Shown here: positions 1 to 64,000 of the stretch, one piece after another
Layout: the number at the start of each line of letters is the position of its first letter
Numbering within the stretch: position 1 is the stretch's first letter
Assembly: GCF_003205835.1 (NCBI RefSeq)
Contig: NZ_CP029773.1
Span: 1,706,501-1,770,500 of the forward strand
DNA from: Stenotrophomonas maltophilia
GTDB lineage: Bacteria; Pseudomonadota; Gammaproteobacteria; Xanthomonadales; Xanthomonadaceae
Reading direction: 5' to 3'
DNA: 64,000 nucleotides
Notes under the pieces: generated by a model
Seen by the model: only the letters and a program-made list of their open reading frames with translations
Told to the model about the DNA's origin: nothing
Database searches by the model: none
Position numbers and translations under genes: made by a program

Positions 1-569
1 AACACCCGGTTCGGGTTGGTTCCGGCCTGCATCGCGCAGTGGTAGGCGTCGCAGATGGTGAAGGCATCGGCCAGGGCGAACTGGAAGGGCAGGTCGTTGC
101 GCTGGAAGTAGCCCATCGAGTGGTTCTGCTTGGCCTTCGGCCATTGCCCCATGCGTCCGTGGTCCCAGGCCCGTTGTGCATCCGGCCAGGTGTGCGGCGT
201 GCCCTCCACCCGCATGTAGCCGAAGTGCGCAGCGGTATCCAGCGGGAATGGTGCGATCGCACGCTTGCCGCTGGCATCGGGTTGCAGCCACAGGCTGCGC
301 GTGCGGCCGCCGGCCTGCAGTGCCGGCGCGGGAGCCACGAAGCGATCGCCGAAACCCCGTACGCCCGGCAGCGTGCCGAAGTAGTGGTCGAACGAGCGGT
401 TCTCCTGCATGAACACCACGATGTGCTGCAGGTCTTCGAGGCTGCGCGTCTGTGCGGCGGGGGCGATCGCTGCGGCCCGGGCGATGCTGGGCAGCAGCGG
501 GGAAAGGCCGGCGGCAACGCCGGCCTGCAACAACCGGCGTCGGCCGATATCAGTCACGGGCTCACTCAC
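1..569 (-). CDS. Phosphocholine-type phospholipase C, 5' part only (3' end lies outside the window)
   Basis: This is the N-terminal 189 residues of a secreted phosphoesterase of the bacterial non-haemolytic/acid phospholipase C family, which cleaves the headgroup from phospholipids. The start is GTG; after a few residues comes a twin-arginine signal (GRRRLLQAG, then a hydrophobic stretch ending ARAAA). The mature protein opens with VVFMQENRSFDHYFG, the family's metal- and substrate-binding block, followed by LPGVRGFGDR and HSMGYFQRNDLPF. The GTG overlaps the stop codon of the upstream TonB receptor (GTGA), so the two are almost certainly translated together. Export folded through Tat is inferred from the signal. 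The exact substrate (phosphatidylcholine or other) cannot be decided from the fragment. Confidence 0.85.
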   Translation of the reverse strand, partial: MSEPVTDIGRRRLLQAGVAAGLSPLLPSIARAAAIAPAAQTRSLEDLQHIVVFMQENRSFDHYFGTLPGVRGFGDRFVAPAPALQAGGRTRSLWLQPDASGKRAIAPFPLDTAAHFGYMRVEGTPHTWPDAQRAWDHGRMGQWPKAKQNHSMGYFQRNDLPFQFALADAFTICDAYHCAMQAGTNPNRV

Positions 570-2944
570 AGGTCCACACGGAAGGAGATGCCGACAGTAC
601 GCGGGGCGCCGATGAAGGCGTTGTCGCGGCCGTCCACCCCTGCAAGATACCGCTTGTCGGTGAGGTTGCTCACCACCAGGTTGGCACCCATGCCCTTCAG
701 GCGCGGCGACAGGCCCTGCAGGTCGAAGCCGATATTGGCGTTGAACACGGTGGCCGAAGGCAGCTTGTTGACGTTGGCGGCATCGAGGTAGCGCGTGCCC
801 AGGTAGCGACCGGACAGGCCGAAGTTCCAGTTTTCGCCCTGCCAGTCGGCCGACAGCACCAGGGTCTGCTCGGGCTGGCCGATCACCTTGGCACCGTCGA
901 CGATGCCCAGCTGGGTATCACGTGCGGCATCGCCACTGCCCAGGTACTTGGAGCGGTTGTAGGTATAGGCGGCGTTGAGGCGCCAGCCGTTGTCCCAGCC
1001 ATAGCCGAACGCCGCCTCCAGGCCGTTGCTTTCCACGCCGCCGAAGTTCTCGTAAACGCCGTCGGTCTCGCCGAGGTAGTCGATGCCGCTGACGAAGCCG
1101 GCCGGCAGGTAGACGATGCGGTTATCGAACTTGATGTTGTACAGGGTGACCGAGGCGGTCAGCGGCCAGCGGCTGATGCGCATGCCCACTTCGATGTTGT
1201 CGGCGGTCTCCGGCTCGACGTTGCGGAAGCGCTGCGGGTCGGTCTCGCCGAGCACGCCGGAGGGAATGGCGGCGAAGTTCTGCGAGAAGCCAGCGAACAG
1301 CTCCATGCCTTCCACGCCGGGCGCCCAGGTGAAGCCGGTGGACAGCAGCGGATCGGACTTGGAATCGGATTTGACGTGCTCGCTGGCACCGATCACGCGG
1401 CGGCGCGACTGGTCGACGAAGAACTGCTTCACGCCCAGGCGTGCGCTGAACGGCCCGAAGCGGGCCACGTCCTCGACGTAGTACATCTGCTCGTCAACCT
1501 TGTACTTGTCCTCGAACTGCACCCAGTACGGCTGGTGATCGAAGGCGATGTCCTGGCCGACATTGAGCAGGCGGTGCCAGTCGCGGCGCGCCGAGCGGTC
1601 CAGCTTCTCCACCCACAGGCCGCCGCGGATCGTGTTGTCGACCGCACCGAAGTTCTGCCGCCATTCGACGTCGGCGGTCACGCCCATGCGGTCGTTGTCG
1701 TAGTGGGTGTGGCGATACGACTGCGCGCCCAGTACGTTGCCGGCATAGCAGTTCGGATCGTACTCGGCAGTGAAGCCCAGCCGCGGGCTGCAGCTGGCAA
1801 GGCGCTGCGCGGCACTGCCATCGGGATTGACGAAGAAGATCTGGCCGCGGTTGCTGCCGCCGTACACGGTCTTTCCACCGATGTACTCCGACTCCGGGCG
1901 ACCGGCACCATCATCGCTGACCTGCGCCAGGTACGGTGGCAGCCAGTCGCCACGACCTTCCATGCGGTGCCCGTAAGCCGCCACCGAGGCCTTGAAGCCG
2001 TTGCCGCCGTCGAAGGCCGCGCGCAGGTAGCCGAAGGTGTTCTCGCGCAGCGCACGCGAACCGGAGCGGTAGTTCTGGTCCAGGTAGGGGATGCCGGTGA
2101 GGGTGCCGACCAGGTTGTCGCGGTCCGGATTGGTGGCGAAGCCCTTCGGCGAGACGCTGGTGTACTCCGGCTCGTCGGCATCGTTGTAGGACAGGTAGCC
2201 GGTCAGGGTCCAGCGATCCAGCTCGGTGATGAACTTGCCGGCGATGTGGTCATTGCTGGTCTTGCCGCTGCCGTCGATCCAGTCGTGCACGCGTGCCGAT
2301 GAGGCGCTGACCCAGGCGCGGGTGTGGCCGCCGAGCAGGCCGGTGTCATAGCGCACGTAGTACTTGCGCGCCTCGTTGTCACCGGCACCGACGACGAAGC
2401 GCAGGCGGCTGTCCTGCAGTGGGTCGCTGGTGAGGAAGTTGAGCGTGCCACCCAGCGCCTCGTTCGAGCGCGAGGAGATGTCGGCGGTGCCCTGGCTGAC
2501 TTCCACCGTCTCCAGGTCCAGGGTGTCGATGTAGCGGTTGGCGAGCGAGCCGCCGCCGTAGCCGGAGCCGCCATTGGGCAGGCCGTCGATGGTGGTGCCG
2601 ATCTGCTGGGTGTCACGGTTGGTCACGAAGCCGCGCATGCTGATCTGCGTACCCCACACCGACGAACCGGTGGCATCGGCCTCGCTGACCACCACGCCGG
2701 GCACTTCGTTGAGCGCGTCGTTGACGCTGCTCATCACGGTCTGCCGGTTCAGCGTCTCTGCGCGTACCGAGGTCTTGGCGTAACTGGTGGCCTGGCCGAT
2801 CACCTGGACCTGGTCGAGGGTGCGTGCATCGCTGCTGCGCGCTTCGCCCGTATCGCCCTGCGGTGCGTCGGCCAGGGCGTCCAGTGCGGGGGCGATCAGC
2901 AGGGCAAGCAGCGAGACACGGGGAAAGCGCGCAATCGTTCGCAT
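566..2944 (-). CDS. TonB-dependent outer-membrane receptor coupled to phospholipase C
   Basis: A 792-residue receptor. It has a Sec signal peptide (MRTIARFPRVSLLALLIAPA), a plug domain at about residues 45-170 (TLDQVQVIGQAT, NEVPGVVVSEAD, ISMRGFVTNRD), and a beta barrel ending in the typical C-terminal aromatic-poor strand GISFRVDL. Its stop overlaps the GTG of the phospholipase C gene, which suggests the receptor takes up a product or co-factor linked to phospholipid breakdown; that ligand is an inference. A Pho-box-like pair of repeats lies about 50 bp upstream, which would fit induction by phosphate starvation. It lacks the features of classical siderophore receptors seen in the second TonB receptor of this window. 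Confidence 0.88.
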   Translation of the reverse strand: MRTIARFPRVSLLALLIAPALDALADAPQGDTGEARSSDARTLDQVQVIGQATSYAKTSVRAETLNRQTVMSSVNDALNEVPGVVVSEADATGSSVWGTQISMRGFVTNRDTQQIGTTIDGLPNGGSGYGGGSLANRYIDTLDLETVEVSQGTADISSRSNEALGGTLNFLTSDPLQDSRLRFVVGAGDNEARKYYVRYDTGLLGGHTRAWVSASSARVHDWIDGSGKTSNDHIAGKFITELDRWTLTGYLSYNDADEPEYTSVSPKGFATNPDRDNLVGTLTGIPYLDQNYRSGSRALRENTFGYLRAAFDGGNGFKASVAAYGHRMEGRGDWLPPYLAQVSDDGAGRPESEYIGGKTVYGGSNRGQIFFVNPDGSAAQRLASCSPRLGFTAEYDPNCYAGNVLGAQSYRHTHYDNDRMGVTADVEWRQNFGAVDNTIRGGLWVEKLDRSARRDWHRLLNVGQDIAFDHQPYWVQFEDKYKVDEQMYYVEDVARFGPFSARLGVKQFFVDQSRRRVIGASEHVKSDSKSDPLLSTGFTWAPGVEGMELFAGFSQNFAAIPSGVLGETDPQRFRNVEPETADNIEVGMRISRWPLTASVTLYNIKFDNRIVYLPAGFVSGIDYLGETDGVYENFGGVESNGLEAAFGYGWDNGWRLNAAYTYNRSKYLGSGDAARDTQLGIVDGAKVIGQPEQTLVLSADWQGENWNFGLSGRYLGTRYLDAANVNKLPSATVFNANIGFDLQGLSPRLKGMGANLVVSNLTDKRYLAGVDGRDNAFIGAPRTVGISFRVDL

Positions 2945-2993
2945 CGAAACCGGACCTTCAAAAGGGGGAAGCTCTGGAGTGTCGGCAGCGGCA

Positions 2994-3011
2994 ATGACAT
3001 CGGCATGACGT
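2994..3011 (-). promoter_or_regulatory. Candidate Pho box upstream of the TonB receptor/phospholipase C operon
   Basis: Read on the minus strand the sequence is ACGTCATGCCGATGTCAT: two 7-mers ending GTCAT with an 11-bp period, as in the Pho box consensus CTGTCAT-N4-CTGTCAC. It points toward the receptor gene and ends 50 bp before its ATG. A PhoB site here is an inference supported by the phospholipase C downstream. Confidence 0.5.
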
Positions 3012-3094
3012 GGCGGCGCACGAACGATGGCACTGTGGGGGCGGTCACGGCCTTCGGGTATGCTCGGCGCTTCAATGGAGCTGAGGTGGTGGCG

Positions 3095-4624
3095 ATGCAG
3101 AAGCGGTCGAGGATCTGGCTGGGGGGCGCAGCACTGGTGCTGCTGGCAGGGTGCAACCGGACGCCGGCAGGCGAACAGGCGGCCGCACCGCCGCCACCGG
3201 CTGCAGGCGAGAGCGCCGCCGCGGCGGCAGCGCCGGCGGGTTCATTGGCAGCGGCCGATGGCACCGCACTCACCGACCGCGATGGCAAGCCGGTGCCGCT
3301 GGTGCCGTTCGACACCAGCAGCGTGCCGCTGAGCGATACCGCGCTGGGCGGACTGCCGTTCTTCAGCCTGCCGCAGGGCTACGCGCCGCAGAACGCCCCG
3401 CACCCGCGCGCCTGGGCGCGCTTCCCGTTCCGGATGGGCGAGGGTGTGCATTGGGTGGAAGGTCCGAGCTGGTCGGCACGCATCGTGACCGACAGTGAGG
3501 CGGCCCCCGACAAGGCGTTCTCCGCGCTGGAAGTGCAGCGCAACTTCGACGGTGTGATCACCGCCGCTGGCGGCCGGAAGGTCTTTGAAGGCAAGCTGCT
3601 GCGCGACATCTACTACGGCCGGCAACTGGAAGGCGAGATCGGTGGTGGCTTCATCGATGCGGTGAACGGTGAACAGGACGCACCCACCACCGTCTACGTG
3701 CTGCGCCAGGCCAACCGCACCGTGTGGGTGCAGCTGGCGGTGGACAGCAACGGCGCCGGTCTGGTGGTCGTGGATGAGGTTCCGTTCAAGGCCACCGCGC
3801 AGTGGTCGGACAGTTTCCCGCACCTGTCCCTGCCGGCCGGCTATCGTGAGCGCAACACGCCCGAGCAGCGTGATTTCGATGCCTTCCCGTTCTGGACCGG
3901 AGATCACTTCGAACCGGTCGAGGGCCGCACCTTCGCTGCCGATTTCGACAAGGGCGAGCGCGAATACTCGATGCATGAAGTACGCCGCAACCTTGAGGCG
4001 ATGATGGCCCAGGTCAACGGCACCAAGGTGTTCGAGGGGCGCATCCCGCACGAGGCGGCCGAGGGCGTGTCGAAGCAGGTGCAGTCGTCCTACGGCAACG
4101 CGGCCAGCTACAGCTGGGATGACTACGACACCGTGGTCTATCGCGTCGATCTGGCTGATGGCCGCCAGGTGTGGGTGCATGCTCGCCTGGAATACCTCAG
4201 CGCAGGCTGGGTCGTGGTCGAGCGCAAAGGCTTCACCCAGACGGCGGCGCTGCTGCCGGCCGATGCGTTGAAGAAGAAGCTGGACAGCGACGGCCGCGTG
4301 GCGATCCAGGTCAACTTCGCCACCGACAAGGCGCAGATCCTGCCGACGTCCGAACCGCAACTGGCGCAGGTGCTGGACCTGCTGCGTGCCGACCCGTCGC
4401 TGAAACTGTCGATTGAAGGCCACACCGACAACAGTGGCGCGGCCGCGCACAACCGCAGCTTGTCCGAGGATCGGGCCCGGTCGGTGGTGGCGGCGTTGAC
4501 CGCCAAGGGCATCGCCGCCGACCGCCTGCAGGCGGCCGGCTTCGGTGCCGACAGGCCGGTAGCCGACAATGGCAGCGAGGAAGGCAAAGCGCGCAATCGC
4601 CGGGTCGAGCTGGTCAAGCGCTGA
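3095..4624 (+). CDS. OmpA-domain lipoprotein with an internal tandem duplication
   Basis: A 509-residue outer-membrane lipoprotein. The signal ends in the lipobox LLAGC, followed by an Ala/Pro-rich linker. Two related modules follow, at about residues 87-235 and 240-400: each has an LPxGY motif, an FPF block, a VEG motif, an EVxRN motif and a KVFEG motif. The C-terminal 110 residues are an OmpA-type peptidoglycan-binding domain (NFATDKAQILP, IEGHTDNSGAAAHNRSLSEDRA, RNRRVELVKR in succession). The protein probably anchors the outer membrane to the cell wall; the role of the duplicated module is unknown. The start chosen is the ATG that begins the signal peptide, with GAGG 12 bases before it. 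It is divergent from the TonB receptor and convergent with the cytochrome operon. Confidence 0.85.
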   Translation: MQKRSRIWLGGAALVLLAGCNRTPAGEQAAAPPPPAAGESAAAAAAPAGSLAAADGTALTDRDGKPVPLVPFDTSSVPLSDTALGGLPFFSLPQGYAPQNAPHPRAWARFPFRMGEGVHWVEGPSWSARIVTDSEAAPDKAFSALEVQRNFDGVITAAGGRKVFEGKLLRDIYYGRQLEGEIGGGFIDAVNGEQDAPTTVYVLRQANRTVWVQLAVDSNGAGLVVVDEVPFKATAQWSDSFPHLSLPAGYRERNTPEQRDFDAFPFWTGDHFEPVEGRTFAADFDKGEREYSMHEVRRNLEAMMAQVNGTKVFEGRIPHEAAEGVSKQVQSSYGNAASYSWDDYDTVVYRVDLADGRQVWVHARLEYLSAGWVVVERKGFTQTAALLPADALKKKLDSDGRVAIQVNFATDKAQILPTSEPQLAQVLDLLRADPSLKLSIEGHTDNSGAAAHNRSLSEDRARSVVAALTAKGIAADRLQAAGFGADRPVADNGSEEGKARNRRVELVKR

Positions 4625-4636
4625 ACCACGCCCTCC

Positions 4637-5563
4637 TCAGTACCGCGCGTCCTTGGGTTTCGGGTCGCGCGGCCAGTCCTTGCTCTTGTTGGCGAAGTCC
4701 GGCCGCGGCTGGTTGATGAAGTAGCTGGCGATGTCCACCGCATCCTGGTCGGGCATCACCTGCTGGCCCAGTGGTGGCTCGCGGGTCACCGCCGGCGGCA
4801 TGTTGTGCTTGACGAAACCGGCCGCCTTGTACAGGCGCGCCATGCCGGCGCCGATGTTGAAGCTGTGGTCGCCCCACAGTGGCGGGAAGGCGATATCACC
4901 GCTGGCATCGCGCCGGCCTTCGCCGTTGTCGCCATGGCAGGCGGCACACTGCACGGCGTACAGCGCCTGGCCACGGATCGGGTCCGGGGTCAGCGTGCTG
5001 TCGATGGGGCCCTCGCTGGGGGCGGCCACCTTTGCACCGTCTGGCACGGGACTGCTCAGCCACGCCATGTAGTCGAGCATCGCGCGCATCTGCGGTGAGT
5101 CCTTCGGTAGCGGCTTGCCGTTCATTGAGCGCTGCAGGCAGCCATTGATGCGCTCGGTCAGCCCGATCACCTTGCCCGGACGCGGCATGTAACGCGGATA
5201 GGCGCCGCCGCCGGTGTTGAAATAGTGGTTGCCGAACGGTCGCTTGCCCTCGGCCATGTGGCACGAATTGCAGTTCAGATCGTTGCCGACGTTGTCCGGA
5301 AGCAGGCGCGCGGTCTCGTTGAGGATGCGGCGTCCAAGCATCACTGATTCGGCATTGCCCAGCCCGGCGATCTCCTCGGCACTCGGGGCGTGGTAGTGCC
5401 CGACCACCTTGCCCTGCGCATCGAGGATATCGATCGTGCTGGCAACGGCAGCATCCAGGTCCGGGTACAGATGGCGATAGGCGAGGGCGCCGGCACCGGC
5501 CAGCAGTATGAGGGTGACCACGCTGCCAACGAGCAGGCGGGAGCGTTTGCGCGAACGTTTCAT
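4637..5563 (-). CDS. Di-haem cytochrome c, TsdA (thiosulfate dehydrogenase)-like
   Basis: A 308-residue periplasmic or membrane-tethered cytochrome with one N-terminal hydrophobic segment (residues 11-28) and two CXXCH haem sites, CNSCH and CAACH. Between them is ERINGCLQRSMNG, a block typical of TsdA-type thiosulfate dehydrogenases, whose Cys serves as axial ligand of the first haem in that family. Thiosulfate-to-tetrathionate oxidation is therefore the best guess, but other small di-haem carriers share this fold. The ATG overlaps the stop of the upstream tri-haem gene by 4 bp, so the two form one operon and probably one electron-transfer chain. Confidence 0.82.
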   Translation of the reverse strand: MKRSRKRSRLLVGSVVTLILLAGAGALAYRHLYPDLDAAVASTIDILDAQGKVVGHYHAPSAEEIAGLGNAESVMLGRRILNETARLLPDNVGNDLNCNSCHMAEGKRPFGNHYFNTGGGAYPRYMPRPGKVIGLTERINGCLQRSMNGKPLPKDSPQMRAMLDYMAWLSSPVPDGAKVAAPSEGPIDSTLTPDPIRGQALYAVQCAACHGDNGEGRRDASGDIAFPPLWGDHSFNIGAGMARLYKAAGFVKHNMPPAVTREPPLGQQVMPDQDAVDIASYFINQPRPDFANKSKDWPRDPKPKDARY

Positions 5564-6906
5564 CGTGCGGTCTCCTGCGGAACGTAGTGCTCCGGCTTGT
5601 CACGCACCACCCTGCGCATGCGCGCCACGTCGACCTCGCTCACCGCGCTGGCCTGGTTGCCCCAGCTACTGCGGATGAAGGTCAGGATTTGTGCCAGCTG
5701 CGCATTCGGCAGCTGCTCGAAGCCGGGCATGGTGAAGGCCATGCGGTCGTGTGCGGTATGCGGCGTGCGGCCACCGATCAGGGTTACCTGTACCAGCGAG
5801 CTGGGATCATCGGCGAACACGATCGAGTTGCCGGCCAGGGCCGGGTAGACGCGGGGCATGCCGCGCCCGTCAGCACGGTGGCAGGCCTGGCAGTGCTCGG
5901 CATAGGCCAGCGAACCGGCCACGCGATAGTCGCCGCTGCGCAGTGCGGCGGTGGTGGTGTCGGTACCCGGCAACCACTGGGCGTTGCGGCCCTCGCGCGC
6001 CGGCAGCTGTTTCAGGTAGCGGGCCATCGCCAGCAGGTCGGCGTCGGACAGGTACTGCGTGCTGTGCTCGACCACGTCGGCCATGCCGCCGAAGGCTGCC
6101 GAGCGATCGGTGCGGCCGGTGCGCAGGAAGTCGACGATCTCGCCCTCGCTCCAGCTGGCGAGGCCGGTCGACTCGTTGCGCAGGTTCTTTGCGTACCATC
6201 CTTCGAGCACCGAGCCGGACAGGAACTGGCGGCTGCCATCATCGGCCATCGCCTTTTCCTGGAACGCCAGGCCACGTGGCGTGTGGCAGGCACCGCAGTG
6301 GGCCAGGCCTTCCACCAGTTCGGCACCGCGCTGCTGGCCGGCATCCAACGACGGATCCGGGTTGAACGTGCGCGGGCGTGCGAACAGGAGCTGCCACCAG
6401 GCCAGTGGCCAGCGCATGTTGGCCGGCCATGGAATCGTACTGTCGGCGTTGTCCTGCTTCACCGGCTGCACCGAGCCCATGAAATAGGCGTACAGCGCCT
6501 TGATCTCGGCATCGCTGGCGATCACGTACGAGGCATACGGCATCGCCGGATACAGTGGCTGGCCATCGTGACGGAAGCCGCGGCGCACCGCGCGTTCGAA
6601 GTCGGCGTAGTCGTAGGCACCGATGCCGGTGTCCGGATCGGGCGTGATGTTGGTCGAATAGATCGTGCCCATCGGCGTCTGCATGCCGAGGCCACCGGCG
6701 AACGGCTTGCCGCCGGGCGCGGTGTGGCAGGCGGCGCAGTCGGCGGCGCGCGACAGGTACTGCCCCTGCGCGATCAGTGCCGGGTCGTGGATGTCGACCT
6801 GCGCCGTCTGTCGCGGTGCGAACCAGTAGGGCGTGGTGCGGGCGATGCCGTAGGCGGCGGCCAGCGTGGCGGCCAGGGCAATGGCGAGCTTGAACGAGGT
6901 GCGCAT
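5560..6906 (-). CDS. Tri-haem cytochrome c (dehydrogenase-type cytochrome subunit)
   Basis: A 448-residue protein with an N-terminal membrane anchor or signal (MRTSFKLAIALAATLAAAYG) and three CXXCH motifs (CAACH, CGACH, CQACH). This is the arrangement of the cytochrome subunits of periplasmic alcohol, gluconate and sorbosone dehydrogenases. No dehydrogenase gene accompanies it; instead it is coupled to the TsdA-like di-haem gene, so it may pass electrons between that enzyme and the respiratory chain. The chosen ATG starts the signal peptide; 16 more in-frame codons lie upstream but would overlap a perfect FNR-type site at 6941-6954. Control by oxygen is thus plausible. Confidence 0.83.
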   Translation of the reverse strand: MRTSFKLAIALAATLAAAYGIARTTPYWFAPRQTAQVDIHDPALIAQGQYLSRAADCAACHTAPGGKPFAGGLGMQTPMGTIYSTNITPDPDTGIGAYDYADFERAVRRGFRHDGQPLYPAMPYASYVIASDAEIKALYAYFMGSVQPVKQDNADSTIPWPANMRWPLAWWQLLFARPRTFNPDPSLDAGQQRGAELVEGLAHCGACHTPRGLAFQEKAMADDGSRQFLSGSVLEGWYAKNLRNESTGLASWSEGEIVDFLRTGRTDRSAAFGGMADVVEHSTQYLSDADLLAMARYLKQLPAREGRNAQWLPGTDTTTAALRSGDYRVAGSLAYAEHCQACHRADGRGMPRVYPALAGNSIVFADDPSSLVQVTLIGGRTPHTAHDRMAFTMPGFEQLPNAQLAQILTFIRSSWGNQASAVSEVDVARMRRVVRDKPEHYVPQETAR

Positions 6907-6940
6907 GGCGGCACTGTGGGCAATCCCGCGCGCGCGTTCA

Positions 6941-6954
6941 TTGATCCGGATCAA
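6941..6954. promoter_or_regulatory. Perfect FNR/Anr/Crp-type inverted repeat upstream of the cytochrome operon
   Basis: The site is TTGATCCGGATCAA, a perfect match to the FNR-family consensus TTGAT-N4-ATCAA. Its centre is 41 bp before the ATG of the tri-haem cytochrome. An activator at -41.5 would imply transcription starting at or next to the start codon; otherwise the site could work by repression. The function is inferred from the motif and the redox nature of the genes. Confidence 0.6.
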
Positions 6955-6969
6955 TGACTGAACGGATAC

Positions 6970-6986
6970 AGCTTGTACACCAAGCT
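6970..6986. promoter_or_regulatory. Short inverted repeat between the FNR-type site and the Pho-like box
   Basis: AGCTTG-TACAC-CAAGCT forms a perfect 6-bp inverted repeat with a 5-base spacer in the divergent promoter region of the cytochrome operon and the hydrolase gene. It could be an operator; no regulator can be named. Confidence 0.3.
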
Positions 6987-7000
6987 GAATCGTTCCTGCG

Positions 7001-7018
7001 TTGTCATCAAGCCGTCAT
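7001..7018 (+). promoter_or_regulatory. Candidate Pho box upstream of the lipoprotein hydrolase gene
   Basis: TTGTCATCAAGCCGTCAT has two GTCAT-containing 7-mers with the 11-bp period of a Pho box. A possible -10 (GATAGAT) follows about 9 bp later. The hydrolase ATG is 73 bp beyond the box. Confidence 0.42.
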
Positions 7019-7091
7019 CCGCGCGCGATAGATGACCGGTCTATCGGGGCGTTAACGTCCCAGCCTGTCTGATTCACCCCTATGACGTGAT

Positions 7092-8243
7092 ATGAAGCGC
7101 CTGCTGCTGCTGTTGCTGGCGTGCGCCGGTCTGTGGTTGGCTGCATGCTCCTCCTCCATCAATGCCTCGTCCACCTCACTCGCCGATCGGCTGATCGCAC
7201 CGGGTGGCGTATCGACCCTGCTCGATCGCCCGCGCATTGCCGCGGCCATCGCCGAACTGCCCAACCGCCATGGCTTCGCGCCGGGCCGCGATGGCGTGCC
7301 GATCTTCTGGCGTGTGTTCGATCCCGGCGATTACGGCGCGCGTTACCACTACCTGCCGCAGCGCCACGAGAACGGCCTGCCGCTGGATACCGGCCTGAGC
7401 CTGGCGGTGCCGCAGCCGTTCCGTGCGCAGACACCGCGCGGCACCGTAGTGCTGCTGCACGGCTGGATGATGAACGGTGATTCGATGCTGCCGTGGTCGC
7501 TGCAGCTGGCCGAGTCCGGCTACCGCGTGATCACCCTGGACCTGCGCAACCATGGCCAGTCCGGTGCCGGTCCGTCCGGATACGGCACCTACGAATCCGA
7601 TGACGTGGTTGATGTGATCGGTGAGCTGCGTGCACGCGGTGAAGTGACCGGTCCGTTGTACCTGTTCGGTGTGTCCTACGGCGCGGCCACGGCGGTGTTC
7701 ACCGCCGACAAGCTGGGCGACCAGGTGGAAGGCGTGGTGGCGATGGAATCGTTCGCCAATGCCGGTGTGGCGATCCGCACCATGATCCCGCACCTGATGG
7801 GACTGCAGCCGGAAGGCCTGAAGGCGCAGGCGGTGGCGTCGTACGCGCGCTGGCGCTACGGCGGCCAGGACATCAACCAGGTGATCGCCGCCGCCAGCCG
7901 CCGCATCGATGTTGACCTGGACCGCGTGGACGTGGCGCGCGCGTTGGCCGATACCCGCGCCTGCGTACTGCTGCTGCACGGGCAGGGCGACCAGCACATT
8001 CCGGTCAGCCAGGGCCGCGAACTGGCCCAGGCCAATCCGCGCGCGCACTACATCGAGATGCGCGGCGAGGACCACATCACGCTGCCGCTGCGACTGGACC
8101 TGCTGGCGGGCGTGGTCGATGACTGGATGGCGCGCGACGAGCACCATCCGCAGAGCGCGTGCCCGGCACCACAGCTGCCGGCCCAGGCCGAGTGGCTGGT
8201 GCACGACACCAACCTGCCGGTGAAGGCTCCAACGCGCGGTTGA
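7092..8243 (+). CDS. Lipoprotein alpha/beta hydrolase
   Basis: A 383-residue serine hydrolase with a lipoprotein signal (lipobox LAAC at residues 16-19). It has the alpha/beta-fold landmarks VLLHGW (oxyanion region), LDLRNHGQS, and the nucleophile elbow GVSYGA with Ser195; VLLLHGQGDQHIP carries the likely acid region and GEDHI the likely catalytic His. It probably acts at the outer membrane on an ester or lipid substrate that cannot be named. A Pho-like box lies upstream, so it may belong with the phospholipase C genes in a phosphate-starvation response. It is followed directly by a long palindrome that can end transcription. Confidence 0.83.
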   Translation: MKRLLLLLLACAGLWLAACSSSINASSTSLADRLIAPGGVSTLLDRPRIAAAIAELPNRHGFAPGRDGVPIFWRVFDPGDYGARYHYLPQRHENGLPLDTGLSLAVPQPFRAQTPRGTVVLLHGWMMNGDSMLPWSLQLAESGYRVITLDLRNHGQSGAGPSGYGTYESDDVVDVIGELRARGEVTGPLYLFGVSYGAATAVFTADKLGDQVEGVVAMESFANAGVAIRTMIPHLMGLQPEGLKAQAVASYARWRYGGQDINQVIAAASRRIDVDLDRVDVARALADTRACVLLLHGQGDQHIPVSQGRELAQANPRAHYIEMRGEDHITLPLRLDLLAGVVDDWMARDEHHPQSACPAPQLPAQAEWLVHDTNLPVKAPTRG

Positions 8244-8246
8244 ACA

Positions 8247-8324
8247 AAAAAGGGGACGGAGGGGATTAAGTCGTTTCCCGCACACCTGGGCCAGAAACGA
8301 CTTAATCCCCTCCGTCCCCTTTTT
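8247..8324. repeat. 31-bp inverted repeat between convergent genes (REP-type palindrome, probable terminator)
   Basis: Arms 8247-8277 and 8294-8324 are perfectly complementary (AAAAAGGGGACGGAGGGG and onward) around a 16-base loop. The left arm begins with A-runs and the right arm ends with T-runs, so it can serve as a two-way terminator for the hydrolase and MFS genes. Palindromes of this type are common extragenic repeats in this family. Confidence 0.8.
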
Positions 8325-8327
8325 CTG

Positions 8328-9467
8328 TCAGGGCAGGCGTCGTGCCAGTGAGCGCGCCGACGCGGCGACGCCGAGCAGCAATGCAGCCACGCACAGGAAG
8401 GCGAAGCCGAGGCTGGTGGCGTGTGCGAGTGCGCCGATCGCGGCCGGACCGGCCAGGATGCCGGCATACCCCAGCGTGGTGACCGCGGTGATGGCGATGC
8501 TCTCCGGCATCACCCGCTGTTGGCCCGCCATCGAGAACAGCGCCGGCACGATGTTGGCGCAGCCCAGCCCGACCAGTACGTAGCCGGCCAGCGCCACCGG
8601 GAACGATGGGACCAGCGTCGCCAGGGTGAATCCCGCAGCCGCGGTGATGCCGCCGAAGACCAGGGTGCGGGTCCGGCCGAGGCGCTCGACGATGCCGTCG
8701 CCGAACAGGCGCATCGCGGTCATCGCCAGGGTGAACAGTGCGAAGCCGGCACCGGCCTGGTCACGTGGCACCTGCCGCACTTCGGCGAGGAACACCGCGC
8801 TCCAGTCCAGCATCGAGCCCTCGGCGAGGAACACCACGAAGGCCAGCACGCCGATGAACAGCACCACGCCATGCGGCAGTGCCAGCAGGGGGCCTTCATG
8901 CAGGATCCGTTGTGGGCGCCAGTGCGGTGCCGACAGCACTGCCACCAGCAGCAGTGCCGCCACCGACACCAGCGCGGCCAGCCAGAGTGGAGTGCCGAGG
9001 ATCAGCAGGCCCGTCATGCAACCGGCACCGACGAAACCACCGATGCTGTAGAAGGCGTGGAAGCCGGACATCATCGCGCGCCCGGCGTCGCGTTCGACCG
9101 CCACCGCCTGCATGTTCACCGTGCAGTCCATCGCACCCACGCCGGCACCGAACACGAACAGGGCAGCACCCAGCGCGAAAGGCGAGGGGGCAAGCGCCAG
9201 CAGTGGCAGTGCCAGCAGCACCATCGCGCAGGTGGCCACCAGCAGCCGGCGGCACCCCAGCCGCCCGGTCAGCGCACCCGCCAGCGGCATCGCCAGCAAC
9301 GAGCCCAGGCCGAGGCACAGCAGTACCGCGCCGAGGCTGGCATCGGACAACCCGGCCTTGGCTTTGGCATAGGGCACCATCGGCGCCCACGCGGCGGTGG
9401 CGAATCCGGGAATGAAGAAGGCAGCACGGGTGGCGTGCTGCTGGGCACGTGGGGATGAAGGCGTCAT
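8328..9467 (-). CDS. MFS transporter (YbjJ-like)
   Basis: A 379-residue carrier of the major facilitator superfamily with about 12 predicted membrane segments, for example GAVLLCLGLGSLLAMPLAGAL, a GRLGCRR loop after segment 2, and a second half starting near VVLFIGVLAFVVFLAEGSM. The substrate is unknown. The ATG at 9467 was chosen because TTGGAG precedes it and a LacI-type operator (9497-9510) would then lie upstream. An in-frame ATG at 9497 is the alternative, but it overlaps that operator. Confidence 0.8.
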   Translation of the reverse strand: MTPSSPRAQQHATRAAFFIPGFATAAWAPMVPYAKAKAGLSDASLGAVLLCLGLGSLLAMPLAGALTGRLGCRRLLVATCAMVLLALPLLALAPSPFALGAALFVFGAGVGAMDCTVNMQAVAVERDAGRAMMSGFHAFYSIGGFVGAGCMTGLLILGTPLWLAALVSVAALLLVAVLSAPHWRPQRILHEGPLLALPHGVVLFIGVLAFVVFLAEGSMLDWSAVFLAEVRQVPRDQAGAGFALFTLAMTAMRLFGDGIVERLGRTRTLVFGGITAAAGFTLATLVPSFPVALAGYVLVGLGCANIVPALFSMAGQQRVMPESIAITAVTTLGYAGILAGPAAIGALAHATSLGFAFLCVAALLLGVAASARSLARRLP

Positions 9468-9496
9468 GCGCGGTGCGAAGCTCCAAGGATCACTCA

Positions 9497-9510
9497 TGGA
9501 AACGTTTTCA
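9497..9510. promoter_or_regulatory. LacI/GalR-type operator before the MFS gene
   Basis: On the minus strand the site reads TGAAAACGTTTCCA, matching the LacI-family pattern centred on AACGTT. It differs by one base from the site at 44344-44357 between zwf and the sugar ABC ATPase gene, so the same repressor may control both. No LacI-type regulator gene is present in the window. Confidence 0.5.
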
Positions 9511-9559
9511 GGACGGCTCGGCAAGTGCCATGCGTGACATCGGGTGACGCATACGAATG

Positions 9560-9581
9560 CAGTGACCCGATCGCGTCACTG
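9560..9581. promoter_or_regulatory. 22-bp near-perfect palindrome between divergent MFS and hydrolase genes
   Basis: CAGTGAC at 9560-9566 pairs with GTCACTG at 9575-9581, and the centre (CCGATCGC) is also nearly symmetrical. Its place in a divergent promoter region suggests an operator; the regulator is unknown. Confidence 0.35.
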
Positions 9582-9651
9582 GCGATTAACGCCGCCCACG
9601 GACAGTGGCTGCACGGTCGGCATCCCGCCGGCCGCTGCCGGAGACCTGTAC

Positions 9652-10347
9652 ATGAGCACGACACCGACCATCCTCCTCGTCCATGGCTTCTGGGGCGGGG
9701 CCGCACACTGGGCCAAGGTGATCCTGGAACTGCATCGCAATGGCCACGATCGTGTGCAGGCGGTGGAGCTGCCGCTCACGTCGTTGGCTGATGATGCAGG
9801 ACGCACCCGGAAAATGATCCGGCAGATCGGCGGGCCGGTGCTGCTGGTCGGTCACTCCTATGGCGGCGCGGTGATCAGCCAGGCTGGCAACGAGGACAAC
9901 GTGAAGGGCCTGGTCTACATCGCCGCTTTCGCGCCTGATGCCGGCGAGAGCCCTGGTGGCATTACCCAGCAGCACCTGCCGGAGGCGGCGCCGAACCTGG
10001 CACCGGACAGCGATGGCTACCTGTGGCTGCGTGCGGACAAGTTCCATGAGAGCTTCTGCCAGGATCTGAGCGAAGACGAGGGCCGGGTGATGGCGGTGAC
10101 CCAGAAGGCACCGCTGGCCAGCACCTTCGGTGATGCGGTGAGCGATCCGGCGTGGAAGCACAGGCCGAGCTGGTACCAGCTGTCCCGCCACGACCGCATG
10201 ATCGCGCCGGAGAACCAGAGGGCCATGGCCACGCGCATGCAGCCCAAACGACTGCTGGAGCTGGATGCCAGCCATGCCTCGCTGGCCTCGCAGCCGAAGG
10301 ATGTGGCCGCGCTGATCCTGGAGGCCTGCGCCGCCATCGGCGGCTGA
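9652..10347 (+). CDS. Alpha/beta hydrolase, cytoplasmic
   Basis: A 231-residue alpha/beta-fold hydrolase without a signal peptide, of the EstC/pyrethroid-hydrolase-like type. Landmarks are ILLVHGFWGGAAHW near the N-terminus, the nucleophile elbow GHSYGG with Ser69, YIAAFAPD, and a C-terminal catalytic His in DASHASL. The substrate is unknown; relatives hydrolyse small esters. The start is the ATG preceded by GGAG. It is divergent from the MFS gene across a region containing two palindromes. Confidence 0.82.
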   Translation: MSTTPTILLVHGFWGGAAHWAKVILELHRNGHDRVQAVELPLTSLADDAGRTRKMIRQIGGPVLLVGHSYGGAVISQAGNEDNVKGLVYIAAFAPDAGESPGGITQQHLPEAAPNLAPDSDGYLWLRADKFHESFCQDLSEDEGRVMAVTQKAPLASTFGDAVSDPAWKHRPSWYQLSRHDRMIAPENQRAMATRMQPKRLLELDASHASLASQPKDVAALILEACAAIGG

Positions 10348-10494
10348 GCCTGCGGCAGCGCGCCGCACCACAGCACATCGCACGACAGCCGGGGCGCAGG
10401 GGAGTACACTCCTGCGCCTGCGGCCATCCGGCCGCGTCCCCGTCTTCCCTCCAGCCGCCGCCAGAGGATCCCACCCGATCGTGGAGGTCCCGTC

Positions 10495-12699
10495 GTGCTG
10501 TCTGTGCCTGATGCCCGTATTCCGTCCCCCTTGCCGCGTCGCCGTGCGTTGCCGCAGGCGCTTGCCCAGGGCCTGCTGATCACCGCACTGGCCAGCAGCG
10601 GCATCGCAGCCGCGCAGTCCACCACCGAGCCGGACAAGGCCGCCGAGGCCCCGGCATCGCAGACCCTGCAGACCGTGCAGGTCACCGCCAACCTGCTCGG
10701 CACCATCACCGAGGGCAGCGGCGCGTACACGCCCGGCACCATCGCCACCGCCACCCGCCTGGTGCTGACGCCACGGCAGACCCCACAGACCATCAGCGTC
10801 ATTACCCGCGCTCAGATGGACGACTTTGGCCTGAACGGCATTGATGACGTGATGCGGGTGACCCCGGGCATCAGCATCGTCACCTACGACAGCGAGCGCA
10901 CCGAGTACTACGCACGTGGATTCGCCGTGCAGAACTTCCAGTACGACGGCATCCCGATGTCGCGTGACTCGGCCTATTCGGCGGGTAACACGCTCAGCGA
11001 TACCGCGATCTATGACCGCATCGAAGTGCTCAAGGGCGCGACCGGCCTGCTGACCGGCATGGGCGATCCGGGCGCGACCATCAACCTGGTGCGCAAGAAG
11101 CCGGGCAAGGACTTCGCCGGCAGTGCGACGCTGGGTGTCGGCCGCTGGGATGACTATCGTGCCGAGATCGATGTGGGTGGCCCGTTGACCGCCGATGGGC
11201 GTGTGCGCGGACGCGCGGTCGGTGCGTGGCAGGACAAGCATTCCAATCTCGACTTCTACCAGCGCACCAGCAAGGTGGGCTACGCGGTGCTGGAAGCCGA
11301 TCTGGGCGAACGCACCCTGCTGACCGTGGGTGGCGATGCGATGGACAGCGACCCGAAGGGCTCGACCTGGGGTGGCATCCCGCTGCTGGACAGCCAGGGC
11401 AACTTCAACGACATGCCGCGTTCGTTCAACAACGGCACCCATTGGAGTGGCTGGCGCCAGTACGTGCGAACCGGTTTCGCCACACTGGAACATACGTTCA
11501 GCAATGACTGGATTGCCAAGCTGCAGCTCAACCATCAGGTCAACGGCTACGACGCGGCGCTGGCGGGGGCGGCCGGTGGCAATCCCGATCCGATCACCGG
11601 TGAAGGGGTTTCGTTGTGGCTGGGCAAGTACGTTGGCAAGACCGTCAGCAACGCGGCCGACTTCTACCTGAGCGGTCATGTCGGCCTGTTCGGCCGCGAG
11701 CATGAGCTGGTGGTTGGTGGCAGTGCCTCGCGCAAGCGCTGGACCAATACCGGTTACTCGCCGCAGCCGGGCTATCCGACCGAGGTGCCCGACTACCGCG
11801 CATGGCAGGGCGACATTCCCGAGCCGGAGTGGCAGCGCAGCTACAGCAACAACGAAGTGACGCGTGAGAACGGCCTGTACGTGGTCGGCCGTTTCGACGT
11901 GGCCGACCCACTGAAGGTGATCGTGGGCAGCCGCCTGGCCAGCTACCGCTCGCCGGACACGCACGAGACCGGCGTGTTCGTGCCGTATGCCGGTGTGGTC
12001 TACGACCTCGGTGAGCACTATTCGGTGTATGCCAGCTACAGCACCATCTTCAAACCGCATAGCGAACGCGACGAGCAGGGCAAGGCACTGGATCCGCTGG
12101 AAGGCCGCAGCTACGAGATGGGCCTGAAGGCCGAGTTCCTCGATGGGCGCTTCAACGCCAGTGCGGCGCTGTTCCAGCTCGACCAGGACAACTTTGCCCA
12201 GCCCACCGGCGGCAAGACACCGGACGGGCAGGATGCCTATCGCGCGCTGATGGGCGTGCGTACCAAGGGCTACGAGCTGGAAATGTCTGGCCAGCTGGCG
12301 GAAGGCTGGCAGGTGCAGGGTGGGTTCTCGCACAAGATCGCCCGCCAGGCCGGTGCCAAGGTCACCACGCTGGAACCGGAAAACCAGTTCAGCCTGCACA
12401 CCAGCTATCGCCTGCGTGGCGACTGGAAAGGCCTGACGCTGGGCGGTGGTGCGCGCTGGCAGGATTCCACTTTCGGCGAGATCACCAACCCGGCCACGCA
12501 GGCCAAGGTGGTGCATCGCACCCAACCCTACTGGCTGCTCGATGCAATGGCGCGCTATGAATTCAACGATCGCCTGTCGGCCACGCTCAACGTCAACAAC
12601 CTGCTGGACAAGCGGTACTACACGATCTTCAGCTGGTACAGCACCTATACCTGGGGTGAGCCGCGCAACGTGCGGTTGAGCTTGAATTACAGGTTCTGA
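10495..12699 (+). CDS. TonB-dependent siderophore receptor (FpvA/FhuE-like)
   Basis: A 734-residue outer-membrane receptor. The signal peptide ends in GIAAAQS, then comes a plug domain (TPRQTPQTISVITRAQMDDF, DVMRVTPGIS, YYARGF, IEVLKGATGLLTGMGDPGA) typical of ferric-hydroxamate and ferric-pyoverdine receptors. The barrel ends NVRLSLNYRF with a terminal Phe, and VNNLLDKRYY is the usual late-barrel motif. There is no N-terminal signalling domain, so it is not a FecA-type transducer. The GTG start is fixed by a strong GGAGG 7 bases upstream. No clear Fur box could be found in the 150 bp before it, although iron control would be expected. A small hairpin (arms 10394-10400 and 10411-10417) lies upstream. 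Confidence 0.9.
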   Translation: MLSVPDARIPSPLPRRRALPQALAQGLLITALASSGIAAAQSTTEPDKAAEAPASQTLQTVQVTANLLGTITEGSGAYTPGTIATATRLVLTPRQTPQTISVITRAQMDDFGLNGIDDVMRVTPGISIVTYDSERTEYYARGFAVQNFQYDGIPMSRDSAYSAGNTLSDTAIYDRIEVLKGATGLLTGMGDPGATINLVRKKPGKDFAGSATLGVGRWDDYRAEIDVGGPLTADGRVRGRAVGAWQDKHSNLDFYQRTSKVGYAVLEADLGERTLLTVGGDAMDSDPKGSTWGGIPLLDSQGNFNDMPRSFNNGTHWSGWRQYVRTGFATLEHTFSNDWIAKLQLNHQVNGYDAALAGAAGGNPDPITGEGVSLWLGKYVGKTVSNAADFYLSGHVGLFGREHELVVGGSASRKRWTNTGYSPQPGYPTEVPDYRAWQGDIPEPEWQRSYSNNEVTRENGLYVVGRFDVADPLKVIVGSRLASYRSPDTHETGVFVPYAGVVYDLGEHYSVYASYSTIFKPHSERDEQGKALDPLEGRSYEMGLKAEFLDGRFNASAALFQLDQDNFAQPTGGKTPDGQDAYRALMGVRTKGYELEMSGQLAEGWQVQGGFSHKIARQAGAKVTTLEPENQFSLHTSYRLRGDWKGLTLGGGARWQDSTFGEITNPATQAKVVHRTQPYWLLDAMARYEFNDRLSATLNVNNLLDKRYYTIFSWYSTYTWGEPRNVRLSLNYRF

Positions 12700-12715
12700 C
12701 GCGGCTCTACACATA

Positions 12716-12745
12716 CGCCCGCGATGCTTTTCGGCATCGCGGGCG
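12716..12745. terminator. Hairpin between convergent receptor and pirin genes
   Basis: CGCCCGCGATGC (12716-12727) pairs with its complement at 12734-12745 around a short T-rich loop. It lies between two convergent stop codons and lacks a long T tail, so it may be a weak two-way terminator. Confidence 0.65.
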
Positions 12746-12751
12746 TTGTCG

Positions 12752-13453
12752 TTACAGCGGCAGGTCGAACACCAGCACTTCGGCGTCGTTGCCGTTTTCC
12801 AGGGTCAGCTGCGCTTCGTCGCTGACCTGCAGTGCATCACCGGCTTCCAGTGTGATGCCATTGACCTGCAGCTGGCCACGCGCCACCTGCACATAGGCGC
12901 CACGGCCGTTGCCGAGGGCGTGGTGCAGCTTCTGGCCGCCATCGAGGATGGTGGCGAAGATGCGGGCATCCTGGTGGATGCGCAGCGAACCGTCGGCACC
13001 GTCCGGCGAGGCGATCAGGCGCAGCTGGCCGCGCTTGGTTTCTGGCGCGAAGTGGGTCTCCTCGTAGGACGGCGTGATGTTCTCCGCGTCCGGGAAGATC
13101 CAGATCTGCAGGAAGTGCACGGTCTCGTCGGCCGAGTGGTTGAATTCACTATGGCTGACACCGCTGCCGGCGCTCATGCGCTGCACGTCGCCGTAGCGCA
13201 GCACCGAGCCGGTGCCCATCGAGTCCTTGTGCTCCAGCGCGCCGCCCAGCACATAGGAAACGATCTCCATGTTGCTGTGGCTGTGGGTGCCGAAGCCCTG
13301 GCCGCCGATCACCTTGTCTTCGTTGATCACCCGCAGCGGTCCGAAGCTGACGTAGCGGGGGTCGTAGTAGTTGGCGAAGGAGAAGGTATGGCGCGAGGAC
13401 AGCCAGCCATGCTCGGCCAGGCCACGGGTAGCGCTCTTGCGGATCTGCAGCAT
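12752..13453 (-). CDS. Pirin family protein (YhhW-like)
   Basis: A 233-residue cupin-fold protein of the pirin family; E. coli YhhW has quercetin dioxygenase activity. The N-terminal cupin carries the metal ligands in HSHSNMEIV and HSEFNH, following the family's HTFSFANYYDP and FGPLRVINED blocks. A good ribosome-binding site (AAGGAG) precedes the ATG. It is divergent from a LysR-type regulator, a common arrangement in which the regulator controls the pirin gene. Its physiological substrate is unknown; redox or electrophile stress is a usual association. Confidence 0.9.
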   Translation of the reverse strand: MLQIRKSATRGLAEHGWLSSRHTFSFANYYDPRYVSFGPLRVINEDKVIGGQGFGTHSHSNMEIVSYVLGGALEHKDSMGTGSVLRYGDVQRMSAGSGVSHSEFNHSADETVHFLQIWIFPDAENITPSYEETHFAPETKRGQLRLIASPDGADGSLRIHQDARIFATILDGGQKLHHALGNGRGAYVQVARGQLQVNGITLEAGDALQVSDEAQLTLENGNDAEVLVFDLPL

Positions 13454-13580
13454 GATGGAATCTCCTTGTTCGATGGTTTCGATGGGGCGGGGTGGGCCGG
13501 TAGCCGCTGTTTTTCCCCGTTGGAGAGAAGTATCCGCTTGCGCCCGGGGTTTGAAAAACGGATAGTTTTGACAGTCATCA

Positions 13581-13593
13581 TCGAAAAATTCGA
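13581..13593. promoter_or_regulatory. Inverted repeat touching the LysR-type start codon
   Basis: TCGAA-AAA-TTCGA ends one base before the ATG of the regulator and lies in the pirin/LysR divergent region. A TTGACA (13568-13573) precedes it. It could be an autoregulatory site. Confidence 0.35.
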
Positions 13594-14514
13594 ATGCTCA
13601 AGCTCAGCCTCGATGCCCTGCAGATCCTGGACGCCATCGACCGCCGCGGCTCGTTCGCCGGTGCCGGCAAGGCCCTGCACAAGGTGCCTTCGACCATCTC
13701 CTACACCGTGGCCAAGCTGGAGGAGGACCTGGGCGTACAGCTGTTCGACCGGGTCGGCCCGCGCGCCGAGCCGACCGAGGCTGGCCGCGCGCTGCTGGAC
13801 GAAGGACGGCACCTGCTGCGCGCGGCCCGGGAGCTGGAACTGCGGGTGCGCCGGGTGGCGTCGGGCTGGGAGACCGAACTGACCCTGGCGGTGGACTCGG
13901 TGTTCCCGACCTGGCTGCTCGGCCCGGACATCGCCGCGTTTCGTGAGGCCGAGGCACCGACCCGGCTGCGGTTGATCGGCGAAGCCCTGTCCGGTACCTG
14001 GGAGGCCTTGCTGGACCGCCGTGCCGACCTGCTGGTCGGTGCGCCGGGCGAGGGTCCCAGCGGCGGCGGTTACGTGGTCGAGCCGCTGGGCACGGTGGAG
14101 TTCGTGTTCGCGGTCGCCCCCGACCATCCGTTGGCTGCAGTGCCGGGTGTGCTCGGTCGCGAGCAGCTGGTCGAACACTGCGCGATCGCGGTCTCCGATT
14201 CGGCGCGACGGCTGCTGCCGCGCACGGTCGGCCTGTTGATGGGGCAGGAGATGCTGACGGTGCCGGACATGGCCAGCAAGCTGAAGCTGCAGTGCGAAGG
14301 CGTGGGCTTCGGTTTCCTGCCCGAGCCGTGCGCGCGCGCGGCGGTGGCGCGTGGCCAGCTGGTGATCCGTGAGGTGGAGGAGCACAAGCCGGAAGAGACC
14401 TTCTGGCTGGCCTGGCGCACCGGCGAGGATGGTGCCGCACTGCGCTGGTGGCGAGAGCGCCTGCGCAGGCCGGAGCTGCTGTCGCAGTGGTGGCAGGCAA
14501 TGGCCAGGGGGTAG
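13594..14514 (+). CDS. LysR-family transcriptional regulator
   Basis: A 306-residue LysR-type regulator. The N-terminal winged helix-turn-helix spans about residues 3-60 (LDALQILDAIDRRGSFAGAG, VPSTISYTVAKLEEDLG, LFDR). A periplasmic-binding-protein-like effector domain starts near residue 92 (ELTLAVDSVFPTWLL, LLVGAPGEGP). It probably controls the divergent pirin gene. No clear ribosome-binding site precedes the ATG, and a palindrome abuts the start, so the message may have a very short leader. Confidence 0.88.
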   Translation: MLKLSLDALQILDAIDRRGSFAGAGKALHKVPSTISYTVAKLEEDLGVQLFDRVGPRAEPTEAGRALLDEGRHLLRAARELELRVRRVASGWETELTLAVDSVFPTWLLGPDIAAFREAEAPTRLRLIGEALSGTWEALLDRRADLLVGAPGEGPSGGGYVVEPLGTVEFVFAVAPDHPLAAVPGVLGREQLVEHCAIAVSDSARRLLPRTVGLLMGQEMLTVPDMASKLKLQCEGVGFGFLPEPCARAAVARGQLVIREVEEHKPEETFWLAWRTGEDGAALRWWRERLRRPELLSQWWQAMARG

Positions 14515-14597
14515 GGGTTTGGCAGGGCTGCGCCCTGCACCCGCTACGAGCTGGAGCAACAGCAACAGCAACAGCAGAAGCTGGTTTCCTGAGGGAT

Positions 14598-14699
14598 GGC
14601 GGGGTGGGTCCGGTTGCGGGGGACGCTGCAAGTACGTCCATGTAAGCTCGGTCGCCGCATCCATGCGGCTCACGCCCCCGCAACCGGACCCACCCCGCC
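14598..14699 (-). repeat. Long hairpin A
   Basis: Perfect 25-bp arms at 14598-14622 and 14675-14699 (beginning GGCGGGGTGGGTCC). Read on the minus strand the loop carries the family core: GTGAGC, GCATGGATGC, GACCGAGC, then ATGGA. The arm is the same as that of hairpin E at 59461 except for one base pair (G-C here, A-T there). Confidence 0.85.
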
Positions 14700-14742
14700 T
14701 TCGACAGTTTTCCGCGATCTGTCGGAACGGCGTACTGCTCTG

Positions 14743-14855
14743 GTAGGTGTCGACCTTGGTCGACACGGTAGATCCACGCCATGCGTGGATGCTTTTCGAT
14801 CAATTGTCGAAATATTCGATTCCGATGGAGTCATCCACGCATGGCGTGGATCTAC
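14743..14855. repeat. SMAG (GTAG-type) palindromes, three copies
   Basis: There is one GTAGGTGTCGACC-type copy at 14743-14766, then GTAGATCCACG-type copies at 14768-14790 and, inverted, 14833-14855. The last two can fold together into a larger stem. They lie in the spacer between hairpins A and B. Confidence 0.85.
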
Positions 14856-14880
14856 CAGATCGCGGAAATCTGTCAGAGGT

Positions 14881-14978
14881 GGGGCGGCATGGGCAGGCAG
14901 GACCGTTGGCGGCATGGATGCCGCCATCGAGCCCCCATGGATGGGTTTACGGCGTGTCCTGCCTGTCCATGCCGCCCC
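14881..14978 (+). repeat. Long hairpin B
   Basis: Arms 14881-14903 and 14956-14978 (GGGGCGGCATGGGCAGG and onward) pair with a single mismatch. The core reads CGTTGGC, GGCATGGATGCC, ATCGAGCCCCCATGG, then GGGTTTACGGCGTG. It is preceded by AAATCTGTCAGAGG, the inner boundary motif of the family. Confidence 0.85.
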
Positions 14979-15083
14979 GCCAACCCACGGAATGCCAGCT
15001 TCTGCTGTTGCCGTTGCCGTTGCCGTTGCCTTGGCTTGAAGCATCTGCAGGTGCAGGGCGCAGCCCTGCCGAAAAACACACAT

Positions 15084-15113
15084 AAAAAAACAGCAGGCCG
15101 GGGCCTGCTGTTT
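15084..15113 (-). terminator. Rho-independent terminator of the tRNA-Arg cluster
   Basis: On the minus strand a GC-rich stem (CAGCAGGCC pairing with GGCCTGCTG) is followed by seven T residues, just downstream of the last tRNA-Arg gene. Confidence 0.85.
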
Positions 15114-15121
15114 CGGTGTAA

Positions 15122-15198
15122 TGGTGCGCCCGGAGAGATTCGAACTCCCGACCGCCTGGTTCGTAGCCAGGTACTCTATCCAACTGAGCTACGGGCGC
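15122..15198 (-). tRNA. tRNA-Arg(ACG), copy 3 in transcription order
   Basis: A 77-nt cloverleaf: acceptor GCGCCCG, D-arm GCTCAGTTGGATAGAGT, anticodon loop CTACGAA (anticodon ACG, read as ICG), T-arm GTTCGAATC. The CCA end is encoded. It is followed by the terminator at 15084-15113. Confidence 0.96.
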
Positions 15199-15230
15199 CA
15201 ATTACATAAACTTGTTGTGCTGACTGTGTA

Positions 15231-15307
15231 TGGTGCGCCCGGAGAGATTCGAACTCCCGACCGCCTGGTTCGTAGCCAGGTACTCTATCCAACTGAGCTA
15301 CGGGCGC
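15231..15307 (-). tRNA. tRNA-Arg(ACG), copy 2
   Basis: It is identical in sequence to the other two copies, 77 nt with encoded CCA. It is separated from copy 3 by 32 bp and from copy 1 by 69 bp, so all three are probably cut from one transcript. Confidence 0.96.
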
Positions 15308-15376
15308 GCGGTACACAATCAACTTACTGCTTAATTTTACTGCATTTCCAGCGGCGGATGCTGAAAACCTGTCGAG

Positions 15377-15453
15377 TGGTGCGCCCGGAGAGATTCGAAC
15401 TCCCGACCGCCTGGTTCGTAGCCAGGTACTCTATCCAACTGAGCTACGGGCGC
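15377..15453 (-). tRNA. tRNA-Arg(ACG), copy 1 (5'-most)
   Basis: It is identical to the other copies. Its first 10 nt overlap the end of the upstream alpha/beta hydrolase CDS, whose TAG stop is the TAG in the tRNA's GCCCGTAGC. The tRNA promoter lies inside that CDS at 15471-15499. Confidence 0.96.
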
Positions 15454-16370
15454 CCTGCGACAGGAGCGGAATTATGCGGATGTCGGCGCGTACCGTCAAC
15501 AGTTTTGTGAAAATTTTCATCCAACTGAATGAAAAAGCTGTCAGCCACGGCGTTCGGGGCCTTCAGCCAAGCGAAGTGGTCGGCGCGCGTGCCCAGTTCC
15601 TGCGCGGACAGCACGCGCAGTTGCGCGGCCACATTCGGCAGTTTCGCCAGCAACGTCTGCATCGAACCGATCGGTGCCAGCCAGTCCTGTTCCATCAACA
15701 CCGCCTGTGCGCTGCCATGCACGCGCGCCATCTGCGCATCGAGGTCTTCGTCCATGCCGGCCGCGGCATAGTGGTTGTTCAGGCCCACGCGCGCCCAGTC
15801 GGCGATCAGTCCGCGTGCTTCGGTGCCACCGAAGCCGAGGCGGCGACCATGCAGCACGCCCTGGCGCTGCGCGATCCACGGCAGGAAGCGGTAGACCAGC
15901 GGCAGCAGCCAGCCGCGCGGTGGTGGGAAGCCACGCCAGAACGGTGAGCCACTGGCCGCCAGCCACAGCCGGTTGAAGTGCTGCGGGTTGCGGCCGGCAT
16001 GCACGCAGGCCAGCTGCCCACCGAGGCTGTGTCCACCGATGATCCAGGACAGGGCGCCGGCTTCGTCATCCGCTGCGGCCAGGACGGCCTGGCTGGCCGG
16101 CAGATCCTGTTCGAGTACTTCGCGATAGCCCCAGTCCTGCGTGCGCGACGGGCGCAGCGAGCTGCTGCCGTTGCCGCGCCACTCATGCAGGTACACCGCC
16201 ACGCCCTTCGCAGCCAGCGCCTGCGCCAGCGGCAGGTAGTGGCGCGCGGCCACGCCCAGCGCCGGCAGCCACAGCAGGCGCGCGATGGGCCGTGCGGGCA
16301 CGCAGGCGATCACTTCGTAGCGATGGCCATCAGTGCACTGCACGGCAACGACGTCCGGTGCGAGACTCAT
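15444..16370 (-). CDS. Alpha/beta hydrolase coupled to thiD
   Basis: A 308-residue alpha/beta-fold hydrolase. LLWLPALGVAARHYLPLAQ precedes the first helix, HEWRGNGSS follows, and GGHSLGGQLA is the nucleophile elbow. Its substrate is unknown and there is no signal peptide. The ATG overlaps the thiD stop (ATGA), so it is expressed from the thiD operon; many further in-frame codons upstream belong to thiD's shadow and were not included. The last 20 or so codons hold the tRNA-Arg promoter, and the stop lies inside the tRNA. Confidence 0.82.
   Translation of the reverse strand: MSLAPDVVAVQCTDGHRYEVIACVPARPIARLLWLPALGVAARHYLPLAQALAAKGVAVYLHEWRGNGSSSLRPSRTQDWGYREVLEQDLPASQAVLAAADDEAGALSWIIGGHSLGGQLACVHAGRNPQHFNRLWLAASGSPFWRGFPPPRGWLLPLVYRFLPWIAQRQGVLHGRRLGFGGTEARGLIADWARVGLNNHYAAAGMDEDLDAQMARVHGSAQAVLMEQDWLAPIGSMQTLLAKLPNVAAQLRVLSAQELGTRADHFAWLKAPNAVADSFFIQLDENFHKTVDGTRRHPHNSAPVAGRP
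15471..15499 (-). promoter_or_regulatory. Sigma-70 promoter of the tRNA-Arg cluster, inside the hydrolase CDS
   Basis: On the minus strand TTGACG (15499-15494) and CATAAT (15476-15471) are spaced by 17 bp, which places the transcription start about 10 nt before the first tRNA. It has clearly better promoter quality than its surroundings. Confidence 0.75.
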
Positions 16371-17176
16371 GCGTGCGGTGCCGCGCCGAAGTGATCGAGT
16401 ACCAGCACCTCGCTGCGGCCAGGCGCGTAGCCCTGCTGCAGGCCGCGCGCAACGTAGTCGATGCCGGCTTCGCAGGCATTGGCCAGGCTCAGGCCGTTGC
16501 ACAGCTGCGCGGCGATGGCCGAGGCCAGCGTGCAGCCTGTGCCATGTGCGTCCAGCGGCAGGCGGGCGTGAATGAATTCTTCGCTGCTGACGCCGTCGAA
16601 GTAGCGATCGATCACGCGGTTGCCTTCCTGCAGGTGGCCGCCTTTCAGCAGCACCGCACCGGCACCGAGATCGAGCAGGGCGGAGGCAGCCTGTTCGGCG
16701 TCATCGCCGTTGCCGATCTTCCGGCCGATCAGGAGTTCTGCTTCCGGGGTATTGGGCGTAACCAGCGTCGCCAACGGCAGCAGGCGTTCGCGCATGGCCT
16801 TGAGCGCATTCTCCTCCAGCAGGCGGGCGCCGCTGGTGGCGACCATCACCGGGTCCAGCACCACGTGCGGCGGGCGATGCTTTTCCAGGGCGTCGGCGAC
16901 CGCATGGATCACCTCGGCGTTGGCCAGCATGCCGAGTTTCACGGCATGGATGTCGAAGTCATCGAAGCAGGCTTCGATCTGCGCCTGCAGGAATGCGATT
17001 GGTGGCACGTGCACGGCGGTGACACCACGGGTGTTCTGTGCGGTCAGTGCAGCGAACACGGCCAGGCCATGCACGCGGTGCGCGGCGAAGGCCTTGAGAT
17101 CGGCGGGGACGCCGGCGCCACCGCCGGAGTCGGATCCGGCGATGGTGAGGGCGGAAACGGGAGTGGTCGGGCTCAT
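16367..17176 (-). CDS. thiD: Hydroxymethylpyrimidine/phosphomethylpyrimidine kinase
   Basis: This 269-residue ribokinase-fold enzyme phosphorylates HMP and HMP-P to HMP-PP in thiamine synthesis and salvage. The N-terminal ALTIAGSDSGGGAGVPADLK and the C-terminal DAHGTGCTLASAIAA (anion hole and catalytic Asp) are the ThiD signatures, and VLDPVMVATSG is in place. It is followed by a coupled alpha/beta hydrolase. No TPP riboswitch can be seen in the short region before it. Confidence 0.95.
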   Translation of the reverse strand: MSPTTPVSALTIAGSDSGGGAGVPADLKAFAAHRVHGLAVFAALTAQNTRGVTAVHVPPIAFLQAQIEACFDDFDIHAVKLGMLANAEVIHAVADALEKHRPPHVVLDPVMVATSGARLLEENALKAMRERLLPLATLVTPNTPEAELLIGRKIGNGDDAEQAASALLDLGAGAVLLKGGHLQEGNRVIDRYFDGVSSEEFIHARLPLDAHGTGCTLASAIAAQLCNGLSLANACEAGIDYVARGLQQGYAPGRSEVLVLDHFGAAPHA

Positions 17177-17228
17177 CCGGCGATTGTGCCGTGGTCACCG
17201 CAAAGACGGTAGCGTCGATGCGGGAGAT

Positions 17229-17269
17229 GGGGTCAGATCCCTTTTCCGCAGGAAAAGGGATCTGACCCC
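17229..17269. repeat. REP-type palindrome (GGGGTCAGATCC type)
   Basis: Arms 17229-17247 and 17251-17269 are perfectly complementary around GCA. A diverged copy of the same type lies at 36756-36795. It separates the promoter side of thiD from the end of the YoaK-family gene. Confidence 0.85.
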
Positions 17270-17282
17270 TGGAGTGCGGCCC

Positions 17283-17951
17283 TCAATGCCGCCAGCGCGC
17301 CCACTGCTGGTACAGCACATAACCCAGCCCGGTCAGGCCGGTCAGCAGGGCGGGGGCGAGCAGGGCGTCGTATTGCCAGCGCATGAACAACCAGGCGCCG
17401 AGGATGCCGCCGCCGAGGAAGCCGCTGATGATCAGGCCGCTGAGGGTCAGCCGTCGAACCTGCAGCGGCAGTCCACGCAGCAGGTGGCCCAGGCCGATGC
17501 CGAGGTCGGTGAACATGCCGCTGAGGTGGGTGGTGCGCACCACCGCGCCACTGAAGGTGGTGGCCATCGCGTTCTGCAGGCCGCAGGCCATGGCGGCGGC
17601 CAGTGCGCCCCAGATCTGATGCTGTTCGAACAGCGGAATGGCCACCAGCAGCAGTGCCGATTCCAGCGCCAGCGCGACACCGTAGCGGCGGCCCAGCTGC
17701 AATGCGCTGTCCTGGATCAGCAGGCCGCTGAGCATCGCGCCCAGCGAAAACGCGATCAGCAATCCCCACAGGTGGCCGACTGCGCGCCAGTCGCCCTGGG
17801 CCAGCGCCATGCCGAGCTGGCTGGTGCTGCCGGTCATGTGGCTGACCGCCTGGTGCTCGAAACCGAGGAAGCCGACCACGTTGACCATGCCGGCCACGCA
17901 CGAGAGCGCGACCGCGCCAATCCAGACCCAGGTGGGCAGGCGTATTCCCAT
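17283..17951 (-). CDS. YoaK/DUF1275-family membrane protein
   Basis: A 222-residue inner-membrane protein with about six hydrophobic segments. The family motif SCVAGMVNVVGFLGF is followed by MTGSTSQLG, and LQNAMATTFSGAVVRTTHLSG with GMFTDLG occurs in the second half. The family's function is unknown; transport has been suggested. It is downstream of a lipoprotein gene on the same strand with a 12-bp gap. Confidence 0.88.
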   Translation of the reverse strand: MGIRLPTWVWIGAVALSCVAGMVNVVGFLGFEHQAVSHMTGSTSQLGMALAQGDWRAVGHLWGLLIAFSLGAMLSGLLIQDSALQLGRRYGVALALESALLLVAIPLFEQHQIWGALAAAMACGLQNAMATTFSGAVVRTTHLSGMFTDLGIGLGHLLRGLPLQVRRLTLSGLIISGFLGGGILGAWLFMRWQYDALLAPALLTGLTGLGYVLYQQWARWRH

Positions 17952-17963
17952 CGGCGGGGCCCC

Positions 17964-18470
17964 TCAGGGCCCGCCGAAGCCGCCGTTGAACTGCAGCTCG
18001 CTGAAGGTGTTGCTGGCCGGGTCGAATACCGCGCCCCAGAACTGCGTGCCGCCGTCACAGACGCGGATCGCTTCCCGTGCCGGGTTGATGCCGCTGTCGT
18101 CGGGCAGATGGAAGGCGTTGATGTAGATCAGCCGCTTGCCGGCGCTTTCGATGCCGACGTACTGGCGGTCGAAGTCCAGCACCTTCGGCACCTGGGCATC
18201 CAGCGAGGGCAGTTTCGCTTCCAGCTGGTCGATCTGCTGCCGGCTGGGTGCCCAGTAGCCGCTGACCCGCCCGGCCTCGCGGCCGGGACTGGGGCGCGAG
18301 CAGGTGTCGAGCACCTGCGCGGCGATGATCGGGCGGGTGACCACCCAGGATTGGCCGGTACGCTCGGCGGTCGGCACGCTGGCCGGGCCGCGCGTGGTGG
18401 TGCAGGCACCCAGGGCGGTTGCGAGGGCGATCGCAGCCGTGGGCAGCAGCAGGCGGGTGCAGCGGTTCAC
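17964..18470 (-). CDS. Uncharacterised lipoprotein
   Basis: A 168-residue exported protein with a lipobox LGAC at the end of a short signal, and few other landmarks. Two Cys in the mature part (DTCSRPS and RVCDGG) could form a disulfide. The GTG start overlaps the phoH stop (GTGA), indicating translational coupling. I do not recognise the family. Confidence 0.75.
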   Translation of the reverse strand: MNRCTRLLLPTAAIALATALGACTTTRGPASVPTAERTGQSWVVTRPIIAAQVLDTCSRPSPGREAGRVSGYWAPSRQQIDQLEAKLPSLDAQVPKVLDFDRQYVGIESAGKRLIYINAFHLPDDSGINPAREAIRVCDGGTQFWGAVFDPASNTFSELQFNGGFGGP

Positions 18471-19867
18471 AACACCTCCGAAGCGTAATCGGCCAGGCGC
18501 GAGCGTTCGCCTCGGCGCAGGGTGATGTGCGCACTATGCGGCCAGTTCTTGAAGCGATCCACCGCGTAGGTCAGGCCCGAGGTGGTCTCGGTCAGGTACG
18601 GGGTGTCGATCTGCTCGACGTTGCCCAGGCAGACGATCTTGGTACCGGGGCCGGCACGGGTGATCAGCGTCTTCATCTGCTTGGGGGTGAGGTTCTGCGC
18701 CTCGTCCAGGATCAGGTAGCGCGACAGGAAGGTGCGGCCGCGCATGAAGTTCATCGAGCGGATCTTGATGCGGCTGGCCAGCAGGTCGTTGGTGGCCTGG
18801 CGCCCCCAGGTGCCGCCTTCCTGGTTGTGCGTGAGCACTTCCAGGTTGTCGGTCAGTGCGCCCATCCACGGCGTCATCTTCTCTTCCTCGGTGCCGGGCA
18901 GGAAGCCGATGTCCTCGCCGACGCTGACCGTGGCGCGGGTCATGATGATCTCGCGGTAGCGCTGCTGGTCCATCGTCTGCGCCAGGCCGGCGGCCAGCGC
19001 CAGCAGGGTCTTGCCGGTGCCGGCGGTACCCAGCAGCGTCACGAAGTCGATCTCCGGATCCATCAGTGCGTTGAGCGCGAAGTTCTGCTCGCGGTTGCGT
19101 GCGCTGATGCCCCACACGGCGTGGCTGCCGTGGCGGAAATCATCGACCAGCGACAGCACCACCTTGCCGTCGCCGACCACGCGGCTGACGCGCAGCTCGA
19201 CTTCATCTTCGCCAGGCAGGTAGACGTACTGGTTCGGGTACCACTCCTCGCCATCCTGCGCCAGGATTTCGTAATGCGTGCGGCCCTTGTCGCTCCAGCT
19301 GCGCAGGTCATCGCCGTGGCGCTTCCAGAAGTCTTCCGGTAGCTCGGTGGCGCCGGTGTAGAGCAGGCTGAAATCGTCCAGCGCACGGTCGTTCTCGTAG
19401 TCCTCGGACACGATGCCGGCGATCGCGGCCTTGATCCGCAGGTTGATGTCCTTGGAAACGAACACCACCGGCAGGTCCGGGGTTTCCTCCTTCAGCGCCA
19501 GGATCGCGCCGAGGATGGCGTTGTCCGGGATGACCTTGCCGAAGCTCTTGCCGGCGTCGAAATGGCTGGTCTGGAAGCGCAGCTTGCCGGCGCTCTGCTT
19601 GCCGCGCAGCTGCAGGCCATTGGGACGCTGCAGCGGAATGCCGTCGGCCAGGTTGTCCAGGCCGGATTCCTGCACCAGCTCGTTGAGGAAGCGGCTCACC
19701 TGGCGGGCGTTGCGGCTCGCTTCGGAGGTGCCCTTCTTGCCGTTGTCCAGCTCCTCGATCACCTGCATGGGCAGGTAGACGTCGTGCTCCTCGAATTTGA
19801 ACAGCGCGGTGGGATCGTGCATCAGCACGTTGGTATCCAGCACGTAGATGCGCTTGCCTCGGGTCAT
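18467..19867 (-). CDS. PIN domain-PhoH ATPase fusion protein
   Basis: A 466-residue two-domain protein. The N-terminal PIN-type RNase domain has the acidic residues of YVLDTNVLMHDP and EELDNGKKG; the C-terminal PhoH-like P-loop domain has LLGTAGTGKTLLALAAG as Walker A and YLILDEAQNLTPKQMKTL as Walker B. Such PhoH2/YlaK-type proteins are coupled RNA helicase-nucleases. The start is the ATG at MTRGKRIYV; 23 upstream codons are in frame but look non-coding. It is the first gene of a run into the lipoprotein and YoaK genes. Confidence 0.9.
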   Translation of the reverse strand: MTRGKRIYVLDTNVLMHDPTALFKFEEHDVYLPMQVIEELDNGKKGTSEASRNARQVSRFLNELVQESGLDNLADGIPLQRPNGLQLRGKQSAGKLRFQTSHFDAGKSFGKVIPDNAILGAILALKEETPDLPVVFVSKDINLRIKAAIAGIVSEDYENDRALDDFSLLYTGATELPEDFWKRHGDDLRSWSDKGRTHYEILAQDGEEWYPNQYVYLPGEDEVELRVSRVVGDGKVVLSLVDDFRHGSHAVWGISARNREQNFALNALMDPEIDFVTLLGTAGTGKTLLALAAGLAQTMDQQRYREIIMTRATVSVGEDIGFLPGTEEEKMTPWMGALTDNLEVLTHNQEGGTWGRQATNDLLASRIKIRSMNFMRGRTFLSRYLILDEAQNLTPKQMKTLITRAGPGTKIVCLGNVEQIDTPYLTETTSGLTYAVDRFKNWPHSAHITLRRGERSRLADYASEVL

Positions 19868-19951
19868 CGTCGATTCCTGGTTACGGACAGGGAAAAACCA
19901 CCACGGCCTGCCGCGGGGCAGGGTGATGGCAGACACAGTAGGCAGTGGGAC

Positions 19952-20431
19952 TCACTTGGACTGGGAGGCCTTCAGTTCGGCGAGAACGGCATCGGCATGG
20001 CCGGCAACCTTGACCTTGCGCCAGGACTGCACGATGCGGCTGTCGGGGGAAATCAGGAAGGTGCTGCGTTCGATGCCACGTACCTGCTTGCCGTACATGT
20101 TCTTCATCCTGATCACGTCGAAGGCGCTGCACAGCGCTTCGTCGCCATCGCTGACCAGCGGGAAGTTGAAGCCCTGCTTGGCGCAGAAGTTGTCGTGCGA
20201 CTTCACCGAGTCGCGCGAGACACCGAGTACCACCGCGCCTGCCTTCTTGAATTTCGGCAGCAGTGCGTTGAAGTCGATGCCTTCGGTGGTGCAGCCGGGG
20301 GTGCTGTCCTTGGGGTAGAAGTACAGCACCAGCCAGTGGCCGGCGTAGTCGCCGAGGGTGGCCTGTTCGCCACCGGACAGCGCCAGCGGCAGGGAGAGGG
20401 TGGTGCTGTCCAGGGTATCGCCGTTGTTCAT
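19952..20431 (-). CDS. bcp: Thioredoxin-dependent peroxiredoxin (PrxQ/BCP)
   Basis: A 159-residue thiol peroxidase that reduces hydrogen and organic peroxides. YFYPKDSTPGCTTEGIDF contains the peroxidatic Cys47. The nearby Cys five residues on, present in many PrxQ enzymes, is absent; two other Cys (in NFCAKQG and ALCSAF) could act as resolving residues. It is next to gcvR as in E. coli, where bcp and gcvR are neighbours. Confidence 0.93.
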   Translation of the reverse strand: MNNGDTLDSTTLSLPLALSGGEQATLGDYAGHWLVLYFYPKDSTPGCTTEGIDFNALLPKFKKAGAVVLGVSRDSVKSHDNFCAKQGFNFPLVSDGDEALCSAFDVIRMKNMYGKQVRGIERSTFLISPDSRIVQSWRKVKVAGHADAVLAELKASQSK

Positions 20432-20510
20432 GAGGTCCTTCTGTCGAGCCTGGGTTCTTTCTACGACAATTGCATGAAACGCCACGCGCCCGTGAGAGGC
20501 GCGCGAAGAA

Positions 20511-21071
20511 TCAGAATTTCATCGGGTCCATGATCGCGTCCAGGTTCAGGTGGTCGCAGAATTCAAGGAAGTCGTCGCGCAGTGCGGCGATGTGCATGTT
20601 GGCCGGGACGCCAATGGTGACCTGCGCGCTGAACATCTCCGCACCGGTCTGCATGGCGCGGTAGCGCGTGCTCTGCAGGTTCTCGATGGTGATGCCCTGA
20701 CGGTCGAAGAAATCGGCCAGCTGGAACAGGATGCCGGGCTTGTCGGCGGCGATCACTTCGACGATGTACGGCAGCAGGTTGGACTGCGCCTGCTTGGCGG
20801 CGGTGCGGTACCAGACCAGTTTCAGGCCCTCTTCGCGCTCCAGCCGGGTCAGCATCGCTTCCAGCTTGGCTACCGAGTCCCAGGAGCCGGTGGCCAGGGC
20901 GGTGACCGAGACATCGCGGCCGACCGTGGCCAAGCGTGCGTCCACCAGATTGCAGCCGCTGTCGGCAATGCGGCGGGTGACGGACAGCAGGGGGGACTCC
21001 GGATGCGTCGTGTAGGCGTTGATCAGGAGGTGGTTTTCGCTCGGCGCGGGGCGCGGGGTGGTGTCGGTCAA
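20511..21071 (-). CDS. gcvR: Glycine cleavage system regulator-like ACT protein
   Basis: This is a protein of about 186 residues with two ACT domains: NHLLINAYTTHPESPLLSVTR at the N-terminus and LLPYIVEVIAADKPGILFQ in the second half, the GcvR pattern. In E. coli GcvR inhibits GcvA activation of the glycine cleavage genes by direct contact. TTG at 21071 was chosen as start because it begins the conserved part (then TDTTPRP); no ATG fits. It is divergent from dapA and next to bcp, the same neighbourhood as in E. coli. Confidence 0.85.
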   Translation of the reverse strand: MTDTTPRPAPSENHLLINAYTTHPESPLLSVTRRIADSGCNLVDARLATVGRDVSVTALATGSWDSVAKLEAMLTRLEREEGLKLVWYRTAAKQAQSNLLPYIVEVIAADKPGILFQLADFFDRQGITIENLQSTRYRAMQTGAEMFSAQVTIGVPANMHIAALRDDFLEFCDHLNLDAIMDPMKF

Positions 21072-21235
21072 GGCGATTCCGGGTAATGCATGCGTTAGTC
21101 TGAATGCCCGCCTGAGGCGGGGATCCACCGGTGTCCAGCATACTTGCCCGTGCTTTCGCGCCGCAAGTAACATTCAGGTCGCCCCCGGCCTTTCGTGGCG
21201 GGCGTTTTCCCTTCCCAGCCAAGAGCAGCACGTCC

Positions 21236-22129
21236 TTGTCCCTTTCCGGCCTCATCACCGCGCTGGCGACCCCGTTCCGGGCCGACGGTGCCCTCGATCC
21301 CGACGGTTGGCAGCGCCTGCTGCACCTGCAACTGGAAGGTGGCGTCCATGGCGTTGTCGTAGCCGGCTCGACCGGTGAAGCAGCGACCCTCACCGATGCC
21401 GAGTACGACCTGCTGCTGGCCAGCGCGGTCGAGCGCATCGGCGGCCGCATCCCGGTCATGGCCGGTACCGGCCTGTCGGGCACCGCCAAGACCATCGAAC
21501 AGACCCGCCGTGCCGCCGCGCTTGGCGCCAGCCACGCGCTGGTGGTCACCCCGCCGTACGTGCGGCCGACCCAGGCTGGCCTGATCGCGCACTACCGCGC
21601 AGTTGCCGACCAGGGCGGGCTGCCGGTCGTGCTGTACAACGTGCCCGGCCGTACCGGGTGCGACATGCAGCCGGAGACCGTGGCCGAGCTGGCCAGCCAT
21701 CCCAACATCGTTGGCATCAAGGAAGCGGTGGGTGACACCGGCCGGGTGCAGGCGCTGCTGGCATTGCGCAGCCCGAAGTTCGCGGTGCTCAGTGGTGATG
21801 ACGGCACGGCCGCGCGCTCGATCCGGGCCGGTATCGATGGCCTGATCTCGGTCGGCTCCAACGTGCTGCCCGGCGCCTACCGCCGGATGTGCGAGCTGGC
21901 TGCCGCCCACGATCACGAAGCCACCGAGTCCTGGGATGCGCGCCTGCATCCGTTCCATGATTTCTGCGGCGTTGAGCCGAACCCGATTCCGGTCAAGGCG
22001 CTGCTGCGTCGCATCGGCATCGGTCACGACCTGCGTCTGCCGCTGCTGCCGCTGTCGGCGGCGCACCATCCGGCGGCCGATCATCTTGCCGGCGACATCG
22101 CCGCCCTCGAAGCCCTTTCCAGCCACTGA
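21236..22129 (+). CDS. dapA: 4-hydroxy-tetrahydrodipicolinate synthase
   Basis: A 297-residue (beta/alpha)8 enzyme that condenses pyruvate with aspartate semialdehyde in lysine and diaminopimelate synthesis. [10 protein letters not shown], the GSTGEAATL substrate motif, [11 protein letters not shown] (catalytic Tyr) and [10 protein letters not shown] (Schiff-base Lys) are all present. TTG at 21236 was chosen because it starts right at SLSGLITAL with AAGAG upstream; an earlier start would add a low-complexity tail. It is followed by the BamC-like lipoprotein gene as dapA-bamC in E. coli. Confidence 0.93.
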
Positions 22130-22161
22130 CCTTCCGTCTTGGTCTGACCCAGGAGATTCAC

Positions 22162-22677
22162 ATGCGTCAATCCGTTTCCACCGTCCGCGTGCTGTCCTAC
22201 GCGCTGCTTGCCGTGGCCGTCGCCGCCGGCACCACCGGCTGCTTCAAGCGTGGCGTCAAGGGCGACTACGCCCTGGCCCCGGAAATGCGTCCGCTGGAAG
22301 TGCCGCCGGACCTGAACCTGCCGGCCACCACCGGTGACAACAAGGTGCCGGCGCTGGTCTCGGCAACCAAGCCGGCCGCGCCTGCGGCTGCGGCTCCGGC
22401 CGTGGGCAACACCGGTTTCACCATTGCCGGCGGCAAGGATGAAGCCTTCGCCAAGGTCGGTACCGCACTGGAAGGCGTGGCGGGTGTGACCATCGCCAGC
22501 CGCGCGCAGCTGCTCGGCTCGTACGATGTGGCCTACGAAGGCAGCAATTTCCTGGTTCGCGTGGTTGCCGTCGATGCCGGCGCCTACATCTCCGCGGTCG
22601 ACCCGCGTGGCCTGCCGGCCACCGCCGAAGCACCGGTGAAGCTGATCGCCGCACTGAAGGCGAAGCTGGCCCAGTAA
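22162..22677 (+). CDS. BamC/NlpB-like lipoprotein, shortened
   Basis: A 171-residue lipoprotein. The signal ends TTGCFK and is followed by DYALAPEMRPLEVPPDLNLP, matching the N-terminal lasso of BamC, which binds BamD in the beta-barrel assembly machine. Only one small globular region (from about residue 85) follows, whereas E. coli BamC has two helix-grip domains and about twice the length. The position after dapA agrees with bamC. It is best seen as a reduced BamC; it may lack the surface-exposed part. Confidence 0.78.
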   Translation: MRQSVSTVRVLSYALLAVAVAAGTTGCFKRGVKGDYALAPEMRPLEVPPDLNLPATTGDNKVPALVSATKPAAPAAAAPAVGNTGFTIAGGKDEAFAKVGTALEGVAGVTIASRAQLLGSYDVAYEGSNFLVRVVAVDAGAYISAVDPRGLPATAEAPVKLIAALKAKLAQ

Positions 22678-22689
22678 GGGCTGCCTCTG

Positions 22690-22741
22690 GTAGAGGCCGA
22701 CCTTGGTCGGCGCTTCTGTGCCAACCAAGGTTGGCACCTAC
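22690..22741. repeat. SMAG palindrome pair, with degenerate copies to about 22810
   Basis: GTAGAGGCCGACCTTGG at 22690 onward is followed by an inverted GTGCCAACCAAGG copy ending CTAC at 22741. After that come truncated copies of the CTACCGGATCTTG end. It lies between the BamC-like gene and its terminator. Confidence 0.8.
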
Positions 22742-22815
22742 CGGATCTTGCTGTTGGCAGCTACCGGATCTTGCGGTTGGCACCTGCCGGATCGCGCGGT
22801 TGGTATCTGCCGAGC

Positions 22816-22850
22816 AACGAGAAAGGGCGCCATGGGCGCCCTTTCTCGTT
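22816..22850. terminator. Two-way terminator between the BamC-like gene and fdxA
   Basis: A perfect 16-bp stem (AACGAGAAAGGGCGCC, 22816-22831, and its complement at 22835-22850) with a 3-base loop lies between convergent genes. Confidence 0.85.
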
Positions 22851-22867
22851 GCCGCAGCAGGCGCTTC

Positions 22868-23191
22868 TCAGCGCTCCAGCAGCTTCAGCTTGTCCGGCTT
22901 GCCGTCCCATTCGCCGGCATCGGCGGGCGGGTCCTTGCGCACGGTCAGCACCGGCCACTCCTTCGCCAGCTCGGCGTTGAGGGCAACGAAGCCTTCCTGG
23001 CCGGCGGGGACGTCGTCCTCGGGGAAAATCGCGTTGACCGGGCACTCCGGCTCGCAGAGGGTGCAGTCGATGCACTCATCCGGGTCGATCACCAGGAAGT
23101 TCGGGCCTTCGTGGAAGCAATCCACGGGGCACACTTCCACGCAATCGGTGTGTTTGCACTTGATGCAGTTTTCGGTGACGACAAAGGGCAT
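22868..23191 (-). CDS. fdxA: Seven-iron ferredoxin
   Basis: A 107-residue FdxA-type 7Fe ferredoxin with one 3Fe-4S and one 4Fe-4S cluster. Cysteines lie in [17 protein letters not shown] (residues 9-25) and [12 protein letters not shown] (residues 40-50), followed by the usual C-terminal extension with [14 protein letters not shown]. It serves as a low-potential electron carrier; the partner is unknown. The length and motifs match the family completely. Confidence 0.95.
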
Positions 23192-23383
23192 GGGCTGGGG
23201 GTGGATCGATTCCTGAACCCGACAATTCTAGAACAGGTTGGCCCCCGGTGTCGGCGCGGGGCCGAAAACGGGCGTCTGGCAGGCGCGGCCGTGGCGGATA
23301 TTGGCGGCATGGCGCGGCCTGTGCGACGCTGCGGGAGCACAGGCTGCCCTGGCAGCCGAAACCCCTTCCCAGCAGGATTGCCC

Positions 23384-24808
23384 ATGCCCCAAGCCCAGTC
23401 CGGCGCCGCCTCCCACGGCGGCGAGAACACTGCGTTCATTGTCCTGATCAGTTGCGTGGCCACCCTCGGCGGTTTCCTGTTCGGCTTCGACAGTGGTGTC
23501 ATCAATGGCACGGTCGATGGCCTGCGCCAGGCCTTCAACTCCAGCGAGGCCGCGCTGGGCTTCGAGGTGGCTTCGATGCTGCTGGGCTGCGCGATCGGTG
23601 CCTTCCTGGCGGGCTGGCTGGGCGACCGCCTGGGGCGTCGCGGTGTACTGATCGTCTCGGCGCTGATGTTCCTGGTTTCGGCGCTGGGCGCCGGTGCCGC
23701 CCATGCTTCCTGGCTGTTCATCGCCGCCCGCGTGCTCGGCGGCTTCGCCGTAGGCGCGGCCAGCGTGATGTCACCGGCCTACATCGCCGAGGTGGCCTCG
23801 GCGCGCTATCGCGGTCGCCTGGCCACGGTGCAGCAGATGGCGATCATCTGTGGCCTGTTCGCGGCCTTCCTCAGCAATTACCTGCTGGCCCGCGCCGCCG
23901 GCGCCTCGACCGAGCCGTTGTGGCTGGGCCATGAGGCCTGGCGCTGGATGTTCTGGATGCAGGCGCTGCCGTCGGGGCTGTTCCTGCTGTTGTTGCTGGT
24001 GATTCCGGAGAGTCCGCGCTTCCTGGTGCTGAGGGGGCGGCAGGCGCAGGCGAGGGCGGTGCTGGCCCGGCTGTATGGCGAGGGCGCCGCAACGGCCAAG
24101 CAGGCCGAGATCGAGGCGAGCCTGGCCCAGGACCAGCACAAGCCGCGCTTCAGCGACCTGCGCAGCAAGGCCACCGGCAGACTGCGCCCGATCCTCTGGG
24201 TAGGCATTGGCCTGGCCATGTTCCAGCAGCTGGTGGGCATCAATGTGGTGTTCTATTACGGCGCGGTGCTGTGGCAGGCGGTGGGCTTCTCGGAAAGCGA
24301 CGCGCTGCTGATCAACGTGCTGTCCGGCGCGCTGAGCATCGGCGCCTGCCTGCTGACGGTGCTGCTGATCGACCGCATCGGGCGCAAGCCACTGCTGTGG
24401 ATCGGCTCGGTTGGCATGTCGGTGGCGCTGGTGCTGATGGTGGTGGCGTTTGCCAGCGGCAGCCTGGCCGATGGGCGCCTGCAGCTGTCCGATGGCATGG
24501 GCCGGCTGGCGCTGGTCGCCGCCAATGTCTACGTGGTGTTCTTCAACATGTCCTGGGGCCCGGTGATGTGGGTGATGCTGGGCGAGATGTTCCCGAACCA
24601 GATCCGCGGCCCGGCGTTGGCCGTTGCCGGCGCGGCGCAGTGGACCTCGAACTTCGCGATCACCGTGACCTTCCCGATGCTGCTGGCCGGCATCGGCCTG
24701 GCCGGGGCCTACGGCATCTACGCTGTCGTTGCGATCCTCTCGATCTTCTTCGTGGTCCGCTGCGTGCGCGAGACCAAGGGCAAGGAGCTGGAGCAGATGG
24801 AAGGCTGA
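23384..24808 (+). CDS. Sugar porter (MFS, GalP/XylE-like)
   Basis: A 474-residue sugar:proton symporter with 12 membrane segments. Hallmarks are GFLFGFDSGVINGT in segment 1, DRLGRRG, PAYIAEVA and RGRL in the N half, PESPRFL at the central loop, then QQLVGINVVFYYG in segment 7, DRIGRKPL and ETKGKELEQME at the C end. The substrate is probably a hexose such as glucose or galactose, inferred from the QQLxGIN motif. The start ATG has AGGA 9 bases upstream. Confidence 0.9.
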   Translation: MPQAQSGAASHGGENTAFIVLISCVATLGGFLFGFDSGVINGTVDGLRQAFNSSEAALGFEVASMLLGCAIGAFLAGWLGDRLGRRGVLIVSALMFLVSALGAGAAHASWLFIAARVLGGFAVGAASVMSPAYIAEVASARYRGRLATVQQMAIICGLFAAFLSNYLLARAAGASTEPLWLGHEAWRWMFWMQALPSGLFLLLLLVIPESPRFLVLRGRQAQARAVLARLYGEGAATAKQAEIEASLAQDQHKPRFSDLRSKATGRLRPILWVGIGLAMFQQLVGINVVFYYGAVLWQAVGFSESDALLINVLSGALSIGACLLTVLLIDRIGRKPLLWIGSVGMSVALVLMVVAFASGSLADGRLQLSDGMGRLALVAANVYVVFFNMSWGPVMWVMLGEMFPNQIRGPALAVAGAAQWTSNFAITVTFPMLLAGIGLAGAYGIYAVVAILSIFFVVRCVRETKGKELEQMEG

Positions 24809-24860
24809 CGTTGCCCGGCTTCGGTTGCATCCTGTTGGCGCCTGGTTGTCCCGAGTTTGA

Positions 24861-25038
24861 GGGGGCAGGCCGCCCTCTCCAGGACACGCAAAAGCCCATC
24901 CATGGTGCTCGATGGCGCCTTGCTCGCGTGCGCTGTCCTGCGCACTCGGCAAGACCAGGGTTGGGCTCCTGCCCAACCCGTCGGGCGCATGCGCCCAACC
25001 CATGGCGCCAACGGTCCTGGAGAGGGCGGCCTGCCCCC
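24861..25038 (-). repeat. Long hairpin H (178 bp)
   Basis: Perfect 25-bp outer arms at 24861-24885 and 25014-25038 (beginning GGGGGCAGGCCGCCC). The interior 24882-25017 is repeated inverted in hairpin I. It is followed by CTCCTGACAGTTTC, the inner boundary motif. The 600-bp gap 24809-25410 holds no gene, only these two elements and a terminator. Confidence 0.83.
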
Positions 25039-25138
25039 TCCTGACAGTTTCATGGTGCGTGCGGACGCGGCGAAGCGCTGGTCGGTTGTTGCCGGGGGCG
25101 CAGGAAACCGTCCAGAGCCGGTGGGGTCACCCAGGGCG

Positions 25139-25274
25139 GGACCGTTGGCGCCATGGGTTGGGTGCATGCGCCCGACGGGTTGGGCAGGAGCCCAACCCTG
25201 GTCTTGCCGAGTGCGCAGGACAGCGCACGCGAGCAAGGCGCCATCGAGCACCATGGATGGGCTTTTGCGTGTCC
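25139..25274 (+). repeat. Long hairpin I, inverted copy of the core of H
   Basis: This 136-bp segment is the reverse complement of 24882-25017 with one visible difference (G to A). Its outer left flank (GGGTCACCCAGGGCGG) no longer pairs well with the right flank, so its outer stem has decayed while the core is intact. AAACCGTCC precedes it. Confidence 0.82.
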
Positions 25275-25364
25275 AGGCCGGGGTGGCCTGCCCCCTCCCG
25301 CGCAGGAACAGGGAGGCGCTACTGCGACCAGGCCGACCGATGCCAATGCAATCCCGGAAAACAG

Positions 25365-25391
25365 AAAAGCCCGCACAAAGGCGGGCTTTTT
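25365..25391. terminator. Terminator downstream of tRNA-Glu
   Basis: GCCCGC (25369-25374) pairs with GCGGGC (25381-25386), with A residues on one side and five T residues on the other. It works on the minus strand for the tRNA and possibly both ways. Confidence 0.8.
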
Positions 25392-25410
25392 CGGTTCCTG
25401 CTGCGGCGAC

Positions 25411-25485
25411 TGGCGCTCCCTAGGGGACTCGAACCCCTGTTTTAGCCTTGAGAGGGCCACGTCCTAACCACTAGACGAAGGGAGC
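25411..25485 (-). tRNA. tRNA-Glu(CTC)
   Basis: A 75-nt cloverleaf: acceptor GCTCCCT, D-arm GTCTAGTGGTTAGGAC, anticodon loop CTCTCAA (anticodon CTC), T-arm GGGGTTCGAGTCCCC, discriminator G and encoded CCA. It is transcribed away from pcnB from the promoter at 25517-25545. Confidence 0.95.
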
Positions 25486-25516
25486 GTAACTGTGTCGCTG
25501 CCGAGGCAGGAGCGCT

Positions 25517-25545
25517 AGTATATGCACCTCGATGCCATTGGGCAA
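25517..25545 (-). promoter_or_regulatory. Promoter of tRNA-Glu
   Basis: On the minus strand TTGCCC (25545-25540) and TATACT (25522-25517) are spaced by 17 bp. The start would be about 25 nt before the tRNA. It overlaps the first codons of pcnB on the other strand. Confidence 0.65.
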
Positions 25546-26917
25546 TCCCGAAACTTCAACCGGAAGCGCCAACATCATTTCCCCTGCTACATCACCGTTC
25601 AGCCTGCGCGTCATCCCGCGCGACCAGCACACGATCTCCCGCAAGGACATCAGCCCGAACGCCCTGCGCGTGCTTTATCGCCTGCGCGATGCCGGCTTCG
25701 GCGCCTACCTTGTCGGCGGTGCGGTGCGCGATCTGCTGGTCAATGGCCAACCCAAGGATTTCGACGTGGCCACCGACGCCACGCCCGAACAGGTCAAGCA
25801 GTTGTTCCGCAACTGCCGCCTGATCGGTCGCCGGTTCCGCCTCGCCCATGTGGTGTTCGGCCGCGAGATCATCGAAGTCGCCACCTTCCGTGCCAACAGC
25901 GATGACGGCAGCGGCGACCGTGAGATGGAAAACGGCATGCTCGTGCGCGACAACGTGTACGGCACCATCGAAGACGACGCCGTCCGCCGCGACTTCACCT
26001 GCAACGCTCTGTACTACGCCATCGAGGACTTCTCGGTGCGCGACTACACAGGCGGCTTTGAAGACGTGCAGGCGCGCCTGATGAAGCTGATCGGCGACCC
26101 CGAACAGCGCTACCGCGAGGATCCGGTACGCATGCTGCGTGCGGTGCGCCTGGCGGCCAAGCTCGGCTTCCAGATCGAAGAGGGCACCGCCGCGCCGATC
26201 CCGCGCCTGGCCGACCTGCTCAATGAAGCCGCGCCGGCACGCCTGTTCGAGGAAGTGCTCAAGCTGTTCCTGTCCGGGCACGGCGTGGCCAGCTTCGAAG
26301 GCCTGGAGCGCTACGGCCTGCTGGATGTGCTGTTCCCGGAAAGCGCCAAGGCGCTCAAGTCCAACCGCACCGGCGCGCTGCGCCGCATGCTGGTTGAAGG
26401 CCTGGCCAACACCGATGCGCGCGTGGCCAACGACGAGCCTGTCTCGCCCGCGTTCCTGTTCGCGCTGCTGCTGTGGCCGGCCTACTGTCGCGCGCAGGCG
26501 ACCCTGCTCAAGCAGGGCGTGGCGCCGGAAGAAGCGCAGCGTCGTGCCGCTGACCGCGTCACGGTGCAGCAGCTGAGCACCATCGCGCTGCCGCGCCGCT
26601 TCTCGCTGCCGATGCAGGAGATCTGGCTGCTGCAGTCGCGCTTCGGCTCGCGCCAGCGCAAGCGCGTGTTCCGCACCCTGACCCATCCGCGTTTCCGTGC
26701 TGCATTCGACTTCCTCAGCCTGCGCCAGGTAGCCTCGGCCGAACACGCCGCCGATGTTGAATTCTGGCGCGAGGCACAGGCACAGTCCGGTCGCGAACTG
26801 GAATCGTCGCTGGATGCGATGCACAGCGAAGAGGGTGACGACGAGAACGGGGCGCCGCGCAAGCGTCGCCGTCGCCGTCGTCGTCCGGGTGCCCCGGCCG
26901 GTGCAACGGGCGAGTAA
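25532..26917 (+). CDS. pcnB: Poly(A) polymerase I
   Basis: A 461-residue class II nucleotidyltransferase that adds 3' poly(A) tails marking RNA for decay. LVGGAVRDLLVNGQPKDFDV holds the GG and DxD catalytic motifs, IEVATFR and RRDFTCNALYY follow, and EDPVRMLRAVRLAAKLGF is the neck motif. The C-terminus is a basic tail of consecutive Arg and Lys (RKRRRRRRRP), as in E. coli PcnB. The ATG start has no clear ribosome-binding site. folK begins 3 bp after its stop, starting the pan operon run. Confidence 0.93.
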   Translation: MPLGNPETSTGSANIISPATSPFSLRVIPRDQHTISRKDISPNALRVLYRLRDAGFGAYLVGGAVRDLLVNGQPKDFDVATDATPEQVKQLFRNCRLIGRRFRLAHVVFGREIIEVATFRANSDDGSGDREMENGMLVRDNVYGTIEDDAVRRDFTCNALYYAIEDFSVRDYTGGFEDVQARLMKLIGDPEQRYREDPVRMLRAVRLAAKLGFQIEEGTAAPIPRLADLLNEAAPARLFEEVLKLFLSGHGVASFEGLERYGLLDVLFPESAKALKSNRTGALRRMLVEGLANTDARVANDEPVSPAFLFALLLWPAYCRAQATLLKQGVAPEEAQRRAADRVTVQQLSTIALPRRFSLPMQEIWLLQSRFGSRQRKRVFRTLTHPRFRAAFDFLSLRQVASAEHAADVEFWREAQAQSGRELESSLDAMHSEEGDDENGAPRKRRRRRRRPGAPAGATGE

Positions 26918-26920
26918 GCG

Positions 26921-27406
26921 ATGACCCTTGCCTGGATCGGCCTCGGCGCCAACCTCGGCGACGCGGCCGCCACCGTCGGCGCGGCGATTGCCGCGCTCGA
27001 CGACCTGCCCGGTACCCGCCTGCGCCAGGCCTCACGCCTCTACGCCACCCCGGCCTGGGGCAATGAAGACCAGCCACCGTTCGTCAACGCGGTGGCTGCG
27101 GTCGACACTACGTTGCCGGCCGATGAGCTGCTGCAGGCGATGCTGGCGCTGGAGCAGCGCTTCGGCCGCGTGCGCGACCCGTCGGTGCACTGGGGCCCGC
27201 GCGCGCTGGACCTGGACCTGCTGCTGTATGGCGCGCAGGAACTCGACCAGCCCGGGTTGAAGGTGCCGCACCCGTACATGCACGAGCGCGCCTTCGTGTT
27301 GGTGCCGCTGGCCGAAATCGCGCCGGATCTGGCCATTCCCGGCCACGGTCGCGTGCAGGATGCAGTGATGCGGGTGGATGCCTGCGGGATCGCGCCGTTA
27401 GGGTGA
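26921..27406 (+). CDS. folK: 6-hydroxymethyl-7,8-dihydropterin pyrophosphokinase
   Basis: A 161-residue enzyme of folate synthesis that transfers pyrophosphate from ATP to hydroxymethyldihydropterin. [11 protein letters not shown] at the N-terminus, [30 protein letters not shown] (substrate and Mg binding) and [15 protein letters not shown] are the HPPK signatures. It is packed between pcnB and panB as in many gammaproteobacteria. Confidence 0.95.
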
Positions 27407-27440
27407 TAATGGCCGGGTTATCTCCCCCGGTTATCAGCAC

Positions 27441-28256
27441 ATGAGCACCCACGCAGACAGCAAGCCCTGGACCGTTCCCGCCCTGGCCGAAGCCAAGCGC
27501 AATGGCCAGAAGCTGGTCATGTTGACCGCCTACGACGCCGGCTTCGCCCGCACCTTCGATGCCAACGGCGTCGACCTGATCCTGATCGGCGATTCGCTGG
27601 GCATGGTGGTGCAGGGCCATGATTCGACCCTGCCGGTAACCGTGGCGGACATGGTTTACCACACCCGCGCCGTGGCCCGCGTGCTGCAGCGTGCGCTGCT
27701 TGTGGCCGACCTGCCGTTCGGCGCCGATGCCACCCCGGAGCGCGCGCTGGATGCCTCGTTGCAGCTGCTGCAGGCCGGCGCTGAGATGGTCAAGATCGAA
27801 GGTGCCGGCTTCAAGGTCGACATCATCCGCTACCTGGTCGAGCGCGAGATTCCGGTCTGTGCGCATCTGGGCCTGACCCCGCAGTCGGTGCTGCGACTGG
27901 GTGGCTTCAAGATCCAGGGGCGTGGCGATGCCGCTCGCCAGCTGGTGGAAGATGCCAAGGCTGTGGTCGCTGCCGGCGCCAGCATCATGGTGCTCGAATG
28001 CGTGCCGACCCCGGTCGCCGCGGACGTGACCGCTGCGGTGGATGTGCCGACCATCGGTATCGGTGCCGGCCCGCAGTGCGACGGCCAGGTGTTGGTGCTG
28101 CACGATTTCCTTGGCCTGGACAGTGGCCATCGCCGTCCCAAGTTCGTCAAGGATTTCCTTGCCGAAGGCGGTTCGGTGGCCGGTGCCACCCGCGCCTATG
28201 CTGACGCCGTGCGCGACGGCAGCTTCCCCGACGAACAGCACGCCTACGCCCAATGA
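27441..28256 (+). CDS. panB: Ketopantoate hydroxymethyltransferase
   Basis: This 271-residue enzyme makes ketopantoate from ketoisovalerate and methylene-tetrahydrofolate, the first step of pantothenate synthesis. [39 protein letters not shown], and [11 protein letters not shown] are the expected substrate- and metal-binding blocks; [17 protein letters not shown] lies near the C-terminus. The stop overlaps the panC start (ATGA). Confidence 0.96.
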
Positions 28257-29092
28257 TCCAGACCTTCAACGAGCTCGGCGCTCTGCGCGGGCAGATCGCC
28301 CAGTGGAAGCGCGAGGGCCTGCGCGTGGCGCTGGTGCCGACCATGGGCAACCTGCATGGGGGCCACCATTCGCTGGTGACCCTGGCCCGCCAGTATGCCG
28401 ACAGGGTGGTGGCGAGCATCTTCGTCAACCCGACCCAGTTCGGGCCGAACGAGGACTTCAGCCGCTACCCGCGCACGCCCGAGGCCGACGTGGCCGGGCT
28501 GGAGCAGGTCGGCTGCGATGCGGTGTGGCTGCCCAGCGTCGAGGCGATGTACCCGCTGGGCGTGGACAAGACCACGCGCATGCACGCGCCCGGCGTCAGT
28601 GAAGTGCTGGAAGGCGCCAGCCGACCGGGTCACTTCGACGGTGTCTGCACCGTGGTCGCACGCCTGTTCCTGCAGGTACAGCCCGACGTGGCCGTGTTCG
28701 GCCGCAAGGACTACCAGCAGCTTGCCGTGATCAAGCAGATGGTGGCCGAGCTGTCGTTCCCGATCCAGATCGTTGGTGCGGAGATCGTGCGTGACGAGGA
28801 TGGCCTGGCCAAGAGTTCGCGCAACCAGTACCTGAGCGCCGAACAACGCCCGGTCGCGACCACCATCCACCGCACCCTGATGGGCATGCGCGAGGGTTAT
28901 GTCGCCGGGCAGGCACGCGAGCGCATCGAGGCCGATGCCACCGCTGCGCTGCAGGCCGCCGGTTTCCAGGTCGACTACGCCGTGTTGCGCACTCCGGAAC
29001 TGGCCGAGCCGACCTTCGACGGCGGTGGCCGCGTGGCGCTGATTGCCGCGCGGCTGGGCACCACCCGCCTGATCGACAACCTGGAGTTCTGA
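28253..29092 (+). CDS. panC: Pantothenate synthetase
   Basis: A 279-residue enzyme of the nucleotidyltransferase superfamily joining pantoate and beta-alanine with [17 protein letters not shown] is its HIGH-type motif, [20 protein letters not shown] follows, and [12 protein letters not shown] holds the KMSKS-type loop. It is coupled to panB by a 4-bp overlap. Confidence 0.96.
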
Positions 29093-29158
29093 GCCGCATG
29101 CGGCTCCGGGGCGCCCGCAATGGGCGCCTCTCGCCATCCCACGGACGGGAGACCGGAA

Positions 29159-29656
29159 ATGAACACCCCCACCACTGATACCGGCCGCCTTGCCCAGGCT
29201 TCGATCCTGGCGGTGCTGGCCGCCGGCATGCTGCCGGCGCAGCTGTTCGGCGGCCTGCTGTTCGCATTGGACCTCGGGCGTACACCGGTGCCGGCACTGA
29301 TCGGTGGCGGGCTGATGTTCGTACTGGCGGTCTGCAATGCCATTGCCGTGCTGTTGCCGATGGCGCTGATCCTGCAGTCTCAGCAGCGCCTGCGCCAGGT
29401 CGGTTTCGTCCTTGTGGGGTTTGGCCTGGGCGCGCTGGCCATGGCCACCTGTGCCTGGCCGGGCGACGACAGCGGCCCGCTGCTGCAGCGCCTGCGTTAC
29501 GTCGATACATTCGATGTGATCAGCTATGCCATGCAGGTGCTGGCTGCGGGAGGCTTCGGCCTGGTCGCTGGGTTGGCCTTCCATGCGGTGTTCCGGCTGT
29601 CCCTGGAAGGCAGTTTCGGCCATGCCGCGCCGCTGCCGCCGGGCGAGCGCGCCTGA
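29159..29656 (+). CDS. Small membrane protein of unknown function within the pan cluster
   Basis: A 165-residue protein with four predicted membrane segments, for example ASILAVLAAGMLPAQLFGGL, LIGGGLMFVLAVCNAIAVLL, VGFVLVGFGLGALAMA and MQVLAAGGFGLVAGLAF. It resembles DUF4149-like small membrane proteins in layout, but I cannot assign a family. The ATG has GGGAG upstream. It sits between panC and panD, with panD having its own likely promoter. Confidence 0.75.
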   Translation: MNTPTTDTGRLAQASILAVLAAGMLPAQLFGGLLFALDLGRTPVPALIGGGLMFVLAVCNAIAVLLPMALILQSQQRLRQVGFVLVGFGLGALAMATCAWPGDDSGPLLQRLRYVDTFDVISYAMQVLAAGGFGLVAGLAFHAVFRLSLEGSFGHAAPLPPGERA

Positions 29657-29684
29657 ACGGCCTTCAGCGTCCTGCTGCAGCCCC

Positions 29685-29712
29685 CTGACGATGGCCAAGC
29701 GGGTGCTAGAAT
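29685..29712 (+). promoter_or_regulatory. Likely promoter of panD-pgi
   Basis: CTGACG and TAGAAT are spaced 16 bp apart, with a TG extended -10 element just before TAGAAT. It lies 31 bp before the panD ATG. Confidence 0.5.
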
Positions 29713-29743
29713 CCGCTCTTTCCTTTGCCGTTGCAGCGCCCCC

Positions 29744-30124
29744 ATGCACCTGTCCCTGCTCAAGACCAAGATCCACCGCGCCACCGTCACCCATTCCGAG
29801 CTGAACTACGAAGGCTCGATCGCCATCGATGACAACCTGCTGGCTGCCACCGGCATCCGCGAGTTCGAGCAGGTGCACATCTGGGACGTGACCAACGGTG
29901 CGCGCTTCTCGACCTATGCCATCCGCGCCGAAGCAGGCAGCGGCGTTGTCTCGCTCAACGGTGGCGCCGCGCGCCACGTGCAGGTCGGTGACATCATCAT
30001 CATCGCCGCGTTCGCCAGCATGACCGAGCAGGAAGCTGACAGCTTCAAGCCGAAGCTGGTGTACGTTGATGGCAACAACCAGATCTCCCACACCAACGAC
30101 ACGATCCCGACACAGGCCGCATGA
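29744..30124 (+). CDS. panD: Aspartate 1-decarboxylase
   Basis: This 126-residue pyruvoyl enzyme makes beta-alanine for pantothenate. The self-cleavage site is Gly24-Ser25 in [34 protein letters not shown]-like [12 protein letters not shown], and [17 protein letters not shown] match the family. A cleavage factor (PanZ) is not visible here. The stop overlaps the pgi start by 4 bp. Confidence 0.96.
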
Positions 30125-31635
30125 CAACGAACAACGGATTCGACTCGCTGCATTCCCACGCCCAGCGCCTGAAGGGCGCAAGCATTCCCAGCCTGCTCGC
30201 CGCCGAACCCGGCCGTGTACAGGACCTGGCGCTGCGGGTCGGTCCGTTGTATGTCAATTTCGCCCGGCAGAAATACGATGCCGCGGCGTTGCAGGCGCTG
30301 TTGGCGCTGGCGGCCGAGCGTGATGTCGGTGGTGCGATCACGCGCCTGTTCCGCGGCGAGCAGGTCAACCTGACCGAAGGCCGCGCCGCGCTGCACACCG
30401 CGCTGCGTGGCGATGTGGTCGATGCGCCGGTGGCGGCCGAGGCCTATGCCACCGCGCGCGGGATCCGCCAACGCATGGGCGTGCTGGTGCGCGCGCTGGA
30501 AGACAGTGGCGTGACCGATGTGGTCAGCGTCGGCATCGGTGGATCCGACCTCGGTCCGCGCCTGGTCGCCGATGCGCTGCGCCCGGTCACCGGTGCGCGC
30601 CTGCGCGTGCATTTCGTGTCGAACGTGGACGGCGCCGCCATGCAGCGCACGCTGGCCACGCTGGATCCGGCGAAGACCGCCGGCATCCTCATCTCCAAGA
30701 CCTTTGGTACGCAGGAAACCCTGCTCAACGGTCAGATCCTGCACGACTGGCTGGGCGGCAGCGAGCGCCTGTATGCCGTCAGCGCCAATCCGGAACGTGC
30801 CGCCAAGGCCTTCGCCATCGCCGCCGATCGTGTACTGCCGATGTGGGACTGGGTCGGTGGCCGTTATTCGCTATGGTCGGCGGTCGGTTTCCCGATCGCG
30901 CTGGCGATCGGCTTCGAGCGCTTTGAGCAGCTGCTGGAAGGCGCCGCGCAGATGGATGCGCATGCGCTGGATGCACCGCTGGAGCGCAACCTGCCGGTGC
31001 TGCACGGCCTGACCGATATCTGGAACCGCAACCTGCTGGGCCATGCCACGCATGCGGTGATGACCTACGACCAGCGCCTGGCGCTGCTGCCGGCCTACCT
31101 GCAGCAACTGGTGATGGAAAGCCTGGGCAAGCGCGTGCAGCGTGATGGCCTGCCGGTCACCACTGACACCGTGCCGGTGTGGTGGGGCGGGGCGGGCACC
31201 GATGTGCAGCACAGCTTCTTCCAGGCGCTGCACCAGGGCACCAGCATCGTTCCGGCCGACTTCATCGGCTGCGTGCACAACGATGATCCCTACACGATCA
31301 ATCACCAGGCCCTGCTGGCCAACCTGCTTGCACAGACCGAGGCGCTGGCCAATGGCCAGAGCAGCGACGATCCGCACCGCGATTACCCGGGCGGCCGCCC
31401 GAGCACGCTGATCCTGCTCGACGCGCTGACCCCGCAGGCGCTGGGTGCGCTGATCGCCATGTACGAACACGCCGTGTACGTGCAGTCGGTGATCTGGAAC
31501 ATCAACGCGTTCGACCAGTTCGGTGTCGAGCTGGGCAAGCAGTTGGCCAGTGGCCTGTTGCCGGCGCTGCAGGGCGAGGATGTGGCCGTTGCCGATCCGA
31601 TGACCCGCGAGATCCTGGCGCAGCTCAAGCGCTGA
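30121..31635 (+). CDS. pgi: Glucose-6-phosphate isomerase
   Basis: This 504-residue enzyme interconverts glucose-6-phosphate and fructose-6-phosphate. [15 protein letters not shown] is the sugar-phosphate loop, [13 protein letters not shown] follows, [19 protein letters not shown] is the second signature, and the catalytic His and Lys regions are in [10 protein letters not shown] and [14 protein letters not shown]. It is somewhat shorter than the 549-residue E. coli enzyme. The unusual partner is panD, with which it is translationally coupled. Confidence 0.96.
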
Positions 31636-31642
31636 GGTTCTG

Positions 31643-31760
31643 GTGCCGGCCAGCGGCCGGCACTACAGGTGGTCCTGTCTTCTGGTAGTGCCGGCCGCTG
31701 GCCGGCATTCTGGCGATGCCTTCACCGTTCACGAGGGTGCCGGCCAGCGGCCGGCACTAC
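31643..31760. repeat. SMAG palindromes, three copies
   Basis: Copies of the GTAGTGCCGGCCGCTGG type lie at 31643-31666 (inverted), 31685-31707 and about 31737-31760 (inverted). They fill the gap between convergent pgi and the response regulator gene. Confidence 0.85.
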
Positions 31761-31764
31761 CCCG

Positions 31765-32334
31765 TCATCGGCTCGGGTCGCGCTCCGGGCTCGGCCGCTT
31801 GGCCAGCTTGCGCTGCAGTGAGCGCCGGTGCATGCCGAGCAGGCGCGCGGCCGCCGACACATTGCCACCGGTCTCGTGCATCGCCTGCTGGATGTGTTCC
31901 CACTGCAGGCGGCTGATCGGCGTCATCGCATCGGGCACTTCCATTTCGCCATCGTCGGCCGGGCCGTCGTCTTCCTCGCCGAGGGCGCGCAGGATCATCG
32001 GCACCGTGGCCGGCTTCGGCAGGTAGTCATCGGCGCCAAGCTTGATCGCCTCCACGGCGGTGGCGATGCTGGCGTAGCCGGTCACCAGCAGGATCCGCAT
32101 GTCCGCGCGCAGGGCGCGCAATGGCTGGATCAGGGACAGGCCGGAATCGCTGCCCAGCTTCAGGTCGATCAGGGCGAACGCCGGCGGATGCTGCCGGGCC
32201 AGCGCCAGTGCGCTGGCGGCATCCTGTGCGGTCTGGGTTTCAAGTCCCTTGCGCGCCAGGCTGCGCTGCAGGGTGCGCAGGTACAGCTCGTCGTCGTCGA
32301 CCAGCAGGCCAAGGGTGGAGTGATGCAGGCTCAT
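31765..32334 (-). CDS. Redox response regulator, RegA/PrrA/ActR-type
   Basis: This 189-residue regulator has a receiver domain (acidic pair DDD near residue 13, phospho-acceptor Asp57 in LIDLKLG, the Thr in LLVTGYA and Lys in LPKPA) and a Fis-type helix-turn-helix (IQQAMHETGGNVSAAARLLG, HRRSLQRKL). The same layout is found in RegA/PrrA/ActR, which control respiratory, nitrogen and carbon genes. The start overlaps the kinase stop (ATGA). Confidence 0.9.
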   Translation of the reverse strand: MSLHHSTLGLLVDDDELYLRTLQRSLARKGLETQTAQDAASALALARQHPPAFALIDLKLGSDSGLSLIQPLRALRADMRILLVTGYASIATAVEAIKLGADDYLPKPATVPMILRALGEEDDGPADDGEMEVPDAMTPISRLQWEHIQQAMHETGGNVSAAARLLGMHRRSLQRKLAKRPSPERDPSR

Positions 32335-33557
32335 GGGGTGTCCTCGCGTGGGGCCAGCGGCAGGCGGAAGCCGACGCGGCTGCCGGCCCCCTGGGCCGGG
32401 CGCATCCACATCTCGCCGTCGAGGCGTTCGATGGTGGCATGGGACAGGGCCAGGCCGACGCCCATGCCCTCGCTCTTGCTGCTGCCGAACAGCTTGCCCG
32501 GCAGCACGGCGGCACGGGCGTCGAAGCCATGGCCGTAGTCGCGGACTTCGCCGATCAGGTTGTCGCCTTCGATGCGCAGGTCCAGGTCCACGCGTGGCCG
32601 GCCGGCCTTCTCGCCGGCATCGGCGGCATTGTTGAGCAGGACCATCAGCAGGTGGCCCACGCCCGGGTCGAGTGGCAGCCGCAGCGGCGCATCGTCGTTG
32701 CGGTGCAGGTCGATGGTCGGCCGCACCAGGCGCCACTGCTCCAGCACCTGCTGGGCGCTGGAGTGGCTGCGGCCCGGTGCGTCGGCCGAGGCCGGAGCAG
32801 CCAGCGCCAGCACGCGCTCCCGGCACTGCACCAGCAGCTCGCGCAGGGTTTCCATGTCCTCGCGCACTTCCGGCTCTTCGCTGCGCTCGGCCACATCGTC
32901 GGCGAGCAGGGTCATGGTCGCCAGCGGCGTGTTCAGTTCATGCGCCACCGAGGCGGCATGGGTGGCCAGCGCGACGATGCCCTCGTTGCGGGCGAAGCGC
33001 TCGCGCAGGGCCGACAATTCCAGTTCGCGCTCCCGCAGGGCCAGCGCCAGCCGGGTGGAGAAGGCCAGTACCACCGCGGCGGAAATCAGGAAGTTGGCGA
33101 CCACGCCCCAACGGTTGAGGTCCTGCGCGCGGAAATAACCGTCCGGCAATGGCTGGCCGAAGATGCCGCTGGCGGCGTAGCCGAGCAGGCAGGCCAGCGC
33201 CACCGCCAGTGCCCAGCGCAGGGGCAGGGCGAACGCGGCCAGCGCGATCAGGATCAGGAACAGCGAGCTGAACGGGTTGGCCATGCCGCCGCTCCAGCCG
33301 ACCATCCAGGTCAGGATGATCACGTCCACCAGGATGTGGCCGAACGCGGTCAGCGGTGCGGTATCGGCCGCTTCCGGACGCAACTGGGTGTAGATGTTGA
33401 ACAGGGTCAGCACCGCCACGCCGGCCCACAGCGGCAGCTGCGGCAACGGCAGGCCCAGCACCCAGGTGGCGACCAGGATGGTGGCGGCCTGGCCGCCTAC
33501 GGCAAGCCAGCGCAGGCTGCACAGGGTACGGAGAAACGGGGCGTCGGGACCGGTCAT
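32331..33557 (-). CDS. Redox-sensing histidine kinase, RegB/PrrB-type
   Basis: A 408-residue inner-membrane kinase with about six membrane segments in residues 15-175. GGMANPF (residues 90-96) matches the RegB quinone-binding heptad GGxxNPF. The H-box ASVAHELNTPLATM has His206, and Cys245 in LLVQCRERVL lies where RegB has its redox-active Cys. The ATP-binding part has NNAADAGEKAG (N), RDYGHGFD and GMGVGLALSHATIERLDG (G boxes). Together with the coupled regulator it should sense the quinone-pool redox state. Confidence 0.9.
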   Translation of the reverse strand: MTGPDAPFLRTLCSLRWLAVGGQAATILVATWVLGLPLPQLPLWAGVAVLTLFNIYTQLRPEAADTAPLTAFGHILVDVIILTWMVGWSGGMANPFSSLFLILIALAAFALPLRWALAVALACLLGYAASGIFGQPLPDGYFRAQDLNRWGVVANFLISAAVVLAFSTRLALALRERELELSALRERFARNEGIVALATHAASVAHELNTPLATMTLLADDVAERSEEPEVREDMETLRELLVQCRERVLALAAPASADAPGRSHSSAQQVLEQWRLVRPTIDLHRNDDAPLRLPLDPGVGHLLMVLLNNAADAGEKAGRPRVDLDLRIEGDNLIGEVRDYGHGFDARAAVLPGKLFGSSKSEGMGVGLALSHATIERLDGEMWMRPAQGAGSRVGFRLPLAPREDTP

Positions 33558-33671
33558 TCACGCTCATCGTATGCGTTCACGGGCGGGCGTGCCTGCGACA
33601 ATAGGCCGCAGCCGTGCCGCCGGCTGAATGCGAGTCACCCGGAATGCGGGGGCGGGCGGTAGAATGCGCCC

Positions 33672-34937
33672 ATGCACGACGCCGTCACCCGCCCGACTCC
33701 TCCCTCCGATGCCACCTCCTGGCCCCGCCGCCAGACCCATGCCGTGCAGATCGGCGGGGTCACCGTAGGCGGAGGCAAGCCGGTGGTGGTGCAGTCGATG
33801 ACCAACACTGACACGTCCGACGTGGCCTCCAGCGTGAAGCAGGTGGCCGAGTTGTGGCGGGCCGGTTCGGAAATGGTGCGCTTGACCGTCAACACCGTTG
33901 AAGCCGCTGCGGCGATCCCGCGCATCGTCGACAAGCTGGCGATGATGGGCATCGACGTGCCGCTGATCGGCGACTTCCATTACAACGGCCACCAGCTGCT
34001 GACCGCCGAACCGGCGTGTGCTGAAGCGCTGGCCAAATACCGCATCAATCCGGGCAATGTCGGCTTCGGCAAGAAGAAGGACCTGCAGTTCGCGCAGTTG
34101 ATCGAGTTCGCGATCCGCTACAACAAGCCGGTACGCATCGGCGCCAACTGGGGCTCGCTGGACCAGGCCCTGGCCGCGAAGCTGATGGACGAGAACAACC
34201 TGCGCGAACAGCCCTGGGATGCCGGTCGCGTGCTGCGCGAGGCGCTGATCCGTTCGGCGCTGGATTCGGCCGAGCAGGCGGTGGAGCTTGGCCTGCCGCG
34301 CGATCGCATCGTGCTGTCGGCCAAGGTCAGTGGCGTGCAGGAACTGATCGCGGTGTACCGCGACCTGGCCCAGCGTTCGGACTTCGCCCTGCACCTGGGC
34401 CTGACCGAGGCCGGTATCGGCAGCAAGGGCATCGTTGCCTCGTCGGCGGCACTGAGCGTGCTGCTGCAGGAAGGCATCGGTGACACCATCCGCATCTCGC
34501 TGACCCCGGAACCGGGCCAGTCGCGCACGCAGGAAGTGATCGTCGCCCAGGAACTGCTGCAGACCACCGGCCAGCGCGCCTTCACGCCGCTGGTCACGGC
34601 CTGCCCGGGCTGCGGTCGCACCACCTCCGAGTTCTTCCAGGAGCTGGCCAAGGTGGTACAGAACCATGTGCGCGAGAAGATGCCGCTGTGGAAGATCCAC
34701 CACCCGGGTGCGGAGAACATGACCCTGGCGGTGATGGGCTGCATCGTCAATGGGCCGGGTGAGTCGCGGCACGCCAATATCGGTATTTCGTTGCCGGGCA
34801 CCGGTGAAACCCCGGCCGCGCCCGTGTTCGTCGATGGCGAGAAGAAGGTGACCCTGCGTGGCGAGAACATCGCCCAGGAGTTCGTCGCCCTGATCGACGA
34901 TTACGTCGAACACAAATATGTCCGAAGCGCCGGATAA
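33672..34937 (+). CDS. ispG: 4-hydroxy-3-methylbut-2-enyl diphosphate synthase
   Basis: A 421-residue 4Fe-4S enzyme of the MEP isoprenoid pathway. [20 protein letters not shown] begins the TIM-barrel part, [10 protein letters not shown] and [11 protein letters not shown] follow, and the cluster Cys residues lie in [14 protein letters not shown] and [13 protein letters not shown] at the C-terminal domain. Its 3' end overlaps the PAP2 phosphatase gene by 20 bp. Confidence 0.95.
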
Positions 34938-35667
34938 GCCCGCGATCCTCGCTGCGCCGGAGTCCGCCTCCGGTTTCCGCCACTGGATGGCGCGCAATGC
35001 CTGGCGCCTGCTGCTGCTGTTCGGTGGCGTGCTGCTGCCGCTGGCCGGTTTCGTCGCCCTGGCCGACGAAGTGCACGAGTTTGAATCGTTCCATTTCGAC
35101 GCGCCCCTGCTGTGGCAGATGCATGGCCTGCATTCGCCGCTGCTCGACCGCTTCTTCGTGCTCATTTCCAGACTGGGCTACGAATGGTTCCTGATTCCGG
35201 CCGATGTGCTGATCATCGGCGCGCTGCTGGGCTACCGGCGTTGGCGCGAGGCGACCTTCGTGGCGGTCAGCTTCGTCGGCTCGGCGCTGCTGAACATGGG
35301 CAGCAAGCACTTCTTCCAGCGCCAGCGCCCCAGCCTGTGGGAATCGATCGCGCCGGAGTCGACGTTCAGCTTCCCGAGCGGCCATGCGATGGGCTCGATG
35401 ACCCTGGCGGTGACCCTGGTGCTGCTGGCCTGGAACACCCGCTGGCGCTGGCCGGTGCTGCTGCTCGCACCGGCGTTCAGCCTGCTGGTCAGCGTGTCCC
35501 GGGTCTACCTGGGGGTGCATTACCCCTCCGATATCCTGGCCGGATGGTGTGCCGCGCTGGTTTGGGTGGTAGGGTGCTATCTGGTCATGTTCAGTCGCCG
35601 GCACCCTTGGCGACGTCACGGCTCGCCGCCAGCGAAGGCCAGCGAAGCATCATCACAGGGGGTTTGA
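34918..35667 (+). CDS. PAP2-family membrane phosphatase
   Basis: A 249-residue inner-membrane phosphatase with about six membrane segments. The three catalytic motifs are [18 protein letters not shown] and [16 protein letters not shown]. Relatives dephosphorylate undecaprenyl diphosphate, phosphatidylglycerophosphate or phosphatidate. The overlap with ispG links it with isoprenoid synthesis, so undecaprenyl diphosphate is an attractive but unproven substrate. Confidence 0.88.
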
Positions 35668-35714
35668 CGTGGATGGCCCTTCGGGGACGTCTACGTGATA
35701 GATCAGTTGTTTCG

Positions 35715-35826
35715 TTGCAGCAGGTTCTGCAAGACAGGGGGCAAGCACAACGCGTCGTACTGTGATGCGCAAGGCAGATCGCCGGCGCTGCATTACGGGC
35801 GCGCTTGCAGGGTATCGGCACCCTGC
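35715..35826 (+). other. Leader region of the GacA-type gene with two small hairpins
   Basis: TTGCAG/CTGCAA (35715-35732) and GCAGGGT/ACCCTGC (35807-35826) can each form a stem within the 200-bp region before the regulator. The second ends 41 bp before the ATG. A regulatory role is possible but not shown. Confidence 0.35.
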
Positions 35827-35867
35827 CTAGCTTGACCTGCAATGGCCGCATTCGAAGAGGTACATGA

Positions 35868-36515
35868 ATGACGATTCGAGTCTACCTGGTGGATGACCAC
35901 GCACTGGTCCGCACCGGGATGAAGATGATTCTGTCGGGGGAAACCGACATCGAGGTGGTGGGCGAAGCCGAGACCGGTGAAGATGCGCTGCGCGAAGTGC
36001 GCCAGCTGCTGCCGGACGTGGTGCTGTGCGATCTGCACCTGCCGGGCGTGAGCGGCATGGAAGTGACCGAGCGCATCGTCCGCAGCCACCGCAATACCCG
36101 CGTGGTGATCGTGTCGGTGCTTGAAGATGGCCCGCTGCCGAAGCGGCTGCTCGAGGCTGGCGCCGCCGGTTACATCGGCAAGGGCTGCGATGCGCAGGAG
36201 TTGTTGCGCGCGGTGCGTGACGTGGCCGGTGGCCGTCGCTACCTGGGCACCAGCATCGCGCAGAACCTGGCGCTGTCGACGGTGGAAGGCAACGGTTCGC
36301 CGTTCGACAGCCTGTCCCCGCGCGAGCTGGAAGTGGCGTTGCTGCTGACCCAGGGCCTGCGCCAGGAAGACATCGCGCGGCGGCTGAGCCTGAGTGCGAA
36401 GACGGTGAACACGCACAAGGCGCGGTTGTTCGAGAAGATGGGGATCCACGACAACATCGCGCTGGCGCGGATGGCGAGCCAGTACGGGCTGGTGGATCCG
36501 GCGCGGCCGCTGTAA
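35868..36515 (+). CDS. LuxR/FixJ-type response regulator, GacA/UvrY-like
   Basis: A 215-residue regulator with an N-terminal receiver (DDH at residues 9-11, Asp55 in LCDLHLPG, GYIGKG with the conserved Lys) and a C-terminal LuxR helix-turn-helix (LSPRELEVALLLTQGLRQED, SLSAKTVNTHKARLFEKMG). Length and receiver motifs match GacA/UvrY, which control the Rsm small RNAs with the BarA/GacS kinase. No kinase gene is adjacent. The ATG has AGAGG 8 bases upstream. Confidence 0.88.
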   Translation: MTIRVYLVDDHALVRTGMKMILSGETDIEVVGEAETGEDALREVRQLLPDVVLCDLHLPGVSGMEVTERIVRSHRNTRVVIVSVLEDGPLPKRLLEAGAAGYIGKGCDAQELLRAVRDVAGGRRYLGTSIAQNLALSTVEGNGSPFDSLSPRELEVALLLTQGLRQEDIARRLSLSAKTVNTHKARLFEKMGIHDNIALARMASQYGLVDPARPL

Positions 36516-36569
36516 GGGTTTCGGCCAACGGCTGAGCCCCTCGCGGTGTGCGGTAGGATTCGTCGGATT

Positions 36570-36673
36570 GGCCCTGCGGAGGGATTGCGCAGGGGGCGCC
36601 ATGAATCCATCCCTGGAGGCTCGGGCGCGCCATCCATGGCGCTTACGCCCCTGCGCAATCCCTCTGCAGGGCC
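36570..36673 (-). repeat. Long hairpin G
   Basis: Arms 36570-36595 and 36648-36673 (GGCCCTGCGGAGGG and onward) are 26 bp with a single G-T-type mismatch. The core on the minus strand has GTAAGCGCCATGGATGGCGC, then CGAGCC and GGGATGG. It is followed by ACGGACAGTTTCC, the inner boundary. It forms an inverted pair with hairpin F, with eda between them. Confidence 0.83.
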
Positions 36674-36755
36674 ACGGACAGTTTCCGTGCGCCGCCACCG
36701 CGGAATGAAGAAGGAAGAGCAGGAGCGGGTCGCGCGCTTTGCGCGCTCGTCGCCC

Positions 36756-36795
36756 GGGGTCGGATCCCTTTCCCGGTGGGAAAGGGCTCTGACCC
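36756..36795. repeat. REP-type palindrome (GGGGTCGGATCC type)
   Basis: An imperfect inverted repeat, diverged from the one at 17229-17269, in the gap after hairpin G and before the end of eda. The gap 36516-36845 holds only this palindrome, hairpin G and one SMAG. Confidence 0.8.
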
Positions 36796-36808
36796 TTGAT
36801 GATGCCGG

Positions 36809-36832
36809 AGCCGAGCGTGGGCTCGGCTCTAC
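36809..36832. repeat. SMAG palindrome, single inverted copy
   Basis: AGCCGAGCGTGGGCTCGGCT followed by CTAC, the inverted GTAG end, lies 14 bp after the eda stop codon. Confidence 0.75.
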
Positions 36833-36845
36833 ACCTTTGTCGGGC

Positions 36846-37505
36846 TCAGTGGCCGCGCACGCGCTTGATGATCTTCGCGGCGTCAGCGGCGCTGGCGCGC
36901 ACCTTGTCCCATGCGCCGTCGGCGATCCAGTTGCCCGGCACCATCCACGAACCGCCGATGCAGACCACGTTCTTCTGCTCGAGGTACTCAGCGGCGGTGT
37001 TTTCGGTGATGCCACCGGTCGGGCACAGCTTGAGGTCGGCGACCGGGCCGGCCAGGCCCTTGATCATCGCCAGCCCACCCACGGCCGTGGCCGGGAACAG
37101 CTTGCACACGCGGAAGCCACGCGCATACAGCGACAGCAGCTCGGTCGGCGTTGCTGCACCCGGCACCACCGGCAGCGGCGCAGCGGCCAATGCATCGGCC
37201 AGCGCCGGCGGCGTGCCCGGTGTCACCAGGAAGTCCGCGCCCGCATCGATCGACTGCTGCATCTGCTCCACGGTCAGCACCGTGCCCGCACCCACCACCA
37301 CGTCCGGCAGCTCGCGCTTGAGCATCGCCAGCGCTTCCATCGCCACCGGCGTACGCAGCGTCAGCTCGATCGCCGGCAAACCACCTTCCAGCAGCGCCGC
37401 GCTGACCGCACGCGCCTGGTCCAGCGTATGAATCGTCACCACCGGCAGGATGCCCGCCGCACGCAACAGCTCCGCCGCCTTCACCTGATGTTGTTCGATA
37501 CCCAT
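36846..37505 (-). CDS. eda: 2-dehydro-3-deoxyphosphogluconate (KHG/KDPG) aldolase
   Basis: This 219-residue class I aldolase splits KDPG to pyruvate and glyceraldehyde-3-phosphate, the last step of the Entner-Doudoroff pathway. GLPAIELTLRTPVAMEAL holds the catalytic Glu and Arg, VVGAGTVLT follows, FLVTPGTPP, and the Schiff-base Lys is in CKLFPATAVGG. It normally follows edd directly; here hairpin F and a decayed IS lie between them. The 5' leader is made of degenerate A/G-rich hexamers (GCAGAA, GCAAAG), without a strong ribosome-binding site. Confidence 0.94.
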   Translation of the reverse strand: MGIEQHQVKAAELLRAAGILPVVTIHTLDQARAVSAALLEGGLPAIELTLRTPVAMEALAMLKRELPDVVVGAGTVLTVEQMQQSIDAGADFLVTPGTPPALADALAAAPLPVVPGAATPTELLSLYARGFRVCKLFPATAVGGLAMIKGLAGPVADLKLCPTGGITENTAAEYLEQKNVVCIGGSWMVPGNWIADGAWDKVRASAADAAKIIKRVRGH

Positions 37506-37589
37506 AGCTCTGCTTCTGCCTTTGCTTCTGCGTTTGAATTTGATTTTCAGTGATCACTTCGCGGCGCGAGGGCGCCGGGAAACTGTCCT

Positions 37590-37686
37590 GAGGCGGCGGG
37601 TAGCCCCCACCAGGACCGTGAGCGCCATGGATGGCGCGACCGAGCCCCCATGGATGGGTTTACGGCGTGTCCTGGTGGGGGCTACC
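37590..37686 (+). repeat. Long hairpin F, right arm split by the insertion sequence
   Basis: The left arm 37590-37616 (GAGGCGGCGGGTAGCCCCC and onward) pairs with 37669-37686, and the rest of the right arm resumes at 38943-38951 after the IS. Taking the IS and one ACC away restores a perfect 27-bp stem. The core reads CGTGAGCGCCATGGATGGC, then CCGAGCCCCCATGG and GGGTTTACGGCGTG. AAACTGTCCT precedes it. Confidence 0.85.
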
Positions 37687-38939
37687 TGATCTGGCTCCCT
37701 GAAAACGGACGCCATGAAGCCGTTTCAGGCGGCGGCTTTGAGCTGCCGGGCATAGGTGTTGGGCGACTGATAGCCCAGCGCCGAGTGTAGCCGAGCGGGA
37801 TTGTAGAAACCGTGGATGTAGGCCGCAATGGACTGGCGGGCCTGTTCCCGGCTCACGTATGGATCAGCAGCCGCTTCGGCCTTGAGCGTGGCAAAAAAGC
37901 TCTCGGCCACCGCGTTATCCCAGCAGTTGCCTGGGCGGCTCATGCTTTGAACCACCCCGCAGGACTCCAAGAGCTGGCGATACTCGTTGCCCCAGTACTG
38001 CCCGCCTCGATCCGAATGGAAGATCAGGCCGGGTGGTTGGGGATGAAGCGCCCAGGCATTGGCAAAGGCTTTCAGCACTACGTCCTCGGTCATGCGCTCG
38101 GAGACGCTGTAGCCCAGCACCTGCCGGGTCTGGATGCTGATGACCACGGCCAAATGCAGCCAGCCTGGCGAGTGGCCACATAGGTGATATCGCCGACCCA
38201 CGCCGATGGACCCGTGCCGGGAGTGAATTGTCGATGCCAGTAGGTTTGGGGCGAGCTGGGGCCGACCTGCGGCAGGGGTTTTGCGCCGGGAGCGTCCCTT
38301 GATCTTGCCTTGGATGCGCTCCTCGGCCACTTAACCGGAGCCACCCGCTTGTGGCCAACGGCATGATTTCGGGCGCGCAGGGCCCTGACCAGCCGATGTC
38401 GGCCGTAACTGCGATTGCTGGCCGCATGAATGGCCGCAGCTCAGTACGAAGAACGGCAATCGGCAATCATCGGTTCGGGCGGACTGTCGGTGCAGATAAT
38501 CATGGAACCAGAGACCGGATACGCCGAGAACACGACCACAGCACCCGAGCGGGTAACGAGTCCTATGACGGGCGACGAAGGCGTACCTCAACTTGGACTC
38601 TTTGCAAAGAACGCCGCCGTTTTTTTAGGATTCTCGCTCCATCTCAGATTGGCGTTCTCGGCCGCAAGGCGGCTGATCTCGCTTTCCAGGTCAGTGGCCG
38701 GCCTGCGAGCCTCAGACGTCAACGAGCGCCCAGCACGGACCGCGTCAATCAATTTGCAGCGTCTTGACGGACATTTCCAGCTGGCGGGCCGCTGCGGCTG
38801 GGCCAAGCGATTCGGCCAACTCCACGGCCTGGTGCTTGAACTCATCGGTATAGCTACGGCGGGTAATACGGGACATAAAGGACCTCCAAGTGCGATCAAA
38901 GTATCGCTTCTTGGCGTCCGCTGACGGGGAGCCAGATCA
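37687..38939 (-). mobile_element. Decayed IS3-family insertion sequence (1253 bp)
   Basis: The ends are inverted repeats: TGATCTGGCTCCC on the left and its complement GGGAGCCAGATCA on the right, each with CGGACGCC a few bases further in. A 3-bp duplication ACC flanks it (37684-37686 and 38940-38942). It lies between edd and eda in the same orientation as the operon and inside the right arm of hairpin F. Termini and duplication are intact, so it moved in as a whole and decayed in place. Confidence 0.93.
37725..38876 (-). pseudogene. IS3-type transposase orfA/orfB remnants, several frameshifts
   Basis: OrfA begins at the ATG 38876 (MSRITRRSYTDEFKHQAVEL, then AARQLEMSVKTLQ) and loses frame at once; the downstream part continues as LIDAVRAGRSLTSEA in another frame and breaks again near AAFFAK. 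OrfB pieces follow (MRYAFVARHRTRYPL; then RILVTADIGWSG-like fragments), and the last 200 codons are open and contain the integrase-core pieces HSDRGGQYWGNEYRQLL and MSRPGNCWDNAVAESFF with the DDE Asp and Glu. At least three frameshifts rule out a working transposase. Confidence 0.9.
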
Positions 38940-38998
38940 ACCCGCCGCCTCAACCAGGACACTCACCGCCAACGCACACCCGCAACGCTCTTCAACCC

Positions 38999-40915
38999 TC
39001 AGGCGTCCTTCGCCTCATGCGGCGCCGCCGCAGCCGCAGCATCGTGCCCCAGCTCATACTCCGCGTCGTACTCCCACGGCCCACCATCAGCCGCCGCCGG
39101 CCCGCACGAAATCGAAATCGCCCCCTGGTCGGCCGGGCCCACCACGCGACGGTTGATCGCGAACAGGTTGCGGCCCAGATCATGCGCGGCTGGCGCGGTG
39201 TTCGGCGCCAGCGGGCGCGCGGCCCATTCGGCCGCGTCCACCAGCACTTCCAGCGTGCCGGCCTCGCCATCGAGGCGGATCATGTCGCCCTCGCGCACCT
39301 TGGCCAGTGGACCGCCGCGCGCCGCTTCCGGCGTCACATGGATCGCCGCCGGAATCTTGCCCGAGGCACCGGACAGGCGGCCATCGGTGACCAGTGCCAC
39401 GCGCCGGCCCTGGTTCTGCAGCAGGCCCAGCAGCGGCGCCAGCGAATGCAGTTCCGGCATGCCGTTCGCACGTGGGCCCTGGTAACGCACCACCGCCACG
39501 AAATGCTCGGGCAGCAGGCCACCGGCGTGCAGCTTGTTCAGCACCTGCGGCGCGTCGACCACCACCGCCGGTGCCTCGATCGTGCGGTACTGCGGCTTCA
39601 CCGCCGACAGCTTGATCAGCGACTTGCCGAGGTTGCCGCGCAGCAGGCGCAGGCCGCCCTGGTGTTCGAACGGATTGTCGACGCCACGCACCACTTCGTC
39701 ATCGGCGCTGTGTTCCAGGCCCGGCAGGTAGACCAGCTGGCCGTCGCGCAGCTGCGGCTCGCGCGCATAGTCGGCCATGCCGCCACGTGCCACGCTGACC
39801 AGGTCGCCATGCATCAGGCCCGCCTTGATCAGTTCGCCGAACACGAACGCCGGGCCACCGGCAGCGGCAAAGCGGTTCACGTCGGCATCGCCGTTCGGAT
39901 AGACGCGCGCCAGCAGCGGAATCAGCTGCGACAGTTCGTCGAAGTCGTCCCAGGTCAGCACGATGCCGGCCGCACGCGCCACCGCGATCCAGTGGATGGT
40001 GTGATTGGTCGAACCGCCGGTAGCCATCAGCGCGATGACCGCGTTGATGATCGCGCGCTCGTCGATGATCCGGCCCAACGGGCGGAAGTCGTCGCCGAGT
40101 GCCGTGATGTCCAGCGCGCGCTCGGTCGCTTCGCGGGTCAGGGCGTCGCGCAACGGCGTGCCCGGATTGACGAACGATGCGCCCGGCAACTGCACGCCCA
40201 TTGCTTCCAGCAGTACCTGGTTGGAATTGGCGGTGCCGTAGAAGGTGCAGGTGCCGGCGCCGTGGTACGAGGCGGACTCCGCTTCCAGCAGTTCTTCGCG
40301 GGTCGCTTCGCCGGCAGCGTAGCGCTCGCGCACTTCGGCCTTCTGCTTGTTCGGGATGCCCGGGGTCATCGGGCCGGCCGGCACGAACACCGCCGGCAGA
40401 TGGCCGAAGGCCAGCGCACCGATCAGCAGGCCCGGCACGATCTTGTCGCACACACCGAGGTAGACGGTGGTGTCGAACATGTCATGGCTGAGCCCGATCG
40501 CGGTGGCCTGCGCGATCACATCGCGCGAGAACAGCGACAGTTCCATGCCGCCGCGGCCCTGGGTAACACCGTCGCACATCGCCGGCACGCCGCCTGCCAC
40601 CTGTGCGGTGGCACCCAGCTCACGGGCGATCTCGCGGATCTGCTCGGGATAGGTCTCGAACGGCTGGTGCGCCGACAGCATGTCGTTGTAGGCGGTGATG
40701 ATGCCCAGGTTCGGTGTCACGCCACCGCGCAGGCGGCTCTTGTCGGTGCCGCCACAGGCGGCGAATCCGTGGGCGAGGTTGCCGCAGCTCAGGCGGCTGC
40801 GGAACGGGCCTTCACGCAGGGAGGCGTCGATCGCGGCCAGGTAGGCGGCGCGCGAGCCGGCGCTGCGGCGGATGACACGCTCAGTGATGGCTTGCAGTTG
40901 CGGATGGAGGCTCAT
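38999..40915 (-). CDS. edd: Phosphogluconate dehydratase
   Basis: This 638-residue Fe-S dehydratase of the IlvD/Edd family turns 6-phosphogluconate into KDPG. GVTPNLGIITAYNDMLSAHQP, MCDGVTQGRGGMELSLFSRD, VCDKIVPGLLIGAL, the CTFYGTANSNQ segment, and VTDGRLSGASGKIPAAIHV carry the cluster and substrate residues. The normal next gene, eda, is now about 1.5 kb away because of the inserted IS, though still on the same strand. The C-terminus ends just before hairpin F remnants. Confidence 0.95.
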   Translation of the reverse strand: MSLHPQLQAITERVIRRSAGSRAAYLAAIDASLREGPFRSRLSCGNLAHGFAACGGTDKSRLRGGVTPNLGIITAYNDMLSAHQPFETYPEQIREIARELGATAQVAGGVPAMCDGVTQGRGGMELSLFSRDVIAQATAIGLSHDMFDTTVYLGVCDKIVPGLLIGALAFGHLPAVFVPAGPMTPGIPNKQKAEVRERYAAGEATREELLEAESASYHGAGTCTFYGTANSNQVLLEAMGVQLPGASFVNPGTPLRDALTREATERALDITALGDDFRPLGRIIDERAIINAVIALMATGGSTNHTIHWIAVARAAGIVLTWDDFDELSQLIPLLARVYPNGDADVNRFAAAGGPAFVFGELIKAGLMHGDLVSVARGGMADYAREPQLRDGQLVYLPGLEHSADDEVVRGVDNPFEHQGGLRLLRGNLGKSLIKLSAVKPQYRTIEAPAVVVDAPQVLNKLHAGGLLPEHFVAVVRYQGPRANGMPELHSLAPLLGLLQNQGRRVALVTDGRLSGASGKIPAAIHVTPEAARGGPLAKVREGDMIRLDGEAGTLEVLVDAAEWAARPLAPNTAPAAHDLGRNLFAINRRVVGPADQGAISISCGPAAADGGPWEYDAEYELGHDAAAAAAPHEAKDA

Positions 40916-40973
40916 TGGCTACCGGCGTTCGTGGTGGCGAGAGGCAAGCGGCGGCACGGCGCCGCCGCCAACA

Positions 40974-41699
40974 TCAATCAGCCCAGTGGACGCGCAGGCG
41001 CGCGCCTTCCAGGTTGATCGCATTGAGGATGGGGTACTGCTGGACGTCATTGCTGTCCAGCGCCTGGCGCAGTACCTGCAGCTTCTGCTTGCCGCGCAGC
41101 AGCAGCAGGCGCTGGCGGCACTGGCGCAGGCCGTGCGGGGTCAGGGTGATGCGCAGCGGCCACTGGTTCGCGCCCGGGCAGCCGGTGGCATCCAGCGCCG
41201 CGTAGGGCAGGGTGCTTTCCAGTGCGCGGGCCAGGTCCTTCGAGCCCGGGAACAGCGAGGCGGTGTGGCCGTCGTTGCCCATGCCCAGTGCCACCAGGCT
41301 CGGCGGCTGGCTGTGCTGGGCCTGCAGGTTGGCGGTGTACACGCATTCCGGCAGCGGCTTGCCGATGCGCACCAGCGGATCGAAATGCGCACCTTCGGCG
41401 CGCTTCAGCAGGTGTTCGCGCACCAGCCAGGCATTGCTGTCGCGATCCTGCGGCGACAGCCAGCGCTCGTCGGCCAGGCTCACTTCCACCCGGTCCCAGT
41501 GCACGTCCAGTTCGGCCAGGGCCTGGTAGACCGGTGCCGGCGTGGTGCCGCCAGACAACAGGATGCGGGCACGGCCCACTTCGTTGATGTCGTGGTTGAG
41601 GGTCTGCGCCATCTCGGCGGCCACCGCCTCGATCCAGCCATCGGCATCGCCGTGCTGGATGAACTCGATGCGGTCGTCGTGGAAGGTGGTGGGGCTCAT
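40974..41699 (-). CDS. pgl: 6-phosphogluconolactonase
   Basis: This 241-residue enzyme of the NagB/Pgl superfamily hydrolyses 6-phosphogluconolactone. LSGGTTPAPVYQALAE near residue 50, VSLADERWLSPQDRDSNAWL, and LGMGNDGHTASLFPGS are the family signatures. Its ATG overlaps the glk stop by 4 bp. A 58-bp gap separates it from edd. Confidence 0.94.
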   Translation of the reverse strand: MSPTTFHDDRIEFIQHGDADGWIEAVAAEMAQTLNHDINEVGRARILLSGGTTPAPVYQALAELDVHWDRVEVSLADERWLSPQDRDSNAWLVREHLLKRAEGAHFDPLVRIGKPLPECVYTANLQAQHSQPPSLVALGMGNDGHTASLFPGSKDLARALESTLPYAALDATGCPGANQWPLRITLTPHGLRQCRQRLLLLRGKQKLQVLRQALDSNDVQQYPILNAINLEGARLRVHWAD

Positions 41700-42703
41700 G
41701 CGGCAACTCCAGGTGCGTCACGTTCGGCGTCGGCGGCGTAGGCGGCGGCGCCCAGCAGTCCGGCGTGGGGATGCATCACGGCCAACGAGGGCACCCGCGC
41801 CATGATCGAAGAGAAGCGGCCCTTGTGTTCGAAGCGCTGGCGGAAACCGGAGTGCTGCAGCGAATCGAGCATCTTCGGGGTCAGCCCGCCGGTCAGGAAC
41901 ACGCCGTCCCATGCACCCTGGGTCAGCACCAGGTCGCCTGCGATGGCGCCGAACACGGCACAGAACACATCCACGGTGCGCATCGCCTGCGGATCACCGT
42001 GCAGGGCACGCGCGGTCACGTCCACCGGCTGCAGTTGGCCCGGATCGATGCCGGCCATCTCGCACACGGCACGATGGATGTTGACCAGCCCGGGGCCACA
42101 GATCAGGCGTTCGTTGGAGACGCGGCCGAACTGCTCGGACAGGATCTCCAGGATGCGGATTTCCTCCGGCGTTCCCGGCGGGAAGCTGACATGGCCGCCT
42201 TCGGTTTCCAGCGGGTAGCAGCGGCCATGGCGCAGGATCAGGCCGCCGACACCCAGCCCAGTACCCGGCCCGATCACCGCGTAGTTGCGCGGCTGGCCCG
42301 GCTTGCCCGGGACCCAGGCGGCGCCGCCGACCTGGACCACGTCTTCGGGCTGCAGTAGTGAAATCGCCATCGCCTGTGCGGCGAAGTCGTTGATCAGGTG
42401 CAGTTCGTTGAAGCCGAGCATGGCTGCAGTGCGGCTGCGCGAGATCACCCACGGGTGGTTGGTGATGCGCGCTTCGTCACCGTCGACGCGACCGGCCACC
42501 GCGAACACGCCGCGGCTGGCCGTGGCGCCGATCTGTTCCAGGTGGTGGCGCGCGGCATCACCCAGCGACGGGAACTCCGCCACCGCGTATTCGCGGATGC
42601 TGTCCTTCTGCAGCGGTGCGTCCTGCGAGGTGTCGGCCAGGGCGAAGCGGGCGTTGGTACCGCCGATGTCGGCGACCAGCACCGGCTGCGAGCTGGCACT
42701 CAT
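41696..42703 (-). CDS. glk: Glucokinase
   Basis: A 335-residue ROK-unrelated Glk-type glucokinase, ATP-dependent. VLVADIGGTNARFALAD is the N-terminal phosphate-binding loop; the glucose-binding region is in ITNHPWVIS and LINDFAAQAMAI; GPGTGLGVGGLI binds ATP; and EGGHVSFPP follows. The ATG at 42703 overlaps the zwf stop. Further in-frame upstream codons overlap zwf and were left out. Confidence 0.94.
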   Translation of the reverse strand: MSASSQPVLVADIGGTNARFALADTSQDAPLQKDSIREYAVAEFPSLGDAARHHLEQIGATASRGVFAVAGRVDGDEARITNHPWVISRSRTAAMLGFNELHLINDFAAQAMAISLLQPEDVVQVGGAAWVPGKPGQPRNYAVIGPGTGLGVGGLILRHGRCYPLETEGGHVSFPPGTPEEIRILEILSEQFGRVSNERLICGPGLVNIHRAVCEMAGIDPGQLQPVDVTARALHGDPQAMRTVDVFCAVFGAIAGDLVLTQGAWDGVFLTGGLTPKMLDSLQHSGFRQRFEHKGRFSSIMARVPSLAVMHPHAGLLGAAAYAADAERDAPGVAA

Positions 42704-44136
42704 GCCGACGCTCCGCTGTCCGGCGCGTCCACGCCCTGCGGCAGGAACTCGCCCGCATTGCTCGGGCCCCATTGGCCGGCCGGGTAGGGCTCCAGCGGCA
42801 GCTTGGCGTCCTTCCAGGCGTTGGCGACGCTGTCGATCCACGCCCAGGCGGCGCGCACTTCGTCATCGCGCACGAACAGCGTGTGGTTGCCGTTGAAGGC
42901 ATCCAGGAACAGGCGTTCGTAAGCGATGCGGCGGTGCAGGCCAGTCGGCACCGACAATTCCAGTTCCAGCGGATGCAGTTCCAGCGCGCCCCATTCCGGG
43001 CCGGCCAGGCTGCTCATCAGGCCCAGTTCGATGTTTTCCTGCGGTTGCAGCTGGAACACCAGGCGGTTCGGTGCGGCCTGCGCGCGCTGAGGGCGCTCGA
43101 ACAGCCAGTGGGTGACCGGCTTCAGCGTGACCACCACGCGCGTGGTGCGCTCGGGCAGGCGCTTGCCGGTGACCAGATGGAACGGCACGCCGCTCCAGCG
43201 CCAGTTGTCGATGTGCGCGGTGACACCGGCGAAGGTTTCCACGTCGCTGCCTTCCGGCGGCTGGTAGGCCTGGGCCGGCTGGCCGTTGATGGTACCGGCG
43301 GTGTAGCGGCCACGGATGCTGTCACGCGCGGCGTGCTTGGCATCAAGCGGGCGCAGGGCGCGCAGTACCTTGACCTTCTCGTCGCGGATGCGGTCGGCTT
43401 CCAGCGAGGCCGGCGGCTCCATCGCCACCATGCACAGCAGCTGCAGGATGTGGCTCTGCACCATGTCGCGCAGGGCGCCGGACCGGGCGTAGTAGGCGTC
43501 GCGGCCATCCACGCCTTCGCTCTCGGCCACCAGGATGTGCACCGATTCGATGTAGTTGCGGTTCCACACTGCTTCCAGCAGCGTGTTGCCGAAGCGCAGT
43601 GCGATCAGGTTCTGCACCGCGGCCTTGCCCAGGTAGTGGTCGAGTCGGAACACGCGGTCCTCGTCGATCCACTGGCCGATGGTGCTGATGATTTCCTCGG
43701 CGCTCTCGCTGTCGCTGCCGATCGGCTTCTCCAGCATCAGGCGTGCCGGTGCGGCGAGGGCGCCACCCTTGGCCAGGCCTTCGCAGGTGGAGATGTACAG
43801 GCCCGGCGGGATGGCCAGGTAGCTGACGCACTTGCGGTGCACCAGGTCGGAGACCGCGGCGGCAACCGAGTCGACGTCGCGCAGGTCCACCGAACGGTAG
43901 TCGATGCGGCGCAGCAGGGCGCTGATGTCGTCCTGCGTGGCCATCGGCATGGCCTGCTGCAGGCGCGGCCGCAGGATGTCATGGAAGGCTTCGGTGTCAT
44001 GCCCGGACAGGGCCAGCGCACGGATGCGGAAGTCCTCCGGCAGCAAGCCGTCGCCAAGCAGGCGAAGCAGCGAAGGGAACAGGTAGCGCTGGGCCAGATC
44101 ACCTGTGGCACCGAACAGGAAGAGGGTGTCGTGCAT
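42700..44136 (-). CDS. zwf: Glucose-6-phosphate 1-dehydrogenase
   Basis: This 478-residue NADP enzyme opens the Entner-Doudoroff and pentose phosphate routes. TLFLFGATGDLAQRYLFPSL binds the cofactor, MLEKPIGSD follows, and RLDHYLGKAAVQNLI holds the catalytic His and Lys. The start is the ATG at MHDTLFLFG; three in-frame ATGs further up give less conserved N-termini. It is the first gene of zwf-glk-pgl-edd-eda. The upstream 350 bp are shared with the sugar ABC ATPase gene and hold two palindromes. Confidence 0.93.
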   Translation of the reverse strand: MHDTLFLFGATGDLAQRYLFPSLLRLLGDGLLPEDFRIRALALSGHDTEAFHDILRPRLQQAMPMATQDDISALLRRIDYRSVDLRDVDSVAAAVSDLVHRKCVSYLAIPPGLYISTCEGLAKGGALAAPARLMLEKPIGSDSESAEEIISTIGQWIDEDRVFRLDHYLGKAAVQNLIALRFGNTLLEAVWNRNYIESVHILVAESEGVDGRDAYYARSGALRDMVQSHILQLLCMVAMEPPASLEADRIRDEKVKVLRALRPLDAKHAARDSIRGRYTAGTINGQPAQAYQPPEGSDVETFAGVTAHIDNWRWSGVPFHLVTGKRLPERTTRVVVTLKPVTHWLFERPQRAQAAPNRLVFQLQPQENIELGLMSSLAGPEWGALELHPLELELSVPTGLHRRIAYERLFLDAFNGNHTLFVRDDEVRAAWAWIDSVANAWKDAKLPLEPYPAGQWGPSNAGEFLPQGVDAPDSGASA

Positions 44137-44309
44137 CGCTCGAGTTTCAGATCCGGGTGACATCGTTGTCAATCGCTTCATGGCTGGGTTCGGGGGACAT
44201 CCGCGCAACTGCCTGTCCGAGGTTCGTCGGGAACGTTCTCCGGGGTAGCGGAAGACCGTTCCATTCGAAACCACTGCCTCGGCGGAACCTTCGTTCAACC
44301 GCCGACGCA

Positions 44310-44327
44310 GATCGGTGCGCACCGATC
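44310..44327. promoter_or_regulatory. Perfect 18-bp palindrome in the zwf/ABC ATPase divergent region
   Basis: GATCGGTGCGCACCGATC reads the same on both strands without a spacer. It lies 173 bp before zwf. It looks like an operator for a dimeric regulator that I cannot name. Confidence 0.45.
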
Positions 44328-44343
44328 ATCGGATAGTGCCACG

Positions 44344-44357
44344 TGAAAACGTTTACA
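44344..44357. promoter_or_regulatory. LacI/GalR-type operator in the zwf/ABC ATPase region
   Basis: TGAAAACGTTTACA fits the LacI-family consensus and matches the site at 9497-9510 with one difference. Its right part (TTTACA) may also be the -35 of the ABC gene, with TGTATT 16 bp further as -10, so binding would block that promoter. Confidence 0.55.
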
Positions 44358-44488
44358 TGGCAGAATGGGCAACTGTATTCGATTGCAGTGCTCGCCGTCA
44401 TGCGGCAGGCGCGCAATCATCACTGCCATCGGGAGGGCCGAGGCAGTCCCAAAAGACAGCCCGGCTTCGGGCGGACCGGATAGGTGAT

Positions 44489-45571
44489 ATGGCAAAAGTG
44501 CAGTTGCAGGGTGTGCGCAAGGTCTATGACAACGGCCAGGTCGCGGTGAAGGACGCCAGCTTCGAGGTCGCCGATGGCGAGCTGATGGTGCTGGTCGGAC
44601 CGTCCGGCTGTGGCAAGTCGACCCTACTGCGGATGGTGGCCGGCCTGGAGGAGATCAGTGGCGGCACGCTGACCATCGGTGACCGCGTGGTCAACGACGT
44701 GGCGCCGAAGGATCGCGACATCGCCATGGTGTTCCAGAGCTACGCGCTGTATCCGCACATGACCGTGGCCGAGAACCTGGCCTTCGGCCTGAAGCTGCGC
44801 GGGCATGACAAGGCGACCATCGACAAGCGCATCGCCGAAGCAGCGCAGACCCTGGGCCTGACCGAGATGATGGACAAGCTGCCCAAGGCGATGTCCGGTG
44901 GCCAGCGCCAGCGTGTTGCGCTGGGCCGTGCACTGGTGCGCGAGCCGGCGGTGTTCCTGCTGGACGAGCCGCTGTCCAACCTCGACGCCAAGCTGCGCCA
45001 CAGCGTGCGTACCGAAATCGCGCAGCTGCATCGCAAGCTGGGCACCACCATGATCTACGTGACGCACGACCAGGTCGAAGCGATGACCCTGGGCCAGCGC
45101 ATCGTGGTGCTGAAGGACGGCATCATCCAGCAGATCGATACGCCGATGGCGCTGTACGACCGCCCGGCCAATCTGTTCGTGGCCGGTTTCCTCGGCAGCC
45201 CGGCGATGAACGTGCTGCGTGGCATGCTGCAGGGCGATGCCGGTGGCGTGACCGTGGTCGACGGCGAATGGCGTGCACCGCTGGGCCAGGCCACGATCGA
45301 TCCGGCGTGGCTGCAGAAGCCGATCGCGGTGGGCGTGCGCCCGGAGCACCTGCAACCGGCGGCCGCCGATGATGCCCATGCGTTCATCGCGCGCATTGAA
45401 GGCATCGAGCCGGTCGGCAACGAGATCTTCGTGAATCTGAGCAGTGGCCAGCACGCGCTGACCATGCGCGTGGCGCCGCAGTCCCTGCCGGCGGTGGGCG
45501 AGCAGATCCGCGTGGCGATCCACCCGCAGGGCCTGCATTTCTTCAACCCGGAAACCGGCGAGCGCCTGTAA
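44489..45571 (+). CDS. Sugar ABC transporter ATPase, MsmK/UgpC/MalK-type
   Basis: A 360-residue ATPase that powers sugar importers. The nucleotide-binding domain has Walker A GPSGCGKST, the Q loop in MVFQSYALYPHMTV, signature MSGGQRQRVALGRAL, Walker B VFLLDEPLSNLDAKLR and the H-loop THDQVEAMTL. The C-terminal TOBE regulatory part starts near residue 240 and includes VGVRPEHLQ. Single ATPases of this type can serve several importers. No permease or binding protein is nearby. The start chosen is MAKVQLQGV, with AGGTG just before. Confidence 0.92.
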   Translation: MAKVQLQGVRKVYDNGQVAVKDASFEVADGELMVLVGPSGCGKSTLLRMVAGLEEISGGTLTIGDRVVNDVAPKDRDIAMVFQSYALYPHMTVAENLAFGLKLRGHDKATIDKRIAEAAQTLGLTEMMDKLPKAMSGGQRQRVALGRALVREPAVFLLDEPLSNLDAKLRHSVRTEIAQLHRKLGTTMIYVTHDQVEAMTLGQRIVVLKDGIIQQIDTPMALYDRPANLFVAGFLGSPAMNVLRGMLQGDAGGVTVVDGEWRAPLGQATIDPAWLQKPIAVGVRPEHLQPAAADDAHAFIARIEGIEPVGNEIFVNLSSGQHALTMRVAPQSLPAVGEQIRVAIHPQGLHFFNPETGERL

Positions 45572-45574
45572 CGG

Positions 45575-45638
45575 GTAGTGCCGGCCGCTGGCCGGCAACC
45601 TCAACCAGGCATGGTTGCCGGCCAGCGGCCGGCACTAC
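45575..45638. repeat. SMAG palindrome pair, head to head
   Basis: GTAGTGCCGGCCGCTGG at 45575-45599 and its inverted copy at 45614-45638 form a nested stem after the ABC ATPase gene, which converges with ygfZ. Confidence 0.85.
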
Positions 45639-45658
45639 CATTCCTTCATCCACCGGAT

Positions 45659-46534
45659 TCAGCGCGCCAATCCATCCAGCAGCGGCATGCGCTGCGCGAT
45701 GGCATCACCGACCTGCAGATCAGCGTCGCTGGCTTCCAGCGGCAGCACCGCCAGTGCCAGGTCGCCGGCCACGCAGGCAATCGTGCCCAGCGCTGCGCCA
45801 TCCTGCTGCACGCCATCGCCGGCCTGCGCCGGTGCCGCGGTATGCAGCAACTGCACCGCGCGCTTGGCTTTGCCGAGGAAGTGGGTACGGGCGACGATTT
45901 CCTGGCCGGGATAGCAGCCCTTCTTCACGCTGTAACCGTTCAGGCGGTCCAACCCCAGCTGCTGCGGGGTCCACACTTCGCGCTGGCTTTCTTGCAGCCG
46001 GGGCAGGCCGTAGCGCAGGTCGGCCTGGCGCCAGGCCAGTGCGAAAGCGGCCTCATCGGCTTCACTGCCGGCGGCGAAGGCATCGGCGCTGCCAATGCGC
46101 AGGGTCCGCGGCAAGGCGTCGCTGCCCAGGTCCAGCTCCCAGCCGTCACCTGCGGTCTGCGCAATCGCGGCGCCACTGGCGGCCTCGGGTGCGGTGAACG
46201 CGCCGGCCACCGCCAGATCGCTGCGCACCTGCACCTTCACCTTTCGGCGGAACACGAAGCGCTGCAGTTGCGACGCAATCGCATCGGCATCGCCGTCGGC
46301 CAGCACCAGCATCACGTGGTCGTCCGCCAGTCGAAGCAGCTGGAACACCGCCAGGGTGCGGCCCTTGGCGCTCAGCCAGGCGCTCCACTGCCAGTGCTGC
46401 AGGGGCAGGGCGGTGACATCGCTGCTGAACTGGGCGTGGGCAAAGATAGCCGCATCCGGGCCTTGCAGGCTCAGCAGCTGGTGGCCGGGCAGGCGCGGAT
46501 ATCCGACGAAAGCAGGGGGCAGGTTGTCAGGCAC
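45659..46534 (-). CDS. ygfZ: Folate-binding YgfZ-type protein (Fe-S cluster maturation)
   Basis: A 291-residue GcvT-fold protein. The signature KGCYPGQEIVARTHFLGKAK holds the essential Cys. E. coli YgfZ helps repair or build Fe-S clusters in a folate-dependent way. The start is uncertain: GTG at 46534 gives VPDNLPPAF, while earlier codons reach into the divergent sdh region. It lies beside the sdh genes, whose products need Fe-S clusters; in E. coli ygfZ is next to sdhE. Confidence 0.85.
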   Translation of the reverse strand: MPDNLPPAFVGYPRLPGHQLLSLQGPDAAIFAHAQFSSDVTALPLQHWQWSAWLSAKGRTLAVFQLLRLADDHVMLVLADGDADAIASQLQRFVFRRKVKVQVRSDLAVAGAFTAPEAASGAAIAQTAGDGWELDLGSDALPRTLRIGSADAFAAGSEADEAAFALAWRQADLRYGLPRLQESQREVWTPQQLGLDRLNGYSVKKGCYPGQEIVARTHFLGKAKRAVQLLHTAAPAQAGDGVQQDGAALGTIACVAGDLALAVLPLEASDADLQVGDAIAQRMPLLDGLAR

Positions 46535-46573
46535 GTGAACGAGGTCTAAAATTTGTGCGTTGCGAGACCGAAC

Positions 46574-46744
46574 ATGATAGGCCAAACAACCCCCACTCCC
46601 GACGACGAATCTGAAGCCCCGCTGGTCCCCGCGGCACCCGTGCCCGTGGAACAGGAAAAAGCAGAGGAATTCGGCGGCCGCGGCGGACTTGATCCGGTGC
46701 GGTACGGCGATTGGGAGAAAAACGGACGCTGCATCGATTTCTGA
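46574..46744 (+). CDS. SdhAF4-like (DUF1674) succinate dehydrogenase assembly protein
   Basis: A 56-residue protein with a Pro/Glu-rich N-terminal half and the DUF1674 signature GGRGGLDPVRYGDWEKNGRC followed by IDF. In eukaryotes the homologue Sdh8/SDHAF4 binds flavinylated SdhA before it joins SdhB. It precedes sdhC by 56 bp as the first gene of the operon, which supports the same role. The ATG at 46574 was chosen over an upstream TTG. Confidence 0.87.
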   Translation: MIGQTTPTPDDESEAPLVPAAPVPVEQEKAEEFGGRGGLDPVRYGDWEKNGRCIDF

Positions 46745-46800
46745 TCAGCATTGAGCCAACGCGGCCGCGTGCCGCCCAGCCGAGACAACGAGCCCAGCGA

Positions 46801-47193
46801 ATGGCGACCAGACAACGCCCACTTTCCCCGCACCTTCAGGTGTATCGCTGGCAGATTCAGATGGCCACCTCGATCCTGCATCGAGCCACTGGCGTCTTTC
46901 TGTCTGTTGGTGCCCTCATCATCGCCGCCGGCCTGCTGGCCCTGATGATGGGGCCCGAGTCCTGGAACTGCTTCACCGGCCACGCCGGGGCCTGGTATGG
47001 CCGCGTGTTCCTGTTCGCGTGGACATGGTCGTTCGCCTATCACCTGTGCAATGGCATCCGCCATGTGGTGCAGGACTTCGCCATCGGCTTCAGCATCCCC
47101 GCCTTCATCCGCAGCAGCTGGCTGTCGGTCATCGGCAGCCTGGTGATCACCCTGCTGGTGTGGGCCTATGTGATGTTCGGAGGTGCCGCGTGA
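46801..47193 (+). CDS. sdhC: Succinate dehydrogenase cytochrome b556 subunit
   Basis: A 130-residue membrane subunit with three helices. RPLSPHLQVYRWQ begins the protein, SILHRATGVFLSVG is the first helix with the haem/quinone-site Ser and Arg, and FAYHLCNGIRHVVQD contains the haem-ligand His. It anchors SdhAB and reduces quinone together with SdhD. Its stop overlaps the GTG of sdhD. Confidence 0.93.
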   Translation: MATRQRPLSPHLQVYRWQIQMATSILHRATGVFLSVGALIIAAGLLALMMGPESWNCFTGHAGAWYGRVFLFAWTWSFAYHLCNGIRHVVQDFAIGFSIPAFIRSSWLSVIGSLVITLLVWAYVMFGGAA

Positions 47194-47576
47194 GCAAGTT
47201 CCGTACCCCGTTGAAGAGCGTGCGTGGCCTTGGCTCGGCCAAGACCGGCACCGAGCACTTTGTGCACCAGCGCCTGACCGCCGCCGCCCTGGTGGCGCTG
47301 GGCATCTGGTTCCTGGTCTTCGTGCTGAGCCTGCTGGGCTCGGACTACGCGACCGCCGCCGCCGCCGTGGCCAAGCCGTGGAACGCGGTGCCGCTGATCG
47401 GCCTGCTGATCGCCATGTTCTGGCACGCGCAGCTCGGCATGCAGGTCGTGCTGGAAGACTACATCCACGAATCGCTGCTGGCCCTGGTGCTGCAGACCGC
47501 GGTGAAGTTCGTCGCCGTGCTCGGCATGATCGTCAGTGTGTTTGCGGTGGGCCGCATCGCCCTCGGCGTTGCCTGA
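47190..47576 (+). CDS. sdhD: Succinate dehydrogenase membrane anchor subunit
   Basis: A 128-residue subunit with three membrane helices. GTEHFVHQRLTAAALVALG has the Arg near the quinone site, and MFWHAQLGMQVVLEDYIHE contains the haem-ligand His and the Asp-Tyr pair involved in quinone binding. The GTG start overlaps the sdhC stop (GTGA). Confidence 0.92.
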   Translation: MSKFRTPLKSVRGLGSAKTGTEHFVHQRLTAAALVALGIWFLVFVLSLLGSDYATAAAAVAKPWNAVPLIGLLIAMFWHAQLGMQVVLEDYIHESLLALVLQTAVKFVAVLGMIVSVFAVGRIALGVA

Positions 47577-47607
47577 GCCCAGGCACCAACACAGGAATCC
47601 AGATTAG

Positions 47608-49398
47608 ATGTCCGCTTACAAGATCACCGAACACAAGTACGACATGGTCGTGGTCGGCGCCGGCGGCGCCGGCCTGCGCGCCACGTTCGGCCTGGCCGCC
47701 AAGGGCCTGCAGACCGTGTGCCTGACCAAGGTCTTCCCGACCCGTTCGCACACCGTTGCCGCCCAGGGCGGTATCTCGGCCGCACTCGCCAACATGGGCG
47801 AGGACGACTGGCGCTACCACTTCTTCGACACCATCAAGGGGTCGGACTGGCTGGGCGACCAGGACGCCATCGAATACATGTGCCGTGAGGCCATCCCGGC
47901 CATCATCGAGCTCGAGCACTACGGCGTGCCGTTTTCGCGCACCGCCGAAGGCAAGATCTACCAGCGTCCGTTCGGTGGCATGACCACCAAGTACGGCGAA
48001 GGCCCGGCGGCGCAGCGTACCTGCGCGGCGGCCGACCGTACCGGCCACGCGATGCTGCACACCCTGTACCAGCAGTCGCTGAAGCACGATGCGCGCTTCA
48101 TGATCGAGTACTTCGCGCTCGACCTGATCTTCGACGACGAAGGCGCCTGCCGCGGCGTGCTGGCCCTGGACATGTCCGACGGCACCCTGCACCTGTTCCG
48201 CGCCCAGGGCGTGGTGCTGGCCACCGGCGGTTACGGCCGTGCCTACTTCAGCGCCACCTCGGCGCACACCTGCACCGGTGACGGTGGCGGCCTGGCCATG
48301 CGTGCCGGCATCGCCATGCAGGACATGGAGTTCGTGCAGTTCCATCCGACCGGCATCTACGGTGCCGGCTGCCTGATCACCGAGGGTGTCCGCGGTGAAG
48401 GTGGCATCCTGCGCAACAGCAGCGGCGAGCGCTTCATGGAGCGCTACGCACCGCACTACAAGGACCTGGCCTCGCGCGACGTGGTCAGCCGTTCGATGAC
48501 CATCGAGATCCGCGAAGGCCGCGGCGTCGGCGAGCACAAGGACCACATCCTGCTCGACCTGACCCACCTCGGCCCGGGCGTGATCGACGAGAAGCTGCCG
48601 GGCATCGCAGAAAGCGCCCGCATCTTCGCCGGCGTCGACGTGCACAAGCAGCCGATCCCGGTCATCCCGACCGTGCACTACAACATGGGTGGCATTCCGA
48701 CCAACTATCACGGCGAAGTCGTGCGCAAGGTCGGCGACAACCCGGATGCCGTGGTGCCGGGCCTGTACGCCATCGGTGAAGCCGCCTGCGTGTCCGTGCA
48801 CGGCGCCAACCGCCTGGGCTCGAACTCGCTGCTGGATCTGGTGGTGTTCGGTCGTGCGGTGGCCAACCGCTGCGCCGAGACCATCAAGCCGGGCGCTTCG
48901 CACAAGCCGCTGCCGGCCGATGCCTGCGACAAGGCGCTGGGCCTGCTGGACAAGCTGCGCCACGCCAACGGCGATACCCCGACCTCGGTCATCCGCGATC
49001 GCATGCAGCGCACCATGCAGGCCGACGCGGCGGTCTTCCGCACCAGCCAGACGCTGAAGGAAGGCTGCGAGAAGATGGACAAGATCTTCGACTCGTTCCA
49101 GGACGTGAAGGTCTCCGACCGTTCGCTGGTCTGGAACTCGGACCTGATCGAGACCTACGAGCTGAACAACCTGCTGCTCAACGCGGTGGCGACGATCAAC
49201 TCGGCCGAACAGCGCAAGGAAAGCCGCGGCGCGCATGCGCACGAGGACTATCCGGACCGCGACGACGTCAACTGGCAGAAGCACACCCTGGTCAGCGTCG
49301 ACGAGAAGGGCAAGTGCAGCTTCGACTACCGTCCGGTGCACATGTACACGTTGACCGACGACGTGTCCGTGGTGCCGCCGAAGCCGCGCGTGTACTGA
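47608..49398 (+). CDS. sdhA: Succinate dehydrogenase flavoprotein subunit
   Basis: This 596-residue FAD-linked subunit oxidises succinate to fumarate. [17 protein letters not shown] binds [19 protein letters not shown] has the His that carries covalent [37 protein letters not shown] and [14 protein letters not shown] hold the active-site residues; and [17 protein letters not shown] follows near the C-terminal domain. Confidence 0.97.
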
Positions 49399-49464
49399 TC
49401 CGACCCCGCCTACCATGCAATCCGCGCCCACGGGCGCGGGCCGCCTGAGCCAACGAGAGCAGCC

Positions 49465-50250
49465 ATGGCCGAGTTTTCACTCCCCAAGAATTCCAAGATC
49501 ACGAAGGGCAAGCACTTCCCCGTCAAGAACGGCGGCAAGAACGTGCGCACCTTCAAGATCTACCGCTGGAGTCCGGACGACGACAGCAACCCGCGCACCG
49601 ATACCTATGAAGTCGATCTGGACGCCTGTGGCCCGATGGTCCTGGACGCCCTGATCAAGATCAAGAACGAGATCGACCCGACCCTGACCTTCCGCCGCTC
49701 CTGCCGCGAAGGTATCTGCGGTTCGTGCGCGATGAACATCGACGGCACCAACACCCTGGCCTGCACCCGAGCCATCTCGGACTGCGGCAAGAAGGAAGTG
49801 CCGATCTACCCGCTGCCGCACATGAACGTGGTCAAGGATCTGGTTCCGGACCTGACCCACTTCTACGCGCAGTACGCGTCGATCAAGCCGTGGATCCGCA
49901 CCCAGACCCCGGCACCGCCGGACCGTGAGCGCCTGCAGTCGCCGGAAGACCGCAAGAAGCTGGACGGCCTGTACGAGTGCATCCTGTGCGCCTGCTGCTC
50001 GACCAGCTGCCCGAGCTACTGGTGGAACGGCGAGCGTTACCTGGGCCCGGCGATCCTGCTGCAGGCCTACCGCTGGATCATCGACTCGCGTGATGAGGAC
50101 ACCGGTGCGCGCCTGGACGATCTGGAAGATCCGTTCAAGCTGTACCGCTGCCACACCATCATGAACTGCGCCCGGACCTGCCCGAAGGGCCTGAACCCGG
50201 CGCTGGCGATCGCCGAGATCAAGAAGCTGATGATGGAACGCCGCGCCTGA
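49465..50250 (+). CDS. sdhB: Succinate dehydrogenase iron-sulfur subunit
   Basis: A 261-residue subunit with three clusters. The 2Fe-2S Cys are in [15 protein letters not shown] and TLAC; the others are in [16 protein letters not shown] and [18 protein letters not shown]-type [14 protein letters not shown]. It carries electrons from FAD to quinone. A SMAG pair separates it from sdhE. Confidence 0.97.
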
Positions 50251-50269
50251 TCAGGCCTGGCTGTACCCG

Positions 50270-50326
50270 GTAGAGCCACGCCACGCGTGGCTGTGCCACC
50301 CCAGTAGAGCCACGCCATGCGTGGCT
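50270..50326. repeat. SMAG palindromes, tandem direct pair
   Basis: GTAGAGCCACGCCACGCG at 50270-50291 and GTAGAGCCACGCCATGCG at 50304-50326 lie within the sdhB-sdhE gap. They are inside the likely operon, so they would be transcribed. Confidence 0.85.
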
Positions 50327-50348
50327 TTGCTGTATCTGGAGAAACACG

Positions 50349-50597
50349 ATGGAAGAAGACGTTCTGCTGAAGAAGCTGCGCTGGCGTTGCCGCCGCGGCA
50401 TGCGTGAGCTGGACCAGCTGTTCGGCCGTTACCTGGACCACGAATGGAGTACTGCGCCGACCGAAGAGCGCGAGGTTTTCCTGTTCCTGCTCGACTGCGA
50501 GGACGATAAGTTGTGGCGCTGGTTCATGGGCTACGAGGCCTGCCCGCATGCGCACGCGATCCCCCTCATGCAGAAGATCCTCGCCCTCAAGCCTTGA
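50349..50597 (+). CDS. sdhE: FAD assembly factor SdhE
   Basis: An 82-residue protein of the SdhE/YgfY (Sdh5) family that promotes covalent attachment of FAD to Sdh[20 protein letters not shown] holds the RGxxE motif, and [20 protein letters not shown] follows. It lies 98 bp after sdhB and is overlapped by ygfX. Confidence 0.94.
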
Positions 50598-50997
50598 GTG
50601 GCGCCCCTCGCGGCTGCAGGCCGCCGCCCAACTGGCGGTGCTGCTGGCCGCACCCTGGCTGCTGCGCGCATCGGACCTGCCTTCACGGCTGCTGATGCCC
50701 GCGGTGGTGCTGGCCTGGAGCGTCGGGTTGGCCGAACTGGCCTGGCGCCAGCGCAGGCCACGCGTGCAGGTGCTTCTGCCGATGCCGCCCGAGCCGCTGC
50801 AGGTGGCTGGGCAGGACGTCGATGCACCCCAGCTGGTCGTGCGTGGCCCATGGCTGTTGTTGCTCTGGCGTGAGGATCGGCGCCGCCGGCGCCTGCTGTT
50901 CTGGCCCGATGTGCTGGATTCCGGGCAGCGACGTGAACTGCGACTGGCCGTGGCCGCACGTGGCGTTTCCCGTCGGCCCCGTACGATGGCACCATAA
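50548..50997 (+). CDS. ygfX: YgfX/CptA-like membrane protein overlapping sdhE
   Basis: A protein of about 149 residues with two membrane segments ([19 protein letters not shown] and [19 protein letters not shown]) and a C-terminal cytoplasmic part with [20 protein letters not shown] followed by [14 protein letters not shown], which matches the YgfX pattern. In E. coli ygfX follows sdhE as cptBA. The start is uncertain: the ATG at 50548 lies inside sdhE, and the conserved part begins only at SSLEWRPSR. It could be a shorter protein with a rare start codon. Confidence 0.68.
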
Positions 50998-51020
50998 GCT
51001 GAATTGACCGGCGTGCCTGC

Positions 51021-52262
51021 ATGTTCAAACCCATTCCCGTGGCCATTGGCCTGCGCTACCTGCGCGCCAAGCGCCGCAACGGCTTCATCTCCTTCATCTC
51101 GATGGCATCGATCCTGGGCATCGCGCTCGGCGTCACGGTGCTGATCACCACCCTGGCGGTGATGAGCGGTTTCCAGAAGGAAATCCGCAGCCGCCTGCTG
51201 CAGATGACCGCGCACACCACCATCAGCCGCGACGGTGAGCCGATGCCGGACTGGATGCGCGTAGTCGACATCGCCCGCAAGGACCCGCGCGTGGCGGGTG
51301 CCGCGCCGTACATCGAGATCCAGTCGATGATCAGCGGCCCGCGCGTGCAGGGTGCGATCATCCAGGGCATCGATCCGGCGCTGGAGCCGAAGGTGTCGGT
51401 GATCGACAAGAAGGTCACCAAGGGCAGCTATGACAGCCTCACGCCGGGCAGCTTCAACCTGCTGCTGGGCAAGGAGCTGGCGATCTGGCTGGGCGTGGAC
51501 GTGGGCGACCAGGTGCTGGTGACCTTCGCCGAAGTGCAGGGCACGCCTGCCGGCGCCGTGCCGCGGATGAAACGCTTCACTGTCAGCGGCATCTTCGAGG
51601 CTGGCTACAACGAGGTCGACCGCGGCGTCGGCTTTGCCAACATGCAGGACCTGGAGCGCGTGCTGCGCAGCGACGGCGCCACCGGCGTGCGCCTGAAACT
51701 GCACGACATGGACCGCTCGCTGGAAGTGGGCGTGGACCTGGCGCAGAGCCTTGGCGGCGCGTACCGGGTGAGTGACTGGACCCAGCAGAACGCCAACCTC
51801 TACCACTCGCTGCGCATGGAGAAGGTGGTGATGGGCATCCTGCTGTCGCTGATCATCGCCATGGGCGCGTTCAACCTGGTGTCCTCGCAGGTGATGCTGG
51901 TCACCGACAAGCAGGCCGACATCGCCATCCTGCGCACGCTGGGCCTGACCCCGGGCGGGGTGATGCAGGTGTTCATGGTGCAGGGTTCGCTGATCGGCAT
52001 CTTCGGCACCCTGGCCGGCCTGATCGGCGGCATCACCCTGACCCTCAACCTGGAACGCATCCTCGGCGCCATCGAAAGCGTGTTCAACGTCAAGCTGCTG
52101 CCGGAGGACGTCTACTACATCACCGGCCTGCCGACCGACATGCAGACCGGCGACGTGGTGGCGATCACCGTGGTCGCGCTGTTGATGAGCTTCCTGGCCA
52201 CCCTGTACCCCGCCTGGCGGGCAGCACGCACCCAGCCGGCGGAGGCCCTGCGTTATGAATAA
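51021..52262 (+). CDS. lolC: Lipoprotein-releasing ABC permease, LolC/LolE-type
   Basis: This 413-residue inner-membrane subunit has four membrane segments: one after [20 protein letters not shown], then a large periplasmic domain (about residues 50-270), then three at the C-terminal third ([60 protein letters not shown]). With LolD it removes lipoproteins from the inner membrane for transport. Only one such gene precedes lolD here, rather than the LolC plus LolE pair flanking LolD of E. coli. It overlaps lolD by 8 bp. Confidence 0.9.
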
Positions 52263-52968
52263 GGTCTTCAACCGCGGCGATGAAGTGATCCGCGCCGAAG
52301 CACTGGGCAAGACCTACGCCGAAGGGCGCATGCAGACCCCGGTGTTCGATGGCCTGGACCTGACCGTGACCGCCGGCGAAACGGTGGCGATCATCGGTGC
52401 TTCCGGTGCCGGCAAGAGCACGCTGCTGCACCTGCTGGGTGGCCTGGACATTCCGACCGCGGGTGAGGTTTACGTGACCGGCCAGCGCATGTCAGCGCTG
52501 TCGGACACCGCGCGTGGCCTGCTGCGCAACCAGGCGCTGGGCTTCGTCTACCAGTTCCACCACCTGCTGCCTGAGTTCACCGCGCTGGAAAACGTGATGA
52601 TGCCGGTGCTGCTGGCCGGTACTGCAGTGGCCGAGGCGAGCAGCCGGGCCACCACGCTGCTGGAAGCGGTCGGCCTCGGTCATCGCCTGGACCACAAGCC
52701 GGGCGAGCTGTCCGGCGGCGAACGCCAGCGTGCCGCGGTGGCACGTGCGCTGGTCAATCATCCGGCCTGCGTGCTCGGCGACGAGCCGACCGGCAACCTG
52801 GATGACCGCACCGCGGGCACTGTGTTCGAGCTGATGCTGGAACTCAACCGTGCGCGTCATACCAGCCTGGTGCTGGTCACCCACGACCGCAGCCTGGCGC
52901 GGCGCCTGGACCGGGTGCTGGAGCTGCGCGAAGGGCGCCTGCACGCATTGGCCCACGCCGACGTCTGA
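52255..52968 (+). CDS. lolD: Lipoprotein-releasing ABC ATPase
   Basis: A 237-residue ATPase of the LolD/MacB type. Walker A is GASGAGKST, the Q loop [20 protein letters not shown] contains the LolD-type phrase, the signature is [15 protein letters not shown], and Walker [13 protein letters not shown]. It supplies energy to the LolC/E permease encoded just upstream, with which it overlaps. Confidence 0.93.
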
Positions 52969-52986
52969 GGCGCTGGGCCCGCTTTG

Positions 52987-53047
52987 GTAGAAGCCGACCT
53001 TGGTCGGCTGCTCTTGCAGGGCAAGCGCCAACCAAGGTTGGCGACTA
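52987..53047. repeat. SMAG palindrome pair, inverted
   Basis: GTAGAAGCCGACCTTGG (52987 onward) and an inverted copy ending CTAC at 53047 lie after lolD. Confidence 0.8.
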
Positions 53048-53172
53048 CCGGAATCCCGAGCCTTGGGCCTGCTTGGGGTGACCGCCGACCGGCTGCTGAA
53101 TGGGGTACTGGCTTTCGCGCCGGCGTTGTTTGCGCAGGCGCATGATGGCGACAGTTCCCCGAGGAGATCGCC

Positions 53173-53622
53173 ATGAAGACCCCGATCCTGATGGCCGGAC
53201 TCTGCCTGGCGCTGGCCGCCTGCGCGACCACTGGCCGGCTCAGCTCTGCCGAGAAGCTTGACCTGTACCGCGCCCATGCCGGCGCGCCGCAGAACGACAT
53301 GCAGTTCTTCGGCAGCCTCAATGGCTGGACCGAACTGGGTGACAGCGCACTGGCGGTGTGGACGCGTCCCAGCGAGGCCTATCTGCTGGAGCTGAGAGGC
53401 CCCTGCCAGGACCTGCCGTATGCCACCGCCATCGGCCTGACCAGCCAGATGAACCGTGTTTCGGCGCGTTTCGACAAGGTGCTGGTGCGCGACCCCACCG
53501 GCGGCCCGCGCATGCCGTGCTTCATCGACAGCATCCGCAAGCTGGACGTGAAGGCGCTACGCGCCTCCGAGCAGGAGCTGCGCCAGGCGCAGGTGCAGGA
53601 GCGCGAGGAAAGCACGAAGTAG
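53173..53622 (+). CDS. DUF6491-like lipoprotein
   Basis: A 149-residue lipoprotein with lipobox LAAC. The mature part has FGSLNGWTELGDSALAVWTR and YLLELRGPCQDLPYA followed later by GPRMPCFIDSIRKLD; the two Cys may pair. This resembles the DUF6491 proteins of Xanthomonadaceae; the function is unknown. The signal-peptide ATG has GAGGAG upstream. Confidence 0.8.
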   Translation: MKTPILMAGLCLALAACATTGRLSSAEKLDLYRAHAGAPQNDMQFFGSLNGWTELGDSALAVWTRPSEAYLLELRGPCQDLPYATAIGLTSQMNRVSARFDKVLVRDPTGGPRMPCFIDSIRKLDVKALRASEQELRQAQVQEREESTK

Positions 53623-53626
53623 CGTG

Positions 53627-53689
53627 GTAGTGCCGGCGGCTGGCCGGCATCGCGCAGATGCCAGGTTGCCGGCCAGCGGCCGGCATTAC
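53627..53689. repeat. SMAG palindrome pair, inverted
   Basis: GTAGTGCCGGCGGCTGG at 53627 onward and the inverted copy ending about 53689 lie between the DUF6491 gene and yggX, which are convergent. Confidence 0.8.
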
Positions 53690-53696
53690 CTGTGTG

Positions 53697-53966
53697 TCAG
53701 GCTTCCGGGGTGAAGCCGGCTGGCTTTTCCGCGTCCTTCTCGAACAGGAACTTGACCAGTTCGCCTTCAAGGAACGCGCGATGCTCCGGCGTGCGCGGCG
53801 ACAGGCGGTTCTCGTTGATCAGCATGGTCTGGTGCGCCAGCCACGCAGCCCAGGCCTGCTTGCCGATGTTGTTGAAGATGCGCTGGCCCAGTTCGCCGGG
53901 GTAGGGCACGAAGTCCAGGCCCTCGGCATCGCGTTGTTCGTACTGGCAGAAGACGGTTCGGGACAT
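53697..53966 (-). CDS. yggX: YggX-type Fe(2+)-trafficking protein
   Basis: An 89-residue protein beginning [19 protein letters not shown] with the conserved Cys7, then [18 protein letters not shown] and [11 protein letters not shown]. coli YggX protects Fe-S clusters from oxidation and handles iron. It starts 5 bp after mutY, the same pair as in E. coli. Confidence 0.94.
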
Positions 53967-53971
53967 GGCAC

Positions 53972-55096
53972 TCACTCGTGGTTGCGGGATTTCTTGGAGA
54001 TTCGTTTCGGCGCCTTGATGGTGGCGCCGTCGAGCAGCTTGCGGATCGGTGCCGGCAGGCCCAGCGTGGGCAGCTCGTCGGCGGCAACCCAGCGCAGCGT
54101 GGGTTCTTCCACGCGCAGGCCGTGCACCTGCCGCGACAGTACCTGCAGATGCAGCCTGTAGTGGCTGAAGGTGTGCTGCAGTATTGGCAGCTCTTCGGCC
54201 TCTTCCAGCGAGCCGTCGACGTGCACGTCGAACCAGTCCTGCAGCACGCTGCCGGCATCGGCCTGCGGCAGCGTCCACAGCTGCGCCCAGATGCCGGTGT
54301 CCGGCCGCTTCTGCAGCAGCACGCGCTGCTGGGGGTCGCGCAGCAGCAGGGCCACCGCTTCCCGTTCGGGCAGGGTCTTGCTGGGCTTGGGTGTCGGCAG
54401 TTCGGTGGTGCGGCCTTCGCGGCGCGCCACGCAGTCGTCCTGCAGCGGGCAGATCACGCAGGCGGGTCTGGCACGGCTGCACACCGTCGCGCCCAGGTCC
54501 ATCTGCGCCTGGGTGTAGTCAGCCATGCGCCCATTCGGCACCTGCGCCACGTGCGCCTCGGCGATCGCCCACAGTTGCTTCTCGATGGCCGGCAGCCCGG
54601 GGAAACCCTCGATGCCGTGGTAACGGCTGAGCACCCGCTTGACGTTGCCATCGAGGATCGCGAACGGGTCGTTCCAAGCCTGGCTGAGGATCGCACCGGC
54701 GGTGCTGCGGCCGATGCCGGGCAGGGCATGCAATGCATCGAAATCACGCGGCAGGTCGCCGTCGTGCAGTTCCACGCAGCGCTTCGCAGCGGCATGCAGG
54801 TTGCGTGCGCGGGCGTAGTAGCCGAGCCCGGCCCACTGCGCCATCACCGCGTCGTTGCTGGCGGCGGCGAGGTCGGGCAGGGTCGGGAAGTGCTGCAGGA
54901 ACCGCTGGAAATACGGGATGACCGTACTCACCTGGGTCTGCTGCAGCATGATTTCCGACAGCCAGACCCGATAGGGGCTGCGCGGGTGCTGCCAGGGCAG
55001 GTCGTGGCGGCCGTGGTCGTCGAACCAGTGCAGCAGGCGGGCGACGAAACCGTCTTCCCGGGCAGTCTTGGCGCTGGCGTGCGGCTGGCGGGGCAT
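53972..55096 (-). CDS. mutY: A/G-specific adenine glycosylase
   Basis: A 374-residue DNA repair glycosylase that removes A mispaired with 8-oxo[21 protein letters not shown] has the catalytic Glu, [17 protein letters not shown] is the helix-hairpin-helix, [10 protein letters not shown] has the catalytic Asp, and the 4Fe-4S Cys are in [17 protein letters not shown]. The C-terminal Nudix-like domain checks 8-oxoG. Confidence 0.95.
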
Positions 55097-55112
55097 TGGT
55101 GTTCCAGAGAGG

Positions 55113-55168
55113 CAGCCACCCGTGGGGTGGCTCTACTGGATTGCAGTAGAGCCACGCCATGCGTGGCT
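55113..55168. repeat. SMAG palindrome pair, inverted
   Basis: An inverted copy at 55113-55135 and a GTAGAGCCACGCCATGCG copy at 55146-55168 lie between ftsY and mutY, both on the minus strand. Confidence 0.83.
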
Positions 55169-55178
55169 GCACGGTGTA

Positions 55179-56516
55179 TCAGGCGCCCAGCGCTTCGGGC
55201 AGCAGGGCGTCGACGAAAGCTTCCGGGTCGAACACGCGCAGGTCTTCCGGGCGCTCGCCGATACCGGCGAAACGGATCGGAATGCCGAACTCGCGGGCCA
55301 GTGCGAACACCACGCCGCCCTTGGCGGTGCCGTCCAGCTTGGTCACCACCAGGCCGGTCACGTTCACTGCGGCATTGAACTGGCGCAGCTGCGACAGCGC
55401 ATTCTGGCCAGTGGTGCCGTCGATCACCATCAGCACTTCGTGCGGGGCGGTGGGGTCGATCTTGCCGAGCACGCGGCGGATCTTGCCCAGTTCGTTCATC
55501 AGGCCGGATTGGGTGTGCAGGCGGCCGGCGGTATCGGCGATCAGCACCGAGGTGCCACGGGCCTTGCCGGCCTGGAGCGCGTCGAATGCCACCGAAGCGG
55601 CATCGGCGTTCTGCCCCTGCGCGACCACGGCCACGCCGTTGCGCTCGCCCCAGGCCTGCAGCTGGGCCACGGCGGCGGCGCGGAAGGTGTCGCCGGCGGC
55701 CAGCATCAGGCTGTGGCCATCGTCCTTGAAGCGCTTGGCCAGCTTGCCGATGGTGGTGGTCTTGCCGACGCCGTTGACGCCGACGGTGAGCACCACGAAG
55801 GGCTTGGCGTTGCGGTCGATCACCAGCGGCTTGGCCACCGGCTGCAGGATTGCGATCAGCTCGGCGCGCAGCGCGGCCAGCAGCGCATTGGCGTCGGCGA
55901 ACTCGCGCGATTTCATTCGCTTGCGCAGGCCCTCGACCAGGTCGGTGGTGGCACCCACGCCGACGTCGGCGGTGATCAGTGCGGTTTCCAGCTCGTCCAG
56001 CAGGTCGTCGTCAAGCTTGGGGTTGCGCGAGAACAGGCCACCGAAGCTGCGCGCGATGACGCTGTTGCGAAGGCGTTCGCGCCAGCCGGGCTTGCCGGCA
56101 GGCGCCGGAACGGCGTCGACCGAGGCGGCGGCAGGCAGGTCGTCGGAGACCGGTGCCGGGGTCGGTGCAGGAGCGGGTTCCGGCAGCGGCGCAGGCACCG
56201 GCTCGATGGCTGGGGCAGCGACAGGGGCGACGTCGATCTGCGTGATCGGGGCCGGGGCAATGGGTGCCGGGACGGCCGGGACCACCGGAGCGGGAGCCAT
56301 CGGGGTGGGTTCGACCATTACCGGGGCGACCGCTGCCGCGGGCGGCTCAGCGGGGGCAGGTGCGGCCGGCGCAGCTACCGGCGCGGGTTCCTTGTCCTCG
56401 ACCGGCGCGGCCGACGGGAATGCCGCCGCCAGCTCTTCAGCCGAGTAGTGCTGGGTCTTGGGCGCCTCCGTTGCGGGGGCATCCTGGGGCTTCTTGCGGC
56501 GGAAAAAACTGAGCAT
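55179..56516 (-). CDS. ftsY: Signal recognition particle receptor FtsY
   Basis: This 445-residue GTPase docks SRP-ribosome complexes at the inner membrane. The N-terminal A domain is basic at the tip (MLSFFRRKKP) then Pro/Ala-rich with scattered acids to about residue 140. The NG domain has VGVNGVGKTTTIGKLAKRF (G1), DTAGRLHTQSGLMNELGKI (G3), and TKLDGTAKGG (G4). The start is the ATG two codons after a possible CTG-like extension. Confidence 0.95.
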   Translation of the reverse strand: MLSFFRRKKPQDAPATEAPKTQHYSAEELAAAFPSAAPVEDKEPAPVAAPAAPAPAEPPAAAVAPVMVEPTPMAPAPVVPAVPAPIAPAPITQIDVAPVAAPAIEPVPAPLPEPAPAPTPAPVSDDLPAAASVDAVPAPAGKPGWRERLRNSVIARSFGGLFSRNPKLDDDLLDELETALITADVGVGATTDLVEGLRKRMKSREFADANALLAALRAELIAILQPVAKPLVIDRNAKPFVVLTVGVNGVGKTTTIGKLAKRFKDDGHSLMLAAGDTFRAAAVAQLQAWGERNGVAVVAQGQNADAASVAFDALQAGKARGTSVLIADTAGRLHTQSGLMNELGKIRRVLGKIDPTAPHEVLMVIDGTTGQNALSQLRQFNAAVNVTGLVVTKLDGTAKGGVVFALAREFGIPIRFAGIGERPEDLRVFDPEAFVDALLPEALGA

Positions 56517-56645
56517 TGGCAAAAGGCGCTGAAATCAGAGGGATATGCTACCACTCGGGCCTGTCGGGCCGATGTGGACTCAAGGTCGCGGTCCACCGGC
56601 CGTTAACCGGTCCGGAGGGCTGCGCGAGGCGGCCCGGAGACCGCC

Positions 56646-56945
56646 ATGAACAACGTGATGGGAATCGCCCTCAGCGGGATGCGTGCGGCCCAGCAGAGCG
56701 TGCAGGTGGCCGCGCACAACGTGGCCAACCTGGCGACCCCGGATGCCCAGCACCTGCAGTTGCAGCGCAATACCACCGAGCAGGGTGGGGTGCAGGCTTC
56801 GGTGACGTCCACCGGCGCCGATGCCGGCGCGCCGCTGGGTGATCTGCTGGCCGCAAAAGCCGAGGTCGTGGCCTTCGCCGCCAATGCCGCGGTGATCCGC
56901 CGCCAGGACCAGATGCTGGGTTCGCTGCTGGATCGCGAGGTCTGA
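56646..56945 (+). CDS. Orphan small protein with a flagellar-rod N-terminal motif
   Basis: A 99-residue protein whose first 35 residues (GIALSGMRAAQQSVQVAAHN then VANLATP) match the N-terminal helix of flagellar rod, hook and hook-associated proteins. The C-terminal LLAAKAEVVAFAANAAVIRR with LLDREV resembles the paired C-terminal helix. The large central domain of real rod proteins is missing and no flagellar gene is nearby. It could be a stand-alone axial-like protein or a degenerate copy. It is divergent from ftsY. Confidence 0.7.
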   Translation: MNNVMGIALSGMRAAQQSVQVAAHNVANLATPDAQHLQLQRNTTEQGGVQASVTSTGADAGAPLGDLLAAKAEVVAFAANAAVIRRQDQMLGSLLDREV

Positions 56946-56963
56946 GCCGCCCGGCTTGGGTGG

Positions 56964-57122
56964 GTGTCAACCTTGGTTGACACGCTCGACGCCCTGGTAG
57001 GTGCCAACCTTGGTTGGCACGCTTTTGGGGCGCCAACCAAGGTTGGCCTCTACCAGGGCAGCAGTGCCAACCAAGGTTGGCACCTACCAGGGCAGCAGTG
57101 CCAACCAAGGTTGGCACCTACC
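56964..57122. repeat. Array of five SMAG-type palindromes
   Basis: Copies of the GTAGGTGCCAACCTTGG type occur in both orientations; the last two are direct repeats of CAGGGCAGCAGTGCCAACC. They fill the gap between the convergent orphan rod-motif gene and htpG. Confidence 0.83.
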
Positions 57123-57161
57123 AGAGCATCGCCGGGCCATGCCCGGCGACCACCCTGTCGA

Positions 57162-59054
57162 TCAGGCGGACAGCTCCAGCAGCAGCTTGTTCAGGCGCGC
57201 CACGTAGGCGCCCGGATCCTTCAGGCTGTCACCGGCGGCCAACGCAGCCTGGTCGAACAGCACCCGGCCGAGGTCGTCGAAACGCGCGCCATCGGCTTCG
57301 GCATCGAGCTTGGCGATCAGCGGGTGGCCCGGGTTGATCTCCAGCACCGGCTTGCTGTCCGGCACCTTCTGCCCGCTGGCTTCCAGGATCTGGCGCATCT
57401 GCAGGCCCAGGTCCTGTTCGCCGATGGCCAGCACCGCCGGCGAATCGGTCAGGCGGTGCGAGACGCGCACTTCGGCCACGTCGTCGCCCAGCACCGTCTT
57501 CAGGCGCTCGACCAGGCCCTGCTTGTCCTTGGCCGCCGCTTCCTGCTCCTGCTTGTCCGCCTCGCTTTCCAGCGCGCCCAGGTCGAGGTCGCCACGGGCG
57601 ATGTCGACGAAGCCCTTGCCATCGAAATCGGTCAGGTAGCCCATCAGCCACTCGTCGATGCGGTCGGTCAGCAGCAGCACTTCCACGCCCTTCTTGCGGA
57701 ACACTTCCAGGTGCGGGCTGTTGCGCACCTGGCTGTAGCTCTCGCCGGTCAGGTAGTAGATCTTGTCCTGGCCTTCGGTCATGCGGCCGAGGTAGTCGGC
57801 CAGCGACACGGTCTGCGCATCGCCGTCGCCACGGGTGGAGGCGAAGCGCAGCAGGCCGGCCACCTTCTCGCGGTTGTTGTAGTCCTCGGCCGGGCCTTCC
57901 TTCAGTACCTGGCCGAATTCCTTCCAGAACGTGGCGTACTGCTCCGGCTTGTCGGTGGCCAGCTTCTCCAGCATGTCCAGCGAGCGCTTGGTCAGCGCCG
58001 CCTTCATCGAATCGATGACCGGGCCGGACTGCAGGATCTCGCGCGAGACGTTCAGCGACAGGTCGTTGGAATCGACCACGCCCTTGATGAAGCGCAGATA
58101 CAGCGGCAGGAACTGCTCGGCCTGGTCCATCACGAATACGCGCTGCACATAGAGCTTCAGGCCCTTGGGCGCATCACGGTGGTACAGGTCGAACGGCGCG
58201 CGGCCGGGCACGTACAGCAGCGAGGTGTACTCCAGCTTGCCCTCGACCTTGTTGTGGCTCCAGGCCAGCGGGTCGCTGTGGTCGTGCGCGACGTGCTTGT
58301 AGAACTCGGTGTACTCGGCATCGCTGATTTCGGTGCGCGGACGGGTCCACAGTGCGCTGGCGCGGTTGACGGTTTCCCACTCGACCGCTGCGCCTTCTTC
58401 ACCGCCCTCCTTGGGCATCTGGATCGGCAGGCCGATGTGGTCCGAATACTTCTTGAGGATGCTGCGCAGGCGCCAGCCATCGGCGAAATCGTGTTCGCCA
58501 TCCTTCAGGTGCAGCACGATGCGGGTGCCGCGCTCGGCCTTGTCGACGGTGGCGACGTCGAAATCGCCTTCGCCGCGCGAGGTCCAGCGCACCCCTTCGG
58601 CTGCAGCCAGGCCGGCGCGGCGCGAGGTCACTTCCACTTCGTCGGCGACGATGAAGGCGCTGTAGAAGCCGACGCCGAACTGGCCGATCAGCTGCGAATC
58701 CTTCTTCTGGTCGCCGGACAGCTGGCGCAGGAAGTCGCCGGTGCCGGACTTTGCAATCGTGCCAAGGTGGGCGATGGCTTCGGCGCGGCTCATGCCGATG
58801 CCGTTGTCTTCGATGGTGATGGTGTGGGCGCTGGGGTCGAAGCTCACGCGCACGCGCAGCTCGCTGTCGCCTTCCAGCAGGGCCGGCTGGGTCAGGGCCT
58901 CGAAGCGCAGCTTGTCGGCGGCGTCGGCGGCGTTGGAGACCAACTCGCGGAGGAAGATTTCCTTGTTGGAGTACAGCGAGTGGATCATCAGCTGCAGCAG
59001 CTGCTTGACTTCGGTCTGGAAGCCAAGGGTTTCGGTCTGGGTGGTCTCGGTCAT
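57162..59054 (-). CDS. htpG: Chaperone HtpG (Hsp90)
   Basis: This 630-residue ATP-dependent chaperone has the N-terminal ATPase motifs [33 protein letters not shown] and [19 protein letters not shown], a middle domain with [16 protein letters not shown] and [20 protein letters not shown], and a dimerisation end. The ATG was chosen at [15 protein letters not shown] with CGGAG before it. No heat-shock promoter could be identified with confidence. Confidence 0.95.
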
Positions 59055-59142
59055 CGATAAGGCTCCGTGTGCAATGCCGCGCCAGCGCGTGCGGCCTCGC
59101 CAAGGGGTATGGCTGATTGTCCCGAAATCAAGGGGTTGTTCT

Positions 59143-59211
<69 letters not shown>

Positions 59212-59231
59212 CTCTTGGCTGTCTGTTGGTT

Positions 59232-59337
59232 AGGCGGGGCGGTGTGGGTTGGCAGGACACGCCGTAAACCCGTCCATGGGGGCTCGATGGCGCCATCCAT
59301 GGCGCCAACGGTCCTGCCAACCCACACCGCCCCGCCT
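59232..59337 (-). repeat. Long hairpin D
   Basis: Perfect 27-bp arms at 59232-59258 and 59311-59337 (AGGCGGGGCGGTGTGGG and onward). The core, on the minus strand, has CGTTGGCGCCATGGATGGCG, ATCGAGCCCCCATGG and GGGTTTACGGCGTG. It is followed by CTGACAGGTTCC, the inner boundary. Confidence 0.86.
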
Positions 59338-59413
59338 CTGACAGGTTCCCGGTGACGGTGACAACGGCTGGGCTTCTGATCTCATCAATTCCTTCGATAT
59401 CTGACAGATGTTC

Positions 59414-59436
59414 ATCCACGCATGGCGTGGATCTAC
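59414..59436. repeat. SMAG palindrome between hairpins D and E
   Basis: An inverted GTAGATCCACGCCATGCG copy, the same type and position as in the spacer of module 1. TGCAGATTGCAGGAAACTGTC follows in two steps leading to hairpin E. Confidence 0.8.
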
Positions 59437-59460
59437 TGCAGATTGCAGGAAACTGTCGAA

Positions 59461-59562
59461 GGCGGGGTGGGTCCGGTTGAGGGGGTGTGAGCGGCATGGA
59501 TGCCGCGACCAAGCCCCCATGGATGGGTTTACGGCGTCCCCCTCAACCGGACCCACCCCGCC
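59461..59562 (+). repeat. Long hairpin E
   Basis: Perfect 25-bp arms at 59461-59485 and 59538-59562 (GGCGGGGTGGGTCC start). The stem equals that of hairpin A except for one pair, A-T in place of C-G. Core: GTGAGCGGCATGGATGCCGC, then CCAAGCCCCCATGG and GGGTTTACGGCGT. Confidence 0.86.
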
Positions 59563-59582
59563 ATCCCACAGAAAACCAGCTT

Positions 59583-59645
59583 TTGACGTTGACGTTGACG
59601 TTGCTGTGGCTTCTGCGGGTGCCGGCCGCGGGCCGGCCGAACTAC
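59583..59645. repeat. TTGACG hexamer tandem and SMAG-like palindrome after hairpin E
   Basis: Three TTGACG units (59583-59600), then TTGCTG, then an inverted GTAGT-type palindrome (GTGCCGGCCGCGGGCCGGC, ending ACTAC at 59645). Confidence 0.78.
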
Positions 59646-59693
59646 AATCCCGCTCATGCTGAAATTCTCGAATACCTCCCGCCGGGGGCGCCG

Positions 59694-60808
<1,115 letters not shown>

Positions 60809-60868
60809 GCCCCGCTGTACCCGCACCCCATTACGTACAACACCACGCACCATTCCGGGAGGAAACCC

Positions 60869-61360
60869 ATGAACACCACCATGCGCGCGATGCTGATCGC
60901 TTCGTTGGCCCTGGCCTTCACCGCTTGCAAGAAGGAAGAGGCCGCTCCGGTCGACGAGGCCAAGCAGGCCCTGGTCGCTCCGTCCAAGGATGACGATGCA
61001 GGCTGGAAGAAGTACCTGCAGGAAGTGGCGATCCAGAACATGGGCAACATCACCAACAGCCCGTTCCTGTACTACCTCTCGCCGGAATCGGATCCGGACT
61101 TCCAGGCCAAGTACGAGCGCCAGACCGAGAGCGCGACCCAGGCCGTGGCCCGTGGCGTGCAGCCGGGCAACATGCTGGCCTTCGGTTCGTCGGCCTCGGG
61201 CAAGATGGCTGACATGATCCAGGCCGTGTTCAAGGACGTGTCGCCGGATTCGATGAAGGGCGTGCGCGTCGTCTTCATCGGCCAGTCGGCCGACAACGCC
61301 CGCGTACAGGCTGCGATCCAGCCGACCGGTGCCGAGTACATTTTCGTCGAAGCCAAGTAA
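60869..61360 (+). CDS. Uncharacterised lipoprotein
   Basis: A 163-residue exported protein with lipobox FTAC at residues 17-20 and a charged linker (KKEEAAPVDEA). The mature part includes GWKKYLQEVAIQNMGNITN and GVRVVFIGQSADNARVQAAI. I do not recognise the family. The ATG has GGAGG upstream (AGGAGG-like GGGAGG) so it is certainly translated. It is common in layout to Xanthomonadaceae lipoproteins of unknown role. Confidence 0.8.
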   Translation: MNTTMRAMLIASLALAFTACKKEEAAPVDEAKQALVAPSKDDDAGWKKYLQEVAIQNMGNITNSPFLYYLSPESDPDFQAKYERQTESATQAVARGVQPGNMLAFGSSASGKMADMIQAVFKDVSPDSMKGVRVVFIGQSADNARVQAAIQPTGAEYIFVEAK

Positions 61361-61492
61361 TACCGAGCCATGGCGGCCATGCTCCGGCATGGCCCGGGCG
61401 GCGTCCTGCAAGGGCGCCGCTGATGACCTGACCGGCCCGCGCGCCCGCGCTGGCCGGTCCTTTGTCCCAGGGCGCGGGCGAGGAGTATCGCC

Positions 61493-61774
61493 GTGTCGCT
61501 GAAAATCAACGAGCTCTGCGTCAACTGCGACGTATGCGAGCCGGCCTGCCCGAACCAGGCCATTGCGATGGGTGAAACCATCTACGTGATCGACCCTGCG
61601 CGCTGCACCGAATGCGTGGGTCATTTCGACGAGCCACAGTGCGTGGTCGTCTGCCCGGTCGAGTGCATCGACCCGGACCCGGAGATCGTGGAAACGGAAG
61701 ACCAGCTGCTGGCCAAGCTGCGCCAGCTGCAGCACGATCACCCCGAACTCTACGCGGAGCCCCCATCCGAATGA
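61493..61774 (+). CDS. yfhL: YfhL-type 4Fe-4S ferredoxin
   Basis: A 93-residue ferredoxin with two cluster motifs, CVNCDVCEPACPN and CTECVGHFDEPQC followed by VVCPVECIDPDP; the insertion in the second motif is typical of the Alvin/YfhL type. It carries low-potential electrons. The GTG start is set by GAGGAG upstream. The stop overlaps the ggt start (ATGA), an unexpected pairing. Confidence 0.92.
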   Translation: MSLKINELCVNCDVCEPACPNQAIAMGETIYVIDPARCTECVGHFDEPQCVVVCPVECIDPDPEIVETEDQLLAKLRQLQHDHPELYAEPPSE

Positions 61775-63501
61775 AGACGCTGATCGTCCGCCCCCTGTTG
61801 CTGCTCGGCCTGCTGCTGAGCCCGATTGCCTGGGCCGACAGCCCGGCGCGTGCCGAGCGCCCCGATGGCGCGGCCATTGCCAGCGGCCATGCGCTGGCCA
61901 CCCAGGCGGGCATCGACATCCTGGCGCAGGGCGGCAACGCCTTCGATGCCGCGGTGGCGGTATCGTCCACGCTGGCGGTGGTCGAGCCGATCAGTTCCGG
62001 CCTGGGCGGCGGTGGCTTCTTCCTGCTGCACGACGCGGCTACCGGCAAGGATGTGATGCTGGATGCGCGCGAGACCGCACCGGCCGCTGCGACCCCGCAG
62101 GCGTTCCTCGACAAGCAGGGCAACCTCGACCGTGACCGCTCGGTCAACGGTGCCTGGTCGGCCGGTATTCCTGGTCTGCCCGCAGCGCTGGTCGAGCTGT
62201 CGGCCAAGCACGGCAAGCTGCCATTGGCGACCTCGCTGCAGCCGGCGATCCGCATCGCGCGCGAAGGCTTCCCGGTGTACGACCGCATGGCCAAGGGCTA
62301 TGCCTCGCGCCGTGAAGTGATGGAGCGCTATCCCGGAACGCGCGAGGTCTACCTGCGCAACGGCAAGCCGATCGCCAGCGGTGACCTGTTCAAGCAGCCG
62401 GAGCTGGCACAGACGCTGGAGCGCCTGGCCGCAGGTGGTTTCGATGGCTTCTACAAGGGCCAGACCGGAACGCTGTTGCTGGCCGGCGTGAAGCAGGCCG
62501 GCGGCAAGTGGACCGCTGAAGAGCTGGCCGGTTACCGCGTGAAGCAGCGCGAGCCGATCGTGTTCAACTACAACGGCTGGAAGATCACCACCGCGCCGCC
62601 GCCGTCGTCCGGTGGCATCGCGCTGGCCAGCATGCTGCAGATCCTGGAGGGCTGGGATATCAAGAAGATGGACCCGGCGCACCGCACCCACCTGGTGGTG
62701 GAGTCGATGCGTCGCGCCTACCGCGACCGCACCTTCTTCCTCGGCGATCCGGACTTCGTGCAGATCCCGCAGAAGGTGCTGACCAGCAAGGACTATGCAC
62801 AGGGCCTGCGGGCGACCATCCATCCGGAGAAGGCCACGCCCAGCGACCTGCTGTCGGGCAACCCGACGCCGCTGGAAGACGACGAGACCACGCACTTCTC
62901 GATCATCGACCGCGACGGCAACCGCGTCGGCGCCACCCAGACCGTCAACCTGCTGTACGGCTCGGGGCTGATTCCCAAGGGCACCGGCGTGCTGCTGAAC
63001 AACGAGATGGACGACTTCGCGCTGAAGCCGGGCACGCCCAATGCGTTCGGCGTGATGGGCTATGAAGCCAATGCGCCGAAGCCGGGCAAGCGCATGCTCA
63101 GCTCGATGACGCCGACCTTCATGGAGAACGCCGACAAGGTGGTGGTGCTGGGCACCCCGGGTGGCAGCCGCATCATCACCATGGTGCTGCTGGGCATCCT
63201 CGGCTACGACGACGGCCTGGATGCGCAGCAGGTTGCCGCACTGCCGCGCTACCACCACCAGTGGCTGCCGGACCTGATCGAAGCCGAGGACGATGCGTTC
63301 GACGCGGCGACGGTGAAGCAGCTGCAGGCGATGGGCCACAAAATCGACCTGCCCGGCGATGTCGCCGCAGGCGGCCGTGGGTCCAGTCACGTGTGGGGCA
63401 ACCTGCAGACCGTGGAATGGGACCGCAAGACGAACACGCTGTTCGGCGGCAGCGATCCCCGTAACCCGGTGGGCAGCGCCCAGGTCGTACCAGCACGCTG
63501 A
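61771..63501 (+). CDS. ggt: Gamma-glutamyltransferase
   Basis: A 576-residue periplasmic Ntn hydrolase cleaving glutathione and other gamma-glutamyl compounds. The signal peptide (MKTLIVRPLLLLGLLLSPIAW) ends before ADSP. GGNAFDAAVAVSSTLAVVEP and SSGLGGGGFFLL are large-subunit signatures; autocleavage occurs before Thr373 in DDETTHFSIID, whose Thr becomes the nucleophile. MLSSMTPTF and GTPGGSRIITMV line the active site. It is coupled to yfhL by 4 bp. Confidence 0.94.
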   Translation: MKTLIVRPLLLLGLLLSPIAWADSPARAERPDGAAIASGHALATQAGIDILAQGGNAFDAAVAVSSTLAVVEPISSGLGGGGFFLLHDAATGKDVMLDARETAPAAATPQAFLDKQGNLDRDRSVNGAWSAGIPGLPAALVELSAKHGKLPLATSLQPAIRIAREGFPVYDRMAKGYASRREVMERYPGTREVYLRNGKPIASGDLFKQPELAQTLERLAAGGFDGFYKGQTGTLLLAGVKQAGGKWTAEELAGYRVKQREPIVFNYNGWKITTAPPPSSGGIALASMLQILEGWDIKKMDPAHRTHLVVESMRRAYRDRTFFLGDPDFVQIPQKVLTSKDYAQGLRATIHPEKATPSDLLSGNPTPLEDDETTHFSIIDRDGNRVGATQTVNLLYGSGLIPKGTGVLLNNEMDDFALKPGTPNAFGVMGYEANAPKPGKRMLSSMTPTFMENADKVVVLGTPGGSRIITMVLLGILGYDDGLDAQQVAALPRYHHQWLPDLIEAEDDAFDAATVKQLQAMGHKIDLPGDVAAGGRGSSHVWGNLQTVEWDRKTNTLFGGSDPRNPVGSAQVVPAR

Positions 63502-63505
63502 TACG

Positions 63506-63528
63506 GTAGCGCCGGCCGCTGGCCGGCA
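63506..63528. repeat. SMAG palindrome, single copy
   Basis: GTAGCGCCGGCCGCTGG and its own complement, 4 bp after the ggt stop codon. Confidence 0.8.
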
Positions 63529-63545
63529 ATCTGGCAGATCCCTGA

Positions 63546-63571
63546 AACCCCGCCTTTGCCGGCGGGGTTTT
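63546..63571 (+). terminator. Rho-independent terminator after ggt
   Basis: CCCCGCC pairs with GGCGGGG around TTTGCC, followed by TTTTC. It separates ggt from the next gene. Confidence 0.85.
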
Positions 63572-63621
63572 CAGTTTCCTTTCTAGCGATTATTTAACGA
63601 GCCGGCGCCGATAATCGACAC

Positions 63622-64000
63622 ATGAAACTCTGGTCTATTCGTGGAAACTCGCAGCGCCTTGATGGCGGCGCGATGTTCGGCAACGCGCCGCGTGCGTTGT
63701 GGGAAAAATGGGCGGCACCTGACGAGCTCAATCGCATCGAGCTGGCCTGCCGTGCGCTGCTTGCCAGCCCGCTGGAAGGCAAGACGGTGCTGTTTGAAAC
63801 CGGCATCGGTGCATTCTTCGATCCGCGCATGCGTGAGCGCTATGGCGTGCAGGAAAGCCAGCACGTGCTGATCGATTCGTTGCGCGAAGCCGGCTTCGAG
63901 CATGAAGACATTGACGTGGTGGTACTCAGCCACCTGCACTTCGATCATGCCGGTGGACTGCTGGCGGCGTGGAGCGAAGGACGCGAGCCGGAACTGCTGT
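63622..64000 (+). CDS. Metallo-beta-lactamase-fold hydrolase, 3' end outside the window
   Basis: The first 126 residues of an MBL-fold protein. The zinc motif HLHFDHAGG is visible near residue 105, after [16 protein letters not shown]. No signal peptide is present. Substrates in this family range from glyoxalase-type thioesters to lactones, so no specific role is proposed. Confidence 0.85.

Follow-up and report, generated by a model that had tools for sequence, protein, structure and literature searches.

The 550-base module at 14521–15070 of the window (the whole 64,000-nucleotide stretch of Stenotrophomonas maltophilia DNA analysed here) is one copy of a large intergenic chromosomal repeat family. 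We lean towards reading it as a REP-like composite intergenic element organised around a conserved fold that occurs twice, facing outward, and whose small loops are predicted binding sites of the global RNA-binding regulator RsmA/CsrA.

Layout and copies of the module

The perfect inverted 20-mers described for the module in an earlier note are present at 14521–14540 (plus strand) and 15051–15070, with a third copy at 59143–59162. At up to 3 mismatches the 20-mer has just 3 matches in the window, against an average of 0.06 in shuffled sequences, and the inverted repeat of the module extends to 27 nt (93%) once mismatches are allowed. The symmetric order proposed for the interior was borne out, running from hexamers through hairpin A, boundary motif, GTAG-type palindromes, boundary motif and hairpin B to hexamers. 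So was the lack of an open reading frame: mechanical ORFs cross the module, and a codon-usage gene finder calls none inside it. A gene at 13594–14514, LysR-type by eye, lies on the left, and tRNA genes begin at 15125 on the right. Features are listed below by position in the window.

14521–14540, plus strand: left 20-mer, holding the stop-proximal hairpin GCAGGGC-TGC-GCCCTGC (14522–14538), 7 nt past the LysR stop codon
14555–14578, plus strand: left hexamer tandem, AGCAAC-like; its form varies among the copies read
14598–14699, minus strand: hairpin A, a 25-bp outer stem and a 52-nt three-way junction; ANGGAN on the minus strand; model match 14600–14697
14635–14642, minus strand: small hairpin 1 of hairpin A, loop C-ATGGAC-G (CANGGANG)
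14658–14665, minus strand: small hairpin 2 of hairpin A, loop C-ATGGAT-G (CANGGANG)
14700–14725, plus strand: left boundary motif TTCGACAG-N11-CTGTCGG
14742–14766, plus strand: central GTAG-type palindrome GGTAGGTGTCGACCTTGGTCGACAC, by eye like the listed REP classes Smal3/S_sp2
14768–14790, plus strand: GTAG-type palindrome GTAGATCCACGCCATGCGTGGAT, the S_sp1 REP listed in Nunvar et al. 2010
14833–14855, minus strand: inverted copy of palindrome GTAGATCCACGCCATGCGTGGAT
14856–14880, minus strand: right boundary motif, inverted
14880–14981, plus strand: hairpin B, with the architecture of hairpin A; ANGGAN on the plus strand; model match 14881–14978
14913–14920, plus strand: small hairpin 2 of hairpin B, loop C-ATGGAT-G
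14936–14943, plus strand: small hairpin 1 of hairpin B, loop C-ATGGAT-G
15003–15030, minus strand: right hexamer tandem
15051–15070, minus strand: right 20-mer, including the terminal hairpin 15053–15069
15087–15114, minus strand: intrinsic-terminator-like site (terminator scan) between the tRNA genes and the module
36573–36670, minus strand: single family hairpin downstream of an eda-like gene (by eye)
37597–37688, plus strand: single family hairpin on the opposite side of the eda-like gene
59143–59640, no strand assigned: second two-hairpin module, flanked by divergent genes; its right terminal palindrome differs in sequence
59236–59333, minus strand: hairpin A of the second module (model match)
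59463–59560, plus strand: hairpin B of the second module (model match)

The copy at 59143 had been taken for a left half only; both long hairpins are present there, and it is the palindrome at its right end that differs from the 20-mer. Elsewhere in the window, the eda-like aldolase gene (by eye) sits between its two single hairpins ~1 kb apart (36573–37688), and an IS3-type transposase piece (by eye) adjoins this stretch at 37725–38147.

Genome counts were made on the 4.89-Mb contig containing the window (G000). The 20-mer core has 38 copies at no more than 1 mismatch (control, 0), the boundary motif 104 (control, 2) and the long-hairpin model 124 matches at E ≤ 1e-3, including a single partial one; these family-wide numbers rule out the module as a two-copy oddity. 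Clustering of 20-mers and boundary motifs with DNA matches gave 78 clusters. With 3 clusters inside called genes and 1 lacking a left gene set aside, 74 lie between two genes called by the codon-usage gene finder: 24 convergent, 41 tandem and 9 divergent. The corresponding figures for neighbouring gene pairs in the window are 10, 40 and 11 (n = 61), and for window gaps of at least 150 bp they are 4, 8 and 7 (n = 19). Part order was constant in the 26 copies of the 20-mer that were read, among which half-copies and nested palindromic inserts occur. Such inserts, of roughly 80 bp, sit in some long hairpins, in the region of the small ones (L006, L009, L002 and other loci of this genome).

Fold, distribution and loops of the long hairpins

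Each long hairpin has outer arms of ~25 bp around an inner module, 52 nt in most copies, that forms a three-way junction; one of its small hairpins has 5–7 bp, and the other consists of 3 bp, a 5-nt bulge and 3 bp. In an alignment of 69 sequences, both sides have changed at 31 of the 37 base pairs, compared with 12–15 in slid controls, and the covariation score is 0.610 versus 0.144 when shuffled. The alignment was drawn from 127 unique sequences (70 drawn, one non-family hairpin in L045 removed by hand), themselves representing the 146 hairpins that remained after 4 off-centre ones were dropped from 150; this set and the set of 171 used below each contain at least one non-family hairpin (in L045). 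RNAfold favours other pairings over the three-way fold for both window hairpins (−71.5 vs −65.4 and −77.4 vs −73.7 kcal/mol), and across 171 sequences it leaves the GGA of loop 1 mostly unpaired in 68% and that of loop 2 in 94%. Kissing between the loops of hairpins A and B was rejected, 6 of 30 pairs being identical against 5.8 expected.

Stem wobbles on the ANGGAN strand favour G–U over A–C (62:16 in 13-nt context; 44:15 in 7-nt context, p = 2e-4), which points to the outward-read strand as probably the one that folds; under the strictest merging of events, which goes by column and pair type, the ratio falls to 25:14 (p = 0.11) and is no longer significant. DNA hairpins too tolerate G–T better than A–C, and wobbles do not tell RNA from single-stranded DNA.

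In searches with a covariance model of the hairpin, matches came from 40 of 149 genomes of the taxonomic family (17 of 54 genera) and from 46 of 274 genomes of the class (41 of 221 genera), own genus included; the best 27 candidates per genome were scored in the family search and the best 15 in the class search. Matches are often as many as these limits allow, and as many as about 125 were counted in one genome at a limit of 150. These matches in other genera overturned a Stenotrophomonas-only family, which the boundary motif had suggested: the motif has any match in 22 of 297 genomes, with at least 18 matches in 9 of 17 same-genus genomes and 0–2 in the others. The exact core string occurs in 48 stretches of genome contigs, 46 of them in records named Stenotrophomonas (S. 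maltophilia, geniculata, pavanii, sepilia and unnamed Stenotrophomonas, of the Stenotrophomonas maltophilia complex). The other two stretches are Stenotrophomonas-type repeat sequence in records named Rickettsia endosymbiont MAG (L184) and Bacillus subtilis SK7B5 (L204), probably through contamination. No Rfam family reaches its gathering threshold in the module or in 12 loci of the repeat family; most matches at E ≤ 10 are to microRNA hairpins and were regarded as chance.

The fixed loop letters are among the most constant positions of this fold, as are several linker positions. A first detector, which ignored loop letters and required six-base loops, was applied to 186 hairpins (102 in the own genome, 60 in relatives, 24 in genome G037); 150 were of suitable length with a small hairpin, and a loop 1 was obtained from 145. 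Loop 2 reads C-ATGGAT-G in 147 of the 150 and loop 1 C-ANGGAN-G in 142 of the 145. In the 171 distinct sequences, the two small hairpins carry a CANGGANG loop in 168 and 166 cases. Loop 1 is CANGGAYG in 163 of them, with all four bases seen at both N positions, and the N positions of loop 2 are nearly fixed within Stenotrophomonas (T in 170 and 168). Entropy is 0.07–0.23 bits at the fixed loop letters and 1.50 and 1.16 at the N positions of loop 1 (127 sequences); conservation at linker columns 26, 50, 67, 70 and 74 comes close to that of the loops, while other linker positions vary. As a control, ANGGAN was found in 0 of 298 other hexaloop hairpins of the window (stem ≥ 5).

The pattern extends to other families of the class. 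Matches were read in 24 genomes representing 20 other families, 32 in all. Every one has CANGGANG as loop 1 and 28 have it as loop 2, where the remaining four are three A(N)GGA pentaloops and a broken loop; both N positions vary in both loops, and the outer stems are unlike those of Stenotrophomonas and unlike one another. Most of them were top-scoring, and each genome contributed one or two (35 rows less 3 weak antisense self-matches); the model includes the loops and so somewhat favours CANGGANG, the loops making up a small part of the 77–101-bit scores. Within the taxonomic family, A(N)GGA loops also end hairpins of other architecture, CAGGAYG pentaloops included. Long hairpins with another inner layout and CATGGATG hexaloops or CAGGAYG pentaloops were seen at L264, L267 and L270 (genus g44), and likewise at L238, L249 and L250 (genera g4, g27 and g39, not told apart); these may be distinct families that follow a common loop logic.

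A second ANGGA follows 23 nt past the first in 93 of 102 halves (halves chosen by their first loop), and a 23-nt spacing of loop starts is within reach of one RsmA/CsrA dimer. The own genome has one canonical CsrA/RsmA gene match (E = 2e-25), the solved structures of its relatives including 2jpp and 2mf0. The CsrA/RsmA site is described as an ANGGAN hexaloop in which A and GGA are contacted and N is variable; the SELEX consensus is RUACARGGAUGU, with AC/GU paired and mostly hexaloops, and one dimer can bridge two sites (PMC7652899). The RMfam paper describes CsrA-type motifs as generally paired. The hairpins combine an ANGGAN hexaloop closed by C–G, two sites in dimer reach and a cognate protein gene in the same genome. 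Fixed A-GGA, free N, C–G closure, pairing of sites, the pentaloops and the single CsrA/RsmA gene together make RsmA/CsrA binding by the long hairpins the most economical account, one to which we give somewhat better than an even chance from sequence evidence. The two loops of each hairpin, with starts 23 nt apart, would then be tandem predicted sites for one dimer.

It is very improbable that the repeats are functionless palindromic clutter, self-spreading and kept by gene conversion and hairpin-templated repair. Nested palindromic inserts, the lack of strand bias and the swapping and contraction of cassettes between species (both below) would suit such clutter, but the fixed loop letters stay near-invariant in the genus and in other families, whereas stems, several linker positions and N letters change.

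Orientation, gene ends and transcription

In the own genome, hairpins less than 700 bp apart face outward in 34 of 34 pairs, at a spacing of 227–340 bp. Of 12 pairs picked by eye among the model matches listed, 11 are outward-facing; exceptions to outward pairing occur at L091, where the hairpin is flipped relative to other species, and at L253. ANGGAN lies on the outward-read strand, that is, in the far hairpin of any transcript crossing the module. The inversion of the long hairpins therefore means that a transcript crossing in either direction has one of them, the far one, in binding orientation.

Single hairpins between tandem genes in the own genome are 9 sense and 10 antisense; in other genera and families the counts between tandem genes, pairs included, are 21 and 18 (10 of the 32 matches in the class sit at the edge of their locus and lack gene context). 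Cis-regulation of the neighbouring mRNA was rejected on this lack of strand bias, which speaks for a trans role or a mobile origin. A wider reading, which we hold only tentatively and at less than even odds, is that many gammaproteobacteria have one dispersed repeat in up to a hundred or more chromosomal copies, with tandem RsmA/CsrA loops among its best-kept letters, and that pervasive or read-through transcription makes it a direction-independent, distributed sponge for this global post-transcriptional regulator, or else that it is a mobile family spreading by carrying the regulator's sites. Read-through RNAs from neighbours, or outward RNAs if any start inside the module, would act as dispersed RsmA decoys; alternatively, such RNAs could be RsmA-bound 3′ tails. 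The consequence of binding may be a decoy effect, tail protection or repeat spread. The promoter scan, which covers the sigma-70 type, found no sigma-70-like promoter in either window module; an internal sigma-70 promoter for outward RNAs was dropped for these two modules, with another promoter type kept as possible.

The terminal 20-mers show a distinct relation to stop codons. At gene ends facing a copy (n = 86), a 7-bp hairpin starts 7–16 nt past the stop in 49, 45 of the terminal type; at other gene ends (n = 57), a hairpin occurs at 7–16 nt in 13 and none is of the terminal type. Of the 24 convergent clusters, 7 have a terminal hairpin no more than 16 bp from each of the two stops. By eye, the terminal stems change on both sides together (GCAGGGC/GCCCTGC, GCCGGGC/GCCCGGC, GCCGGGT/ACCCGGC, CGCGGCC/GGCCGCG), around loops that include TGC, TTGCA and CTGCG. 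Owing to this position and these two-sided changes, the 20-mer fits a stop-proximal 3′-UTR hairpin better than a transposon tip, and such hairpins just past stop codons would probably protect or define mRNA 3′ ends, as REPs do. A second stop-proximal end type, roughly CCAACGGCGCAGCCCCTCGTGG or its 3′ part, was seen at gene ends of L058, L060, L115, L121, L138, L143 and L145.

These gene-end counts and paired stem changes are what would be expected if the whole module were a bidirectional 3′-end device, its hairpins stabilising or ending the flanking transcripts and its loop letters incidental. That account, which we consider improbable, explains the 20-mers but not the loop conservation. Moreover, the terminator scan reported neither terminal nor long hairpins of the two window modules as intrinsic terminators; its matches were just the tRNA-side site and a central palindrome in the first module, and two overlapping ones in the hexamer spacer (59204–59222) of the second. 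A Rho-utilisation (rut) role of the spacers was dropped, C being 0.297 and G 0.296 over 76 spacers, without C excess. Further against a 3′-end device, 5 two-hairpin regions lie between divergent genes, and the tRNA side of the window copy has its own terminator-like site at 15087–15114, which places the right end of the module outside the expected tRNA transcript.

Known systems, site comparison and mobility

If RsmA/CsrA binds the long hairpins, their closest analogues would be the decoys CsrB, RsmY and RsmZ, the likeness lying in several A(N)GGA-loop hairpins and in CAGGAYG pentaloop variants in one genus of the family. Those decoys are single-locus sRNAs, whereas the repeat family is dispersed: a genome can have as many as about 125 matches, and the hairpins have long closing stems and occur as inverted pairs. 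TwoAYGGAY RNA (RF01731), by name a carrier of two AYGGAY-type loops, is predicted to bind CsrA (PMC4333381). It is listed for human gut, gamma-Proteobacteria and Clostridiales and, unlike the dispersed hairpins of the window, is not presented as a repeat family in the description available; its covariance model has no match even at E ≤ 10 in 14500–15080, and none at gathering threshold in the window and 12 other loci. The SMAG/GTAG REPs and BIMEs of S. maltophilia share extragenic palindromes, high copy number and mosaic arrangement with the module, whose centre GTAG REPs form. A GTAG at one palindrome terminus is found in the central palindromes only; hairpins A and B and the 20-mers lack the tag and are not among the listed REPs. 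ERIC elements, ~100-bp palindromic intergenic repeats of gamma-proteobacteria, resemble the hairpins by description only.

Xanthomonas belongs to the same taxonomic family as Stenotrophomonas. Its RsmU is an RsmA-binding RNA from a 3′ UTR, a single locus reported by its authors solely in Xanthomonas, and a GGA-to-AAU mutant of it still bound RsmA and kept its effect (PMC7694677). As far as that account goes, RsmU is a mixed precedent for the repeat hairpins, in that binding survives the GGA change. Among open-access titles and abstract starts, nothing was found describing Stenotrophomonas or Xanthomonas repeats with CsrA/RsmA loops, and the core string of the hairpin has no mention in the open-access literature searched. 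REP-like repeats are usually regarded as sequence-poor palindromes; a class-wide repeat with drifting stems and fixed regulator-site letters would, if the RsmA/CsrA reading is true, tie repeat biology to Csr/Rsm control and add to RsmU another candidate for an RsmA-titrating RNA in Xanthomonadaceae.

The earlier note had viewed the module as a unit bearing terminal repeats. That it ends recurrently at about the 20-mers and is found again elsewhere agrees with this view, and at the tRNA site no borders away from the 20-mers were encountered; movement as a unit is unsupported. The tRNA site was compared at 50 loci, counting the own one; the tRNA is missing from 8. Among the 42 with the tRNA, outward hairpins stand on both sides in 18; 11 show only part of this arrangement (in some, hairpins with nested inserts escaped the detector) and 13 show no hairpin. 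Another gene adjoins the tRNA in 8 of these 13 (by eye), which are therefore not true empty sites. Two sites are near-empty: a stub like the right terminal hairpin remains in G026, and G003 has one small palindrome instead of the module. In G037, 11 of 12 sites aligned with G000 carry the module or part of it (five read by eye), and the twelfth (L120) has other palindromes in its place. Between species, interior cassettes are swapped, contracted or fused and the ends mostly stay. In this species-level comparison, no clean empty site was seen at the tRNA site or the five loci read against G037, nor any target duplication, in line with what had been noted for the module itself; excision or insertion as a unit is thus not seen within these genomes.

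These comparisons bear on a different origin for the outward pairs, a non-autonomous mobile element of REPIN/MITE type whose Y-shaped hairpins are inverted ends folded as single-stranded DNA and recognised by a transposase acting in trans; the ANGGAN loops would be its recognition letters and resemble RsmA sites by coincidence. We judge it unlikely yet keep it in view, because inverted pairs, patchy spread (46 of 274 class genomes) and lack of strand bias are its predictions. High copy number, intergenic placement (0 of 88 matches inside called ORFs, with the gene finder trained on the window) and the narrow 227–340-bp spacing also agree with it, the genome has four Y1-transposase matches, and the wobble bias is not decisive, since DNA hairpins could give it too. 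The paired inverted ends of MITEs and REPINs are present, but target-site duplication and clean empty sites are absent from the sites examined, and 11 of 12 aligned sites are common to G037. No family hairpin lies within 1.5 kb of any of the four Y1 transposases, and the genes inside three wider-spaced hairpin pairs (about 1–1.5 kb apart) are ordinary ones, not transposases; these two results speak against an autonomous Y1-type transposon at the loci looked at. Plasmid and phage sequences gave no match to the repeat family. Finally, coincidence would have to explain the near-exclusive variation at the N positions of the loops and the AGGA kept in pentaloops.

Two copies in the own genome are split by IS110-like sequence (by eye), at L016/L017 and L027 (about 2061900–2063270 and 3764900). 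The family is sparse at about 2.21–3.30 Mb, where about a fifth of the genome holds 4 of 78 clusters and 8 of 124 hairpin matches; this stretch sits roughly opposite the contig start.
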